Source: Thozetella sp. PMI_491
Lineage: Eukaryota > Ascomycota > Sordariomycetes > Chaetosphaeriales > Chaetosphaeriaceae
Direction: 5' to 3'
Assembly (NCBI GenBank): GCA_021432635.1
Contig: MU270068.1
Span: forward strand, 248,001-312,000
DNA: 64,000 nt
A program made the position numbers and the translations under genes. The notes below the pieces were generated by a model. It worked only from the letters and a program-made list of their open reading frames with translations, made no database searches and was not told the origin of the DNA. Shown piece by piece: positions 1 to 64,000 of the stretch (within the stretch, counting starts at the first letter, position 1; each line of letters starts with the position of its first letter).

Positions 1-3000
1 GAGAATCGGGGCTGGTTCGGGGTGAGCATCGCTGGCATGCTCCTCTTCCCCCCCACAGCCACATTTCTGCTTCCGCGGGATCGCAACCTTCACGCCACCA
101 CACCCGCACGGTTGGTCGGGTGGGCACGGGCATGTGCTTAATGGCCGGCCGGGTTTCCGGACCGGAACCATCACTCGCTCGGCGGCATGGTTGCACTTTG
201 TGGAACGGTGTCCTCGTATGCACGGGGCGCTGCAGGTGTGGAGTGTTAGTAGGTATGGCGCGCAAGTAGACAATGCGGGAGAGAGGAGGCTGTGGTACAG
301 CGGCTTGTTCCAAGCATATTTGCTTTTGGCGACAAGTAGACAGAGAAGAGGATATGGAGCCAAGAAAAGGGTACTCACCAGGCCACCTTTTGGCCGTTGA
401 TGATAGGCATGGTTCTACTGATAGCTCTGACAGCGCCGCCGGCATCAGAAACAGTACCCTCTGAAAGGCGCCGAGAGGTTAGTCTGGTTCAAGTCTCAGA
501 CGTCCGCGATGAGTCTGCCAAAACCTTGTCGCGTCAATGGGGGAGGAGGGGCTGTCCGCGCACGTGAAGGCTCGGGTGCTCGCGCAGCAGAAAGCGCCTG
601 AGTTAGAAGGCGCTGGCGGACGACGAGAGCACGGGATTTGGAGGCGCGCTCGGCACGGGATGCGGTGTCGGCTAGGTCGGAGGACAGGAATGCACACCGG
701 AACGATGCGCAAGGGTCGTGGTGAGCACTTTGACCCTGAGAAATGCGCCCCCTTCCAAAATGGGTAGGCGTTTAGGTTAGGATGGAGGCTGGGCGGAAGA
801 AGCTTCCTCTTGATGGTGTCCCGGCGCCAGCAGTCGTGGCAAGAAGCAAGGTTACAGAATCGGGGTTGACGCAGCACGTCCTTCCCGTAGAGGGGGTTAT
901 CCTGGTATGGGGATCGCCGCTCTTAGCAGGCTCACGTTGGGCCGAGTTGTGGTGGTGGTGGCAGCGCGGCTAACCGGTGCCTCCTCCTTCGGCTCCGGAC
1001 CCGAAAGGGACGGGGCTTGCGCTCCTGAGGAAGATAGAGCTGGGCCGGTAGAGAATAAGTGGACGGGAGCCGGTAATGGTAAATACGTATATCGCCTCGG
1101 TCAAGAGGTAGAACACAGTTTCCGCCGGGGCGGAGAGATTTGGGGGTGACCACGTCTCATGCAAACTCTCGCGAGTCTAGAAGGTGAGTCGGAATCGGTT
1201 GGCTTGCCTGAGTCGAGTCAGACGACGACGGTACCAGGGCCTCGGTTCGGCGCAGAAACCACGCCAATCGCAGTTGTTCCGTCTGTCCAGCCTTCCAGCT
1301 GCAGCCTGTCTCAGGCCAGAGACCAGACGAGGACGTGAGCTGGTACCTCAACGCACAGCCAGCCGACGAAGGACGGGCGGCACAAGCAGACCTGTGGAGG
1401 GCGCAAAGTGATGGGAGGAAAGGAGGGGTTAAGCCAGGTCAGGTCATGTCAGACGGGCGGGCGGCTCGCTATGTCGTATGGGCGACTTTGGCGGTTCCCT
1501 GTCCGCCTTGGTCCACGTCCCTGGGCCAGGTTGGCTCGGCGGTTTGGGTGGGTGGCTTTCACGGCTGTCCAGGTGCAGGGTACCACAGACGTTCGAGTCA
1601 ACGCTGCGGGCAACGGCGGAGGGGGTAATCGTCGGCCACGCGCGGGCAAAGCAGATGCCCGAGATGAGGATGCAACGCGGGGGGGCGGCTGCGCAGGAAG
1701 AGTGCGCGGTCGATGAAAACGTTCCCAAAGCTGGTGGCGGTGGTCCAGATAGATTGGCTTCCCGACTTTCCAGTCCCGGCAGGTGGGGAGAGGCGTTCGC
1801 TAGAGAGCTGCGACTGGGAACAACGGGGATCCAGTGGACGAAGGAGGGGTCGCGGAACCGATGGAATGGAAATACAGAAGGCGACTCGTTCGCAACAGCG
1901 GCAGCAGGCAATTTGAGCCGGTCCCGTTGGCCGCGTTTCGTGGTTTCGTGAGCGGAAGGCGCTAGGCTCTTGTTACTCGGGCTTCAACCTTGTGATTCCC
2001 TTGTCTCCCCCCCCCCAGCTCCTCTAATCCGTAAGCAAGTTGTGTGTACTCGCAGCCTCTGGGTCCCCCCTTCCCCTCGCCCCTTTCGCAAACAAGATCG
2101 ATAGCATGCGCCGGTGGACGTGGGTTGTGTGGGGTGTAGTGAGCAAGTTTTCATTGGCCAGATGCAACGGCAGACAGTGCTGGTGCGGGTCTCAAACAGC
2201 GGCGCCCGCTTCGACCTCTGGACCTCTGTCCGACTGTGGCCAGTCAACATTGGCCCTTTGGACTTGGTTCACCTTCCTTTCTCACAGCACGTTGCACTGC
2301 AAAGGGTCCTTTCTCGGGGTGGACACTGAGACTAATGTACTGGCCCGCCCATATCCGTCCATCGTGATGGATCCTTGCTTCGTGGTTTAAAATCTCCCAA
2401 AACCCAGCTAAGGAGGGGCGAAGAAAATAAAACTGCCCCGCGACATCGAGACAGCGCCAGTCTGTCCAGCAGCGTCTTGGGACGCCGGCCTGGCAGGACA
2501 TGGCGCCAGATTCTTCGGCTAACTCGCCTCGTCGACCAGGCCAGAGAACTGCACGAAAAAAAAAAAGCAAGGTCTTGCATGGTTGCGACCTCGCAACCGA
2601 ATGGGCGGAAGCCGGCACAGCCCAAAGCGGACCGGCGGCGTGGGATATCCATCTACATTCGCCCACTATCGGTAGCCCTTTTCGTAACCGGTTTGTAATG
2701 GGCGGCCTTCGCCTACCATTCAAGCCATTGTATGCTTGGGTGGTGTGATGAGCCCGAGGGTTGGTTGGGGACTGGGGTGGCACAGGTGGTAGTGGTCCTC
2801 CGGATGTGGACCAAGTGCCAGACCCAGCCAGCTTCAAGACGCCATGCCATGCATACTATGCTATCCACCCACCTGGTCTTCCGCCTGCCCCTGTTCCCTG
2901 ACGCCATGGTCGGGGGAGGAGGAGGAAGGGGAGGGGTGGAGGCTCAATGTTTGCCGATCCCGCATCTCCCATCCTGGTAGCAACCCCTTCACCGGGCCAT

Positions 3001-3666
3001 CAAGGTGGCTAGTGGTCGCGGTCCACAGCAGGCCGTGTTAGGATGACTATAGGGTGTCGCCAAATACGGCTATGCGGCGCTAGCCGGCGAAGCTGTTTGA
3101 TACGCAGCTAATTACTGCAAATGGGCATGCGCGCTACCCGTGAGGCTGGCAGCCATGAAGTCAGAGGAGGCGGCGAGGGACCCGTATGTCCACTCTGCAG
3201 CTCACACTTGTAACAGTTGAGGGAATATTTGGTGCTAGAGAGAGCCGGTGGCTGGACTACTCGTCGTAGAAGAACTGGGGGCCGTAACCAAGACGATTAT
3301 TACTGTTGGTTCCGCGTTTCGTGGCCAGCGACAAGAGGCACGCAGTGGCACGGCTGGACGGGGGAGCTTATCTCATTCTCTATCAAGATGAGCAAGTTTT
3401 TTTCTTTTCTTTTCCACTACCCTTCCTCTGTAGCACTTTAAAAGCAGATCCACCGGTTCCCGGGTCTTGGCGATCTAACTCTTTATCGCGGCCCCGGATC
3501 CGCGATCTGGTGCACCCTGCGCCCACGGGAACCATCCACAGTAGGTAGTATGCATGAGATGCAGTAATGCATGTCTGGCCTGGCAAGCTGCCCCCAAACC
3601 CTTCTTTAAAAATGAGGGGCTGCTTTGCTCTGTGCAATGGGATAGGTGGAAGATACGGCTGCTTTC
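1..3666. other. gene-free left flank
   Basis: No reading frame here resembles a known protein family, and none of the short ORFs on either strand shows the codon pattern, conserved motifs or splice logic seen in the real genes of this window. The stretch is GC-rich with C and G runs, for example near 2010-2020. The right edge is downstream of the minus-strand splicing-factor gene and probably holds its 3' UTR. A non-coding transcript or exons of a gene outside the window cannot be excluded. Confidence 0.5.
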
Positions 3667-6162
3667 TCAGCTGTCCCCTTCTGAACCCGAGTCGGCAAAC
3701 ATGTCCACAGCACGCATCCGCTTCCTCGGGCCCGACCCCCTTGTACTCGGTCCAGACACTTGGAAAGACCCTACGGATGACTTGAGTTCCTGCCTCTGCT
3801 CTTTTCCTGCGACCTTCGTACCGCCGTCGGCCGTCCCCCCCATGGCTGTATCCCCGTCGACGGACACCAGCAAAACGTGCAGCTCCGCCGCAAGTGTCCC
3901 GTCGAGCATCTCCCCGGCTAGTATCTCGTCCAAGTCCAGGGGATCGACGTCCGAGTATGTGTCATATGAGGAGTCCTCACCCACGTCATCTGCGCCAGTG
4001 CCATTATCAGCTTCAGCAGCACTCGGCGGATCCGACACCGGGCGGAAGCCACTCGGTCGTGTGTTTTCGCTCGTGGATGCATCGACCGTTTTCCACTTCC
4101 CGCCCTTCCTCTCCCCGTCATCTGTCTTCAGGTCCTTCTTTAACAATGGTGGATCCTCGAAAGACTTCACAAACGCTTCGTGCGTTTCGATAGGGAACAC
4201 GCACCAGCCCTCCCACAAGCTCAAGACCAGGCCCACGCTCCGCTTCCACTTTTCAACCCGGAGCCGGCCCCAAGTGAGCTTCGTAGGTAGCGCGCCGAGC
4301 ATTTCAAAAATGTTGCGGGTCCGTAGGGCCGTCTCGAATAGCTGTCTGTATCGCCACGCATGCCGGATGCCGCTCGTAGAAGAGCAGGACAGGATGTCAC
4401 TGACGACGTAGAGGCCGAGGAGCCGTGCGCCACTCGTGTCGGCCGTGTCATTGTTGGCCTTGTCCTCAGCCGAGGGCGAGGGATCGCGAGACTCCTCTTC
4501 TTGCCGTCCCCTTCGCTTCCCTTCCTTTCTATAGTCTGGATTCGCCGAGGTACAGGAGAAAGGCTTCTCGATATTGTTTATAATCATGTCGACGATCTCG
4601 TCGGAGCCCCGGCTTGCATGCGTGATGGCAAAGCTGGTTATTCGCGCGATATCGCCCTTGCGGAGTTTTGATAGGGTCTTTGGCAGACGAGCTAGTAGAT
4701 GGGCGAGCTTTGCCTTCTCCATAGGGGCGAGAAACATATCCTCCTGATCATTATTCGCGGCATCCCCTTGGCGATTCTGCTCATCTTCGTAGTCGTCTTG
4801 ATCCGAGGAATTGTATTCCGAATCGGAGACAAACTCGTCCACGCCAGTCGTGAATTCATAAAACAAAGGGAGGTCCGGCAGTTTCCAGGCGTGGCTGCCC
4901 TCGAAAAGCGGGAGGTACTTCTGCCTATTTCCCTTTCGTTGCGACCCTGTCACTATTTCCCACAGCCGCCATCGATACCAGACGCCGCCCTCGCTCCTGG
5001 CGTCCCAGATCCAAGCCCACTTCTCCTCTTTCTGCACGTCCGGACGAGACATCAGCAGGGCTTCAAACTCGGGCCCGTGCTCAAGGACTGATTCAACGAC
5101 CTTGTGGATCATACGAAGTTTCTTGACGTCCTTTGGCGGCTGGATAGAGACGTGCAGGAGGCTCGTCTTGTTGACCGGGCCGCCTCCGGGCGGGCCGTAT
5201 GACGAGGGCGGCGCGAAGCCGCGGCCGAACCCAACAGGCTGAGAAGGGATTCCAGGTGCCGAATCTGCGACCCGCTTGGCACCAAACGGGTGCGCCACCG
5301 AGCTCGAGGAGGTGACGGCAGGCAGGCTAGAGGCAGAAATGGCAGCGGACGAAAGATGTCTGTGCAAGGAGAGGTAGAAGCCAAAACCAAGGTAGCGATT
5401 CTGCAGGGAGCTAACCGCAGTATCGATTTCCGTGGCTGGGGTCTCCTGAGAGAGCGTCACGATGGCGGCAAGAGACTTTCTCTCAGTGCTACCTGGCCCT
5501 GCAGGGGGGACGACCTTGACATTCTCGACTGTCAAATTCGGGGGGATCAGAGCTTTGATGACAGCCGGTGAGGTGCCCGGGGGTAAGTTGGCGAGACGCA
5601 AGGTTGGCTTTGATATGGCCTTCTCCTCGGCTCGGCCGACCGCCGTGGTTTGCTCTTCTTCGTCGTCGCTAGCGTTGAACACCTTGGAGACGGACAACGG
5701 CCCCGCCTCATGGTCGTCAAAGCCAAGTCTTCCGGCACGACCGTCGTCTCGGTCCCTCTGGTTGTTGGGCTGGAATCCATCGTACGGTCTCTTCTTTCCG
5801 AACGACGTGGGCCCAGGGCCTAAGCTTCCGGGGCCGCTCTTCATCGGCTGAACTGAGGAAGCGCCAAAGTGTCGCTTGCCTCCGGCGCCGCCATAGGGTG
5901 CTTGACCCCCGAAGGTAGGCCGGTCGGGCAGGCTGCTTCCTCCGAAACGAGGAGGGGGAGGGCGGGAGTCGTATCCATCGTCACCGCTGTCATTGTCAAA
6001 GCTCTTCACAAAGTCTTCGTAGACAGCCGCCGTCTCTGCTGCTTCCCTCTTGCGCTTGGCCTCGGCTTCGGCCTTCTGTCGCTCGAATGCGGATTGCCCT
6101 CGAGGTTGCTGTAGCTTGGCCTCGACGTTGGGAAAATCGACGAATCGGGAGTTAGGCGGCAT
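3667..6162 (-). CDS. U2SURP/SR140-like U2 snRNP-associated protein (RRM-SURP-CID)
   Basis: This is an 831-aa intronless frame starting at an ATG. An N-terminal charged segment (about residues 20-60) resembles the alpha-helical N terminus of SR140 proteins. A weak RRM-like region lies at about 185-275 (starts TLRLANLPPG), a SURP module at about 345-400 (MIHKVVESVLEHGPEFE, then WAWIWD), and a CID-like helical domain at about 480-665 (ARLPKTLSKLRKGDIARI, then LLGLYVVSDIL). The tail is acidic and low in complexity. The order RRM, SURP, CID is diagnostic of the U2 snRNP-associated SURP protein family, which acts in pre-mRNA splicing in the nucleus. It is head-to-head with the FAD oxidase gene across about 1.6 kb. 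The family call is firm; the RRM has diverged and may not bind RNA in the usual way. Confidence 0.88.
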   Translation of the reverse strand: MPPNSRFVDFPNVEAKLQQPRGQSAFERQKAEAEAKRKREAAETAAVYEDFVKSFDNDSGDDGYDSRPPPPRFGGSSLPDRPTFGGQAPYGGAGGKRHFGASSVQPMKSGPGSLGPGPTSFGKKRPYDGFQPNNQRDRDDGRAGRLGFDDHEAGPLSVSKVFNASDDEEEQTTAVGRAEEKAISKPTLRLANLPPGTSPAVIKALIPPNLTVENVKVVPPAGPGSTERKSLAAIVTLSQETPATEIDTAVSSLQNRYLGFGFYLSLHRHLSSAAISASSLPAVTSSSSVAHPFGAKRVADSAPGIPSQPVGFGRGFAPPSSYGPPGGGPVNKTSLLHVSIQPPKDVKKLRMIHKVVESVLEHGPEFEALLMSRPDVQKEEKWAWIWDARSEGGVWYRWRLWEIVTGSQRKGNRQKYLPLFEGSHAWKLPDLPLFYEFTTGVDEFVSDSEYNSSDQDDYEDEQNRQGDAANNDQEDMFLAPMEKAKLAHLLARLPKTLSKLRKGDIARITSFAITHASRGSDEIVDMIINNIEKPFSCTSANPDYRKEGKRRGRQEEESRDPSPSAEDKANNDTADTSGARLLGLYVVSDILSCSSTSGIRHAWRYRQLFETALRTRNIFEMLGALPTKLTWGRLRVEKWKRSVGLVLSLWEGWCVFPIETHEAFVKSFEDPPLLKKDLKTDDGERKGGKWKTVDASTSENTRPSGFRPVSDPPSAAEADNGTGADDVGEDSSYDTYSDVDPLDLDEILAGEMLDGTLAAELHVLLVSVDGDTAMGGTADGGTKVAGKEQRQELKSSVGSFQVSGPSTRGSGPRKRMRAVDMFADSGSEGDS

Positions 6163-7725
6163 GGTGAAGGAAGGAGGCTCTCAGTCGCCCATCGCGGTGG
6201 TGATATGCGTGCCGGCAAACCGCTACAGGTGTGAATGTCGGCAGCTCTGCTTGTCACGTCGTTCCTGACGGGGGCAGTTAGGCGGCTAGCTGGAACCTTG
6301 GCCACCTCACTTGACATGGTCCGTGCGCTACGGCACCCGATAAGATAAGGTACTTCATTCATTCGCCAAATAATCATCGGCTGGCCCTGGCTCGCTTGCT
6401 TAGGCAGTTTTGGACTACTGAACTTCACATTCGTATGGCACCGCACAGGGCTTGGAGAAACGCCTCTTGCCTTAAGCAGCACGATTCCCTTTCTTTTCGG
6501 GCAGCGGGGAGGAGCCTTGCAGATGCGAGACTGGGCAAGATCCATTGGGAAGCCAGACTAGGGGACTCCAACCCTCCCGCAGAGCTTTCATCCCTTGGCG
6601 CTGGATCACCGGGGGAGTAAGATATTGGAGGCTGGTGCAGTTTGGGAGCTCCCGGTGCTGTCGGATGAGGATCCGTTAAGTTGCTTGGATCCTTCGTTGC
6701 GCAGCCATGGACCGATAAGGCGTGGCGACAGGGAACAAGTTGCCTTATTCTGGGCTCCGTAGATCCTACTCAGTCGTTGCACTGCGTCATATATTGTGCG
6801 CTAAACCGTGCTGCCGATTGGGAGGAGGATCGTGATTGTTCCCACATATAAACCAATGTGTCCCTCTTCGCCCCAAGATTTGGCCCCTTCGGATGAGCGA
6901 GCGCGCCCCTTGGAGAAGTGCGGCGAACACCTCAGGGGACTTCATTAAGCTGGCGCCAAGCGAGTAATGAACCCAAGCCCCCCTCTTAGCCCACGTCCCC
7001 CTAGTTGTGGCTCTTTGCTGACCCGGATGGCGTGGTCTCAGGGCGCTGGAGAGGCGATGGCTACAGCCGTCGCCGGTCGGCCGCCCAGGAATCTAAGCGA
7101 ATGAACGTGTGTCAGTCGCCACGGCGGCGCCAGGTGATCGAAATTCACCATTTCACCCCTCGCCGGAACCGGTGGCCCTGATCCACCGTCGGACGGGTGC
7201 GTTCCTTCCCTTTTTTTTTTTTAGGGCTCGCTCTACTGATTTCCCCTCACTCAAGCCGAACAACCACGATAGTTCTCCCTTTTTGCATTGAAACCGCGTC
7301 CCCAGATTTGCTCTTTCCTGTTCCCGTCCGCCTTCAGATTCGCAACGCAGCACCCGGAGCCGAGCTATCTCACGTCCACTGCCCCCTTCGGCTGCCAAGG
7401 ACTGCCCTGCTTTTGGCGGCCCCCAACACGAGAAAGAAGGCTCGATCCCGTGTGAAACAGTTGGTGCTCAGTCGCCATTAGGCTCACTTGGTTTGGCCCA
7501 ACCCGGCTCCACCTCTCGCAACAAAGGGGGTAACCAAACTTGCCAAACACGGCCCACAGACGCGACCCGCAAGCCCTGGCCTCCTGCGCGGTGGTGGTGC
7601 TGACCTCCCAGTGGCCCTCGCTTCGGCCCCGCGTCCATTACTGATCCCCAATCCCTTTCAATCCCCTTTATCCCCTCGCCGCCTCCATTTCTCTCGCTCC
7701 TTTGCACTGTCCTCTCTCCTTCTTC
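6163..7725. promoter_or_regulatory. divergent intergenic region between splicing factor and FAD oxidase
   Basis: About 1.6 kb separates two divergently transcribed genes, so both promoters must lie here. A T12 tract sits at 7211-7222. The last 130 bases before the oxidase ATG are rich in C and T, the usual core-promoter or 5' leader composition of filamentous ascomycetes. No coding sequence is supported. Confidence 0.5.
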
Positions 7726-9171
7726 ATGGCACCGGCCGCCTCTTCTTCTTCTTTTGCTCCCTCCTCTGCATCCTTCTCTCCACCTTCCTCCGTCCTCGTC
7801 ATCGGGTCTGGCGTCTTCGGGCTCGGCACGGCTTGGGCACTGGCTCGTCGAGATGGCTTTTCTAGTACCTCGATAACGGTTGTTGACCGATCCGATCTGT
7901 CGTCGTCTGGTACCGCTTTTCCGGCGCGTGACGCCTCCAGCATCGACTCGAGCCGCATTATCAGACCTGACTACGCCGATCCCGCCTATGCTGCCCTCGC
8001 GGCAGAAGCCCAAGTACAATGGCGGAAGCAAGACAGCCCCGATGACCTCGGGGCCGAAGGGCGTTACAGCGAGAGCGGTTTCGTGCTTGTGGCCGACGCG
8101 TCTCCCTTAGATGGGTGTGGGATTAGCAAGAAGACAGGCATGGACTATGTCCGCTACAGCTACCAAAACGTGATGGCACTCGCTGCAAAATACCCAGACC
8201 TGGTCGGCAGGATTCGCGAGCTCCCCGATGTTACCGCTGTCCGTGATGCCACTGGCACTGGAGGACTGGCTGGCTCGGCTGGATACATCAATGAACGCAG
8301 CGGGTGGGCCAACGCCGAGAACAGTATGGCGTGGCTGTACCATCAGGTTAAGCGCACGGGACGAGTCACTTTTGTGAGCGGAACTGTGGAATCTCTAGAA
8401 CACGACAGCGACACTATCACTGGGGTTAAGCTCAGAGATGGTCGTGTTTTGTCCGCAGACCTCGTTGTTCTCGCGGCGGGGGCCTGGACAGGATCCTTGA
8501 TTGATCTGTCTGGCCAAGCTACTGCAACGGGTCAGGTGGTTGGATATATGGACCTCACCGAGTCGGAGCAGCAGCGATTACACGACATCCCAGTAGTTCT
8601 CAACCTCTCCACCGGGCTATTCGTCATCCCTCCTCGAGACCGAGTCCTCAAACTCGCTCGTCATGCGTTTGGCTATGTCAACCCGACGACGCTCAGCCAA
8701 ACTCCGCTCGCTCACCCTCAAACGAAGCCCGGGCCTACACCTGTCTCGCGACCTTACACGCACCTTGATGACCCGAGCCTCTCCATCCCGCCTGAGGGAC
8801 TGGCTGACCTACGCCGCGCCCTCCACACCATGGTGCCGCTTCCCTCTCTCGTCAACAGACCTTTCTCGTCCACGCGTTTGTGTTGGTACACTGATACGCC
8901 AACCGGGGACTTCATTATCACGTACCATCCATCGTGGCGGAATTTGTTCGTTGCTACAGGGGGGAGCGGCCACGGATTCAAATTTCTGCCAGTCCTCGGC
9001 GACAAGATCGTCGACTGCATCGAAGGGCGGTGTCCGCCCGAATTTCGCGATAAGTGGGCCTGGAAACCAACCTATGGTGTTATACCAGAAGTCATCGTCA
9101 CGGAGGATGGGAGCAGAGGCGGGAAGCCTGGCCTCGTGCTAGCGGCCCAGTGGTCTCGGCCAAGCCTCTAA
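7726..9171 (+). CDS. FAD-dependent amine/amino-acid oxidase (fructosyl amine or saccharopine oxidase type)
   Basis: This is a 481-aa intronless protein. The ATG at 7726 is the first real methionine; the frame is open 24 bases further up but only from a TTG. A dinucleotide-binding motif VIGSGVFGLG lies at residues 25-34. The GGSGHGFKFLP block at about 412-422 and Cys386 in RLCWYTDTP match the monomeric sarcosine oxidase/fructosyl amine oxidase family, where this Cys carries the covalent flavin. Members oxidise secondary amines of amino acids such as sarcosine, fructosyl amino acids or saccharopine, releasing hydrogen peroxide. Many are peroxisomal, but the C terminus here (PSL) is not a canonical PTS1, so the location is open. 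The exact substrate cannot be read from the sequence. Confidence 0.85.
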   Translation: MAPAASSSSFAPSSASFSPPSSVLVIGSGVFGLGTAWALARRDGFSSTSITVVDRSDLSSSGTAFPARDASSIDSSRIIRPDYADPAYAALAAEAQVQWRKQDSPDDLGAEGRYSESGFVLVADASPLDGCGISKKTGMDYVRYSYQNVMALAAKYPDLVGRIRELPDVTAVRDATGTGGLAGSAGYINERSGWANAENSMAWLYHQVKRTGRVTFVSGTVESLEHDSDTITGVKLRDGRVLSADLVVLAAGAWTGSLIDLSGQATATGQVVGYMDLTESEQQRLHDIPVVLNLSTGLFVIPPRDRVLKLARHAFGYVNPTTLSQTPLAHPQTKPGPTPVSRPYTHLDDPSLSIPPEGLADLRRALHTMVPLPSLVNRPFSSTRLCWYTDTPTGDFIITYHPSWRNLFVATGGSGHGFKFLPVLGDKIVDCIEGRCPPEFRDKWAWKPTYGVIPEVIVTEDGSRGGKPGLVLAAQWSRPSL

Positions 9172-10110
9172 TACTAAAGCATATGGTGCTGGCCACGGTG
9201 CGTGCGAACCAGCCCTCACCCTAAAAAGGTGCGGTATCCATCTCGACGAAGATCGATTCAGGTAAGCCCAGCCCCGAGTTTACACACGCAAGATAGGAGC
9301 AGATTAGGTTTGTGCGTCAAATAGATGGCATTGCCTAGGAAAGCTACGACTAAAGGCAGCGCAGGGAAATAATTCCTTCCAAAAGCCATCACCGATGACA
9401 GTGGCTCTAGTTCTCAAGCGACCAGTGTCGAAAAAGCGAGAGCCACCAGAGGGAAAAAAACCTGACCCGCAATGCGACGTAGCTTACTTCCAGAAAGCCA
9501 TCGAAATCCTCCCTCTCTATGAGTGGGGTAAGACGATGCATCTCTCAACTTGTTCCTCGGAAATTCCTCTCCACTGCGAGAGACCCAACCCTGTTGACAC
9601 GAATCACGAGAACCCGCCGCCGAGTGACGGCAGATTGGGTGAATCAGGTTGGTCGCAGTCTGCCGGTGGTGCATTTGAAAACACACAAACTCCACCTTCT
9701 GCACAGAACGCTCAGTTCTGCGCTTGACTGTCCTTTTCTGATTATGAATGGCCGAGCCACTCGAGTGTCTGCTTCGAGCGCACGACGAGGGTCGAAAATG
9801 CCAACGCAATCTATGTAATATCTGAGGCGGTGACCTCAGGCCGAGCACGGAAAGGACCTCATGTTCTCCTCCGTGTGTAAAGCTTCCGTGCCGAAAAAAA
9901 AACGCCGATGCAATGCTGAAAAGACAAGTTGGTACAAGTTTACTCGATGGCATACCCCATACGAAGCAGCCACTTCCGAGCTTTTTATGGTCGGGGGGGT
10001 GGAAAGGACGTCGTGGTATCATCAAATCGAGGGCGAGATTGGTTGAGACGGGGAAGGGTAGTGTTACAAGGGGAGGGTGTGCAACCCCTTGTGGGCAGTC
10101 TACGCAGAGA
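9172..10110. other. intergenic, convergent 3' ends
   Basis: The oxidase (plus) and TBP (minus) converge here, so both 3' UTRs should fall in this stretch. A 203-aa open frame on the minus strand (9414-10025) is rich in Ser, Arg and His and lacks any recognisable domain. It is treated as chance. Confidence 0.5.
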
Positions 10111-10997
10111 TCAAATCTTGCGGAAGTCTTGCAGCACAGGGTAGATCATTTCGAAGGCCTGATAGATCTCCTCACGGACTTTAGCGCCAGTGAGCACGAT
10201 CTTCCCGGACACGAAGATGAGTAGCACAACTAGTTATGACAATTAGCACGCGTAGTTCAAGTCAAAAAGCACTGAACAGTGAGCTTCTTACTCTTGGGCT
10301 TGATCATGCGGTAGATCAGGCCGGGAAACAACTCGGGCTCGTACGAGCTGAAGTTATGATGCTTGGAGGCAAGACCTTCCAGACGCACCGGGAACTTGAC
10401 GTCACAAGACCCGACGATATTCTGGATCTTGAAGTCGGTGAACTTGGCGTTAAAGCCAAGTTTCTGGATGATACGAGCGTACTTGCGCGAAGCAAGCTTC
10501 GAATCGGCTTCCGACTTGGCACCCGTTACCACCATCTTGCCACTCGCAAATATGAGGGCAGTGGTCTTGGGCTCGCGGATGCGCATGATAACGGCAGCGA
10601 AACGCTTCGGGTTGTACTCCGCATTTCTCGCATGAAGGGCAATCGTCTTCAGATCCAAACGGCAAGACAAGTTGACCGTGGCGACGATGTTCCTTGGCAT
10701 TCGAGATTAGCTTGCGTTGTTCAGAGCCAAACAACGCCCAGGCAATACTCACTGCAAGGTGGGGGTCAGACCAGATCCTGCTTGCGTGGCGCCAGGTGTC
10801 GCAGCCGGGGTCGCGGGAGTCACCCCAGTACCGTTGGCGGGTAGAGAACCCAGCTGTTGACCGCCGTTCATGATAGATCCCTTGTCGTTACCAGGGGGCG
10901 TCAGCTCGCCGGCGCCGCCGGGGAACGAAAGAGATCCAGGAGCCATGAAGGCTTTGCCCTGCGCAGCGTTCGAAGGATGGGTCTGAATGGCCTCCAT
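10111..10997 (-). CDS. spt15: TATA-binding protein (TBP)
   Basis: General transcription factor that binds the TATA box as the core subunit of TFIID, and also serves RNA polymerases I and III in the nucleus. Three coding exons on the minus strand: 10997-10753, 10692-10292 and 10229-10111, giving 254 aa. The donors are GTGAGT and GTAAGA; the second intron has a GCTAAT branch site. The first 75 or so residues are a Gly/Pro/Thr-rich variable segment. The rest is the conserved saddle made of two direct repeats: [20 protein letters not shown] and [12 protein letters not shown] in repeat 1, [12 protein letters not shown] and [20 protein letters not shown] in repeat 2. The protein ends QDFRKI as in other ascomycetes. 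Splicing joins CA|G in codon LQ|N. An AACAG acceptor just upstream of the ATG (about 11020-11030) suggests an extra intron in the 5' UTR. Confidence 0.97.
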
Positions 10998-13900
10998 CTT
11001 GATCGCGACGTGATGAGTCCTCCTGTTGGGGGAACCACTATGCCTGAGCAATCTAGTAATCAAAGTCAGCAGAAAATCCCAGAGGATCCTAGGCCGAGTA
11101 TGAAAACGAGTGATTGAATTCGAGTCCAAGTGTGCCGCAAGTGCGTTACTCTTCGATCCACAATGCAGCGCCTGACCTGCAGTATCAAAAGAAAGCGGTG
11201 AAGAGGGTTGGGTGGAAGGTGGAAGACAAATTTTGCCTTGATACGATCGCGGGAAGATGATGTGGGCCAGACAATAAGGGTGGACACTGTGTTGTGACCA
11301 CATTCGGCGCTATCTTGACCCACTGGACATATATAGGGGGATAACTGGAAGACGGCAAGGAGTGAGGCGCTTACCGAAGAGTGAGAGATGAACAACTGAA
11401 TGTCTCCCTCGATGTCGATGCTCCTAGATGGGCTTGCCGAGATCTTTCGATTACGACTGCCAGCCGGACGATTTAGCCCACGTTCCCGATACCTTGCGCC
11501 AGCAGATGCCTACTACTCCGGCGCGAGAAGCGTTCAGATCGACGTCGAAACGCTGCCTGCTGTGGGCGGGGGGCGCTTGACTGTGACGAATGCAGCTCGT
11601 GGGGAGTTGGGCGATTGCTTATGGCGACGACGTCTGATCGGGAAGGGATCCTCACGTTCTAGGCTCACGGCAAAGGAATGTGTTTCTTTTTCTCAACGCT
11701 CCGGAAGGGGCGGTTGCACTGTGGCCTGTGCAAAAGGAATCTTTTATTGTCCTCGATTGATTAAATAGGTCGACGACGACAAAGGAGGGTCCGGAAGATG
11801 AAGCAAAGGATGGCGCGCTGCGATGGCGAGTCGGCAGAGGGATCCTTTGTCCAGGGCAAGAAGAACTCCTGTCAGTCGACGACAGACAATTAAAAACCTA
11901 AAGGAGAGATGCGCACACCCGACGCGAGTGGGGAGTGATGAGTCGTTGTGGGATCGAAGTGCACGACGGCGGCGAGGGCTGCTCGGCTAGTGCGACTCCG
12001 ATGGAATGACTCGGTGAGAGGAAGGTGAGAAGGGGGTGTGTGGTGTGGGGAGGATTAAAAATTGTTAGGCCGAACGTAATGGGGTGCCAAATACGTAGGG
12101 CCGGTCGGGACTTCCGCAAGAATTTCGAACCGAGGGGGGGTTGAAGGGGGCGCGGCCTTTTTATATTTTTCGAGAGCGCGGGCGAAGGCCCAGCCGTGCG
12201 CCGCCTGAGGCCGCCACCCCTGGTCCGCCCCCTGGCCCTTTGCGGTTTGGGGGGCGCACTAGTTCCTTCTTCAGCCAATCACCGCTCGCGTTCGGCCTGG
12301 TTTTATCCCTTTTTTCTGGCCTCCAAAATCTTTTTGCCCCTTGTCCATGCATGGCTTCGGCCTTGTACCGGTACTTCTCGCCCCCCGAAAGGACTCTCAC
12401 ATTCCCTGCCAAGCGCAATCCCATTCGACCTCGCTGCAGTTCGGAAGGGCCCCACCCTTCTCCTCTCCCCCCTAAGCCCCTCCACATTTGCCAATCTTGC
12501 CACACTCTCACGGACCACCGGGCCCACCTGCGCCTGCCTGAAACGCTCGCTTCTGCCCCTATCTCGACGCTCTTCGTGTTGCACTTCCTTCGCTCTTCCT
12601 CTCTCTTTTCTCCTTTTTGGCCCCCTTCAAACGCGATCAAGCGGTCTCTGCAAACAAAACGGACTGTGGTGCTGCTCTTGCTGATGGTGTCCGCGACGTG
12701 AGACGACGCCTTCCAGCACAGGCTGCGGGCGATCCGACTGACCAACCTGGCAGCATGGATCCGACTCGACCAAGTGAGTCTCTCCTCCTTCAGGAAGCCT
12801 CATCTGGACCGACCGCCGACAAAAAGGTGGGTGGTGGTAACCAGCAGCCCGCAAACCCAGCGGCCTGAGAGGCTGGTGGCCGCTGGTGACCAGTTGTGCC
12901 AGCCCACGACCAGCCCACCCCCCCCCACTGTGCCGTACCCAGTGGCAGCAACATCAACCCCCTCTTTTCCTTCCAAAATTACGAAGCTCCAGGGGGAGGG
13001 GGGCAAAAAAACTTAAGCCGACCTCGCATCTACCATCGCCTTCGGTCGAATCTAACCCTGCTGGAGTCGCCGACTGTGGACACCTGGGGTCACGCCTCGA
13101 ACACTCTAAACGCATCGCTCTAATGCATTCGCTTCGCCTCTAGCACACGACAGGCCACTCGACAATATGGGACCCCGATTCCAGGGAGAGCATACGAGAG
13201 CAGGTTTCACTTGGGGTTCTTGGGAACAGAACCATTCAGGCAGGGCTCCCAGCGACGAACTGCCTCCCCTGGCAACGGACCCAGTCACGCAATGGCAAGT
13301 CTCAATTTCTTTTTCTGTATTGTCCCCGTAAGCCAACTCCAGATAATATTCCCACGCCCATCTATTCCCTGATCTTCATGCGCTATGGTACCGTGGACGA
13401 TAGGGTATCGCCGAACCAGGGGCCACCCAGAGCCTCTCCATCTCTGCACAGGAAGAAGCCTGAGGCACAGACGCGCCAGCCAAGCCATCGCCAGCATCCC
13501 CCAGGCAACCACGCTGCCTGGCGCGGTTTGACAGCTTCTTTCTGGCAGTCAATCAACGGTGATGACATCGTCCGAATACTGTTCTGGAAATGCCTCAGCT
13601 CTGTCGCGACGGTCGCTATGGCAAGGTGCACGGCATGGTAAAAAAATTTCCTCGCCGACAAGAAGTAATGAAAATGCTGAGCCGCCTGACTGGGTATCGT
13701 CGCCCTTTCTTTGCTCACCACGACCGCTCTGACTCGCTGTGCGGATGGCGGAATGCAGAATTTTCTCTATCGCCGCAGCCATCGGCGCTCTTGCCGGAAT
13801 TCTCAGGCAGTAAGCCTGGAGCCTCCTTATCATCCCGAAGTACTGGTACTTCCGGGCTGCCCCACCCCCTTCTCAGAGACTTCTCAGAGACGGAGAGACA

Positions 13901-14980
13901 CATCCCTGTCAGTGCTTTTTGTGCAAGCCCAGCCTCACTGTGACTCACCCTTTTTGTGCGTCCACGATTCAGAGCCATCTCTTTAAAAGCCAACCATCTG
14001 CGCATTTTGTGCACGCTCCAGCAGTCTCGGCCGAAACGTATTGGCATCGCATCGCACATGTAAAGAAGCGAGGGAGGGCCAGTTGAGAAGACAGGTGTCC
14101 TCAAGAGCGTATTGCCCCACGTACAAGTTAAGCCGGGCCTCCGCGAGCGCAGCCAAAGCGCCGTCTATTTTTTTTTTTTTTTTCGGTACTCGTCATCACT
14201 TGTTCCGCAGGAGCTGTTTGCGAAAAGCCTGATGGTGGCACATCACCAAAGAAAGAAAATGGCCTAGAGCCGGCAGCCTTTTCTCACCCGCTCCCGTAGG
14301 CTGGTCTGGGATGCCTGGGCAATCCAGATGCACCCATCTGCATTAGCAAAAAAGCGCCATGCATAAGTACGCATGCTCATTGGCTGCTTGCCCACACCAA
14401 GGATGGTGCTTAAAAAGTGCCGCCATTATGCATCCGGTCAGCGCGCGGAGTACTTTGATGAGCCCCGATACGAAAATCACTTTCCGAACCGACTGCCGAT
14501 TGGCTGCGCTCCTAAACGACTTGGGCAGTCGAGAGTCGCGCCGCGTCCCGCGCGCGATGGTTCGCGATAGTGTCGTGAAGCCGTCGCGGCCCGCGACGAA
14601 CGGCGCAGCCTCGGCCACGTCAGAGGCTTGCTGGTGCCGCAAAAATTGAGTTGACGCGAGCCGCCGCCTACCTGGGTGACACATTCCCGGGCGGCCATGG
14701 CGGACGGCACTAGTTTTACTTCTTCGCAACGAGTCCCAAAATGAAACCACCGCGCCCTCCTTCGCATTTTGGAGGAGGATTCCTATTTGGCGCATCTACA
14801 GAATATGTATAATGATAGCAGCGACATTGGCCATACTATGGCTCGACATTTGGGCACACATATACATTTAGTCATTCCCGTCTATATGACAGCGGGCTGG
14901 CGGGAGCCAGAGCAAATCTATCCTAGTGCCCGATGTTTTAAAAGCCCGCATGATGCACTGCTCTGATCCCATCTTCCTCT
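10998..14980. other. 4 kb region without a supported gene
   Basis: The first part must hold the TBP promoter and 5' UTR on the minus strand. A strongly pyrimidine-rich plus-strand segment at about 12400-12640 looks like a fungal core promoter. It is followed by an ATG at 12755 (MDPTRP) with a GTGAGT 18 bases later, but no downstream exon chain with protein-family character could be built. A T16 tract lies at 14168-14183. The 197-aa and 186-aa frames on opposite strands around 12141-12745 are composition artefacts of the pyrimidine-rich DNA. The right end contains the 3' UTR of the ETF-QO gene. Confidence 0.45.
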
Positions 14981-16959
14981 TCACGTCTTGTAGTACTTGG
15001 GGCCCTCGCCGCCTTGCGGCACCTGCCAGTTGATATCCTGGTGGGGGGCCTTGATATCGCACGTCTTGCAGTGGATGCAGCTAGAGAAAACAGTCCGGGT
15101 TAGCGCCGTCACGTCTTCTCGCGACGAGGGGGGTTGGAGGAAACTCACTTCTGGGCGTTGATCTGGAACCGAACACCCAACGGCTTGCTCTGGTCTTCGA
15201 CGTACTCGTATACGCCCGCCGGGCAGAAACGATTCTCCACTCCCTTGAACACCGGCCAGGTCTCGTTGGTGTGCTTGTCCCAGTCCTTGACCTGCAGGTG
15301 CACGGGCTGGTCCTCCTCGTGGTTCGTGCCGGTCCGGCTCACGCTCGTCAGAATGTCGAACGAAATCTCGCCGTCCGGCTTGGGGTACTCAATCTTCTTG
15401 CACTGGTCCGCCGGCTGGGTCGCCTCATGGTCCCGGACCTTGTGCTTAAGCGTCCAGGGCACGCGTCCCTTGAGGATCAGAGCCTCAAGGCCCGAGTAGG
15501 CGATGCCTCCCCAGATACCAAGCGGATTGTGGAACGACGGCCGGATGTTGCGGACCTCCTTGAGCTCCTTCCAAATCCACGACTTGCGCAGGGACTCCTC
15601 ATAGTCGTACAAGAAGACGGCGCCGCTGTCCTCGCTCTGTAGGGCCCCGAAGGCTGCCTCGGCCGCCAGCATGCCCGACTTCATGGCATTGTGCGTACCC
15701 TTGACCTTGGGTACGTTGACAAAGCCGGCCGAGTCACCGATGAGAGCGCCGCCTGGGAAGGCCACCTTGGGAACCGACTGGAAGCCACCTTCAATCAGGG
15801 CCCGCGCACCGTACGAAATGCACTTGCCGCCTTCCAATACGCTCCGGTACAGAGGGTGTTGCTTGAGCTTCTGGAACTCGTTGTACGGGGATAGCCAAGG
15901 GTTGGGGTAGTCGAGGGCCACGACGAGGCCTATGCTGACTAGGTTGTCGCCGAAATGATACATCCAGGCGCCTCCGTACGTATCCGAGGGCAGCGGATAG
16001 CCCATTGAGTGCGTGATCTCGCCCTGCTTGAACTTTTCGGGCTCAATTTCCCACACTTCCTTCAGCCCCAGCGCGTACGTCTGGGGCTGGCTGTCCCTTC
16101 TCAAATCAAACTTTTTGACGACTTGCTTGGTCAAGCTGCCGTGGCAGCCTTCGGCAAACATGGTGACGCGCGCTTGGAACGCCATCCCCCGCTCGAACGA
16201 GTCCTTGGGCTGCCCATCCCGTCCGATCCCTAGGTCATTGGTCGCCACGCCTGACACGCTGCCGTCCGGGGCGTACAGGACCTCGCTGGCCGCGAAGCCG
16301 GGGTACACCTCGACGCCGATTTCCTCGGCGCGCTCGCCCAGCCACTTGACGAACTCGTTCAAGCTTACGATGTAGTTGCCGTGGTTGTTCATCTGCGGCG
16401 GCGTCGGGAGCGGGATGGAGCCCTTCTCGGTCAGGAAGCGCATTCGGTCACCGCCCGCCGGGGTGGCGCCGGCAAATCTGCTCTCATTGTCCTCGGCCAG
16501 CCAGTCGGGGATCAGCTCGTCAATCGCCGTCGGCTGGATGACGGCGCCGGAGAGGATGTGGGCGCCCAGCTCGCCGGCCTTTTCGAGGAGCAGCACGCGA
16601 AAGTCCTCGTTTCCGGCTTCGTTGGCAAGCTGCTTAAGCCGGATGGCGGCCGCCAGTCCGGCCGGGCCTCCGCCCACAATGCACACGTCCACCTGGTCGC
16701 TCTCGCGCTCAATGGTCGCGGGGTCGAAGGCGTCGGCGTCACCGCTACGGCGTGGCGTGGTCGTGGAGACCGCACGGGAGGTGTTGGCGGCGCCAATGGA
16801 GGCGCGGAGTCTCGGGGCGATTGTCCTCCTCGGCCGGGCCGGGTGGTGCGAGGTCACGCTGCTCAGGCGGCGTGTCTGGGAGCTCAGGCGAGGGGCGTGG
16901 GGAGCTGCCGAGGTCGCCCTCCGGCAGAGGCCTGTGGTGACACGCGCGGGGACTGACAT
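14981..16959 (-). CDS. electron transfer flavoprotein-ubiquinone oxidoreductase (ETF-QO)
   Basis: Inner-membrane enzyme of the mitochondrion that passes electrons from ETF (fatty acid and amino acid oxidation) to ubiquinone. Two exons, 16959-15149 and 15080-14981, give 636 aa; the GTGAGT donor and CTAG acceptor join codon AA|C. The Arg/Ser-rich first 70 or so residues look like a mitochondrial targeting peptide. The FAD-binding motif [17 protein letters not shown] is at about 92-108. The 4Fe-4S ligands are visible as Cys579 ([13 protein letters not shown]) and CIHCKTC at 605-611. The last exon is only 33 residues and carries three of the four cluster ligands. Length and motif order match the family. 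The frame extends 228 bases upstream of the chosen ATG, but that part is not leader-like and the chosen ATG is followed by the presequence. Confidence 0.96.
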
Positions 16960-17731
16960 TGTAGGATGGATTATGACTCTACCGTCATGGTCGGGGAGGG
17001 AAAGGGGGAGGGGCGGAGAGGGCGGGACGTCGGCTGTGCGAGGGGCAATTGGCAGTCGAGAAAGTTTGATCCAATCTGTAAGGAAATCCTGGAGGCTCCG
17101 AAAGCTCGACGGTTCCGGTTCTCCACCTCCTCGGGCTCTACCCGCAACGACAATGACGTCTGGCACGTCCGGGCCAGCTGTGACCAATCACATGCCCGAA
17201 ATTTGCAACCGGGGCTTTTCTCTCTGGACCGAGCCCGGCGTTATGTGGATCTTAGCCGAGGGTTAGCCGGCGATAACCGGCAAACCGAGCATTTTGGCAC
17301 ACACGACAACAGTGGGTAACCGTAAAAAGCTACCTAGAGCACACTCCAGGGTTCTTCAGGGTCTTCAGCTCCTAGCCCAGGAATGCCCTAAGCCGAGAGG
17401 GCCTAAGCCGGCTGCCGAGGGCTCGGCTACTAACATTCTATATCCAAGTACTTACCTCCCCTAGCTACCCAGACGCCTACTTAGCAGTGTACACTCTGAC
17501 CTCTGACACGTACAAGATATGTTCGTTACCAACGATGTTGAATTGCACCGGACCACTCCTTGCCAGAAACTAAGGTTAAAGATTGGCCAAAATACTTAGT
17601 CAAGGAAGCTATGTACTAGACTGCCTGATGTCTCGGTCTTGTTTCCATTCGGTATGCGGGTGTCTCCTATAGGTAGGCCCCCCTCGAAGACTTTGCGCCG
17701 TGGACACAAACGTGCGGCCGTTGCCCCTTGG
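16960..17731. other. intergenic with short GCCGAG/CCTAAGCC repeats
   Basis: Upstream region of ETF-QO and downstream region of the transporter, both on the minus strand. At about 17387-17430 related words CCTAAGCCGAGAGGG and CCTAAGCCGGCTGCCGAGGG repeat, followed by a more AT-rich segment to 17640. This could be a decayed mobile-element remnant, but no terminal repeat or transposase fragment is visible. Confidence 0.35.
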
Positions 17732-19521
17732 TTAGAGGGTATACCGGAAACCTGGATTCAACCTCAAGATGCCTCCCGGCCCTTGCTGCACAATCTCGTC
17801 TCGGTCCTTGGGGTCTCCCGCCTCCTCTGCGCCGCGAGCTTCTGCGTTCTCTAGCTTCTTGTTCTCGCGGACAAGACAGAAGCGAAGGACAGTGGCGGTG
17901 CAGATGGACACCAAGACGAAGACGGTATTGGCCGTCATGGCCGGGAGGTACCTGGGACCTGTTTTGGAATCGTACAGGTAGGGCGCGTATATCTGTGCAA
18001 AGTTGCCCACCATGTTGATGAAGGCAAACGAGGCTGCTCGCTTCTCCAGAGGCCGAGGAAGCTCGAGGCGCGTCAGCAGAAGTCCTCGCCCGTCCGCCCC
18101 AGAGCGAATATTCGGGAAGAGGGGGGAGACTCACCGAGGACGACACCCACGCATAGCTCACATTGAACGAACCGTAGACTCCCCCGAGGATCAAAAACAT
18201 GGCGAAATACCGAGGGCCCAGGGACACGGTCGCGCATGATATGATGAACCCGATCATCCCGAAGAAGAGCGGTAGAATCAGGTGGAAATACCTCTCCGAG
18301 CGCTTGTCGCTCGAGATGGAGACACCCATTGAGACAACGCTGGCGAAAACGTACGGCGGCGCAACCATCAGCAAGCTCTGGACGTTGCTAAAGTTAAAGG
18401 TCGCCACCAAGGTGGGGATAAAGGACGTCACTGCTGCGGCCGACGTCTTCGTAATCACTACGGCAGCGAGCAGCCACACCTTGTAATCGACGACCGACAT
18501 CTTGACGCCCTGCGCGATGGGGCCTCGCTCCTCGTCTAGCGTGCCGCTGGCCTTGCGAAGTCGGTCGATGGCGATGGCTCGTTCCTGGTCCGACAGCCAT
18601 CGGGTGTCGGCGGGGAAGTCAGGGAGCACCCAGATGGACAGGATGGAGAGAAAGACAGTCACGGTGCCCTCGATCACAAACAGCCACTGCCAAGAGTGCA
18701 GGCCCCGGACATTGTTCAGCCCGTACTGGACCCCGGCGCCGATGAGCCCGCCGAAGCCTCCGGAGAGCAGCGAGCCCGTGTACAGGACGGCCATGCGCGT
18801 CGACAGCTCCCTGGGGGTGTACCAACTCGACAGCAGAAACAGCGCGCCGGGGAAGAAGGGCGCCTCGAGGAAGCCCAGGAAAAAGCGACAGACCACCAGG
18901 GACTGGAAGTTGGTCGCCAGCGCCGAACAAGCCGACACGACCCCCCATAGCGCCATACACGTCGGTAGATAAATACTCGGCCGCACCCGGGTTAGCAACA
19001 TGTTGGAGGGGATTTGCAGGGCTATGTATCCAGCAAAGAGGACCGAGATGCACGTGTTGAACTGATCGCCCTTGAGCCCCAGATCCTTCTCGATGCCCTG
19101 GACGCGAGCGTTCGGCAGCGCCTGGCGGTCGAGGTAGCTGCGCGCAGCCGCCATGTTAACCAAGACGTGTGTGTGCGGCCCCCCCGCCCCTCCGGGGGGG
19201 CCACGGGGCAGGAGGAGTGACATACTTGAGAACGATCATCACCACCAACACAGGCATGAGATGGCTGTCAACCCTGCGCACCAGCTTCTTCTCGATCCTT
19301 GCGTACTCCGCAGGATCGGTGGGGAGCCCGGTCGAGTTCAAGGCGGCATCGCGGACAGCAACATTGGGCTGGCTGGCCCCCTCGGCGTCGACGGTCATCC
19401 CAGGGGTTGGGGCCATGTCGATGGCGGGGATTGGAGAGTAGCCGTGGTCTGATCGAGCCTGCTTCCTCCGGCTTACAAGGCTCAGTAGTCTGCCGGTCTG
19501 GGAGAGCAGTGGCCGTAGCAT
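17732..19521 (-). CDS. MFS transporter, anion:cation symporter (Dal5/Tna1-like)
   Basis: Twelve-helix plasma-membrane permease of the allantoate/nicotinate permease family. Three exons, 19521-19226, 19137-18135 and 18061-17732, give 542 aa. The frame is open above the ATG, but the upstream in-frame codon at 19584 is GTG. Splicing restores the family hallmark VLNYLDRQALPNARVQGIEK across intron 1. Further landmarks are GYIALQIPSNMLLTRVRPS in helix 2, CRFFLGFLEAPFFPGALFLL around helices 4-5, and the C-terminal half RPLEKRAASFAFINMVGNFA. The cytoplasmic tail is charged. Substrates of relatives include allantoate, nicotinate, pantothenate, biotin and other small anions; the actual one cannot be told. 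Intron 1 carries a 10-bp all-GC hairpin. Confidence 0.9.
19177..19202. repeat. perfect GC inverted repeat inside transporter intron 1
   Basis: A 10-bp arm GGCCCCCCCG (19177-19186), a 6-nt spacer, and its exact reverse complement (19193-19202). It lies inside the 88-nt first intron of the MFS gene and would fold into a very stable stem-loop in the pre-mRNA. Confidence 0.85.
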
Positions 19522-20254
19522 GGCATTGTGCGGACCAGCACCGGGGTTTATTATATAGCTGCGGGATACCCCCTCATCCTCCACCGGCTTAGGCCGACTA
19601 TTAACACTCCCTTTGTCTCTCCCCTCCCCGCCTTGGATGCGCCCACCCAGCGCAGATCATGCCGACCGCCGGAGTGCCAATCATCTCGTCCTCCCCGCAT
19701 GTGGTTGCAGGTCAGCTGCAGCTAAACTGCGGAGCAGCGTAACGGTGCGCCATTGTCTCGGCAGGGGTTTGGGCCGGCCCCCCGCAAACCAGTGGCACTG
19801 TAGCCGTTCGACGGCCGTTTAAGCCCCGGGCCACGGAAGTTGGCCGAGCCAAGCTCCGGCCATAAAACGGGGCAGAAACCCAGAGAGATGTACCGTACCA
19901 TCACCCGCAGATAGGTGGGTGTATAGAATATTTACCCTGTTCGGAATAGTGCGAGGATTTGTGTCCTCTCGAGCTTACCTCTGTCGCGTCCAGACCAGGA
20001 CGAAAGGCACAATAAAAATCTTGCACGCGTTTCTGCAGCTTTTGTTCACATGACTGGGCAAGGTAAGTATTGCGCGAGCCAACGAGATATGGTCTTCAAT
20101 TATATTATCTATATTGTATATGCATATGTAGCGTATCGCCGAGTTTATTTATGCCGAATACCTACCCAACGCATTGGCAGTGAAATATGGTTCGCTGGCT
20201 GTTGCAATTGTGCGAAGTGTACCGTCTCGCTGCTTTTGCCCTCGACCCCAACGT
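19522..20254. other. transporter promoter and AT-rich spacer
   Basis: This region should hold the transporter promoter (next to 19521, minus strand) and the 3' UTR of the hydrolase-CorA gene. Bases 20090-20160 are notably AT-rich with TATA-like words, in contrast to the GC-rich surroundings. No gene is seen. Confidence 0.45.
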
Positions 20255-23200
20255 TCACCAACTCGACTCCTTCGGCAGCCAAGTCCCCTTGCGCCGCACC
20301 CCTGTGTCCGGGGTCTGCCTGTTTAGATCCGGGATCTCATAGAATGATTCACGCTGCTTCTTGACCGTGGCCCAGAAGTCATACGTTTTCTCTTTCGTCT
20401 TGCTGGCCTGGGTCCTCTTCCTTCTCTTGTCTTCCTTGCGCCGTTTATTCGCATCCCTCCTCGGCTGGGGCTCTAGGCTGCCCAGGACCTCTAACCCGCC
20501 GCGGTAGGTATGCTTGAAGTAGTTCAATATGATGCGGAACACGGTCTGCACCCGGCTACTGAAGGCTGCCATCAGGGTGACAATGATCAGGACAAACGAC
20601 GTGGGGAGGGCGATGGCCCCAATATCGGAGAGGGAAGGGACTAGATCGCCGGCCCAGTCGGATGTATTCATGCCGAAGAGACCTGTGAAGAACGACAACG
20701 GCAGGAATAAGACAGTAAAGATGGTGAAGATCATGACCGACAGGTTCTGGCTTGAAGCTAGTTCTGTCTGAAGGCGAGACCAGCGAACGTCGTCCACTTG
20801 CGCCTGGCGCTGTGCCATCTCGAGCATCTTTTCGTACTGCTTCCAGAATCAGTAATCTGCCATACACACCTACACTTTCAGGCAGGGCACTCACGTCCTT
20901 TCTTGTCGTATCTACCCTCCGCAGCATCTCTGTTGTCTGCGACTTGTAACCGTCGAGCTTCTGCAAGGCTTCCTCCAGATATCCTTGCCCATTCCGCGTG
21001 ATATCCTTCAGATCCGGGGTGGTGTAGATCGTCCGCATTGTCTTGACGGCCGCTTCCTGCGTTTCGAATAGCTTAGTGAGCGTCATTAGCTCATCCTCCA
21101 TGTCACGCAGCTCGAGCATCGCAGACGTGTTTTCACGGTTCTCCCGCTCTGCCTTCCGGACTTCCCGTTTGTGCCGCTGCTTGATCGATTTCGCGTTGTA
21201 CTCTTCCGGATCGTCCGAATCCGAATCGTCCGACATTTCACGGAAGCTTTGCATTCGGAACCTCTTAAGGTTGGAGGTCATGCCCTCAGTCTGTACCAAG
21301 TGTGAGCGAGTGATGTACAAGCCACGAGACGGAGGTCTATCGAATCGCTTCTTGTACTTACCAGCATCCCGATCGCCTCCTCAAAGATGCGAAAGATCTC
21401 GAGGTCCGGATGCGACGTCCTGTCCAAGAGGACAGTGACAGCATGCAACGTGATGAAAGCGGCAAGGTCCAAAGCGTTCTCTGTTCGTCCCGTGAGATCG
21501 CCATTAAGCTCGTTGTAGATGCTATTGCGCAGATCACCTTGTTGGAAAAGCGTTCCCTCGAGAGGCGAGGACTCACGCTTGGGGAAGAAGGTCGCTAGGG
21601 TTGCTTCTTGTAGTTAGCATCCGATATTCAAGTGGCTTTGTGGGGGGACGTGGCTCACTGGTGTCAATGGCCCAAAGCCACAGCTGGTCAATCATGAGCA
21701 CGTTCCCGTCCTTTAGATCCTTCTCCAAGTTTTCCACCGAGCCGTTGTCCTCCGAGCTGGTCTCGTCACCCGTCTTCAGCCAATCATCCTTGAGGCTGGA
21801 AAGGCGTTCCGCCAACGGGGAACGGACGGGTGTCTTTGTCTCTTTCTGATTATTCTCGAGAAAAACTGAGCCCGGAGGCGGCTCAGACGGCTCCCGTTTC
21901 GTGAGTTTGTATAGCATCTGGTCGTCATCTCTCGCGCAGGTGTCCTTAAGCGAGGGGTACCCGAACTGGTCAAGGGTTCGACGAAAGTTCAAAGGTGGAT
22001 CGAAGCTCAGATACTCCCACACAACGCGGAGCTCCAGTGACTCCAGCTCGGCAACATCTTTCGGCACGGGCCGTGCTCGTCCGTGACGAAGACGGCGGTT
22101 GATAAGGTTCCTGCGGCGGATCATGCTAACGTAGGTGTCGAAGTGGAGGTACGGCATGTACAGATATAGATAGCTCGGACTCCCCCGATTCGGAGAGGAC
22201 GAGGGCGGCCGGCTCCCGCTGGGCGAGGCGCGCGGAGACGATGGCGATTCGGCCGAGATATAATTGCACGCCGGCCTTATGAATGAAGGCTGTGAGAGCG
22301 AGTGCCGACCTTGTACGTGTCTCGAGACCCAATTTTCGTTGTTGAACAGCTTCGAAAAGCTCTTGTTGTGCGTCTGGCTGAGCACCTCAAAGATGTCCTG
22401 TCTAGTGTTAACAAAACGTTCAAGAATGGATCAAACGGCGCGTGGACAGCATTGCAATGATGTGGGATGGGGATAGGCGGCTCACCTTGACCCATAATGG
22501 ATTGTTGAATGGAAGGTGAATCCACATGAACTTCCTCCTGGCAGCGTTCGGCCGCGAGAAGCCCGCCGTTAGGTCTGCTAGAGCAGCATTCCTACTTAAA
22601 CGGTGCGCGCGCTCGGCTCGGCGTCTGAAGGCAGGATCCACATCGCCGGCTTCCGCCGTGGAAACTAGCTTCGTCTCTTCGTCGGAATGGGCCCCATGGT
22701 CATCCACTACGGTTGGTTCGTGAGGAGCAGGCTCTGATTGCGTACTGCTCGCCGTGCCGTCGCTCATGCGGCTTGAAGGACGGTAGAAGCCCGGTGACTC
22801 CAGTGCCGGGACGGTAAGGCTGTGAATTGGGCGAGAAGTAGGGCCAGGTGCCGACCTCGATCCTACCATCGATGGCTTAGAGGAAGGGCCGGTGACTACT
22901 ATGGGGGGTGAGGCCTCGGGTTCCGCTCCTTGCTCGGATGTTTTAGAAGTCGACCTCCAAAAGGGCATGTGGGATAGGACGTCTTGAAGCTGAGGTGGTA
23001 TCGGTATAATACCACTCCTGCCCCTGTCAGGGGACGTGTCTAGGCGGATTGGTCCTCGCCCTGCCGGCCGTCCTAACCGGCCCAGGCGCTCCTCCAAGCA
23101 CTTCTCAGGGCCCTTGCGAATGAATTCGGAGAGATGGTACTTGATGAAGTATAGCCGAATGTCCACCTCGGAATCAGGATCGTCGTAGAACCCGATAAGC

Positions 23201-24576
23201 TCTACTTTGACGTGATCCTTGAGTCTGAGGGGTGTGTGGACGTAGAGAGCACTCAGTGCCTCCGCCTTGGCCACCGCTTTGGAGAGATCACCGAGATATG
23301 TTGCCATCGTCTTGAGGTTGTCCTTTCCGAAGGATGCGCAATGCGCATGGTCACTATCTACGGGATAGACATTCTCCTGCCTGACGCCGAGTATGCCAGA
23401 CTTGATAGAGACCAGTGGCGCCCCGAACTGTACCTCGGTCGTGAAATGGCCGTTGGTGCCCGAGAGCTGCGAATCGATGGTCTCGTAAATTGTCCAAATG
23501 CGAAGCTCGCTAGCAATGTCCAGAAAATCGCTGTTGACCTTCAGCAGCCACTTGTCACTAAGACGCAATCTTTCGGCGATGGATCGAGGCAGGGGCCGCT
23601 GGAGTCCGAGCAAGTCCTGTATGCTTCCTCTGAGGTTTTTCATGGACATATAGCTCGAGCCGCGATGGGGAGTTGCTGTTTCAGTTAGGACGCGAGCTCA
23701 ACGGGTCGCTGCCGTAGCACCGGCAAGCCATTGGGAAAGCTGGGCACCCACCAAAGAAGGTAACACCGTGGCAGTTGTACATGATGGGGCGGTACATTTG
23801 CATCTTGCTCGCTATCAAAAGGGCTAGCTTGACGACCAGCCCACCAATGCTGTGGGCAATGAAAAAGATGGGTCGCGAGCGTCCCTAGTGGACGGACACT
23901 GTAAGCAAGTGCCGTGCGGAAAGGTTCCTAGGACTCGGACGAGACTCACCGATCCCTCACGCAGCTGCCAAACCCTCTCCACCAAGTCTTGGGCGAGATC
24001 CTCTAAGGTGAGCCCCTCGGTCAGGGCCCGGTGCCTGTACAGCATCACTCTTGCCGTGCTAATAGACTTCCGAATCCCCTGCCGCACCCACAGATGCGCC
24101 GCCGGGGGGAGATGGCGGTTGATGGCAGGAGACAAAATGACCCCCTCGGCCAGCTCGGTGGCGGCCGAGTGCCGTTTGTGGTCCGTATGCTGCGGAAGCC
24201 CGAAGTAGCCTTCTGGTAGAGGGTCCCTGGCCCAGGTCTCAACGGGATCTGCGCCTGGACACGGGACTGCGATGATGTCGACCTTGGTCTCGTTGTACCC
24301 GGGACCGCCGATGTCGCCGTCAACATGTGCAAAGCCGGGCTCCGGGTCTATGTGCGACGGGCTAGTGCTGCGCAGCGACTTGGGGCTTGGCTGACACTCC
24401 AACGCCGGCTGTTGGCTGTCAGCGGCGGCAGCTGCCATGGTGGACGAGCTCTCGGGCGGAGCCGCTACCGGGTCTTGAGCGGGCTGCGTGTTCTCCGGAC
24501 TGTCGTCGCTAACCTGCGTCTCTTGCAGCATCGTAACCCTAGCCTGGTCGTCCCAGTCTTCAGTCTCGGTCGTCAT
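20255..24576 (-). CDS. alpha/beta-hydrolase (SesB/DUF676-like) fused to CorA-type membrane domain
   Basis: Seven exons: 24576-23950, 23884-23752, 23675-22486, 22397-21659, 21594-21362, 21290-20895 and 20836-20255. They give 1299 aa with all phases consistent. Residues 1-90 are low complexity. Residues 98-370 look like a lipase-type hydrolase: VWQLREGS, then IFFIAHSIGGLVVKLAL with Ser221 as candidate nucleophile, then FFATPHRGSSY (about 252-262), and PVDSDHAHC with His363/His365 as candidate catalytic His. The usual VHG oxyanion segment is replaced by AVPCPGADPVETW. A disordered middle follows (about 450-650). WLWAIDTTTFFPKR and TLFQQGDLRNSIYNELNGDL are typical of fungal CorA-like proteins. 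Exon 7 has two membrane helices (about 1138-1160 and 1184-1207) with FGMNTSDW at 1160-1167, the Mg2+ channel signature, then a basic tail. Function is not established; hydrolase plus channel-like membrane anchor is inferred. Confidence 0.85.
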
Positions 24577-25980
24577 GGTGGCAGACTCTTAGCGAGCACA
24601 GGCCACGCACACACTAACACGCGCTACCTCGGCGAAGGCTGGGAGGCTCCTCGCGGGAATCGGTCGCATTACGCGCGGCGCTGCGTGGAAACGCTAATGG
24701 AGAAGGGAAAGAGGGAAAAGGAAAAGGGACACGCGAGCCGACACGGCGGAGGGAGGAAGGAAGGAAGGAAGGGAACGAGAGGTAACAGGCGGAAGCCATC
24801 AGGCGTGTAGGGCTGAGGCCGACGGTACGACGTGATCGCTATAGTATGAGGATGACCCGGGGGCGTGATCAGCCACCCTTGTCACGCTGTGGTGTGTAGA
24901 TTGCGCCGCTAACAGGCCGTGCATCCACCAGCCAATTCCACCACCTGATGAGAGGGAGGCGGCTCCAGCTATGGCCACACCGTTCCCCGCCCCCCCAATT
25001 AGCTCCTCCTCTATCCCACTGGTGTTACCTAAGAGGCTTTGGGTGTCGCTGGCCTGCTGTAACCCTCGCCTTAGCTGAGCTATGCAAGTGGAAGAAGCCA
25101 ACAGAGAGATCTCGGATAGTCTGCGATGCGAACCCCTTCCCCTCTGCGCCCCGGCTAGCGAACGTAACCGAGGCAGAGCGCATTCAATGGCTTTACGCAT
25201 GTCTTGGTGTTGCTGTAAGCTTGCAGAAGTTGCAGCATCCTAAACCGTCTTGGCAGGCACTAGGAAGGAACCGTTCATCGACACCAGCCTACGGGCAGAC
25301 ATGGATGACTGCATCCCACAGCCGGGCTCGACACGAGCTTCATTCACCATTTTGCGCGTTCGGAGGGACGCACAAAGTGATCCTTCGCAGATCATTTCAC
25401 AACGCAACAACGTCATGTCAGCAATTGGTGTGGCTGGTTCGAAGTATGCAACGACTTAGCCGACGAGCCGGGGTAGGAGATAGAAACCTAAACATGGCTT
25501 GCCGCGCGTGTCGCCGTAGTCCTCAGCTGCAGGCAAAGGGGTTTAACACAAGTGGTCAGTAGTCTAGAATAGCGGAGCTTGGTATGTACATACATACCTT
25601 GTAGCTCCTTGTTGGTTAGATTAGGTAGGCAGGTACATAAGGTATAAATTAGTCGAAAGCTGAGACTGTGGGGCGATGCCGAGCTCTGGATGCATTTAAG
25701 GCAGCCCCTGGACCAACTTTCCCAATCCTCATATCATGTCTCAGTCGGCGGTGCGCCGGTCGTCCTTCTCCGCCTAGCCACGCACATATCGGACGAAGCA
25801 TGCGCAATGGTTCTTGAAATCCTAATTGGTTGTAGGTTGAGTGCGACTCTGACGACAACAAAGCATATCCTCCCTGTTGACAGCATGTCAGAACGACAAC
25901 TGCTCTGTGACCGTCCCCCTCCAAACATTGAAAATCCACCTGCACAACATCTTGCTCAACCACTCTCGTTCTTGGCCAGA
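24577..25980. other. intergenic, promoter of hydrolase-CorA gene
   Basis: Just upstream of the hydrolase-CorA ATG the minus strand is pyrimidine-rich, including four or five tandem CTTC/GGAA units at about 24755-24772. This is typical of a fungal core promoter. No gene was recognised in the rest. TACATACATACC-like words occur at 25583-25600. Confidence 0.45.
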
Positions 25981-26793
25981 TTACCAAAGCATACTCCTCG
26001 CCACATCGTCCGCTTCTTCATTGTCCTCCCTCAGTACATGCCAGAACAACGCCTCGATGCCGTGGTTCACGAGCCCTGGACACAGCCTAAGAAAGTAGCC
26101 GCCAAATGTCTTGGTTCGCGATCGGCCGTCCCCAGGTGTTCAGCCAACCGTTTCCCTTTCAGTACGATGCTTGGAGGATTCCGTCCACAAACTCTTGGGA
26201 GTCTGTCTTAATCACGATGCCTCATGGCGACGAAGATTCCCACGGGAAGGCCGCACCGCTCTGGGCAATCGTCCAGGCGGCCTCGACTCCTTGCAGCCCA
26301 GCCAAAAGCTCGTCGCGAGAAGAGGTCTGCTCTCCGTGCACGAACCCGCACCTGTTGAAATGGCCCATCAGAGTTCCTTCCTCTCCGACCCAGACTCCGT
26401 ACGCCGCCTGGGCTCATGGTCGTCCGTTATGGCGGCACGATCCGTCAACTGCAATGACAATGAAATCCCTGTCAAACTCAGGTGGATCGCCTTCCGAGTC
26501 GTCGTCGTAGTTGTAATCATTGTAGTCCGCGCCGTAGTCCTCATCATAGCCCCAAAGATCGTCCTCTTCGAAGTCATAGTCAGAATTATCGCTGTTATAA
26601 TCGCTGTAGCCTTCATCGGGGCAGATAAGGCGTATGACTTGGTGAAGTATGAGTGAATTCCCGTCACATTTTAGTGAGATAAACGGAAGAGATAGGATGG
26701 ACACTAACAGTCAGTCGACTCTTCGTCAATCTCAATTTCATCATAGTCATAGCCAAAAGGGTATTCATCTTCGAAGGTAAACTCCTGGGCCAT
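25981..26793 (-). pseudogene. degraded RNase H-like domain protein
   Basis: The first exon starts with ATG at 26793 (MAQEFTFEDEYPFGYDYDEI) and ends near a GTTAGT donor around 26709. After an intron comes an acidic Asp/Tyr-rich linker, then an RNase H-like fold: FIVIAVDGSCRHNGRP, YGVWVGEEGTLMGHFNRCGF, QTSSRDELLAGLQGVEAAW, IVIKTDSQEFVDGI, NGWLNTWGRPIANQDIW and FWHVLREDNEEADDVARSML. The DEDD catalytic carboxylates are still recognisable. The frame is broken by TGA at 26414-26416, 26222-26224 and 26159-26161, and by a frameshift at about 26085-26100, after which the last block continues in another frame to a TAA at 25981. It is therefore a pseudogene of a fungal RNase H-type protein. Retained motif spacing suggests fairly recent inactivation. 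The break positions are direct; the cause is inferred. Confidence 0.8.
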
Positions 26794-28094
26794 GGCTGCA
26801 AGGAATAAAAGGCTCCGTGCTGACTGTTATATCTGAAGTGGATGGCAGAAAGCAAGATTCGGCGAAGATGATCTGAAGCCTGACGGCTGGAGGCTGCAGC
26901 ATAGATCCAGGCTGATTGTGTGGCCTAGGTCTGGAGAGGGTTTTGAGTTGACTGGCTTGACCATCGGTGACGTCGGAACGATATAAAGAGAAGGACAGAC
27001 AGCCGTACTTAGGTGGAAAACGAGGGCAGCCACGGAGCAGTATTCCTTAATGCATTGTCGCCTGCTATGCAAAGGGAAAGCACGATGGAGTGGAGGCCCA
27101 ACACGGCAGGTTCAGCATCTCCGAAAAACTGCTCCAACTACAGTCGGGTTGAACATTCTGCTACACAGTTGGAGTTGAAATCCTTTACATTGAAATCCAT
27201 TCTACTAAATCTAAAGGCTACTTGAGAGGAGCCTGGCTCTCCGGCGAAACGTAGTTGGCATGTGGTTAAGGGAGGACATGAGGATGGAATTGGAGAGGGC
27301 GAGGCTTCTGGAAGAGACATTCTATATTCAAACCTCAGCAGCCAAGAAAAAGGTGATGCCTTGGGTTAAGCTGAGCGAGGCAGCGATGGTTGCTCTCAGG
27401 CTATACGCCGCGTTGCAGCCGTGGGGCCCCAGCGTCAGGATTGCGGCCCAATGTCTCCTGATGGCCTCGCCTTTGGTCTGGAGTGTCTACAGACCTACCC
27501 GGGGACGCCTGCTCATTTCAACTAGCCCGGGCGATGGTGGTTTACACTTCGGGCAACGACGCCTTCCACAAAACTGTCCCAGCTAACGCAATTGGAAGGC
27601 AAGGGGCCTTGGCCCGGGATACGCATGTCTCGAGGTTGATGTCGCACTACAGGATCGGGCGATCCAGGGTTAGGGTTAAAGGCTGTCCACCTTGGCCGCC
27701 TTCAGCCTGCAGGCCCACCACAGCCTGTTCCGTGCACGGACCAGTTGTTGGCCTAGCTCGACAGGTGCCATTTTGCTTCAATCACTCTTCACAACTCGCA
27801 GCAAAAAACCACCTTCCCACTCTGACCTTCATGACAAGCCCAACCATCAACAACGCCACTTCCACCTCGATATTCCTTCTCCCTGCTCGGCCTCAACCGC
27901 TCACACCCGCAGACCACGGCGCCGACCAGCGGCCCTCGACCGCCTTCCCCCCTTTGGTCTTGTCCCGACCCCGACCCCCAACTCGCTCGCGCCTCGGTCA
28001 TCGCAGAGAGAGGAAGTTCGCTCTGTCCACTCCCCAGGATAGCAGCACCGACTTCCCCCCTCTCTGATCCCAGAGCACCTCGCCCCCGTAATCC
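26794..28094. promoter_or_regulatory. NOT1 upstream region
   Basis: This stretch separates the RNase H pseudogene from NOT1. A telomere-like word, AGGGTTAGGGTTA, lies at 27666-27678. From about 27780 the plus strand is C/T-rich as expected for a fungal leader, and an ATG at 27831 opens a possible upstream ORF of 79 codons ending at 28067, 27 bases before the NOT1 start. No conserved protein is seen. Confidence 0.45.
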
Positions 28095-31000
28095 ATGGTC
28101 CCTCAACCCAGATCGGGAACCTTTTCGCCAAATCCCACCGCCCAGCCGCTTCACACGGGCACCAGTCACTCCCCCCATCCCTCCCAAGCTGGTGCGCTGA
28201 GTGCGGTTGCCAGCCCCAGCACCAGTAGCCCCACTGGAAACAGCTCCCTGACCAAGATAGTCGTTGCTCAGGTCTACCTGTTGCTGAGTACCATTAAGGA
28301 GGACAAGGAGGATCCTCACAAGTGGGATTTGCAAGTTGACTCCCTCAGAAAGGTTCGCTCTTCTCCAGTTCTCTCGCGCGCCTCCCTCGCGCCTCCATTG
28401 ACCGATCTCGCTAACTCTCTCCTCTCTTCCTCGTCTTCCAGCTCATCGATGACAACGGCATGGATGTGTTCTCGAAGTACTTCACGCGCCTGGTGGCCGC
28501 GAATGCCTCCCAAATCTTCCCTGGCCTCAATCGGCCGGTAGCCAACACTGGCAACCACCACCTCCTCGTGGCTGAGATGCGGAAGCTCTCTGTGGACTTC
28601 GCTCAAGGTCGAAAGATCGCTGAGTCCATCGAGACCGGCACAGAAGACATCTTCCGCGACTTCGACTTGTCAACGTTCATGGAACACTTTAAGCTGGATG
28701 CTCTGGAGAAGACCGTCTTGGCACTGGCGTTCAAGCTCGGGTCTCGGACAGATTTGAAGACTAAAGGTAACATTGCCTGCCCCCCCTCTTCTCAGCGGGG
28801 ATATGCGCAACGTGTCTGAGCTAACTGGCAATGCTACAGCCGACGCGATACTCTCGGCCAACTTCCCCACCTTCGTTAACATCCTGAGCCGGCCCAACGG
28901 TGATCACGCGGATCTAGACTCAGACTTCATTGCCGAGCTTCTCGACCGGTTCATCCAAGTCCACCCGCCTAACTTCAATGCGGCGGCCAAGAAAGAGCTG
29001 GAGCATAAGGTACAGGCACGTTATGCACAGTCGCCTGATGCAAAGCCGCCACCTTCCCAGGTGCTCGCTGCGCTCGACCTTGTCCGCGTCCTCGGTGACA
29101 AGCCTCCCAATGCGCTTGCTCTTTATATCCATAGGACAGGAGCCGAGTTCACCCTGGACGAGGAGATGTGCGTGGGGTACCTTAACAGTCGGCCCACGAA
29201 CAACCAAATAAGCGAGGAGCAGGTCGCGGTCGCGCTGACCTACACCACGATTAGCCGAACACCGCAGCATACCCCCGCAGTTCTCGTGGCCGCCTTACGC
29301 CGTGTGCTCCCCGCCGGCTTCACCTGGCAACACGTGGTCTCCTACTTTGACCAGTCAAGCGTCCGAATTACCTCGGAACAGTTCCTACGCCTCTATAATG
29401 CTCTCCTGCCTATTGCCCAGGATCCTAGCGAGAATTTCAAGATCCACGCCTTGTGGGGTGGAGATTGGGACCACCCCGAGACCCAGCTCTCCTTTATATG
29501 TGCCTATGCTGGCTTGACACCGGAACAGCTCGATGCGACGACCATTCCCGGGGTGACGCCTACCTTCACCATTGATGAATACGCCCAGTCTCCCCCGGCT
29601 GTCCAAGCCACTGCCAGTCGCTGGGTGAAGCACCCGCTTGTCTCTGAGGAAGCTCTCAAGGCCGTCTTCAGCGTCGCTCTCGCTTCGATGCATGCGTCGC
29701 AAAGCACCGAGGCCAAGCGCCTGTTCCAGGACGTGGTGGTTCCAAACTTGCCCGTCTTCGTGGTGTCGGCATTCGGTGTCCCCAAGCCATGGCCCGAGAT
29801 GGCCGAGGAAACCCTCGTGTCGTTGGTGGATAGTTTTATCGGCAAGCAGGAGGGCTGTGACTTCGTCCTGGACAGCCTCTGGAGGAGAGACAAGGAGTGG
29901 GTGAAGCAGAGGCTGATTGACACGCATGGCATGAAGCCCATCAGCCTCCCCCTCATCTTTGAGCACGCCATGAAGCATGGCTGGCTCGATGAGCTGGTGT
30001 ACTTGCTCATTCCTCTCGGACTCGACCTCACTGCCCTGGCCCACGCAGAAGGCTACCTGGATCTTCACCAGTGGGCGCGAAGGAACAGCGGCCGGAGCAC
30101 TGAGGTTGCCAAGGCTCTTCTCCAGTTCTTGCTGATGAAGGCAGACTCCGAGATGAAGCTCCAACGGCCTATGGAGGGCCAATTACCCGCTAAGACGAGC
30201 GCAACCCTTCAAGTCCGGACTGTCTCTGCCTTGCTACAGATCTTAGAGGAGTTCTTGCCCAAGGCTGCCTTCCCAGAGCTCATCATCGTCCAGCGGGAGT
30301 GCATCACGGTCTACCCTAGGCTCATCAACTATGGTGAGGGCTTTGACGACATTGTTGACGCCAATGGACGTGACGGCAACGCCCTCCCCCCGGCCGCCAA
30401 CAGCAAGATGGAAGAACACTACAAGAAAATGTATAGCGACGAGATTGAAGTCCGCGATGTGGTCGAGATCCTTGGGCGATATAAGCATTCTCGAGACCCG
30501 CTCGACCAGGATATTTTCGCTTGCATGATCCACGGCTTGTTTGACGAGTATGCTCACTACGTCGACTACCCCCTCGAGGCATTGGCCACTACGGCTGTGC
30601 TTTTCGGAGGGATTATTTCTCACAAGCTCATCTCGGACCTCCCTCTGCAAATCGGTCTGGGCATGATTCTCGAGGCCGTGCGGGACCATGCGCCAGAGGA
30701 GTCTATGTACAAGTTTGGCCTTCAAGCTCTGATGCAGCTGTTCTCGCGTTTGCGTGAATGGCCGGGCTTCTGCAAGCAGCTGTTACAGATCCCCGGGCTG
30801 CAAGGCACCGAGGCGAGGAAAAAGGCCGAAGACGTCGTGCGCGCCCACGAAGAGGAGCTCACACATGGGCTGAATGGCGGCGGCAGCCTCCTTTCTGCGA
30901 CGGGCGACGCTCGGGCTAATGGCAATGCGGAGGATGCCAATGGCGCCGAGCAGCATGCAGCACCGTTCGCATCAATTCACGTGGACCCTCCGCCCCTAGG

Positions 31001-34000
31001 AATCGCCTTTGAGGACCCTACTGTGGATGCCCAGGGCAAGATTCAGTTCGTCCTCAACAACCTTACCGAGATGACTCTGCAATCGATGTTCAAGGAGCTG
31101 CGCGAGATGCTCGAAGTGAAGCATCAGCAGTGGTTTGCGAGTCATTTGGTCGAGGAGCGCGCCAAAATGCAGCCAAACTACCACCAAGTCTACCTAGATC
31201 TTGTCAAACAGTTCGAAGACAAGGCTTTGTGGGGCGAGGTCCTTCGCGAGACCTTCGCAAGCGTTGCGCGCATGCTCAACTCGGAAGGGACTCTGCAGAA
31301 CTCAACCGAGAGGACGCATCTCAAGAACCTGGGTGGCTGGCTTGGACTGCTAACCCTTGCAAGGGATCGCCCAATCAAGCACAAGAACATCGCGTTCAAG
31401 CAGCTCCTCATCGAGGCCCACGACACCAAGCGCCTCATCGTCGTCATCCCGTTCGTCTGCAAAGTGCTGATCCAGGGCGCGACGTCGAATGTCTTTCGCC
31501 CCCCCAACCCTTGGTTGATGGACATCATCCATCTCCTTATTGAGCTTTACCACAACGCGGAGCTCAAGCTGAACCTTAAGTTTGAAATCGAAGTTCTCTG
31601 CAAGGGCCTCAACCTCGACCACAAGAGCATCGAGCCTTCGGGAGAGATTCTCAACAGGGCACCCATCGAAGAAGTCGGCGAGCTCGTCGGGCAGGAGACC
31701 TTGGAAACCTTCGAGAACCTGTCGCTCAACGGCATCGCCGCTGGCGTTGCAGGAGCCCTGTCGCCACACGCGATTGCGCCTGCTATCCCCGACCTTGGCC
31801 CGAATCTGTCCATTCCCCCAACCGAGGTTGTGGCCCACTCTCGTCTCCATGACATTGTGCGGTCGGCCCTTACTCGTGCCCTTCAGGACATCATCCAACC
31901 TGTGGTAGACCGATCCGTCACCATCGCTGCCATCTCCACGAGAGAGATGATCCACAAGGACTTTGCCACGGAGCCAGACGAGAACAAGTTGCGGACCGCA
32001 GCCATCAACATGGTGAAGTCGACTGCCGGTAGCCTGGCCCTTGTTACGTCCAAGGAGCCACTCCGAGCCAATTTCACCAACTATCTACGAAACCTCTCGA
32101 ACGACCTTCCCCAAGGGCTGCCTGAAGGCATCGTAATCATGTGTGTGAACTCGAACCTCGAGCTGGCGTCTTCGGTCATCGAGAAGTCGGCAGAGGAGCG
32201 CGCCATTCCGGAGATCGAAGAGATGCTGGAGGGCGAGATCGAGGCGCGCCGGCGCCACCGGGTCCAGCGACCCAACGAGCCCTATGTCGACGGCAGCCTA
32301 AGCCGCTGGGCCTGGACCATTCCCCACCCGTACAAGCTGTCGCCTGGCGGTCTGAACAAGGAGCAGATGGCTATTTATGACGACTTCGCTCGGCAGCCCA
32401 GGGTGACACCAGCCGCGCCAGCGCCAACTCATGTACCCTCAACTTCGGACGCAACCCGGTCGGCCGTCAACGAGGTGCTTCAGGACCAATACAGCTCCAT
32501 ACCTAGCATTCCAACTCCCGCTGAGACGCCCTCATTGCCCCCCCACATGGGCCAGCAGAACGTGCCATACCCCCCAGTCAACCAGAACGTGCCGAACCGG
32601 CAAGGCGCGGGGCTCAATCAGATGGAGGCGAGGGCTCTCGCCGAGAGGGTCGCCAAGCTTCTACAGGAGCTTCAACGTGTCGCCATCGAGGCCCCCGAGG
32701 AGCATTTCGCGGACCTTCCGCGGCCCCATCCGGTGCTGGACATCATCGATGCCCTGGTGCAGCTGATCATCAAGACCCAGCAGACGTCGGAAGAGTTCGC
32801 CACTTATGCCGCCACGCAAATCTCCCAGTTGCTACTTACACCGCTTGAGGATAGCTTGGCTCTAGAAAGCCTCGTCCACGTTCTCGAGACCGTAAGGAAG
32901 ATTGCCGGCCCAGTCGGTAGCCACCAGATCCGAAGCATCTTCTCGCACCATCCCGGCCACATGCTTCTCCACCTGCCTCTGATCGCTGCTCTGTTAGGCA
33001 CTGACTTGCTGGACTGGCGGAGCATCGACCAAGCCATGGCGCAGGCCCTCGAGCAGCGCAAGGAGGGCTCCGTCAGGTTCCTCGAGCAGCTTATGGACCT
33101 CGCGCTCCTGAACGATAGCCCCCTCGCGCTCTATGCCGACTTCATCCGCAGTCTCGAGGAGGCTTGGGCTTGGATTTCCGAGGACCCTGAGGTTCCTGGC
33201 GGACAACAATTCAAGGCCAAGATCCTCAGCCCTCCTGCCCCCTTGCCAACCAATCTGAGCCACGGGGAGCTAAGCGCCATCCAGCTCGAGCAAATGGACT
33301 ATGTGTTCGACGAATGGGTCCATCTCTGCCATAACCCGCAAGCTTCAGACAAGATTGAGTTGATTTTTGTGCAGCAGATGCACAGCCGGCGCGTGGTCAC
33401 CAGCAAGGAGGACTTCTTCCTGTTTACCCGACAGGCGATCGACAAGTCGGTCGACCGATTTGAGCAGGTCGTTCACAACGGGGGCACACAGACTGATGCG
33501 TACCACGCGATTGATGCCGTCGCCAAGATGATCACCATCTTCCTGAGGTCCCACGAGGAGGGCACAGACGGACAGTCGCCTCGCGCAGTCTTCCTTGACT
33601 CGATCCTTGCCCTGGCGGTCCTTGTACTCAACCATCACCATGTCAAGCGTGGCGAGCTGTTCAACCAGCGTGTGTTCTTCAGGTTCTTCTCGATGCTGCT
33701 GCACAATATTGGCACTATCGGGGAGCAGCTGACCGACATCGACCGTGCCGAGATTCTCTTGAAGTTCGCCGGACGCTTCTTGGACCTGAATCCGACCCTG
33801 TTCCCTGGCTTCATCTTCGCTTGGATCTCTTTGATCTCCCACCGTGTGCTCATGCCCGCCCTGCTCCGGTTGGGCGAGGAGGTCGGCTGGGCCCCGTACG
33901 CCAAGCTTCTGGAGCGCCTCTTGTCGTACCTTGGCGATCTTCTGAAGCCATACGAGATCCCGCCCATTGCTAAGGAAGTTTATCATGCGACGCTCAAGCT

Positions 34001-34902
34001 CCTGTTTGTGCTTCAACATGACTTCCCCGAGTTCGTTGTGGCGAACTCCCACCAGTTCTGCGAGTGCTTGCCTCCCCACGCGTCGCAGCTGACCAACATG
34101 ATCCTAGTCGCAAGCCCCAGCTCCGCATCGAAGCTGCCTGACCTACCGGCCGCCGGACTCAAGGTTGACAAGGCCACGGATGCACGGGAGACACCCCGTG
34201 GCGCTGACGACCCGGAGGGTTTCCTCCAACATATCGGTCTTTATGATATCGTCGAGCACGCCCTTCAGAACGGCCCTTCGGAGGATGCGATCGCCCAAGT
34301 CACCCATGCAATTAACGACACGGACGCCGAGACCACGACCTTCGGTTATGTCCCGGTTGCTGTAAACCGCCAGGTGATCGAGGCTGTGGTGGCCATCACT
34401 GGCAACTTCGCCGCAGAGAAAGCAGCATCCAAGTCGAGCGATGCTTCCGTCTTCGCCTCCGACACGGCCGATAGCAGGACGCTGCACATGCTCGTCACGG
34501 AGCTCGGCCCTGAGGCACGCTACTACCTCCTAAGCGCCATGGTGAATCAGCTCCGTTTCGCAAACGCGACGCAGCAGTACTTCAGCCAGGCGCTGCTCGA
34601 CATCTTCGGCCATGATCTAGCCGATCCCGAGCAGAACGAGGTTCGGCAGCAGATTGTTCGCATCCTGCTAGAGCGCCTCGTCGGCTTCTGGCCCCAGCCG
34701 TGGGGCCTCTTGATCACCATCGCTGAGCTGATCAAGAACGAGAAGTACAAGTTCTTCGACCTACCGTTCATCAAGGCGGCTCCTGAGGTGAGTTTGATTT
34801 CCAGCCGTCGATTCGGCGATACAGTCACTGGTTATGGGGTCGGATGCTGACAAGAATGCTTAGGTGGCTGAGAGGTTTGCCGCCCTCTTGTCGCGAAATT
34901 AG
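28095..34902 (+). CDS. not1: CCR4-NOT complex scaffold subunit NOT1
   Basis: Central scaffold of the CCR4-NOT complex, which shortens poly(A) tails and represses translation in the cytoplasm. Four exons, 28095-28352, 28442-28766, 28840-34787 and 34864-34902, give 2189 aa. A TAA lies in frame six bases before the start ATG, so the start is well fixed. By order: N-terminal HEAT repeats (about 60-630), a TTP-binding-like helical region (about 650-855), the MIF4G domain that docks CAF1 (about 930-1160; IQFVLNNLTEMTLQSMFKEL), the DUF3819 CNOT9-binding region (about 1190-1335; DIVRSALTRALQDIIQPVV), and the Not1 superfamily homology domain at the C terminus (about 1650-2175), where NOT2/NOT3/NOT5 bind. 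The last exon adds only VAERFAALLSRN. Intron 1 uses a weak GTTCGC donor. Confidence 0.96.
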
Positions 34903-37796
34903 TCACTTCTTGACGTGATTCTCCCGCGTGAACTCTTGGTACGCCATCTCTCTCTCTCGGGCGTGAATCGCAAGGCTGCGGCTTGGGGAAGCCGCATACT
35001 TGTGCGTTCAACGTGAGGGCCCCGAGTAAGGAGGGGATATAGCCTCGCCATGATTAGGAGAAGACACCCGCCTAGTTGACCCAGAAAGGCCGTCTGGGAT
35101 AGTCTTTGGTCTGCGTGCTACGACTAGGGTTTGCGTATTTGGCGAAACGCTTAGACAAACACAAACGACATCATGGGACGGCGTTTAGCAGAGGAGGGAA
35201 CCAAGGGAGGGAAGGCTTGCTTTGCACGATGGACTCTGCACCCATACGGAGGGGACCATGGCACACGGTGACGGCACGGCGGGAGTCCAAAGGGTTAGCC
35301 GTGCATGTGTGATATAGTACCACCACTTTTTCTCTTCAAGGTACATCTTCTGCTCCTACCAGTGGATGATGAGCTGCATCCTGCAGCCCGCGGCGCCTTC
35401 ATCCGGGCTCTAGAGACCGCGGTTAGTCGATCAATGTAGTTATATAAGTCTATGTATACTATGCTGGGTGGTATTGAATGTGGAATCGGTGCTCTCTTAC
35501 TGCTCCTCGTTTGTTTCCCGAGTCTTCTGATTTACACCTGCCGCAGTGTCTTGGCCAGGCCCCTCACCTACTATACTGCTCGCGGGCAGATCGGGCATGT
35601 ATGTGGATGGCGCCGGGCTCGTGTACATGCAGATGCCACAGACCGACTGGATTCCCTACTAGGTGGCGGTTCAGACGAACTCTATCTCCTGGGTAAGACG
35701 AGCCGCCGCCTACTTTCCTCGTACCATACGTCAATGGTGTAGATCATGGTCGCTAGCTCCGGTGTCAAAGCCATGTGCTGGAGGCTGCTTAGCAGCTCAC
35801 TGGCGCAAAGCTTACGCGGATCAGAAAGGCTTGAGACGGAGCTAGGGGAGCAAAGCTCGAGATACCCGGGGAGGCGAGGGCGGGGCACGCTTAGAGTGTC
35901 TCACACTGGTTGGCCTGATTGGAAGGGTGGTCCCCCAAGAGGAGACGGCCAGAGGTGACGACGAGAGGGGGTAGTTACGGGCGAAGCAAAATGTCAAGAG
36001 GCGGTCGTCTAGCCGAAGTTCCACGCGGGTGGTGCCATGCTGATCGCTCTCTGCCTTTGGTCAGACCTCCGGCTAGCCTGTCATACTAGGAACATCACTA
36101 AGCTAGTTGGCCACGGGCTGGCGTCTCGGATGCGCTGACATCGATGACGATAGGCCAAAACAAGTCCTTCCGGATGTCTAGTCTTGTATCGAGTTGCGAG
36201 GGCATACAGTAGTCACTTGAATGGACCCGGAGAGACGATCACTCAGGGGTTGGATGAGTAGGCAAGGGTTGGTGCTCAGAGTCAGTTACATTCGCTTTCG
36301 TGCAGACGTCATTGGACCTTGACCTTAGCCCGGAAAGGGAGGAGAGAAGACCCAAGACCGGCGTCCTTCCGTGGTGGCTGCGTTGAAGATCGCGCTCCAC
36401 GGGCCGGAGTGGGTTTCGCTGAGGGTCCGGCCGGGGGCACTTGATGACAGCATGCTTCCTCGCCGTCCCGGGCGCAGGTGAAGCGAACTGGAGGGCTGAA
36501 ATGGGAGTCCTGCACCTGGCCGCGTAGCTAGTCTTTGTTAGAGAGAGACCTAGCGAGCTTACGAGAAAACTAGGAGCTGTGCATATGCGCGCCGACACAA
36601 AAGGATATGCGACTGGGATGGCTATCTCATGAGGAGAAGGGCAGCGATAGGGTGAAGGAGCAAGATAGAGGATTCTCTTGCCGCATGGTCCGCCCGCATA
36701 CATAGTACGGCATTGTACAGGGTACCTCGCTTTATTCTAACCTGCAGGTAGCCATCTACAGTATACCGGTCACCTCGGGCATGCACGCTATGCCCCAATA
36801 GCAGATCACCAAGAGATCAAAGCCCGAAGCATGAGGCCAATCAAGTAATCGAAGGACAATATACGCGATGACGGGTTTTACAGTGCCGCCGTGTTTGCGG
36901 TGGCCCCTAGCGAAGTACTGTAGCTCACAAATTGGGACGAGTTTTAAAGTGCTTGCGTCTGGGAGATTTTGAGACGGATGAGCAAGGGTAATGGCCAATC
37001 AAGTGAGAGTTGATACCACCATCAGCCCAGCCCGAGAGCCACCACCCCTGTGCCATGCTGCCCCCCTCGACACCCCCCCTTCGCCCCCAGCTTTGGGGCA
37101 AACCCGAGGGATGGCAAGCCCATCTTTCCATGGAATGTGCTGAGGGACGCAGGCCAATGATCCCGATAGGCGGACGATCTACTGACCAGCGCCGAGAGGG
37201 GGAGGGGAAGGGGGGGAAGGAGGACATCCGGTGTGTCTCACAAGCCTCTTCCCAATGTACTGGGGTCCATTATCTGCATCTGCAGAGTGAGCTGATGCTG
37301 GCCCCCGTGGGATTATGGATTATGATGCTGATGTAGTAGCTGCGGTGGTGGTGGTGGGGAGAACAACAGACAGAGGTGAAAAAGCAGACCGCCAAGGAGA
37401 CAGTGGAAGTTTCGCTGCTCAGCAAGTGTATTCCCAGGATCCTAGCCTCCCATCCGTTGGCACGACTGGCTAAGAAAGCGCCGGCTGCCCGCCCACGAGG
37501 AGGACCGCCACGGGAAGAGAAAAGCAACGCGCTGCGCAGAGTTTGACCCTGCTGTAATTATGGCTCTGTCAATATGCAAGCCTACACCGCCCACTACCTG
37601 GAGCTTCCCAGTCCCCGGCGACGAAGTATGCATTGCGCTAGCAACGGGGGGGCGGGGCATTGGGTAGTGGAGGACAAACAAGAGAGCAAGGGAACGGGGG
37701 AGGTTGGTTCAGGATTTCGTAGCCCGGTCCCTTAGGGAAAAAGCAAGGCAAAGAAGCAAAAGAAAAAAACTGAGAGGGCGCCATTGGCCACCAACT

Positions 37797-37830
37797 AAAA
37801 AAAAAAAAAGGAAAAAAAAAAAAAAAAAAA
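37797..37830 (+). repeat. A13-GG-A19 homopolymer tract
   Basis: Two uninterrupted A runs, 13 and 19 long, are separated by GG, in a GC-rich intergenic setting. Confidence 0.9.
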
Positions 37831-39360
37831 GACCGGGACCCACCTGCCGGTTCTCCTAGCCGAGACTTGGCCCCTGGCAAAGCCGCACGCTCATGTGCTT
37901 TTTTGTTGCAGCTCTTGCGAGGGATCTTACCAGCAGAAACAAGCTCGACCGGGGAAAGAGGGGCTTTCGCCTGCACATCCCCCATCCAGGGAAGGGAGGG
38001 AATGGGCAGCCGGTAGCTTGGGCAGCAATGGAACGGAACAACAGATCTAGATGCAATGCGCCATGCCTCCATTACCTACAGTATAGTACTGTACATACTA
38101 TTAGATACTCCCAGGACTAGGTATGTAGCCAAATCTAACCGAGCAACCTACCGAGTCGTTGTGGAATAGGGGTCACTTGACCTCGTAGGCTTGATGTCCG
38201 CAACCCTACCTTCCGGTGCCTTGGAGATTGACAGGGTCTTCCGAGACTCCGGTTGCCATGAACGACTGCTTTTGTGCTCGGCCGATTGCCCCCTGGTTTG
38301 TCTGGGTTCCAGGTTCCCCTGTGGGGAGAGCCCGGACCCGCTGGTTGCCCAATCGTTCGTTAGACCCTGTGGAGACCATCCCTGAACTCGGTGGACTAGC
38401 TACCTGTCTACCTTACCTTCTACGTATGCGGTAAATTTTTTTTTTTTCGGTCAGCTCCCGCTTTTATGGAGTCGCACCGCGGCAAGACCTGGACGAGCCA
38501 CCAAGGGAAAGAGATTCGAGATCCTCTTCGCCCCGGCCGAATTCGAAAATAGGGTCCGAGATCGTGGCAAGCGCGTAGCGGCTGTTTGGGGCAAATAGAG
38601 CACGAGCACGACATGGATGCCATGGTATTCGAGCTGGGGCATGTACATCTGCTGCCAAATTGCCTGGCGAGGTACTTTTGCCTCGGTTGCGCCGTCTTGA
38701 TGTCACCGATCTCCAAACATCGGAATTGTCAAGAGCGTATCCGTACACGGAAAATACCATAATGACTAGGTGCCGGGGGGGAGGGGGGAGACAAACGAGG
38801 CGCCTCCTCCCCGGCTCTCTCCCCCCGGTATGGTATGTACAGTGGTAATGGCATCTGCAGTTGCAGTGTGTCCTCAGGAAACAGGCGGAGAGAGAGAGAG
38901 CCGCAACAATGCTGGTGGTTGCCGCAGTTTGCCCATCCGCGCGGCCTCAGGTTTGTCGCCCGACAACATAGCAGTCCTCACCCGGGGTGGTTGCCCCAGG
39001 CGCCGTGGCTTTGCCAGCAAATCGGAAGGCGGGTGGGTGTATGGAAAGATCGGGGGTGGAAGTACCCAGTGCACATCATGTCATGTCCGCGACAAGATGG
39101 GCCCTTCAGATTGATTGATCTCGTCCCGCGTCACTTGACCTTATTTTTCCTTCTTCCTCTTCCCTTGCCTCTTCAGCCCGTCTCAGCCCATTGGATGCGC
39201 CCGGCCAGGACCAGGGCGCCTCTCTCTCTCCCTTCCCGGGAAGACGAGGAAAGGGAGGAGGTGCTATGCCTTGGTTTGTGCTCGGGATCCCGTACAGTAT
39301 CCCCAGGACTCGTCTACATAGTAGTACTTGGTAGGTCAGGTATCTCGGCCTCGTCGGCGG

Positions 39361-39390
39361 GAGGCGAGGCGAGGCGAGGCGGGGGGCGGG
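39361..39390 (+). repeat. GAGGC pentamer tandem, G-rich
   Basis: Four tandem copies of GAGGC are followed by a G-rich run (GGGGGGCGGG). The G-tract spacing could support a G-quadruplex. Confidence 0.8.
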
Positions 39391-40460
39391 AGTTTACGGC
39401 CATGGGAAAACAAGATGCCCAAAAAGAACAAGGGGGAGGGGCGGGGGGGTAGAAGCTTCGCCGCCGCAGGGAGAAGGCTGCGATGCGAGGCATCGACAGC
39501 CCAACCCCATTCCTCCATCGCCCTGCGCTTGCCTGCCTCGCCCGTCTCTCCTCCCTGATTTCGTTCCATTCCTGCCAGGCGGTCAAGGCTGGCGTGCAGG
39601 TCCGCATGGACCGATTGGGACGTGTGTCGTGTGGTTGACCCGCTGGTGGGTTACACTGTTTGTGACTTTGTGCATGGCCGTGCATTGGTAGCTGCACAGT
39701 GTCAGACTGTGCGTCCCCACCCACTCCACTGCAGCTCCATACCGCCTTTTTTGGGCCAATGTGGCCCCGGGTCTGACTTTTTGGGCCCTGCGCTCTTGCA
39801 TCTGGAGCCGGCTAACGCCCCTTTCCATCATACCTCCCCCCTGTGCACCGCCCAGTGTGTGCTTTGCTGCCGCTTGCTCCCTTTCCCCAAAGCCACCCCC
39901 CAAGCATCGAGACGGAGCGACGAAAAAAAAGTTCACTGGCTTGACCAAAGTTTTGCCTCCCCTTCCCGCCTCCCCGTTCCATCCATCTGCCACTGCCATC
40001 TGCCATCTACACCTGCCTCTATCCTCCATCCAGTGACCAGCGCCAAACAGGTCGTCCAAACACTAGGACGCGACGCAGGTTCCATTCCATCCCGACTGCA
40101 TCCATATTTTTTCCCGCCTGTCTCGCCTCGCCCGCCTCGCCTGTGGTCCACCCCCCTTGTGCCCTTTGCCGCCCCTATCCCTCACGAGTCAGGCTCACCG
40201 GCCTCATTTTGTGACTACGACTAGCTCCTGTTTGTTTGTTGGCTGTGCCTGCGTGAGAGGAGACGGCAAAGCAAGAGCATTGTCGCTGGTTCCGGTTCTC
40301 AAGCAAAGCCTAAACACCTTTTTCCAGCCAGCCCCGAAGTATAGCACCGAAGCTAGACTTTCCATCATCCCTTCTCTCCCCCTTCTCCCCCCCAATAACG
40401 CATTGCTTGTAAATCCGTCTCAGTCGCACCCTTCGCTCCTCTCGAACCCGTCTCTCCATC

Positions 40461-41877
40461 ATGCCGTACAACACCCGTCGCAAATCGCTGTCCCTGCCGT
40501 CGCTAGGCATCCATGTCCCCGTCACCCACGCCGAGCGAGCTGCTGCTGCCTCTCGCGCATCCGCAAACCACGCTGCAAACCACACCCGCGCGCCCTCGCA
40601 AGAAAGCATGTCCTCGTCGGCGCCTTCCGTAGACGATTCCCATCCGACCAAGAAGCTCAAGCGCGCGCACGCCGGCGATGACGATGCCTCCCTGCCCTCG
40701 GCGCCCGTCGCCAAGCGCCGCGACGACACCCTGAAGTACACGCCGCCTCCTTCGCCTCCCACGCACCGGTCGTCTATCGAGATGGACGAGGACGTCGCGC
40801 CCGCCGTCAAAAAGATCGACCTCGAGGGCATCAACGACGACATTGTCGAGGCCGTCATTGTGCAGTTACAAGAGACGGGGAACCGGCCTCATCTGGTCAA
40901 GGAGCTCACAGCCGTTCTCATGCAGTCCCTCAAGGTGGTGCAGCAGTAAGTCTGGCCCTCTCCCCTTCCTTGCTTTCCCACTCCGTGCGCTACGTCGGAC
41001 GTTCCATCTCTATTTCCCGAGCCTCGTGGTGCTGACTACCTTTTCTTTCTCTAGGTCGGCCAACCCTTGCGCCATTATCTCGTCGAGGTTGTCGTCGTAT
41101 CTGAAGCGCCCTTGCTGGTCGGCCCTTGCCCCCTGCCCCCTTGCAAAGGAGCTCGAGACCGTCCACCCGCGCCGCACATACTTCTACCTCACCACATGCC
41201 CGCATCAACCGCTCCCTGATCCTGCGCACGCTGCTACCCTCAGCCAACTGGCGCACGCGCGCACCATCATTTCTCCTAGCCTATCAAGTGCGGCCTCGGG
41301 GTCTGGTTCCGAAGATGCCGACCCTGAGCGGCGGCGTGAGCTCAGCCCCAGCCCTGAGGTGGACCTCTCGAGCCCCGAGTTTGACGACATAGACGACGAC
41401 ATTGCCATGCCGAGTACCCCGATCGGCTCACTGTCGCTGCGTGGCTTTGCCCACGCTGCCGCGCGGCTGTCGCACGGCAGTGGGGCAGGCAGCCGCACCA
41501 ATCGCGCGGCCTCGCCACCTCTAGAGAAGGACGAAAAGGAGTTCACCCAAACGGCCGATGGGCTGCAGAAGCGGAAAATGAGCGGAGACCTCCTCTCCGC
41601 GTCGACGTCGCTGGAGCAGGTGACCAGTATGGAGGTCGAGTACGGTGCCAGGGATGACTCCGGACTCTTCGGCGACAAGTCGCTTCTGTCGGCGGCGAAC
41701 ATTAGCAGCATGTTTTTGACGAGCCCTGCTATCCGCCCCTCGCCCATGTCCCTCAATCTGAGCAGGAAAGAGGGCGAAGCCGATGCATGGGCGAAGCTCG
41801 ATAGCATGCTCGAGTGGGACCGCAGTCCCGAGAACGTCGAGCTCGAGGAGCTTGACGGCCTTCTTAGCGGCTTCTGA
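40461..41877 (+). CDS. GDS1: GDS1-type winged-helix nuclear protein
   Basis: Two exons, 40461-40945 and 41055-41877, give 435 aa; the GTAAGT donor and CTAG acceptor rebuild codon CA|G (KVVQQSANPCAIIS). A low-complexity basic N terminus with a likely nuclear signal (TKKLKRAH at about 63-70) precedes the conserved block at about 119-220: DIVEAVIVQLQETGNRPHLV, then AIISSRLSSYLKRPCWSAL, then PRRTYFYLTT. This matches the fungal GDS1 domain, a winged-helix-like fold. The C-terminal half is Ser/Asp-rich and ends in an acidic segment. In yeast, GDS1 was linked to mitochondrial nuclear control; the molecular role is poorly defined. The pyrimidine-rich upstream kilobase suggests a long leader. Confidence 0.85.
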
Positions 41878-43896
41878 GCCGCTCATTTGAATCTGAAGCC
41901 CGCGGGGTCCGGCCACCCTGTCGAGTGCAGCAGACTGGTTTTCTCCCCTCCTGTATGATGAAGCTGGGTCGGCGGCGGGACGACGACCAATAACCAAAAA
42001 AGAGACCGCGATCAGCTGGTAATGACCGACGACTCGGGTCGTCTATGTGCGTTTCTGGCATTTTTCGACCGGCTTGTACTATCCCATAGACGAGGCTCGG
42101 TCATGGACGGCGTTAATGACTTAGCTGATGTGGGTTGAAAACTTAGCCGGCGTTCTGGGGAGACGGAAGGTTCTGGTTTTGGGATGGGGGCATCTTCGCG
42201 CTTTGCTGCTTTGCCTTTGCGACTCATTTTCTGGTCTCGGGTGGCTTGTTTCATCCTGCCCTGGACCATGCTCTCTTCTCCATCTCTCTCGCTCATGACG
42301 CCATCTCTTAGACGACTGGAAGATGTGGGACCTGGCGACTTGCTCGGGAACCGGCGCGTTCCCCGAGCTGCGTGTGTTTGAACCTGATCTTAACGACAGC
42401 GGCGGTGCCAAAAAGTTGCAAGGCCAAAAAGTACAAAAGGAAGAAGACCGGGCTAAAGAAAGGGAGACGGCTCAGGATGCGCCAGACATACACAAAAGTT
42501 TCAGTGTGATGGGAAAGGAAGAGATGGTGTCCGGGCCGGAGAGCCCGTCGGATCTCTTGACTGTACAATATCACTACTCTGCTGCCGGCTATCGTCGTCG
42601 GTCGAGGCTGGATTTGCCTCGGGATTTCAGCATGTCTGCGACTGGTGTGTTGTCTTGCGCGCATAAGACTCGTTGCTTAGACGAGACGGAAGAGGCTTGG
42701 GTGGACATACCTACATGGCCATGTATCTAGATGGCGCGCTGCGATGCCAACGCGATGGCGGCTGCTCTCTCCGAATTCGCACGGAGAGGGCCAAAATACA
42801 CGCAAAACTCTCCTGCCACGAGCTCTTCCACATGGCCTGCACTTGCTGGATATAGGGTGAACTGCGCCGGTTCGGCCCTCGGCCCGCGGCATGCACGCCT
42901 TCGGCCAACCCAGCGTGCGCTGTTAAATGTCGTCATCTGCATGTAAGTGTAGCGAACAATGCGAGCTACTCGCAGAGCCAGGGTCGCGAGGAAGCTCCTG
43001 GAAGATTGGATAGTCCACGCCAGGCAATATGCAACTTTGTACATGTAGTGAGGTTAGAATGTATTCGGTTGAACGGTGGAGGGCTTGGCATCCACCTGGG
43101 TTAGGGCTACGAGACACGACATATTTCTCTCCTCCCAGGTGGATGAGTGGACTTGGAGACTTTTACGCTATCCATTATTTTCATTAGTGCATCAAGTATA
43201 AGCCTTATTCCGATAGGTGTTGACCTGGTGAGAGCTCAGCTCTTCGTCTCGCTCTCCGCTTCCAAGCGCCCCTCATTGTTCGGACCATGCTCGTCATTCT
43301 AGATTCTCACCCCGTGTGCTGTAGGTATTAACCGCAGACGTCTGTCTCCAGCCGATCTCTGCCCCTACTCTCAATAAATACTAGGCATCTCGTCGATACA
43401 ACCATCAATGGTAGCCCGATCTCGGAGGTCACTGGTAACCCAGGACACAAGGGTTCAAACCAGTACGCAGACAGGAATCTCTTTCTCAAACAGTCAGGTA
43501 ACACATTTTATAGCGAACTGCAGGGTCAGTGCTCTTTCCACTTTGGAATGGTTGTGTCCGGAGCCGGACGAGCGCCTGAACTGTCTACACACGGTGCTTT
43601 ATAAGGTCGTTACAGCTCTGGACCTGGATTACTCCAATGCGGCCAACGCTCCTCTCGCCACGGGCGACGAATCAAGCATGTGGACGCGGTGCCATGGCGG
43701 CGGTGGCGGTGGATGGGGTAGACGTTATCGGCGCCAGGGAGCAAATTTGTTATTCTTTGCGACCTTTCTCGCCGCCCAGGGGAGGGTCTTTCCAACTGTA
43801 TGCCGCGGGCCAATGGCTTTGGGCACCCTTCCATCTGCTCATACTTTTACATGTCTACTATAGATCTCTTTATCATGGTACACTATCATTACATAC
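41878..43896. other. intergenic, convergent 3' ends
   Basis: The GDS1-like gene and the OMS1-like gene converge here. A 2 kb stretch with no supported gene. A tRNA-like look at 43408-43470 (GGGTTCAAACC) does not form a proper T-arm and is not called. Confidence 0.45.
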
Positions 43897-45243
43897 TCAA
43901 GCCTGCACACCCTCGCCATTAAGCTTCAGCTCGATGAACAAAGTCGTGCCAAATTGGAGCCGTCCTACCCTGTCCAGACGAACAACCTCCAGCCCAGGGA
44001 TCGTCTTCTCCGCCTCGCGTACTATCTTCTCGATGTCCCGATTCCACCAGCAGCCGTATCTTTGGAAGTGCTTTTCGGCACTGCCGTCCAGCCTCCGGTT
44101 GATCCAATCAAGCCAACCCCGCCCGTGCTCCAGCAGGAGAATGCGGCCCGAGCCTGGCTTGAGGCGCGAGGCCATACTCTCCAGAAGCTTCGCCGGGTCG
44201 GCGACGGAGCACAAACCAAATGTCTGCACGATCGTATCGTACTTTTCGTTGTGATTTTGGGGCAAGGAGGGCACGTTGGGAGGTGCGACTAGCGGGTCCT
44301 GGGCGTCGGCCATGACGAGGCGAACCCGTCCGTCGAGGAGGTCGACCACTGTGCCTGTCTTCTCGGGCATGACCTCCTCTCGCTTTCTGCGCATTATGGC
44401 CTGGAGCCCCGGGACTGTATCTCGCAGGCGATCCCTTGCGACGGTCATCATGTCGCCGCTGATGTCGACTCCGGTAAATGTGAGGACCTCGCCGTCGAGC
44501 CTTCCGGCCAACTTGTCCTCCTCGACATTCACGCCCTTTGATCCTGCCCAGCTGTGTTTCTCTAGCACTTTGAGGATCCGTTCGCGCTCCCTCTGGACCC
44601 GTCCCTGTTCCTCATCCGACGCCACCACCTCCGTCCAGTCGTAGAACGGAAGGTTGCGGCCCGTGCCGACCGCGACCTCGAGTACATGACCTCTGGCACG
44701 GGCAGCGATGCGCTTGCGCAGCGCAATGACACCAATCAGGATCTCTGGAAGATTCTGCTCCTTGTCGAACGCAGCGGCCGTCCGGCGCACCTCGTCGGGT
44801 GTGGCAGCGGCTTCCAGATCGGCTGGGCGCCCAGTGGGCGTCAGCGGGGTGCCACCTGGCCCGGCGGTTGCCGGGTGTGCGCAAGGAGAAGTGCTGGCGC
44901 CGTCTCCCTTGGACTTGAAGGATGAAGTGACCACTAGACTGATGTACATGCCGATAAACATGGCGGTTACGCCGGACAGCATGAGCGGCCACCTCTTCTC
45001 CCTGAAGAGGATGTCTAGCGTTCGGGGAGCATTGGTGGAGGATGATGAAGCAGAGGCGCCCGCCTTATACGCTGCTGCTGCGGGCGGTCGTCGAGAAGTC
45101 TTTGCCCATGATGGCGACGACAGGTGAATCGGCCGCCTGCATGTCTGCTTCAGGGGTAGCGCCCGCGGAGGCAGCTTGATGCCAGAGAGGTGTTGCTCCA
45201 GGTCGAGTAGCACGTGCGGCCGCGAAGACAATCGGAGAGCCAT
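43897..45243 (-). CDS. OMS1: mitochondrial OMS1-type SAM-dependent methyltransferase
   Basis: Intronless frame of 448 aa with ATG start. The first 70 or so residues are rich in Arg, Ser and Ala with few acids (mitochondrial presequence). A single hydrophobic helix lies at about 86-106 (WPLMLSGVTAMFIGMYISLV). SAM-binding motif I is HVLEVAVGTGRNLPFYDW at about 186-203. Later blocks, FTGVDISGDMMTVARDR, YDTIVQTFGLCSVADP and ILLLEHGRGWLDWINRRLD, match class I methyltransferases of the UbiE/OMS1 group. Yeast Oms1 is an inner-membrane protein linked to respiratory-chain assembly; its substrate is not known. It is divergent from the IMPACT-domain gene with a 565-bp spacer, so shared regulation is possible. 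Confidence 0.9.
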   Translation of the reverse strand: MALRLSSRPHVLLDLEQHLSGIKLPPRALPLKQTCRRPIHLSSPSWAKTSRRPPAAAAYKAGASASSSSTNAPRTLDILFREKRWPLMLSGVTAMFIGMYISLVVTSSFKSKGDGASTSPCAHPATAGPGGTPLTPTGRPADLEAAATPDEVRRTAAAFDKEQNLPEILIGVIALRKRIAARARGHVLEVAVGTGRNLPFYDWTEVVASDEEQGRVQRERERILKVLEKHSWAGSKGVNVEEDKLAGRLDGEVLTFTGVDISGDMMTVARDRLRDTVPGLQAIMRRKREEVMPEKTGTVVDLLDGRVRLVMADAQDPLVAPPNVPSLPQNHNEKYDTIVQTFGLCSVADPAKLLESMASRLKPGSGRILLLEHGRGWLDWINRRLDGSAEKHFQRYGCWWNRDIEKIVREAEKTIPGLEVVRLDRVGRLQFGTTLFIELKLNGEGVQA

Positions 45244-45808
45244 TGAAGCCGCTCACAACCGTGTCATCCTCTTGGATGTATCATCTCAGGATTCGGTGCA
45301 GAAAATAAAGGGAAGGCGACTCTGAGATGAGCGATGTTGTCTCGAGGTGTAGCTAGATAGGTGAGTTGAGATTTTGCGGCATTCGCCGAAGCCGAAGTCC
45401 ACTTGAAGTTACGTAAGCCACGCCGGTGGCAGCTTGACAAGGATGTGTCGAGCAGGCGAGGCGAGTATATGACTTTATAGGTAATGTGAGAGGAAGGGTT
45501 CAAGGAAATATCGTAGTTGTAAATTCTCCAAGAGCTCTCTCAAAAACGGCTACTATTACCTTAATCCCGGTGGTGATTGGGAGATGATGCTGGCTCAAGG
45601 CTAAGAGCAAAGCCTACTTCCGCGCCAGAGTGCGTGCTTGTCTACCTATCTACCTACCTAGGTACCTTAGGTTAATAGCTGGACCTTTAAGCTGGGAAAA
45701 AGCTTGGGCCACCCGCGACAGCGAGACGTCTTGCGATTCACGGACAAGGCACGCTCTGCATAACCTAGGCCCTCTTTTCTAACCAGAGTTGCTCCCGCCA
45801 GCGACAAA
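45244..45808. promoter_or_regulatory. bidirectional promoter, OMS1-like / IMPACT-domain gene
   Basis: Only 565 bp separate the two divergent start codons. A CTACC/CTATC-rich stretch with a GGTACC-centred near-palindrome lies at 45641-45674. No gene is present. Confidence 0.5.
45641..45674. repeat. TACC-repeat near-palindrome
   Basis: Repeated CTAC/CTATC words run into CCTAGGTACCTTAGG, which reads nearly the same on both strands. It sits within the bidirectional promoter. Confidence 0.6.
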
Positions 45809-47505
45809 ATGGCGACCCAGCAAGATTTGCAAGAGCTTCTCCGGCTTCTTACTGTCAGCCGCAAGGTGTCTATGATGCAAGCCATGAGCCAGATCAAAGC
45901 GCTACAGGCAGTTGAGCTGCGAAGGTACCTGCTGGCCCCACTTGTAGTTTGTGAATGAATGACGCTTACCCACGAATATCCAGCATCAAACAAATTGCCG
46001 AGGCGCCGCTCGACACAGTCGAAGGGGCGATTAATGATGCTAAGGCCGCAAAGCTTCTGCAGTCTGCCTGCAAAGCCGCTGTCAAGAGAGGCGATTTGGG
46101 CAAGCGTCCTGCGCCCGGGAAGGCGGAGCCGAGCGGCGGCGCCAAGCGCACCAAGTATTCGGCTGGGGGGCGCTTCATGAGCGGTCCGGTCGAGATGACG
46201 CCCCAGGAGCTGGAGGGCTCGCTCGAGTTGCCGCTTTGCATGGATGAGGAACTAATTTCCCAGACGTCAGTGCAGACAAATAGAGCCCCGCTGGTCCTCG
46301 CCTTTGCCACGGAGCTGCTTCGATATACTATGCCCGAACAGCCCTTATCAAGCCGTCTTAGCCTGGCGCAGGCTGTGGTGAGTGCGAACTCGCGCTCCCG
46401 GGCTGTCAATCTCGGACTCGAGAAGGGTCCGAGCGCGGGGGAAGACGGCTGGGGCGAAGGTCAACCTAAGGTACGCATCATGGGCAGGGAGGTTACGGTG
46501 CTGAAGCGCGGTGGCTACGAGTGGCGCGGCGAGGAAACAGTCGGCGACGAACAGACGGCAAATGAGGACGACGTGGCAAACCAAGAGCCGGAGACGGTGA
46601 CCCAGGCATCCTCTGCGACCCTGTCTTCTCAAGTGGTGCAGAGCAGCACCAGCTGGGCTGTGTCCCAGCCTATATCCCTCAAGGACTCGACCTTTATCGC
46701 ACGTGCGGCCATCATCACAGAACCAGGACAGAGACAGTCTCTCTTCCGGGTGCTGCTAGAACAGAATCCCAAGCTCAAGACAGCAACACACAATGCGTGG
46801 GCTTATCGACTGCGGCCATCGGTAGGCGGCCCAAGTCGTTTTCGAGAGGATTCATTCGACGATGGGGAGACCGGCTGCGGTGACTTGATGCTGCGCATCA
46901 TGCGAGAAACCGACGCTGTTGACACCATGGTGGTCCTGACACGGTGGTTCGGCGGGAAGCTCCTAGGCCCAGACCGATGGCGCCTGATGCGGAATTGCGT
47001 TACCAGCGCGCTGTCCGAACGGCTGCGAAAGACTGGCGCAGAGATCGCGTTGGGGGGCGAGGCGGTCTGGGGCCTGGACCTCGAGGCCATGCGGTCCAAG
47101 ACGGTCGTCGGAGGGTACGGCAGTGGTTCTCAGCCCCACCACATCACGGGCGTAGTAGGCATGCAGATACACCGACCGGAAGGGGCAAGGAACTACTTGC
47201 TGAAGAGCTTCGCTACGGCCCCGCAGACAATAGCGGAAGGCTCCTCGAGCAGGGCGAAGAAGACGATCAAGGCGCAAGACGCTGAGAAAGAGCAGAACCT
47301 TGGGCTGCTCTTTGGTGCTCTACGAATTGTCCTGGATAGCTGGGCCGATCATCTCACCCCATCGGAGCTAGACAGTCGGGCTTGGAGCTGGTATATCAAG
47401 GTGCGGCCAGACGTTGACGCTGGCGTGCAGGGCTGGGGAGCTAAAGGCGCGCTGAAGCTGGGGAACATCTTGGCTCTCCAGAGACGAGAATCTACGAAGA
47501 ACTAG
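45809..47505 (+). CDS. IMPACT (UPF0029) N-terminal domain protein
   Basis: Two exons, 45809-45924 and 45984-47505, give 545 aa; the 59-nt intron interrupts codon AG|C (VELRSIKQIAEAP). The first exon encodes a short helical segment (MATQQDLQELLRLLTVSRKV). The IMPACT/UPF0029 domain lies at about 269-382: STFIARAAIITEPGQ, then FDDGETGCGDLMLRIMRE, then VVLTRWFGGKLLGPDRWR, the family signature with its RWFGG core. Yeast Yih1/IMPACT uses a related domain to block Gcn1-Gcn2 signalling. This protein has no RWD domain that could be seen and carries an extended variable segment (about 60-260), so it is a different member of the family with unassigned role. Confidence 0.85.
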
Positions 47506-48707
47506 CGGCGCAACGGGCATGCTGCACTGTGCATGGGTTTCTATGGACTACATAGGTTACGGGTGACTGGCGTCAGGAGGACTTTCTTGTGTTGATTAGG
47601 ATTGTCCCACGAGAATCGAGTCCGAAGACGAGGATGGGTCGGCGATAAACGCGGACGGCAGGGGGATTATGACTACGAACTCAGAATGGCGATCCTGGGT
47701 GACTTGTACCAGACTTGGAACATGCTTAAAACCCCAAGCATCAGCTTAGCAGGGCTTTAGGTACGATGCTGGATCGAATGGGGTAAATAGCGGCCATGCA
47801 TGGCCCTATGAGGGCGGCGCTTGTGAGGTGCACTGCACTGCTGCGCGCCGGGGAACCGTAGGGAAGCAGAAGGAGATAGGGGGAGGGGGGTTGGAGGTAT
47901 GTACCGACGCAAGGGGCATCGCTGGGAGACAGCCTTCCTGATTCGCGGACCTATCTTCATCTTCGAAGATCGATCTACGAGCCAGTCTATTTCTAGCTTA
48001 TTGTGACTAAATCTCGTTATGGGAGGTCATTGTCGCCCACATGTAGGTGCTACGTATGAGTCGCCCGCCCACTCTTGCCGACCCGTTGGACGGGCAAACC
48101 CGGCTACGGCGTTCAAGTTCCGTCCGGGGCGGTTTGATTCTGCCAATTTGTGCCCACATACGCGGCAGCGGTGTGTTGCCGTTTTCTTTTCCCATTTTTT
48201 TAGTGGGACGAACATAGCAACCTCTGCTCTTATTTTTCTCATGTTATTTGTACCTGGTTCGGCTGTGACACAAGAACCTGCAGCGCCGATGCACATCTGC
48301 TGCAAGTTTGGGGTCCGTGACGCCCCAAACGGGGAAACCCGCCTCCCCAGCAACGACGGTTGCCCCGTGCAAGGTATTTGATTAGCCAAAAGTCAACACT
48401 CGTCGTCTCCTCCCCACTCCCCAGGCTGCCTGCACCACTTAATTCCAACATTCCAGAGGAGCCGTTTATCACAAAGAGACCACCCGCAAATACGTTCCTC
48501 ATCACGAGGGAATCGCTTTCCTTTTTGCTGGGTGATTTTTAAAGTGGTTTGCATTTTCCAGAAACATTTCAGTCAGACATTCGTTGATCCCGAGGAGGGG
48601 CCCGTCGCTCAAGTCGATTCGATCCTTGCGACGGCCAGTTTGGGGGAAGGAGCTCTGTCGCAACACTCTGCGAACACCAAGAGTTGCGTGCTCTCTTGTG
48701 AGGCACG
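47506..48707. other. intergenic, 5' region of F-BAR gene
   Basis: Holds the 3' UTR of the IMPACT-domain gene and the promoter of the F-BAR gene. The 120-aa frames on both strands around 48019-48389 overlap each other and show no family signal. Confidence 0.45.
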
Positions 48708-51700
48708 ATGCCGGCTGCCACGACCGATGGGCCGACCGTGGCCCTTTCCTGTGGGTGACCCGTCGCCCCGCTGTCGCGCCTTCCCGGCCGGACGACCTCG
48801 ACGGTTGCTAATATTTCACTAGTTGCCAACAACTTCTGGGGCAAGGAAGATGCCGGAGTAACGCCTCTCCTTGAGCGCATGCACGGAGCGAAGCAGACGT
48901 GCGATGAGTTGCGTGCCTTCTATGGAGGTATGCTCGGCCCAGATCCGGCCCTAGTCGTCCGACCCCCAGTGGTTGGATCACTGGCTAACTTGTTCTCCCA
49001 CAGCACGAGCCGCAATCGAAGACGAATATGCCCGCAAGCTTTTGTCACTATGTCGGAAGTCGCTTGGATCCCAGGAGATGGGAACGCTCAAGACGTCTTT
49101 GGACACAGTCCGTGGCGAAGTCGAGTCCATGGCGAAGCAGCACCAGGGCATCGCCAGCCAGATGAAGACGGAGCTAGAGGAGCCTTTAGCGGCATTTGCA
49201 GGTGGCATGAAGGAGCGGCGCAAGATTGTTCAGAACACAGTAGAGAAGTTGCTGAAGACGAAAATACAACAGACCCAACTGGTCAACAAGGTAAGCGACC
49301 CGAGAGCAACGGTGTGCTAGCAGCAAACACTAACAGCGAGGTGTGCCAAGACCCGAGATCGCTATGAGCAGGAGTGCCTCAAGATCAAGGGCTACCTCGC
49401 GCAGGGCCACATGGTCATGGGCCAAGAGGAACGGAAGAACAAGGCGAAGCTCGAGAAGACACAGATCAGCCTCGCCACCTCGAACAGCGAGTACGAGGCG
49501 GCGATCAAAGTGCTCGAGGACACCACGGCCCGCTGGAACCGGGAGTGGAAGAATGCGGCCGACAAGTTCCAGGACTTGGAGGAGGAGCGTTTGGACTTCA
49601 CCAAGAGCAGCCTCTGGACCTTCGCCAACATTGCTTCGACGGTGTGCGTGAGCGACGATGCTTCTTGTGAGAAGATCCGGTTGTCTCTCGAGAAGATGGA
49701 GGTGGAGAAAGATATTGTGGGCTTCATTAGGGAGAGAGGCACCGGCCAGGAGATCCCCGACCCTCCCAAGTACATCAACTTCTGCCGAGGAGACGTCGAC
49801 TCCCAGTCGGAAGCCTCGATGGACGATGATAGCTACTCTGTCGCCCAGTTCCCCAGGAACATCAACCCGGCGTACCGCTCATCGTCACCCCAGCCCTCCA
49901 CCTTTGAGTCGCATCATGACCCGAACTCGGCGCTTGCCCGGGATCTCGGCCACATGGAGCCCTCTACGCCCACCAGCCGGGAGGCGACTATGACGCCCCA
50001 GAAGGTGCCCATGGCCGAGAGCCAGCGGTCCCGCACCGGCGCGTCTCGAGGGTATCAGCCCCCGCGTGCCACCAACATGGACTACGATCCTGCCGAGTTC
50101 GCGCCTGTCCCGCACGATCCGTATCCCCTCGACGGCATGACTATGCTCTGCCGCCCAACCGCTTCCGACTTGAGCACTGCGCCGTCAGCCACATCAGCGC
50201 GGCCCTCTAGCAGAGATTCGCACAGCGAGACGTCCTTCTCGAGTCAAGAGCCCCCGAGGGAGCCCCCAGTGTCCAAGGTTGTGGCGCCGGTGCCTAAGAT
50301 GGAATCGCCGGTCCAGGAGAAGAAGGTCCTTAAAAAGAAGTCCGGCTTCTTCCAGAACCACAGCCCCTTTGGCCGTAAGAAGAGCACCAAGGAGGTGGCG
50401 CCGTCGAACCGCAACACCTGGCACCCGGCGAACAACAACAACAGCCGGCCGAATCTCTTCGGTAATAAGGACCGCCAGGGCCTTCTACAGGAGCGGACCA
50501 TCAGCCCCGAGCCCATCGAAGCCAATGCCAGCCTGGCGCTGAATGTTGGCCAGAACGTGTTCCCCGTTGAGCACAAGTCGAGTAGCCACAGCGCGCCTCA
50601 ACAGGCAGACCCCGACGATGACCCCATCGCGCTTGCATTAGCAGAGCTCAAGGGCGTCGCCTCGGGCACGAAGCAGGCCTCGGAACGTGTGTCGGCGGAC
50701 CGTTACCACGGCATCGCCACTCCCGCACCAGGCACCAACCCGCTCTCGCGCTCGGTCCCGGCCCCCGGAAGCAGCAGTAGCGCCATCGCGGCTGCGATGC
50801 GCGGAACCCCTCCTCCATCCTATGACCAGCAGGTGCAACGGCTGGGAGTACCGCCGCCCGCCGTCACCTCCAAGGCCATGAAGGAGTCGTCCAACAAGTT
50901 TCAGCAGCAGACGCGCACTATGTTTACGGAGCGGCCGGGTTCCGGCGCCTATGCGGCTGGGTCCATGTCACGCCCTGGCACCAGGGGCAATGATATGCCC
51001 CGCGCCGCATCCCCTGCTCCTCCCCGGAGCGCATCCCCCCGTCCTGGTTCTCGTGCTGACCCTCACTATGGACATAGGTCTGCCTCGCCGAACCCCTACA
51101 GCGGTAGCCAGAGCCAGCAGCAGCAACAGCAGCAGCATCAGCGAGGCTCGTCTGGCCAGATACCACCCAAACGCGGTTCCGATCAGGGCTACTATCGCCA
51201 GAACTCTCCTAATGATTTTGCGCGCCCTGGCAGCAGCATGGGCAACCGGGCGCCCGAGAACTACGCCCGTCCGGGAAGCAGCATGGGCAGCCGGGGCGGC
51301 GAATACCAGCGACCCGGAAGCAGCATGGGAGACATGGGCGGAGCGGAGGATAGTTACGGGTCCCAGCGCGGCAGGGGAGGCCGGCCCGGCACCAGCCAGG
51401 GGAACCGTGCGATGACCTTCTACGAGGGAAGCGGTGCTGTGCAGCCGGCGAGCAGGCAGCGCAGCAAGAGCGTGGCGGACCCTAGCCGGCAGTTCACGCG
51501 GGACGGCAGGCCCATCATGCATTTCGGTAAGTTCGAACCCAGATCCTCACCAGCCGGTTGGGAGGCGCTGACAGGCAAACCCTATTTAGCTCGCGCAATG
51601 TACGTGTACCAGGCAGCGATCCCAGAGGAGCTCGGCTTCTCCAAGGGTGACACGCTTGCGGTGCTGCGGCACCAGGACGACGGTTGGTGGGAGGCGACGG

Positions 51701-51759
51701 TGCAGGGCGGAAACGGACAGATTGGGCTGGTTCCCAGCAACTATCTGCAGGCCATCTAG
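48708..51759 (+). CDS. F-BAR/SH3 cytokinesis protein (Imp2/Cdc15/Hof1 type)
   Basis: Membrane-bending scaffold of the septation (actomyosin) ring. Five exons, 48708-48750, 48823-48927, 49004-49290, 49351-51526 and 51590-51759, give 926 aa. The F-BAR domain fills about residues 15-265: FANNFWGKEDAGVTPLLERM, AIEDEYARKLLSLCRKSLGS, and TRDRYEQECLKIKGYLAQGH. A long Ser/Pro-rich linker follows, with a Q stretch near residue 732 (QQQQQQQ) and three copies of RPGSSMG at about 768-805. The C terminus is a canonical SH3 domain (870-926: ALYxY-like AMYVYQAAIPEELGF, DDGWWEA, GLVPSNYL). The last intron (51527-51589) is 63 nt with no in-frame stop, so a protein with 21 extra residues before the SH3 domain is possible. 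Confidence 0.93.
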
Positions 51760-52631
51760 ACGACACCTCGGCGAAACCCTTCCTCCGCCGGCAATCTCTC
51801 CCTTCTTACCTTTCATCTTTTGGTGTGGGGTGTAGGGAGAATGACCCTTGTTTATTCTCGATCTCTGCGCGGCAAAATCAGCATCAAAGAGGAGTTATGT
51901 CGTTTGGGTGTCTTGAGCTGCTGCATATAATCACCACCTTTTCGCCCCTTTCTGAGCGAAGAGGCTTTGTATCTTGGTTCGATTCGTCAAGGGGGGCTGT
52001 ACAGGACCGGAGGCTTGCATGTCTTTGGCCTCTGGCCTCCCTCCTCCCCCACGGCCTCATATTCTCTCTTGTTTCCTTGTCACGACTCACGGCTGCCTTT
52101 CTCACGACTGGCCATGTGTGTATGGATGACGACGGAAATGTCTGGGCCATTTTGACGATTTTTGTGTCGGATAATTAACCTGCGGCTGGCGAAATCTTGC
52201 TTTGCACAAAGGCTAGGCTGATTGGTGTTGGAGTTCAAATTGACATACATTGTTCTAAAAACACGGTTCTGCGATGCCGATGAATATCTCCTGCGATGCC
52301 CTTTTCTGTGATGCCCTCTTCCGTGTGTGTACATGAATCCGGGTTATCTACTATTTGGATGTGCTAATAATTGTTAGCGCTCTCGGTAGTTGGGGCTGAT
52401 AGATAGTTTTGCCTGCCATGAGTGACGTCTGCATGGTTGACCCCTGGGCCGGGGCAGCGGTGGCCCATGCGTCAACGAGCTCCGCGAGCTCTGAGCTACC
52501 AGAACCCCGCCAACCGGGACCTGCCTGCTCCCTGGAGCTCTGTTGGATTCCTCGGCCCATCGCACGACAATCCCCGTTTCGCCCAGGAAGCCTTTCCAAC
52601 ACATGGCGATTGCATCCCCGAGCGCGTCGAA
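51760..52631. other. intergenic between F-BAR gene and seipin
   Basis: 3' UTR of the F-BAR gene and 5' region of seipin. The frame upstream of the seipin ATG stays open back to 52422, so an upstream start cannot be excluded; see seipin. Confidence 0.45.
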
Positions 52632-54045
52632 ATGGTGAGTAAGGCGCAGCAGCATCCCCGCATCCCTTCACCTGCGCCGTCCGCGCTCTACCAAGCTCAA
52701 GCTAATGCGCCGGGTCTGTTTGGTTTTAGGACTACGCCCGTGGCGCCTACAATACGGCGACGTCCAAGTCCGCTCAGCGAACGCTCCTCAACACTTTCCT
52801 CCTGGTAATTGCGTCTGTAATTCTCTACGGCTTCGCGGCACTGGCATACCTTCTCTTCTACCACAATTACCTCCCGGACCAGGTCACAACAATACCGGTC
52901 CATCTCCAGTATGGGTACGTTGTAGGACGCGCCACCGCTTGCATTCCAGTTGGCAGGAAACATCGCAGGCCCCAAGAGGGTGGGACAAGCACTGACAGAG
53001 TGAAAATGGCAGCTATGGCCTTCATCCCTACGGTGTCGCCCATCTCGTCGATAAGAACCTCAAGGACCAGCAAGCCTACGACATCACCGTGTCCCTGACG
53101 CTCCCACGCTCGCCCACCAACCTCAACCGCGGCAACTTCATGGTTGCCCTGCATCTGCTCACCAGTGACACGGGCAGCGCAGTTCTCAGCTCTAAGTCCA
53201 AACCCAAGCCTGTAGTGGGCTCGCCGGCGAAGCTCGTACCGCCCTACCCTGAGTACCCGGCCCACCCAGGCGCCAACACCGGCCCTTCGCAGCCCAACCC
53301 CCATGATGCCCAGTTCGCTGGCGCTGGTGTGTTATACACGTCTACCCGGCCGGCGCTTATACCATACACGGATCCGTTGGTGTCACTAGCGTCGCGCATT
53401 CTCTTTATCGCCTACTACGTGCTGTTCCCGCACGCGGAGCGCACACAGCTTATAGTGTCTATGGTCGAGAAGGTGACGTTTGCGCGGGGCGGGCCGCTGC
53501 CATCACAGCTGTTCCTTGAGCTGCAGGCTGGGCAAGATCTCCAGGTGTACGACGCGGCGGTGACGCTTACGGCGCAGCTCAGCGGGTTGCGGTACATCAT
53601 GCATCACTACTGGCTGGTGTCGTTTTTGGTTCTGAGCACTGCGTTCTGGGCATGCGAGGTGGGCTTCATGGCTGTGGCATGGCTGGGCTTGAGCCTAGTG
53701 TTCGGTGGAGCTGGGCCCGCGCAAGAAGAGACGACAGCGATGGTCAAGCCGGGGCAGACCAAGCCAGATGTTGACGGGATGTCCGACACGGAGCGCACGT
53801 TTCCGAGCACATCGAGGCAGATGCCGCTGAAATACGAAGGACGCGTCAAGACAGAGGAGGACGACGGGCCTGGCATCTCCGAACTACTCCCGCCTGCCGG
53901 CCAGGGAGGGGAGGCAGACGATGAGGATGAGAAGGATGACGACGAAGACGAGGGTTTCAGGGACTCGGGCATCGGGACTAGCTATAGCGAGGGTAACCGG
54001 GATGGAGTCAGAAGGCGGACTTCCGGCTCGAGGGGCCGCCAATGA
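52632..54045 (+). CDS. SEI1: seipin, lipid-droplet assembly protein
   Basis: Endoplasmic-reticulum membrane protein that organises lipid-droplet formation sites. Model: an ATG-only first coding exon (52632-52634), then 52730-52914 and 53013-54045, giving 406 aa (MDYARGAYNTATSKSAQR at the start). The frame is open back to an ATG at 52422, which would add 70 residues of non-conserved, Pro/Arg-rich sequence; I prefer the short start because the following segment is amphipathic, as in seipins. TM1 is at about 20-45 (LLNTFLLVIASVILYGFAAL), the lumenal domain at about 46-260 (ITVSLTLPRSPTNLNRGNFM, then FPHAERTQLIVSMVEKVTFA), and TM2 at about 262-288. The tail is acidic and Ser-rich. Start is uncertain; family is firm. 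Confidence 0.9.
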
Positions 54046-55210
54046 GTTGGCAGTTAGGCTCTAGTTGGGCGTAGTTGCAAACTTTGCGTGTCCCAGGGTT
54101 TGCCGGGTCTGTCTCGGTAGTGGGTGGCATTATGGCACATCTAGGGTCATTCGCGCATGGGAGAACGGCATACGAGTAGCGCGAAGCTTGGAGTCTAGCA
54201 CGAGGTTTACCCGGGTCGTTGCATGATGATGCGTATCCCCTTTGCTTCGTTGCTCTGCCTGGTGTTTCTTCCTCTTATTAATGCTATTATTACTCATTCT
54301 TCTTCCCATTTTCCTCCTTGAAACACGGTCACTGAATAGACGTCAAGTCGACTGGCAAAGTCTGGTTCTGGTCCGAGTGCTAGCGGCCCCTTCTCTTTGT
54401 TTACCTCTTGATTTTTGTTTTGCCGAGCGAACGTGCGTTGGAAGGGGGAAAGGGGAGGGGAACGGTTATCGCCCCGCGTTAGGTAAGCACGAACCTGTCT
54501 CCCCCGCCACTTCTCCCGACTGGCGTGTCTGAGTCTGTGCGCCACGCCAGTCAAGAGCAGGCGGGTGGGTGCTCAACACTCTCCACGCTGAATTCTTTCG
54601 CCCTCGTCGTCACTTGGGCCTTACCACGCCGCGACGTCCGACTGACGGAAGCTTCCATTTGGCGCGGGCACTGCTAGCCTCACCGACGCACAACCCGGTA
54701 GAAGACACCTGATATCAGACAAGCTGCGAATGACCCGATCCTGCGGCTGGCTTGTGCTCGGTTTTGGACTCTCGCATGACATAGCCATTGTTTAGCCCGC
54801 CCATCCACTGCTGCAAATCCTGGGTCGACATGACTTTACTCGCGTGATTGTGCTCTGGGACTTCACCTCCACATCGCCCTCACGCCGCCATATTCACCCA
54901 CGACAAGGCTCTGCTGTGCTCGCTCTTTGGCCCATTCCGGGCTCTAACGAATAAAAACAAAACAACTCTTGCTCCTGGCGCCTCGCTTCCGCTTGCTTTA
55001 TTTTTTGGGGCCGCCCCCATTGTATGATCTCTGGATCATTTTTTTTTTACCTATCCTCCCCTCCCCCCTCTCTTCTCGAGCAACAACAAACCAAACCTTG
55101 GCCTCTCCGCCTCGGTACCCCACAGCTCCTGACCGCTGAGCTCACCTCCACTTTTCTTCACTACGACCTGAGCAAAGCCCCTCCTTGAGTCTCCGAGACG
55201 GCTGTTCGCC
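54046..55210. other. intergenic, promoter of DUF7918-like gene
   Basis: Between two plus-strand genes. The last 250 bases before the next ATG are C/T-rich with a T9 run, a typical fungal leader. No gene seen. Confidence 0.5.
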
Positions 55211-57114
55211 ATGCCTTGCTTCAAGGGTATTGCGGTGAGCATCCATGCAAATGGAGCCCCGCTGCCCGAGTACGGCATCCAGAAGCAGTCCCGACTCTCG
55301 AGGATCAACACCTACATTCCAGTTCCGACTCCGAAACTCGAGGGCAAGACGAACAAGGCCGAGCCCGCTACTTTCGCCATCTCCATCACTCTCCTGACCC
55401 CGGGCTTCCCTGTCCCCTACTCGACCCCGCGATCGACTGAGGCGAACCCGCGCCCCAAGCCCCAATATGTCGGCCAGCTGCCGTCCTCGACCGGCGATCG
55501 GGCAAAGGTCCACGGGGTGGTCAGCCCCTACATCCCCATGACAAACAGCGAGAACGAGACAATTGCGGCGTATATCTACTTTGACGGCCGCGCGAAAGAG
55601 GAAGTCGCTACGCTGCTGCGTCCAGCTGAGGAAACGTGGGTGAATAGTCGCTGGGTCCAGGTCCCCACCTCCGAAGGCGGTGGCTTGGCTGAGCGCGAGT
55701 TTCTATTCCGTGAGGTCGGTCTCGAGAGATGGCTCAACGGTCTAGATCTCAAGGGCGACGATGCGGCTGAGAAGCTGGAGCGCCGGAGGCAGAAGTTCGA
55801 GAAGCGCCGGCGGCGGCAACGTGCCCGGGAGGAAGGAGAGGACCTGGACCTGGACGAAAAACCGACGGCGCCCCGCGACACCCTGCGGTATGGAAACGAC
55901 GAGCGCTCGCCCGTTGAAGCTGTATTTGACGAAGAAGACTCGCTCTCCTCGGACGACGACGAGCCGCCTGAGGCCACCGGCCAGATCAAGGTCGCCATGT
56001 TCCGAGTCATCGCGTCGGGGGAGATTAAGAAGGGAGAGTACTCTCCTCAATTTGACGCGCATGATGACGATGATGAGTTCGACGCCAAAAATGGAGGCGC
56101 CAACGGCATGGACGCTGATGTCGAGCATACCACCAGCTTTGCTAAGCCCAAGACCCTCGACCCCAAGACAATCAGCACCCAGACGGTAACTGGTATCGAC
56201 GGGCCCGATAAGCCATATGCCGTCTTTACCTTTTTTTACCGCGGTCAGCGTATGTGTCTCCTCCCAGGCGGATTGCAGACTTCCCTGCCCACCGCTTTGT
56301 TGTGCATGCTAACCGACTCGGCAGGCCAGCTCGAGAAGATGGGTGTCATGCCCTCATCCAAGCCCGCCCCCACGACTCCTGCCTCCGTCAAACGTCGGTC
56401 GGCGCAGCTCGATTTCGGCAATCTCGGTCCGCTCAAGACGACGGGCACTGTAGGCTTTTCCGGCTTCCGAGACAATGCAGACCAGCGTAAGAAGTCGCGC
56501 AAGAAGAGCAACGGCAACAAGGACGATCAGGAAATGGACGAGGACAGCGATGATGATGACGACGATGCCGAGCCTCTCGTCAAGATGGACGAAGAGGACA
56601 AGTATGATAAGTCCAAGCTGGCCCCGGAAGACGCGAAATTTTCAGGCGAGCTGGCGGATGGCGTGAATCGCATCAGAGTATGTTCCACTCATTATCCCCC
56701 CTTCCTGGACGAAACTCCCCTCGCTGACTGGTCCCCGTACAGCTCAAGCGGGCTCATTCCGCAGACCCGGACAGCACCGCAAGCCCGAGGAAGTCGCCTA
56801 GCGCAGCCCCGTCCGGCGAGGAGACGACCCCAACACCAGCTACATCCCATGTCGAGAGCATTAAGACAACAGGCATCTTGGCGAAGAGCTTGCCCGACGA
56901 GACTACCATTGGAAGCCCGCTAAAGAAAGCTCGGCCAAGCATCGGGGGAGCGGACTCCGAGTCGGCCAAGATAAATGCCCGCTTCCCTCCTGCTCTAGGC
57001 GATGTCCTTGCCAAGGCGGAAGCCGCTCAAGCGGCCAAGGCGGCCGCTGCGGCCGGCCCACCTGCTGCTCCCGCACCTGCTAGCAACCAGATGGAGGAAG
57101 AGGAGGAGCTGTAG
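55211..57114 (+). CDS. DUF7918-like nuclear protein with acidic/basic tracts
   Basis: Three exons, 55211-56249, 56325-56677 and 56743-57114, give 587 aa. The first 190 or so residues are a conserved globular region (MPCFKGIAVSIHANGAPLPE; VSPYIPMTNSENETIAAYIY; REFLFREVGLERWLNGLDL), close in look to the fungal DUF7918 proteins. A Lys/Arg-rich helix follows (KFEKRRRRQRAREEGED), then acidic Asp/Glu stretches, a second conserved piece ending in PYAVFTFFYRGQRQLEKM, and a charged tail with an Ala-rich helix. The role is not known; the charged tracts suggest nuclear localisation. The first intron is 75 nt and has no in-frame stop (see findings). Confidence 0.8.
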
Positions 57115-59048
57115 GCCAACGCCTGCGCCCTGCATCGTGATGCTGCCTTGAAGCTCCGGGCTTGAGGCGCATATTGCATTTGTAGATGTTGAAACAGGTG
57201 CCCGACGGCCCAGCGCATAGAGAAATCGGCGGCGTTCGGGCAAATGCTTTGATCCCGACGGGTCGACTTTTGAAGGGGGGAAGAGTGCGAATTTTATGGA
57301 GAGATTAAACATTGCCGTGCTCTATGTTGAGCTCTGGATAAGACGAAAAATCTATGGCCTTTGGAGGAGACCAACAAGATAACCGCAATCCGCCTCAGCT
57401 TTCAAGCATCACCCACTGGACATACTTATTGAGGTATGGTTTTCACAGAAACCATTCCCTACTCTCACCCGACGCCGATTCCATCCGGACATATAGCAAG
57501 AGCAGCGACACGTTGACAAGACCAGCCGGAAGCTCTTGCCTACGAGCAATTGCCATGACCGAGATGGAGTGAAAAGGGAAGAGAAACGACCTTAGTTTTC
57601 CTTATGTTTCTGGACAGGATGTGGACTTCTGTGTCCGCCAGCCTCCAGGAGGTTCACGAAAGGGGAGAACGAAAATGGCGGTCTGACAGACCACCGATAC
57701 ATTACTGCAGCGTAGTTAGGCATGGTTCTAAACTAGTTCCTGAGACATAAGTCCCAGGCACGACCGTTGCCCTCAAGTTACGGAGAATAAATCTAGAGAC
57801 AATGAGCACCTGCAGACCCTACCAGTCGCATGTTACTTTACCGGGGATGTTATTACCAACTCGATAATGGCTCTCTCTGCTCTCTATCGACAATTCTTGT
57901 ACATGTACTTTGTAGGCTCTACAACCATCAGTTCGCGATGGCGCATGTGCAAATTGCCATTCCCGTAATCACGCTAACTTTCTTCACATCCCTACTCGAG
58001 GCAGAGAATGTAATGAAACAATGGCGGCTCGTTTGTTGAAGACGGTCGAATCCCTGGAAATGCGAGTGACGGTACTATAGTTGTCGGGAGAAGCTCGTGT
58101 TACGGCATCCGTGATCATGACGGATTTTCGGCTTGTGCCTCTTCACTGATGTGTACGAGGCCATTGCGCGATGCAACAATTCGTGGCGCCAGTGGCTATT
58201 GTCTCCGTGACTCGCCGTGTACCAGACTGCATTGCGGGAGGTAATGCGAAAGCAGAGCGAAAGCCAATGCCAAGTCGGCCAATCAGTAGGGCCAGAGCAA
58301 CTCGTACTTTGCAGAAACGCATTTCAAGTTCGTAGAGCTCTTGCTCACTACGCATCTATAATCCGACGTCTCTCGGCATCATCCAGGGTTGATGGTCCTT
58401 GACTACAGCATCGCAAGTGCCCGGCGCGGCCTTCTAAAATCTAGTTCCCAGAGAATTAGCACCTTTTTCAAACATTGCTGTCAGGTTAATGCATATGGAT
58501 TCCAAAATTTGTCAGACTGTTGAGCTTGATATACTTTGGTAATCAACATAGTGATTCAGTTGGCCGTTCTTAAGAAGAGTGATTCATCATACAAGGATGG
58601 TAAGGAAAAGCATATGCTGCTGGCATACGTACAGATACTTATGTTATGGCCATGAGAGCATGGCTGCGGGGGGACTCTGGGTCCTCGCCCGCGTCAAGAG
58701 GCGGCTGTTAGGTGGGAGAAGGAAGAAAATTCGCGTGGATGCGACGAAAAAGATTTCGAGGTTATATTTTAGATGCGGTCTTATGTAATCGGCCGGTGCG
58801 ATTTCGTGCATTGCCTCAGGCGAAAAAAAAAAATACCCCACCACTCCGGCCATGTTTTGCTGGACCGAGCGCCTTCCCCTCGATCCAGCTTGCCCAGTCA
58901 ACCACCAACAACAACTTTTCTCGATATTGGGTATCAACCGCCACCCACCCATTCCAGCCTCCTGATCTGCTCACGAGCGGAAAGCTACTGTACATCCCGC
59001 ATTCCTCTCTCGACCTAGTGTTCTCTACAGAAGACCAGAGTATCCAAG
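57115..59048. other. intergenic, promoter of NTF2
   Basis: No gene recognised. The last 200 bases (58850-59048) are C-rich, as for a core promoter. The 50-100 residue frames here are small and lack conserved motifs. Confidence 0.45.
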
Positions 59049-59818
59049 ATGGCCAGTAAGTGCGACGCCGACCTGCTGTTATCCCACATATCCTTTGCTA
59101 CCCCGCCATGCGCAATCTCCCGGACTGAGGCAACGGCCGACAGCTGACCCGCCATGATCTATAGACTTTGAGGATGTTGCGAGTAAGTGAAAACGCGCTC
59201 CCGGTCCAGAAGCCTCGGGAATGCTTTTCTACACCCTATCCTTCGATGCGCTCGCGCATAACAGGCTCCGACGCTAAACAGGTTGGGCTACACAGAGGAG
59301 TTCGTCGGGTTCTACTACAACACATTCGACGCGGATCGCAAGGGTTTGGCATCCCTCTATGTGAGCTGAACATGCCTTGTAATATGCGCGCCGCCGTGAC
59401 TAATAGGGGACGACAGCGGCCCAACTCCATGTTGACGTTTGAGTCTGCCTCCGTCCTCGGCAGCAACGCGATCGTTGAGAAGCTCGCAGTAAGCGCCTCA
59501 TGGGCTGTGGCCATCGTCCGTTACGTTCGCTAACCCGCGGGATTAGGGTCTCCCCTTCCAAAAGGTGAAGCATCAATTGGCGACCCTGGACGCCCAGCCC
59601 AGCCTCAACGACGGTGTCTTGATCCTGGTCACTGGCCAGCTGCTGGTATGTTTTTTGCTCCCTGCCACCCCGACTGGCAGCGTGGATCGATTCTAATCCC
59701 TACTCTCCAGGTCGACGAAGAGCAGCGCCCGATGAGCTATACCCAGACCTTCCACCTTCAGCGTGACGACCACGGCTACTTCGTTTACAACGATGTCTTC
59801 AAGCTCGTCTATGCTTAA
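59049..59818 (+). CDS. ntf2: nuclear transport factor 2 (NTF2)
   Basis: Small dimeric carrier that imports Ran-GDP through nuclear pores. Six exons: 59049-59055, 59165-59182, 59296-59360, 59417-59488, 59547-59645 and 59711-59818, giving 122 aa, the normal length. Exons 1 and 2 are only 7 and 18 nt. The joined protein begins MANFEDVAKEFVGFYYNTFD, then RKGLASLYRPNSMLTFESAS, GLPFQKVKHQLATLDAQPSL, VDEEQRPMSYTQTFHLQRDD and YFVYNDVFKLVYA, matching NTF2 through its whole length, including the conserved DAQP and FHL elements. All donors are GTRNGN and all joins keep one frame. Alternative acceptors upstream of exons 3 and 4 give frame breaks and were rejected. Confidence 0.95.
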
Positions 59819-61209
59819 GCGATCCGCGATGCCCGCGCAATAGTTCTAGGCTAGAGGACATGACGCTGGGAGCCTAGGACCTGGAAATAGAAGGAGAGGT
59901 CACGGCCGCGAGCGTTTTGAGGAAAGCGCCGGTTAGCTTTGAGTCCTGCGAGGGCTGGTTTGGTGAACTGTTACTAGAGAGCCATGTTGCTTCGCTCACC
60001 TGCATGGAGGGTTCTGAAAGGAGGTACCTATATGGCCTAGCTGAACTACAATCGTGAGACTCTTTTGGAGATAAAAAAGACATTCATGAGGTTTTTGGAG
60101 GGTCGGGCGCTGCAAATACGCCGCCGGCCCTAGTTGATGGAGTTGCCACCAGTGAGGCTCAGCCGCCAAGGTGTCCACGTAACGGATTATGTGTCGATCA
60201 AGAATGCCGCAACGCTCGGCCAGCACCGGACCTAACCATAATCGTTGCCTGGACGTTAGGCAGTATGATTATATGCCTACCTTCCTTGAGGTACAAGAGA
60301 TTGGGGTTCCCAGGTCCATATCCTACCCATCTAGGAACCTTACTCAACAAGAACGCAATTTCGGGCCTGCCAGAACCAACGTCTCCTCTGGCCCTCCGAC
60401 TCTCTGACCAAAACCTCCAGAGCGAGTTACTCTGCTGCCGCTAAAGAGGAAGATTCGTATTATATTGTTTGCATAGGTGCCGCGCCGGCAAGACCACCCG
60501 ATCCCGAGCTGCGGCGGCCAGTGCGCCGGCGTCCTTTCCGACCCCCGTGTTTGGGAAGTTGTTTCGAAAACTTCCCGAGATCTCCAGCAATTCGCGGGTT
60601 GTTAAGCATAGGTATCCCTGCGCCAAACCCGTCCCTTCACCAAACCTTCTGCACGACGCACAGTCGCCGATCCGGAAGGAAAAAGAGACGAGCGCGCAAA
60701 GGGAGCACAGTGTCGGGCCCACCAGCCTCCACCCTTCGCCTCGCCGCACTCCCAGCCAGTAAGCCTTCAGCCACCAGCACCCTTGCTCTCTCTGGCGTGG
60801 CCTTGGCTCCCCAGGGTCCAATCACCCAATCACCGGGTCAGCCTGCTCCACTCTAGTAGCGGATCAAAAGAACAACGTGCGACTTCCCCGGGCTCCAAGC
60901 TTCCTACTACATCATTCTCATCTCTCCAGATTCTCTAGCATCGAAGTCCATCTTCTGCTGCAGCATCTTCCCGCCGCGAACCCTGCAACTCCCCGAATTG
61001 CTTACCGGCGACTTCAGGACGGCAACGAAGCCACGCCCCCGCCTGTCTCCCATCCCCCGCCCGAGATTGAGCTCGCGAGGCTATCCGACAAGCTCCGGTC
61101 GAGCTTCGTATTCGTCAGCTTCAACGCCAACCCAACGGACGCCGTTTGGAGGCCCTGAACATTTACAGACTATTTTGAGGGGAGCAGCAGAACACACTGC
61201 AAAGTCAAG
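59819..61209. other. intergenic, TVP18 upstream region
   Basis: The NTF2 3' UTR on the left and the TVP18 promoter on the right. A 93-codon frame at 60877-61158 lies just upstream of TVP18 and could be 5' UTR or a uORF; no family signal. Confidence 0.45.
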
Positions 61210-62027
61210 ATGACGCTCAAGGAGGAGTTTGCGACGCGCAACTTCAGTATGCTTTCTCCCCCGGCTTGACCGTGAGATTTGGTCCCCGTGCCGTTGCTGA
61301 CATCTTCCAGGTATCTACGGACAATGGTGAGCCTCCATGCGACACCCATAGAACCCTCGTACTTGCCTCCGCTTTCTTGCTGGAAGATGGGATCGTCTGC
61401 GACATCACGTTCGCAGCCCGGCACACCCGTCCCGGACGGTGTGGGTGATGCAGCAATGCGGGACGAAGGAGGGAGAGGATGATGGACAACAGCTAACAAT
61501 TATTCCCTAGGCTCGGCGTCCTATCCATGATCCTGTGCTTTGCGCTTGGCATTGCTAACATCTTCACCTTCAATGTTCTGATCATCATCTTCAGCATCAT
61601 TGCTCTGTAAGTTCCCGCTTGATGCTCTCTCTGTCCCCTCTGATGCACTCACGGTCAAGGGGATCTTTCTCTCGGCTGCTTACTACCATAAATCTGCGTA
61701 ATACCGGCATCTAACCATAGCTATAGCGTCTCGTCATTCGTCATCCTCTTCATCGAGGTGCCTCTGCTCCTCCGCATCTGCCCGACCTCTTCAGGCTTTG
61801 ATGCTGCTATTCGCAGGATCTCGACCAACTACATGCGCGCCGGCGCCTACGGTGTCATGGCCATTGTGCAATGGCTGACACTGATCTTCGCCGTCACTAG
61901 CCTGATTGCCGTGGCCGTCTTCCTGACCATCACCGCGCTATGCTATCTCCTCGCCGGCGTCAAGGGCCAGGCCTTCGTCGGCAGCAAGACGCTCGGCGGC
62001 GCCGGCGTTGCGCAAATGATTGTATAA
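61210..62027 (+). CDS. TVP18: Golgi membrane protein TVP18
   Basis: Four-helix membrane protein of late-Golgi (Tlg2) vesicles. Four exons, 61210-61246, 61311-61326, 61511-61606 and 61727-62027, give 149 aa, the family length. Exon 2 is only 16 nt and encodes SIYGQ plus part of W. The joined N terminus reads MTLKEEFATRNFSIYGQWLG, followed by VLSMILCFALGIANIFTFNV, VSSFVILFIEVPLLLRICP and MRAGAYGVMAIVQWLTLIF, strongly matching fungal TVP18. Exon 4 uses the second of two acceptors 6 nt apart (CATAG and CTATAG); the other would add two residues (YS). Confidence 0.95.
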
Positions 62028-63741
62028 ATGGAACAGAGGATCTGGGCCCAGAGGCTTCCTAATTACGACTCCTCGCTATCGGGCCGCTAAGGCGAGGTCT
62101 CGGAAGCACGGAAGCTGGGTTGTCCGAAGGCCCAGGCGAGACAAGAGAGACGATGAGGGGATGCGAACGATCGGCTGCAGAGAGAGCAGCAGATGAGATG
62201 GCGGAAGGTGGATTCTGCTCGGAAATCGAGTCCTTTTACCGGACAGGGCGTGCGGATTGGAGCAAGGCCTCCTGGAATTCTTGCCGCAGGCAAATTTAGA
62301 GGAGGCAAAGCATTTTGTTGGTTACGGGTGGTTTGGCGTCCGAGGATTTGCTCTTTCCCTCCCAACAAGGATTGTATTCGCTCATGCGTATCGCGTTTGG
62401 TTTTTGATTCCAACTATGAACACGCCGGCCCAGCGTCTCACGGCCTTGCCCAACGTGGACAACGCAAGTGGCGACAGGGTCTGATACGGCCACAGGGGTG
62501 CTTGGGGGTATGAAAGGAAAATATGACGTGTTTACTTGGTGAGGTGCCTGCGCTGCCTAGGGAACTGGGAGATAATGATGAGATCTACCCTTCATGCCAC
62601 ACACGTGCGCTTACCCTCTCTGACTTGCCCTCTCTGACTGAGGCCGGTACTGTGTCTCCGTGTCAATATTCCTGTGATTTCACGTCGGAAGCTCGCCACT
62701 TAGGCTGTCCGCATACCACTGAATACCTACAGCTTGTAGCCCTGGCGTGCTATGATGTATACACTGGGTCTAGCTCGCGGTGAGGAGAACACTCGTACAA
62801 CTCTCCTAGGACATTGTTTCTAGATGGACTGGATGCATGTAGAGCACTATGCTTCGTACCACTCTGACGGTTCCTTGCTTCTGCCGGGCTGAGTTGCCTG
62901 GGATACTATCCTGCCTTCTACTTATTCTGTGAAGGGAGCCCAAACATGACGACCTTTTCTATATATATATTGGACGTATTACGGGGTGTTGACCTGGTGT
63001 GTGGGAGTAGATTCGACTTGCCGCATGCCCTTAGGGGCGACGTTCAAAACATAAGGTATGCGAGTGAGTGTTGGCAAAAATACACCCATGCGTACCCTAG
63101 GTGTCCATCTGACAGCTATACACTTGGGCATACTCCGTACTTCGGCCCGAGTGCCAAGTACTGTCTCCCGCCACCTAGTATGCAGTGCGACAAGTGGGCC
63201 AACGCCATGTGGTTATATTTGCTCATCCGACATGTTTCGGTCAGGCTCTCAGGGCAGAAGCCAGGAGTCTCATGGTCGAAAACAGTGCCCTCTCTCGGCT
63301 CCTCGGCGGTTTTGAATATGCTAGGCAGCGGCCGGCTATGTCTTGGGTACCCTTGCAGAAAACACGGGCTGAAAACACGGACTGAAGCCTCACATGGGGA
63401 CTTCCTGTTGATACACTAGGTCCTGTCTTGCCCTGCCCTGCCAATAACTTTATTCAAAATGCCAATCGGATGTGCACGTCCCCTTGCCCGCCGCCCCTTC
63501 CCGTTTATTTGCTTAGGAACTAGCATGCTTTTCTCGGCTGCCGCTGTCGACGAATGCCCCGTCATCTCTCCCCTGGGAGACCACCGCCACGCTGTAGCCG
63601 GCCTCGAAGTTACATTTCTGGGGCAACGGGGTCATTGAGGGGAAGGAGGCGTCTCTCGCCTCCTTCCTCCCAACAGATCATGACTCAAGATGAAAGAGAG
63701 ATAGGGGATTTAGTGGTTTTATTTTTATTTTTAATAAACCG

Positions 63742-63772
<31 letters not shown>

Positions 63773-64000
63773 ACCACGACGTTATTCGGAAGGACTAAAA
63801 GGGGAACGGGCTAGGAGAGAAAGGGAACGTGGCGGGACCCCGACATGGAAGCAGGAAGGGGGGGCGCTCCGTTTGTCTAAAAAATCCTATGGTCGAGGAA
63901 ACTTTCCTCTTTCTCCAACTGCCGGCTCGCTGGTGCCTAACCAGCGGCGCCCAAGCTCGTCGTCAGCTTCTTCCGGGCAAAGGGGGTCGAAAGGGGGAGG
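62028..64000. other. gene-free right flank with homopolymer tract
   Basis: No recognisable gene. The 157-codon frame at 62946-63419 has no family character. A C21-A11 tract is at 63742-63773. Confidence 0.45.
63742..63773 (+). repeat. C21-A11 homopolymer tract
   Basis: Twenty-one C residues in a row are followed by eleven A residues. The minus strand reads T11-G21, the longest G run in the window. Confidence 0.9.

Follow-up and report, generated by a model that had tools for sequence, protein, structure and literature searches.

Excerpts of the literature place SesB-like domains among the most frequent effector domains of fungal NLR proteins (PMC4986451; PMC12258605), and sesB genes are reported also to occur separately, beside NLR-type genes (PMC3321046). 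CorA effectors are described in type III CRISPR immunity, where the opening of a pore has been postulated and where, in some loci, the genes for the CorA effector and the NrN phosphodiesterase are fused (PMC10600005). Channel-enzymes are an existing class, of which TRPM2 is one example (PMC11479946). Expanded CorA-like genes of filamentous fungi are read as Mg2+ transporters in the excerpts of two genome papers. A CorA-domain gene of Morchella importuna, mimpvic32, is reported as a vegetative-incompatibility candidate (PMC8940278), and A. nidulans AN6960 is described with WD, ankyrin and CorA-like domains (PMC5371717), a likeness to the genes discussed here that is one of domain listing, not of sequence.

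We describe a gene in a stretch of 64,000 nucleotides from Thozetella sp. PMI_491 (the window), in which a serine hydrolase of the SesB type and a CorA-type module share a reading frame. A hydrolase–CorA fusion was not found among the titles and abstract openings listed by the literature searches, whose scope excluded most subscription papers. Scans of two collections, neither of them fungal, returned ten pattern matches in viral contigs (with a 254-aa part of the protein) and 69 matches in genome contigs (with a 193-aa part), none of which was confirmed.

Gene structure

The gene model occupies the minus strand (24576..20255) and comprises seven exons encoding 1299 aa; in these respects, and in all of the motifs named, the initial annotation was reproduced. 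Exon 1 (23950..24576; aa 1–209) encodes an acidic N-terminus rich in Gln, Ser and Pro, followed by the start of the hydrolase, and exon 2 (23752..23884; aa 210–254, last codon split) carries the nucleophile elbow AHSIGG. Exon 3 (22486..23675; aa 254–650) holds the remainder of the hydrolase (FFATPHRGS, the acid and the His), a linker (22534..23238; aa about 400–634) which by eye consists of about 60 residues of unknown kind and then a Ser/Pro-rich stretch, and the start of the CorA-like module (FMWIHLPFNNPLWVK). The cytosolic part of this module continues in exon 4 (21659..22397; aa 651–897, last codon split) with the family blocks MPYLH, RRTLDQ, RDDDQ and MIDQLWLW, and in exon 5 (21362..21594; aa 897–974) from TTFFPKR to EEAIGML. 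Exon 6 (20895..21290; aa 975–1106) specifies a charged and probably helical stalk region, in which the CorA match at residues 1018–1179 begins, and exon 7 (20255..20836; aa 1107–1299 and stop) two predicted transmembrane helices, GMN and a basic C-tail.

The introns measure 65, 76, 88, 64, 71 and 58 bases, and all six have GT..AG boundaries; an alternative acceptor lies close to that of intron 4. Reading frame and agreement with family motifs guided the choice of acceptors, which makes that agreement less than fully independent evidence. The exon junctions read FF/ATPHRG, where own-genome relatives have FFATPH, and IDQLWLWAID/TTTFFPKR, where an own-genome relative has VDQLWLWILD.TVITSFPRR. A run of 275 codons leads from His363 to the WIHLP block in the CorA-like module; it belongs to the single exon 3 and is free of stops. 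The two other frames of this piece between the modules contain 13 and 8 stops, and one in 20,000 base shuffles of it was stop-free. Since a stop-free frame joins the modules inside exon 3, the hydrolase and the CorA-like part are very likely one gene; the unbroken frame led us to reject a merger of two neighbouring genes.

The hydrolase half

The predicted SesB/DUF676-type alpha/beta hydrolase extends over 23281..24294 on the minus strand (about aa 95–385, across introns 1 and 2), limits which are estimates. The initial annotation had likened the region to SesB-type hydrolases and suggested an HMM comparison of the N-terminal region with alpha/beta hydrolases as a check; residues 194–266 match Pfam DUF676 with an E value of 4e-6 and a score of 26.9 bits, above the gathering score of 20.3. 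The motifs AVPCPGAD, AHSIGG, FFATPHRGS and DSDHAHC are located at residues 103, 219, 252 and 360. Ser221 (23849..23851, minus strand), the predicted nucleophile, is part of an HSxGG motif that is invariant in the 12 rows of the hydrolase alignment. The candidate catalytic acid is Glu318 of the sequence IYE (23482..23484, minus strand), with Glu in six of the seven other rows that reach the site. The predicted catalytic His is His363 of SDH (23347..23349, minus strand), with His in all three other rows reaching that position (L014, L015 and L041), a count that leaves out the ragged end of row L017. Ser221, Glu318 and His363 line up with SesB-like domains from the same genome. With the Ser elbow, the acid and the His in register, we assign the hydrolase half to the SesB/DUF676 family, in agreement with the original proposal.

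The oxyanion region was said to depart from the usual VHG, and the alignment bears this out. Where xVHGxxG would form the oxyanion loop, the protein has AVPCPGAD (24247..24270, minus strand; aa 103–110), with VPCPGA for VHGxxG; the Pro in VPCPGA sits where relatives carry a residue with a backbone NH. VHG is read in the three other rows that span the loop (row L017 begins just past it), a comparison biased in that the starts of rows L018 and L019 came from a scan for VHG-like patterns. A SesB-like gene on contig C74 has VPGIGT at this place. Because VPCPGA departs from VHGxxG, with Pro replacing the backbone-NH residue, the predicted hydrolase may be weak or dead. Against the PDB, a single-sequence search with the hydrolase half gave one match (E 0.0088) that extends into a purification tag, and a profile search gave marginal hydrolases only, with E values of 0.0039 and up.

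The CorA-type half

A C-terminal CorA module with two helices and GMN, as first annotated, is recovered by Pfam: PF01544 matches residues 1018–1179 with an E value of 6.6e-11 and 42.5 bits against a gathering score of 27. Transmembrane helix 1 (20684..20743, minus strand; about aa 1138–1157) is predicted from 19-residue hydropathy values of up to 2.31 and from the profile match to CorA in the PDB, and it retains the stretch FLPLSF. The CorA signature GMN follows (20666..20674, minus strand; aa 1161–1163), and then helix 2 (20561..20623, minus strand; about aa 1178–1198; hydropathy up to 2.33); the hydropathy peaks of the two C-terminal helices start at 1138 and 1180. Solved CorA chains in the PDB align from helix 1 to GMN in a profile search (E 1.1e-6) and match weakly by single sequence (best E 0.023). 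PADLOC models gave weak matches to DUF626_VIII (6.7e-5) and CorA (0.002). The start of the module had been placed at residue 800; this must be revised, since the blocks shared with own-genome relatives already begin near residue 635.

These cytosolic blocks recur in four other genes of the 72-Mb genome, which were retrieved by protein search with E values from 2e-15 to 4e-4. Two of the four are ankyrin-CorA genes on contig C9, at about 484000–487500 (the 5' end lies outside the stretch examined) and about 1239400–1243000. The window protein has all six blocks (WIHLPxNN, MPYLH, RRTLDQ, RDxDQ, MxDQLWLW and TxFPxR), which were defined from the five own-genome rows, its own included; of the four relatives, three are represented by partial rows. 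We propose to group these proteins as a WIHLPxNN-type fungal CorA subfamily, to which the window protein belongs by its sequence blocks. Its hydrolase occupies the position held by ankyrin repeats in the two C9 relatives, and its 1299 aa give no Pfam match to ankyrin repeats at E 1 or better. The GMN position reads AIN and TIN in the two ankyrin-CorA paralogues, and because of this fungal members of this CorA kind need not be Mg2+ channels.

Genomic context

No Pfam match to NACHT or NB-ARC was found in the window protein at E 1 or better, and the P-loop pattern G-x4-GK[ST] and the PP and sigma amyloid patterns, the latter two drawn from an excerpt of PMC3321046, are absent from it. Identity as a classic NLR was rejected, there being no NB domain and no repeats among its Pfam matches, as was an effector of the sesA/sesB type signalled through PP or sigma, neither motif being found. 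Ten of the 21 window ORFs of at least 190 aa outside the gene were scanned. None is an NLR; they encode Not1, seipin, ETF-QO, MFS and similar proteins, mostly of the housekeeping kind.

A CorA gene at G000:C74 adjoins SesB, NB-ARC and TPR frames. It lies about 1.1 kb upstream, on the same strand, of SesB-like, NB-ARC, DUF7779 and TPR frames, here taken as one NLR gene with introns not modelled; by eye, this CorA seems to be of a different cytosolic type than the window protein. Of 17 CorA-type places, two have a SesB-like place (45 in all) at a distance of no more than 6 kb (p 0.007), and one within 3 kb (p 0.06). These values come from a post hoc test that assumes uniform placement, with the 6-kb threshold set after seeing the data, and we treat them as a hint only. 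The 17 places comprise C18, C66 and the 15 that remained of 17 matches once the window gene and a second piece at C112 had been taken out; the 45 are what is left of 48 when three window-gene exons are removed, and a gene may be represented among them by two of its exons. NLR genes may also be clustered. In the CorA/SesB-like pair on C9 other open frames lie between the two.

Proposed mechanism and alternatives

Our preferred reading, which we hold tentatively, is that one fungal gene encodes an enzyme-coupled membrane protein, namely a hydrolase-coupled cation channel. Its C-terminal half would be the CorA-type subunit, of the same fungal kind as in ankyrin-CorA proteins. If it behaves as CorA does, the protein would assemble into a homo-oligomer, probably pentameric, whose termini both lie in the cytosol and whose GMN lines a cation pore, and this topology would hold the SesB-type hydrolase on the cytosolic face of the membrane. 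There the hydrolase would most likely pass a signal on to the channel: its action on a membrane lipid or acyl ester, or simple binding of one, would alter gating, and with it cation flux. A physiological role would most likely lie in the response to stress, damage or non-self; for the last two, a role is made plausible by the CorA gene beside SesB, NB-ARC and TPR frames on C74 and by mimpvic32.

A rather doubtful alternative is a stand-alone immune membrane effector executing cell death or a non-self response, in which the lipase attacks lipid and CorA opens a damaging pore on an NLR or damage trigger. The frequency of SesB-like domains as NLR effectors, the sesB genes beside NLR-type genes, mimpvic32 and the CRISPR CorA effectors, all cited above, are consistent with it, as are the C74 arrangement and the two CorA-type places within 6 kb of a SesB-like one. 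Against it stand the missing NB domain and PP and sigma motifs, the ten scanned ORFs, the caveats of the proximity test together with the frames inside the C9 pair, and the apparently different type of the C74 CorA. We also think it unlikely that a lipase of the SesB type and a channel of the CorA type control one another within an all-in-one membrane executor, or signalling channel-enzyme, that serves the response to damage or non-self and has no NLR of its own.

Equally unlikely, in our judgement, is a transporter of Mg2+ or another divalent cation that carries a retired enzyme, the dead SesB-type fold serving as sensor or scaffold. The intact GMN, the VPCPGA loop and the housekeeping neighbours would suit such a protein, but the protein, in the one genome considered, retains its Ser, Glu and His as well as the TPHRG block, features that tend to be lost from an enzyme long dead. 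That the CorA part is a mere oligomeric anchor for a lipid hydrolase, with no ion flux, appears quite improbable: AIN and TIN in the ankyrin-CorA paralogues suggest that the module can persist without a canonical filter, but the window protein has kept GMN and the FLPLSF of helix 1. An artefact in which two adjacent genes were taken as one is very improbable: the acceptors were picked partly by motif fit, but the His and WIHLP blocks lie in one exon with no stop between them.

If the halves of the proposed hydrolase-coupled channel cooperate, two modules that recur in immunity, the SesB-type lipases of fungal NLRs and the CorA effectors of CRISPR systems, would be combined in one eukaryotic protein. 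Such a channel would be directly testable, and it would hint at the role of some of the expanded CorA-like genes in filamentous fungi.

Comparison with known systems

The hydrolase half resembles SesB-like/DUF676 lipase domains in HSxGG, FxxTPHxG, the acid and the His, as compared with own-genome domains; to sesB of Nectria haematococca it is likened by family, the sequence comparison being with own-genome domains only. It is unlike the SesB domains of fungal NLRs in having no NB domain or repeats among its Pfam matches and no PP or sigma motif, in its VPCPGA loop and in the attached membrane channel module.

The other half shares helix 1, GMN, helix 2 and the stalk with CorA Mg2+ channels (PF01544; the solved bacterial and archaeal CorA, and CmaX), and differs from the solved structures in its fungal-type cytosolic domain and about 630 extra N-terminal residues. 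CorA channels have an MPEL-like stretch after GMN, which the window protein lacks.

In the type III CRISPR system of Bacteroides fragilis, as excerpted, an enzyme is likewise coupled to a CorA-type membrane protein, the two being fused in some species (PMC10600005). CorA/NrN differs in that its enzyme is a phosphodiesterase and its setting bacterial and CRISPR-related, and the likeness is one of analogy only. The ankyrin-CorA proteins of C9 share the C-terminal CorA module and the blocks WIHLPxNN, MP(Y/F)LH, RRTLDQ, RDxDQ and VDQLWLW; they carry ankyrin repeats and AIN or TIN, whereas the window protein carries an N-terminal serine hydrolase and GMN.

Gene model and unity of the reading frame

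Rebuilt from sequence, the gene occupies 24576..20255 on the minus strand of the window (G000:C54:248001-312000 in the 72.3-Mb, 157-contig genome of the fungus) and encodes a predicted product of 1299 amino acids. Its seven exons (24576-23950, 23884-23752, 23675-22486, 22397-21659, 21594-21362, 21290-20895 and 20836-20255) are separated by six introns of 58-88 bases with GT..AG ends, the splice acceptors having been picked by reading frame and family motifs. The motifs listed in the initial annotation are all present in this product. The architecture and repertoire of the genes suggest a filamentous ascomycete. The intron 2 junction gives FFATPHRG, in agreement with relatives; those of introns 3 and 4 (slashes) read NNPLWVK/D and MIDQLWLWAID/TTTFFPKR, where relatives have NNMAWVE and MVDQLWLWILD.TVITSFPRR. 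Exon 3 contains the His block of the hydrolase together with the CorA-like module's first conserved block. The 275 codons between them are stop-free, a result obtained in one of 20,000 shuffles, and the two other frames hold 13 and eight stops. We are highly confident of this domain anatomy, a hydrolase half followed by a CorA-type half. Among the papers listed by literature searches none described a hydrolase–CorA fusion; the present one may already exist, without a name, in public fungal proteomes.

The N-terminal hydrolase

A lipase-like N-terminal domain had been proposed, and the profile search bears this out, with a Pfam DUF676 match at residues 194-266 (4e-6; 26.9 bits against a cut-off of 20.3). 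Four other Pfam models, mostly of alpha/beta hydrolases, score below their own cut-offs (PGAP1, 0.26), and searches of solved structures gave marginal hydrolase matches only. Elsewhere in the genome 45 places match this half with E of 1e-3 or better (48 matches minus three exons of the gene itself), 11 of which were aligned with it. HSxGG and F..TPHxG are invariant in all 12 rows. The position of Glu318, the candidate acid, is Glu in six of the seven other rows that extend there (the exception is locus L014), and that of His363 is His in all three that extend that far. The unusual oxyanion region noticed initially is seen near residue 103, where the loop reads VPCPGADPVETW vs VHGxxG in the three other rows covering it, a biased sample since two of these began at VHG-like matches in a pattern scan of 18 loci.

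The CorA-type module and its relatives

The GMN-bearing C-terminal module likewise stood up to a profile search (Pfam CorA, residues 1018-1179, 6.6e-11). A four-row profile retrieves solved CorA chains (1.1e-6), aligned from TM1 to GMN, and the GMN is flanked by two hydrophobic stretches. Upstream of the stalk, residues 635-910 carry six blocks: WIHLPxNN, MPYLH, RRTLDQ, RDxDQ, MIDQLWLW and TxFPKR.

Four of the places in the same genome that match the CorA half, two on contig C9 and one each on C18 and C66 (E 2e-15 to 4e-4), hold these blocks or near variants, except that the second C9 gene has FAERW in place of the last. The two C9 genes each start with ankyrin repeats (Ank_2, 4.2e-82 and 3.1e-59). 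The C18 relative has a middle part without a Pfam match and an N-terminus beyond the extracted locus; in the C66 relative ankyrin repeats were not seen by eye. Given the common blocks and the C9 N-termini, we place the gene within a fungal CorA-type group, its hydrolase occupying the slot that is filled by ankyrin repeats in two relatives. The filter of the C9 proteins (L041:2184-3497 and L043:3152-4477) is AIN or TIN, whereas the window protein retains GMN.

At G000:C10:114687-115133 (L034/L042) lies a degenerate copy limited to the gene's 3' end, the TM pair and C-tail, with 41-42% identity and three stops within the match; the 3.4 kb locus has a G+C of 0.469. Part of the basic tail that follows TM2 (window 20255-20560; TYDFWATVKKQ...) is still recognisable there, and this tail may therefore have a function of its own.

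Genomic context

Outside the gene the window has 21 open reading frames of at least 190 amino acids. The ten scanned against Pfam all gave matches (Surp, DAO, ETF-QO, MFS_1, Not1, methyltransferase, UPF0029, SH3, seipin and DUF7918), none of them an NLR or HET gene. They include the CCR4-NOT scaffold Not1 (28758-34847, a single long open frame) and seipin (52996-54042).

On contig C74 (L040, G000:C74:20500-27500) a CorA gene (match 24995-25273, minus strand) precedes, by about 1.1 kb, frames encoded on the same strand that have SesB-like, NB-ARC, DUF7779 and TPR matches. We infer that these frames form one gene, possibly an effector/receptor pair with the CorA gene. The SesB-like frame scores just below cut-off with PGAP1 (4.2e-5) and DUF676 (6.5e-4) and has VPGIGT in its oxyanion loop. 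The ankyrin–CorA gene at C9:486645 is about 5 kb, with other open frames intervening, from a frame that matches DUF676 and NPHP3_N (NACHT below cut-off). Overall, one of 17 CorA-type places is within 3 kb of a SesB-like place and two are within 6 kb (0.06 and 0.007 under uniform placement), only a hint because the threshold was chosen post hoc.

Proposed function and comparison with known systems

The CorA topology would put both halves of the protein on the cytosolic side, and an oligomer would gather a number of hydrolase domains on the surface of the membrane. Since paralogues hold ankyrin repeats, which would bind partners, the N-terminal slot is suggested to be an input position; a hydrolase placed there could make or remove a lipid signal for the channel. 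This enzyme-coupled channel is the reading we tentatively favour, at somewhat under even odds. It is doubtful, though conceivable, that the hydrolase is instead an effector attacking the membrane itself. In fungal NLRs the N-terminal effector domain is often SesB-like, a domain type akin to lipases including SERAC1 (PMC4986451; PMC12258605), and the role of this type in regulated cell death is described as less direct than the roles of other domains (PMC9815663). In alpha/beta hydrolases the backbone NH of an oxyanion-loop residue would form the oxyanion hole. If the loop is aligned without a gap, proline would replace this residue in the window protein, leaving the predicted activity uncertain; a transporter whose hydrolase fold is a dead sensor is unlikely, and the least probable of the three.

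Stand-alone sesB genes also adjoin NLR-type genes, connected via PP or sigma motifs (PMC3321046); a pattern search found neither motif in the window protein. In Morchella importuna a CorA-domain gene, whose product is given as 765 residues in that paper's text and as 773 in its table, is, by linkage, one of two vegetative incompatibility candidates among 23 genes of the mapped region (PMC8940278). In a filamentous fungus, injury triggers a response of a CorA gene and of ankyrin genes (PMC10714772). CorA expansions in Endocarpon (PMC3897900) and Scedosporium (PMC10694956) were interpreted there as Mg2+ transport. In type III CRISPR systems a CorA effector binds SAM-AMP and works with the NrN phosphodiesterase, to which it is fused in some species (PMC10600005).
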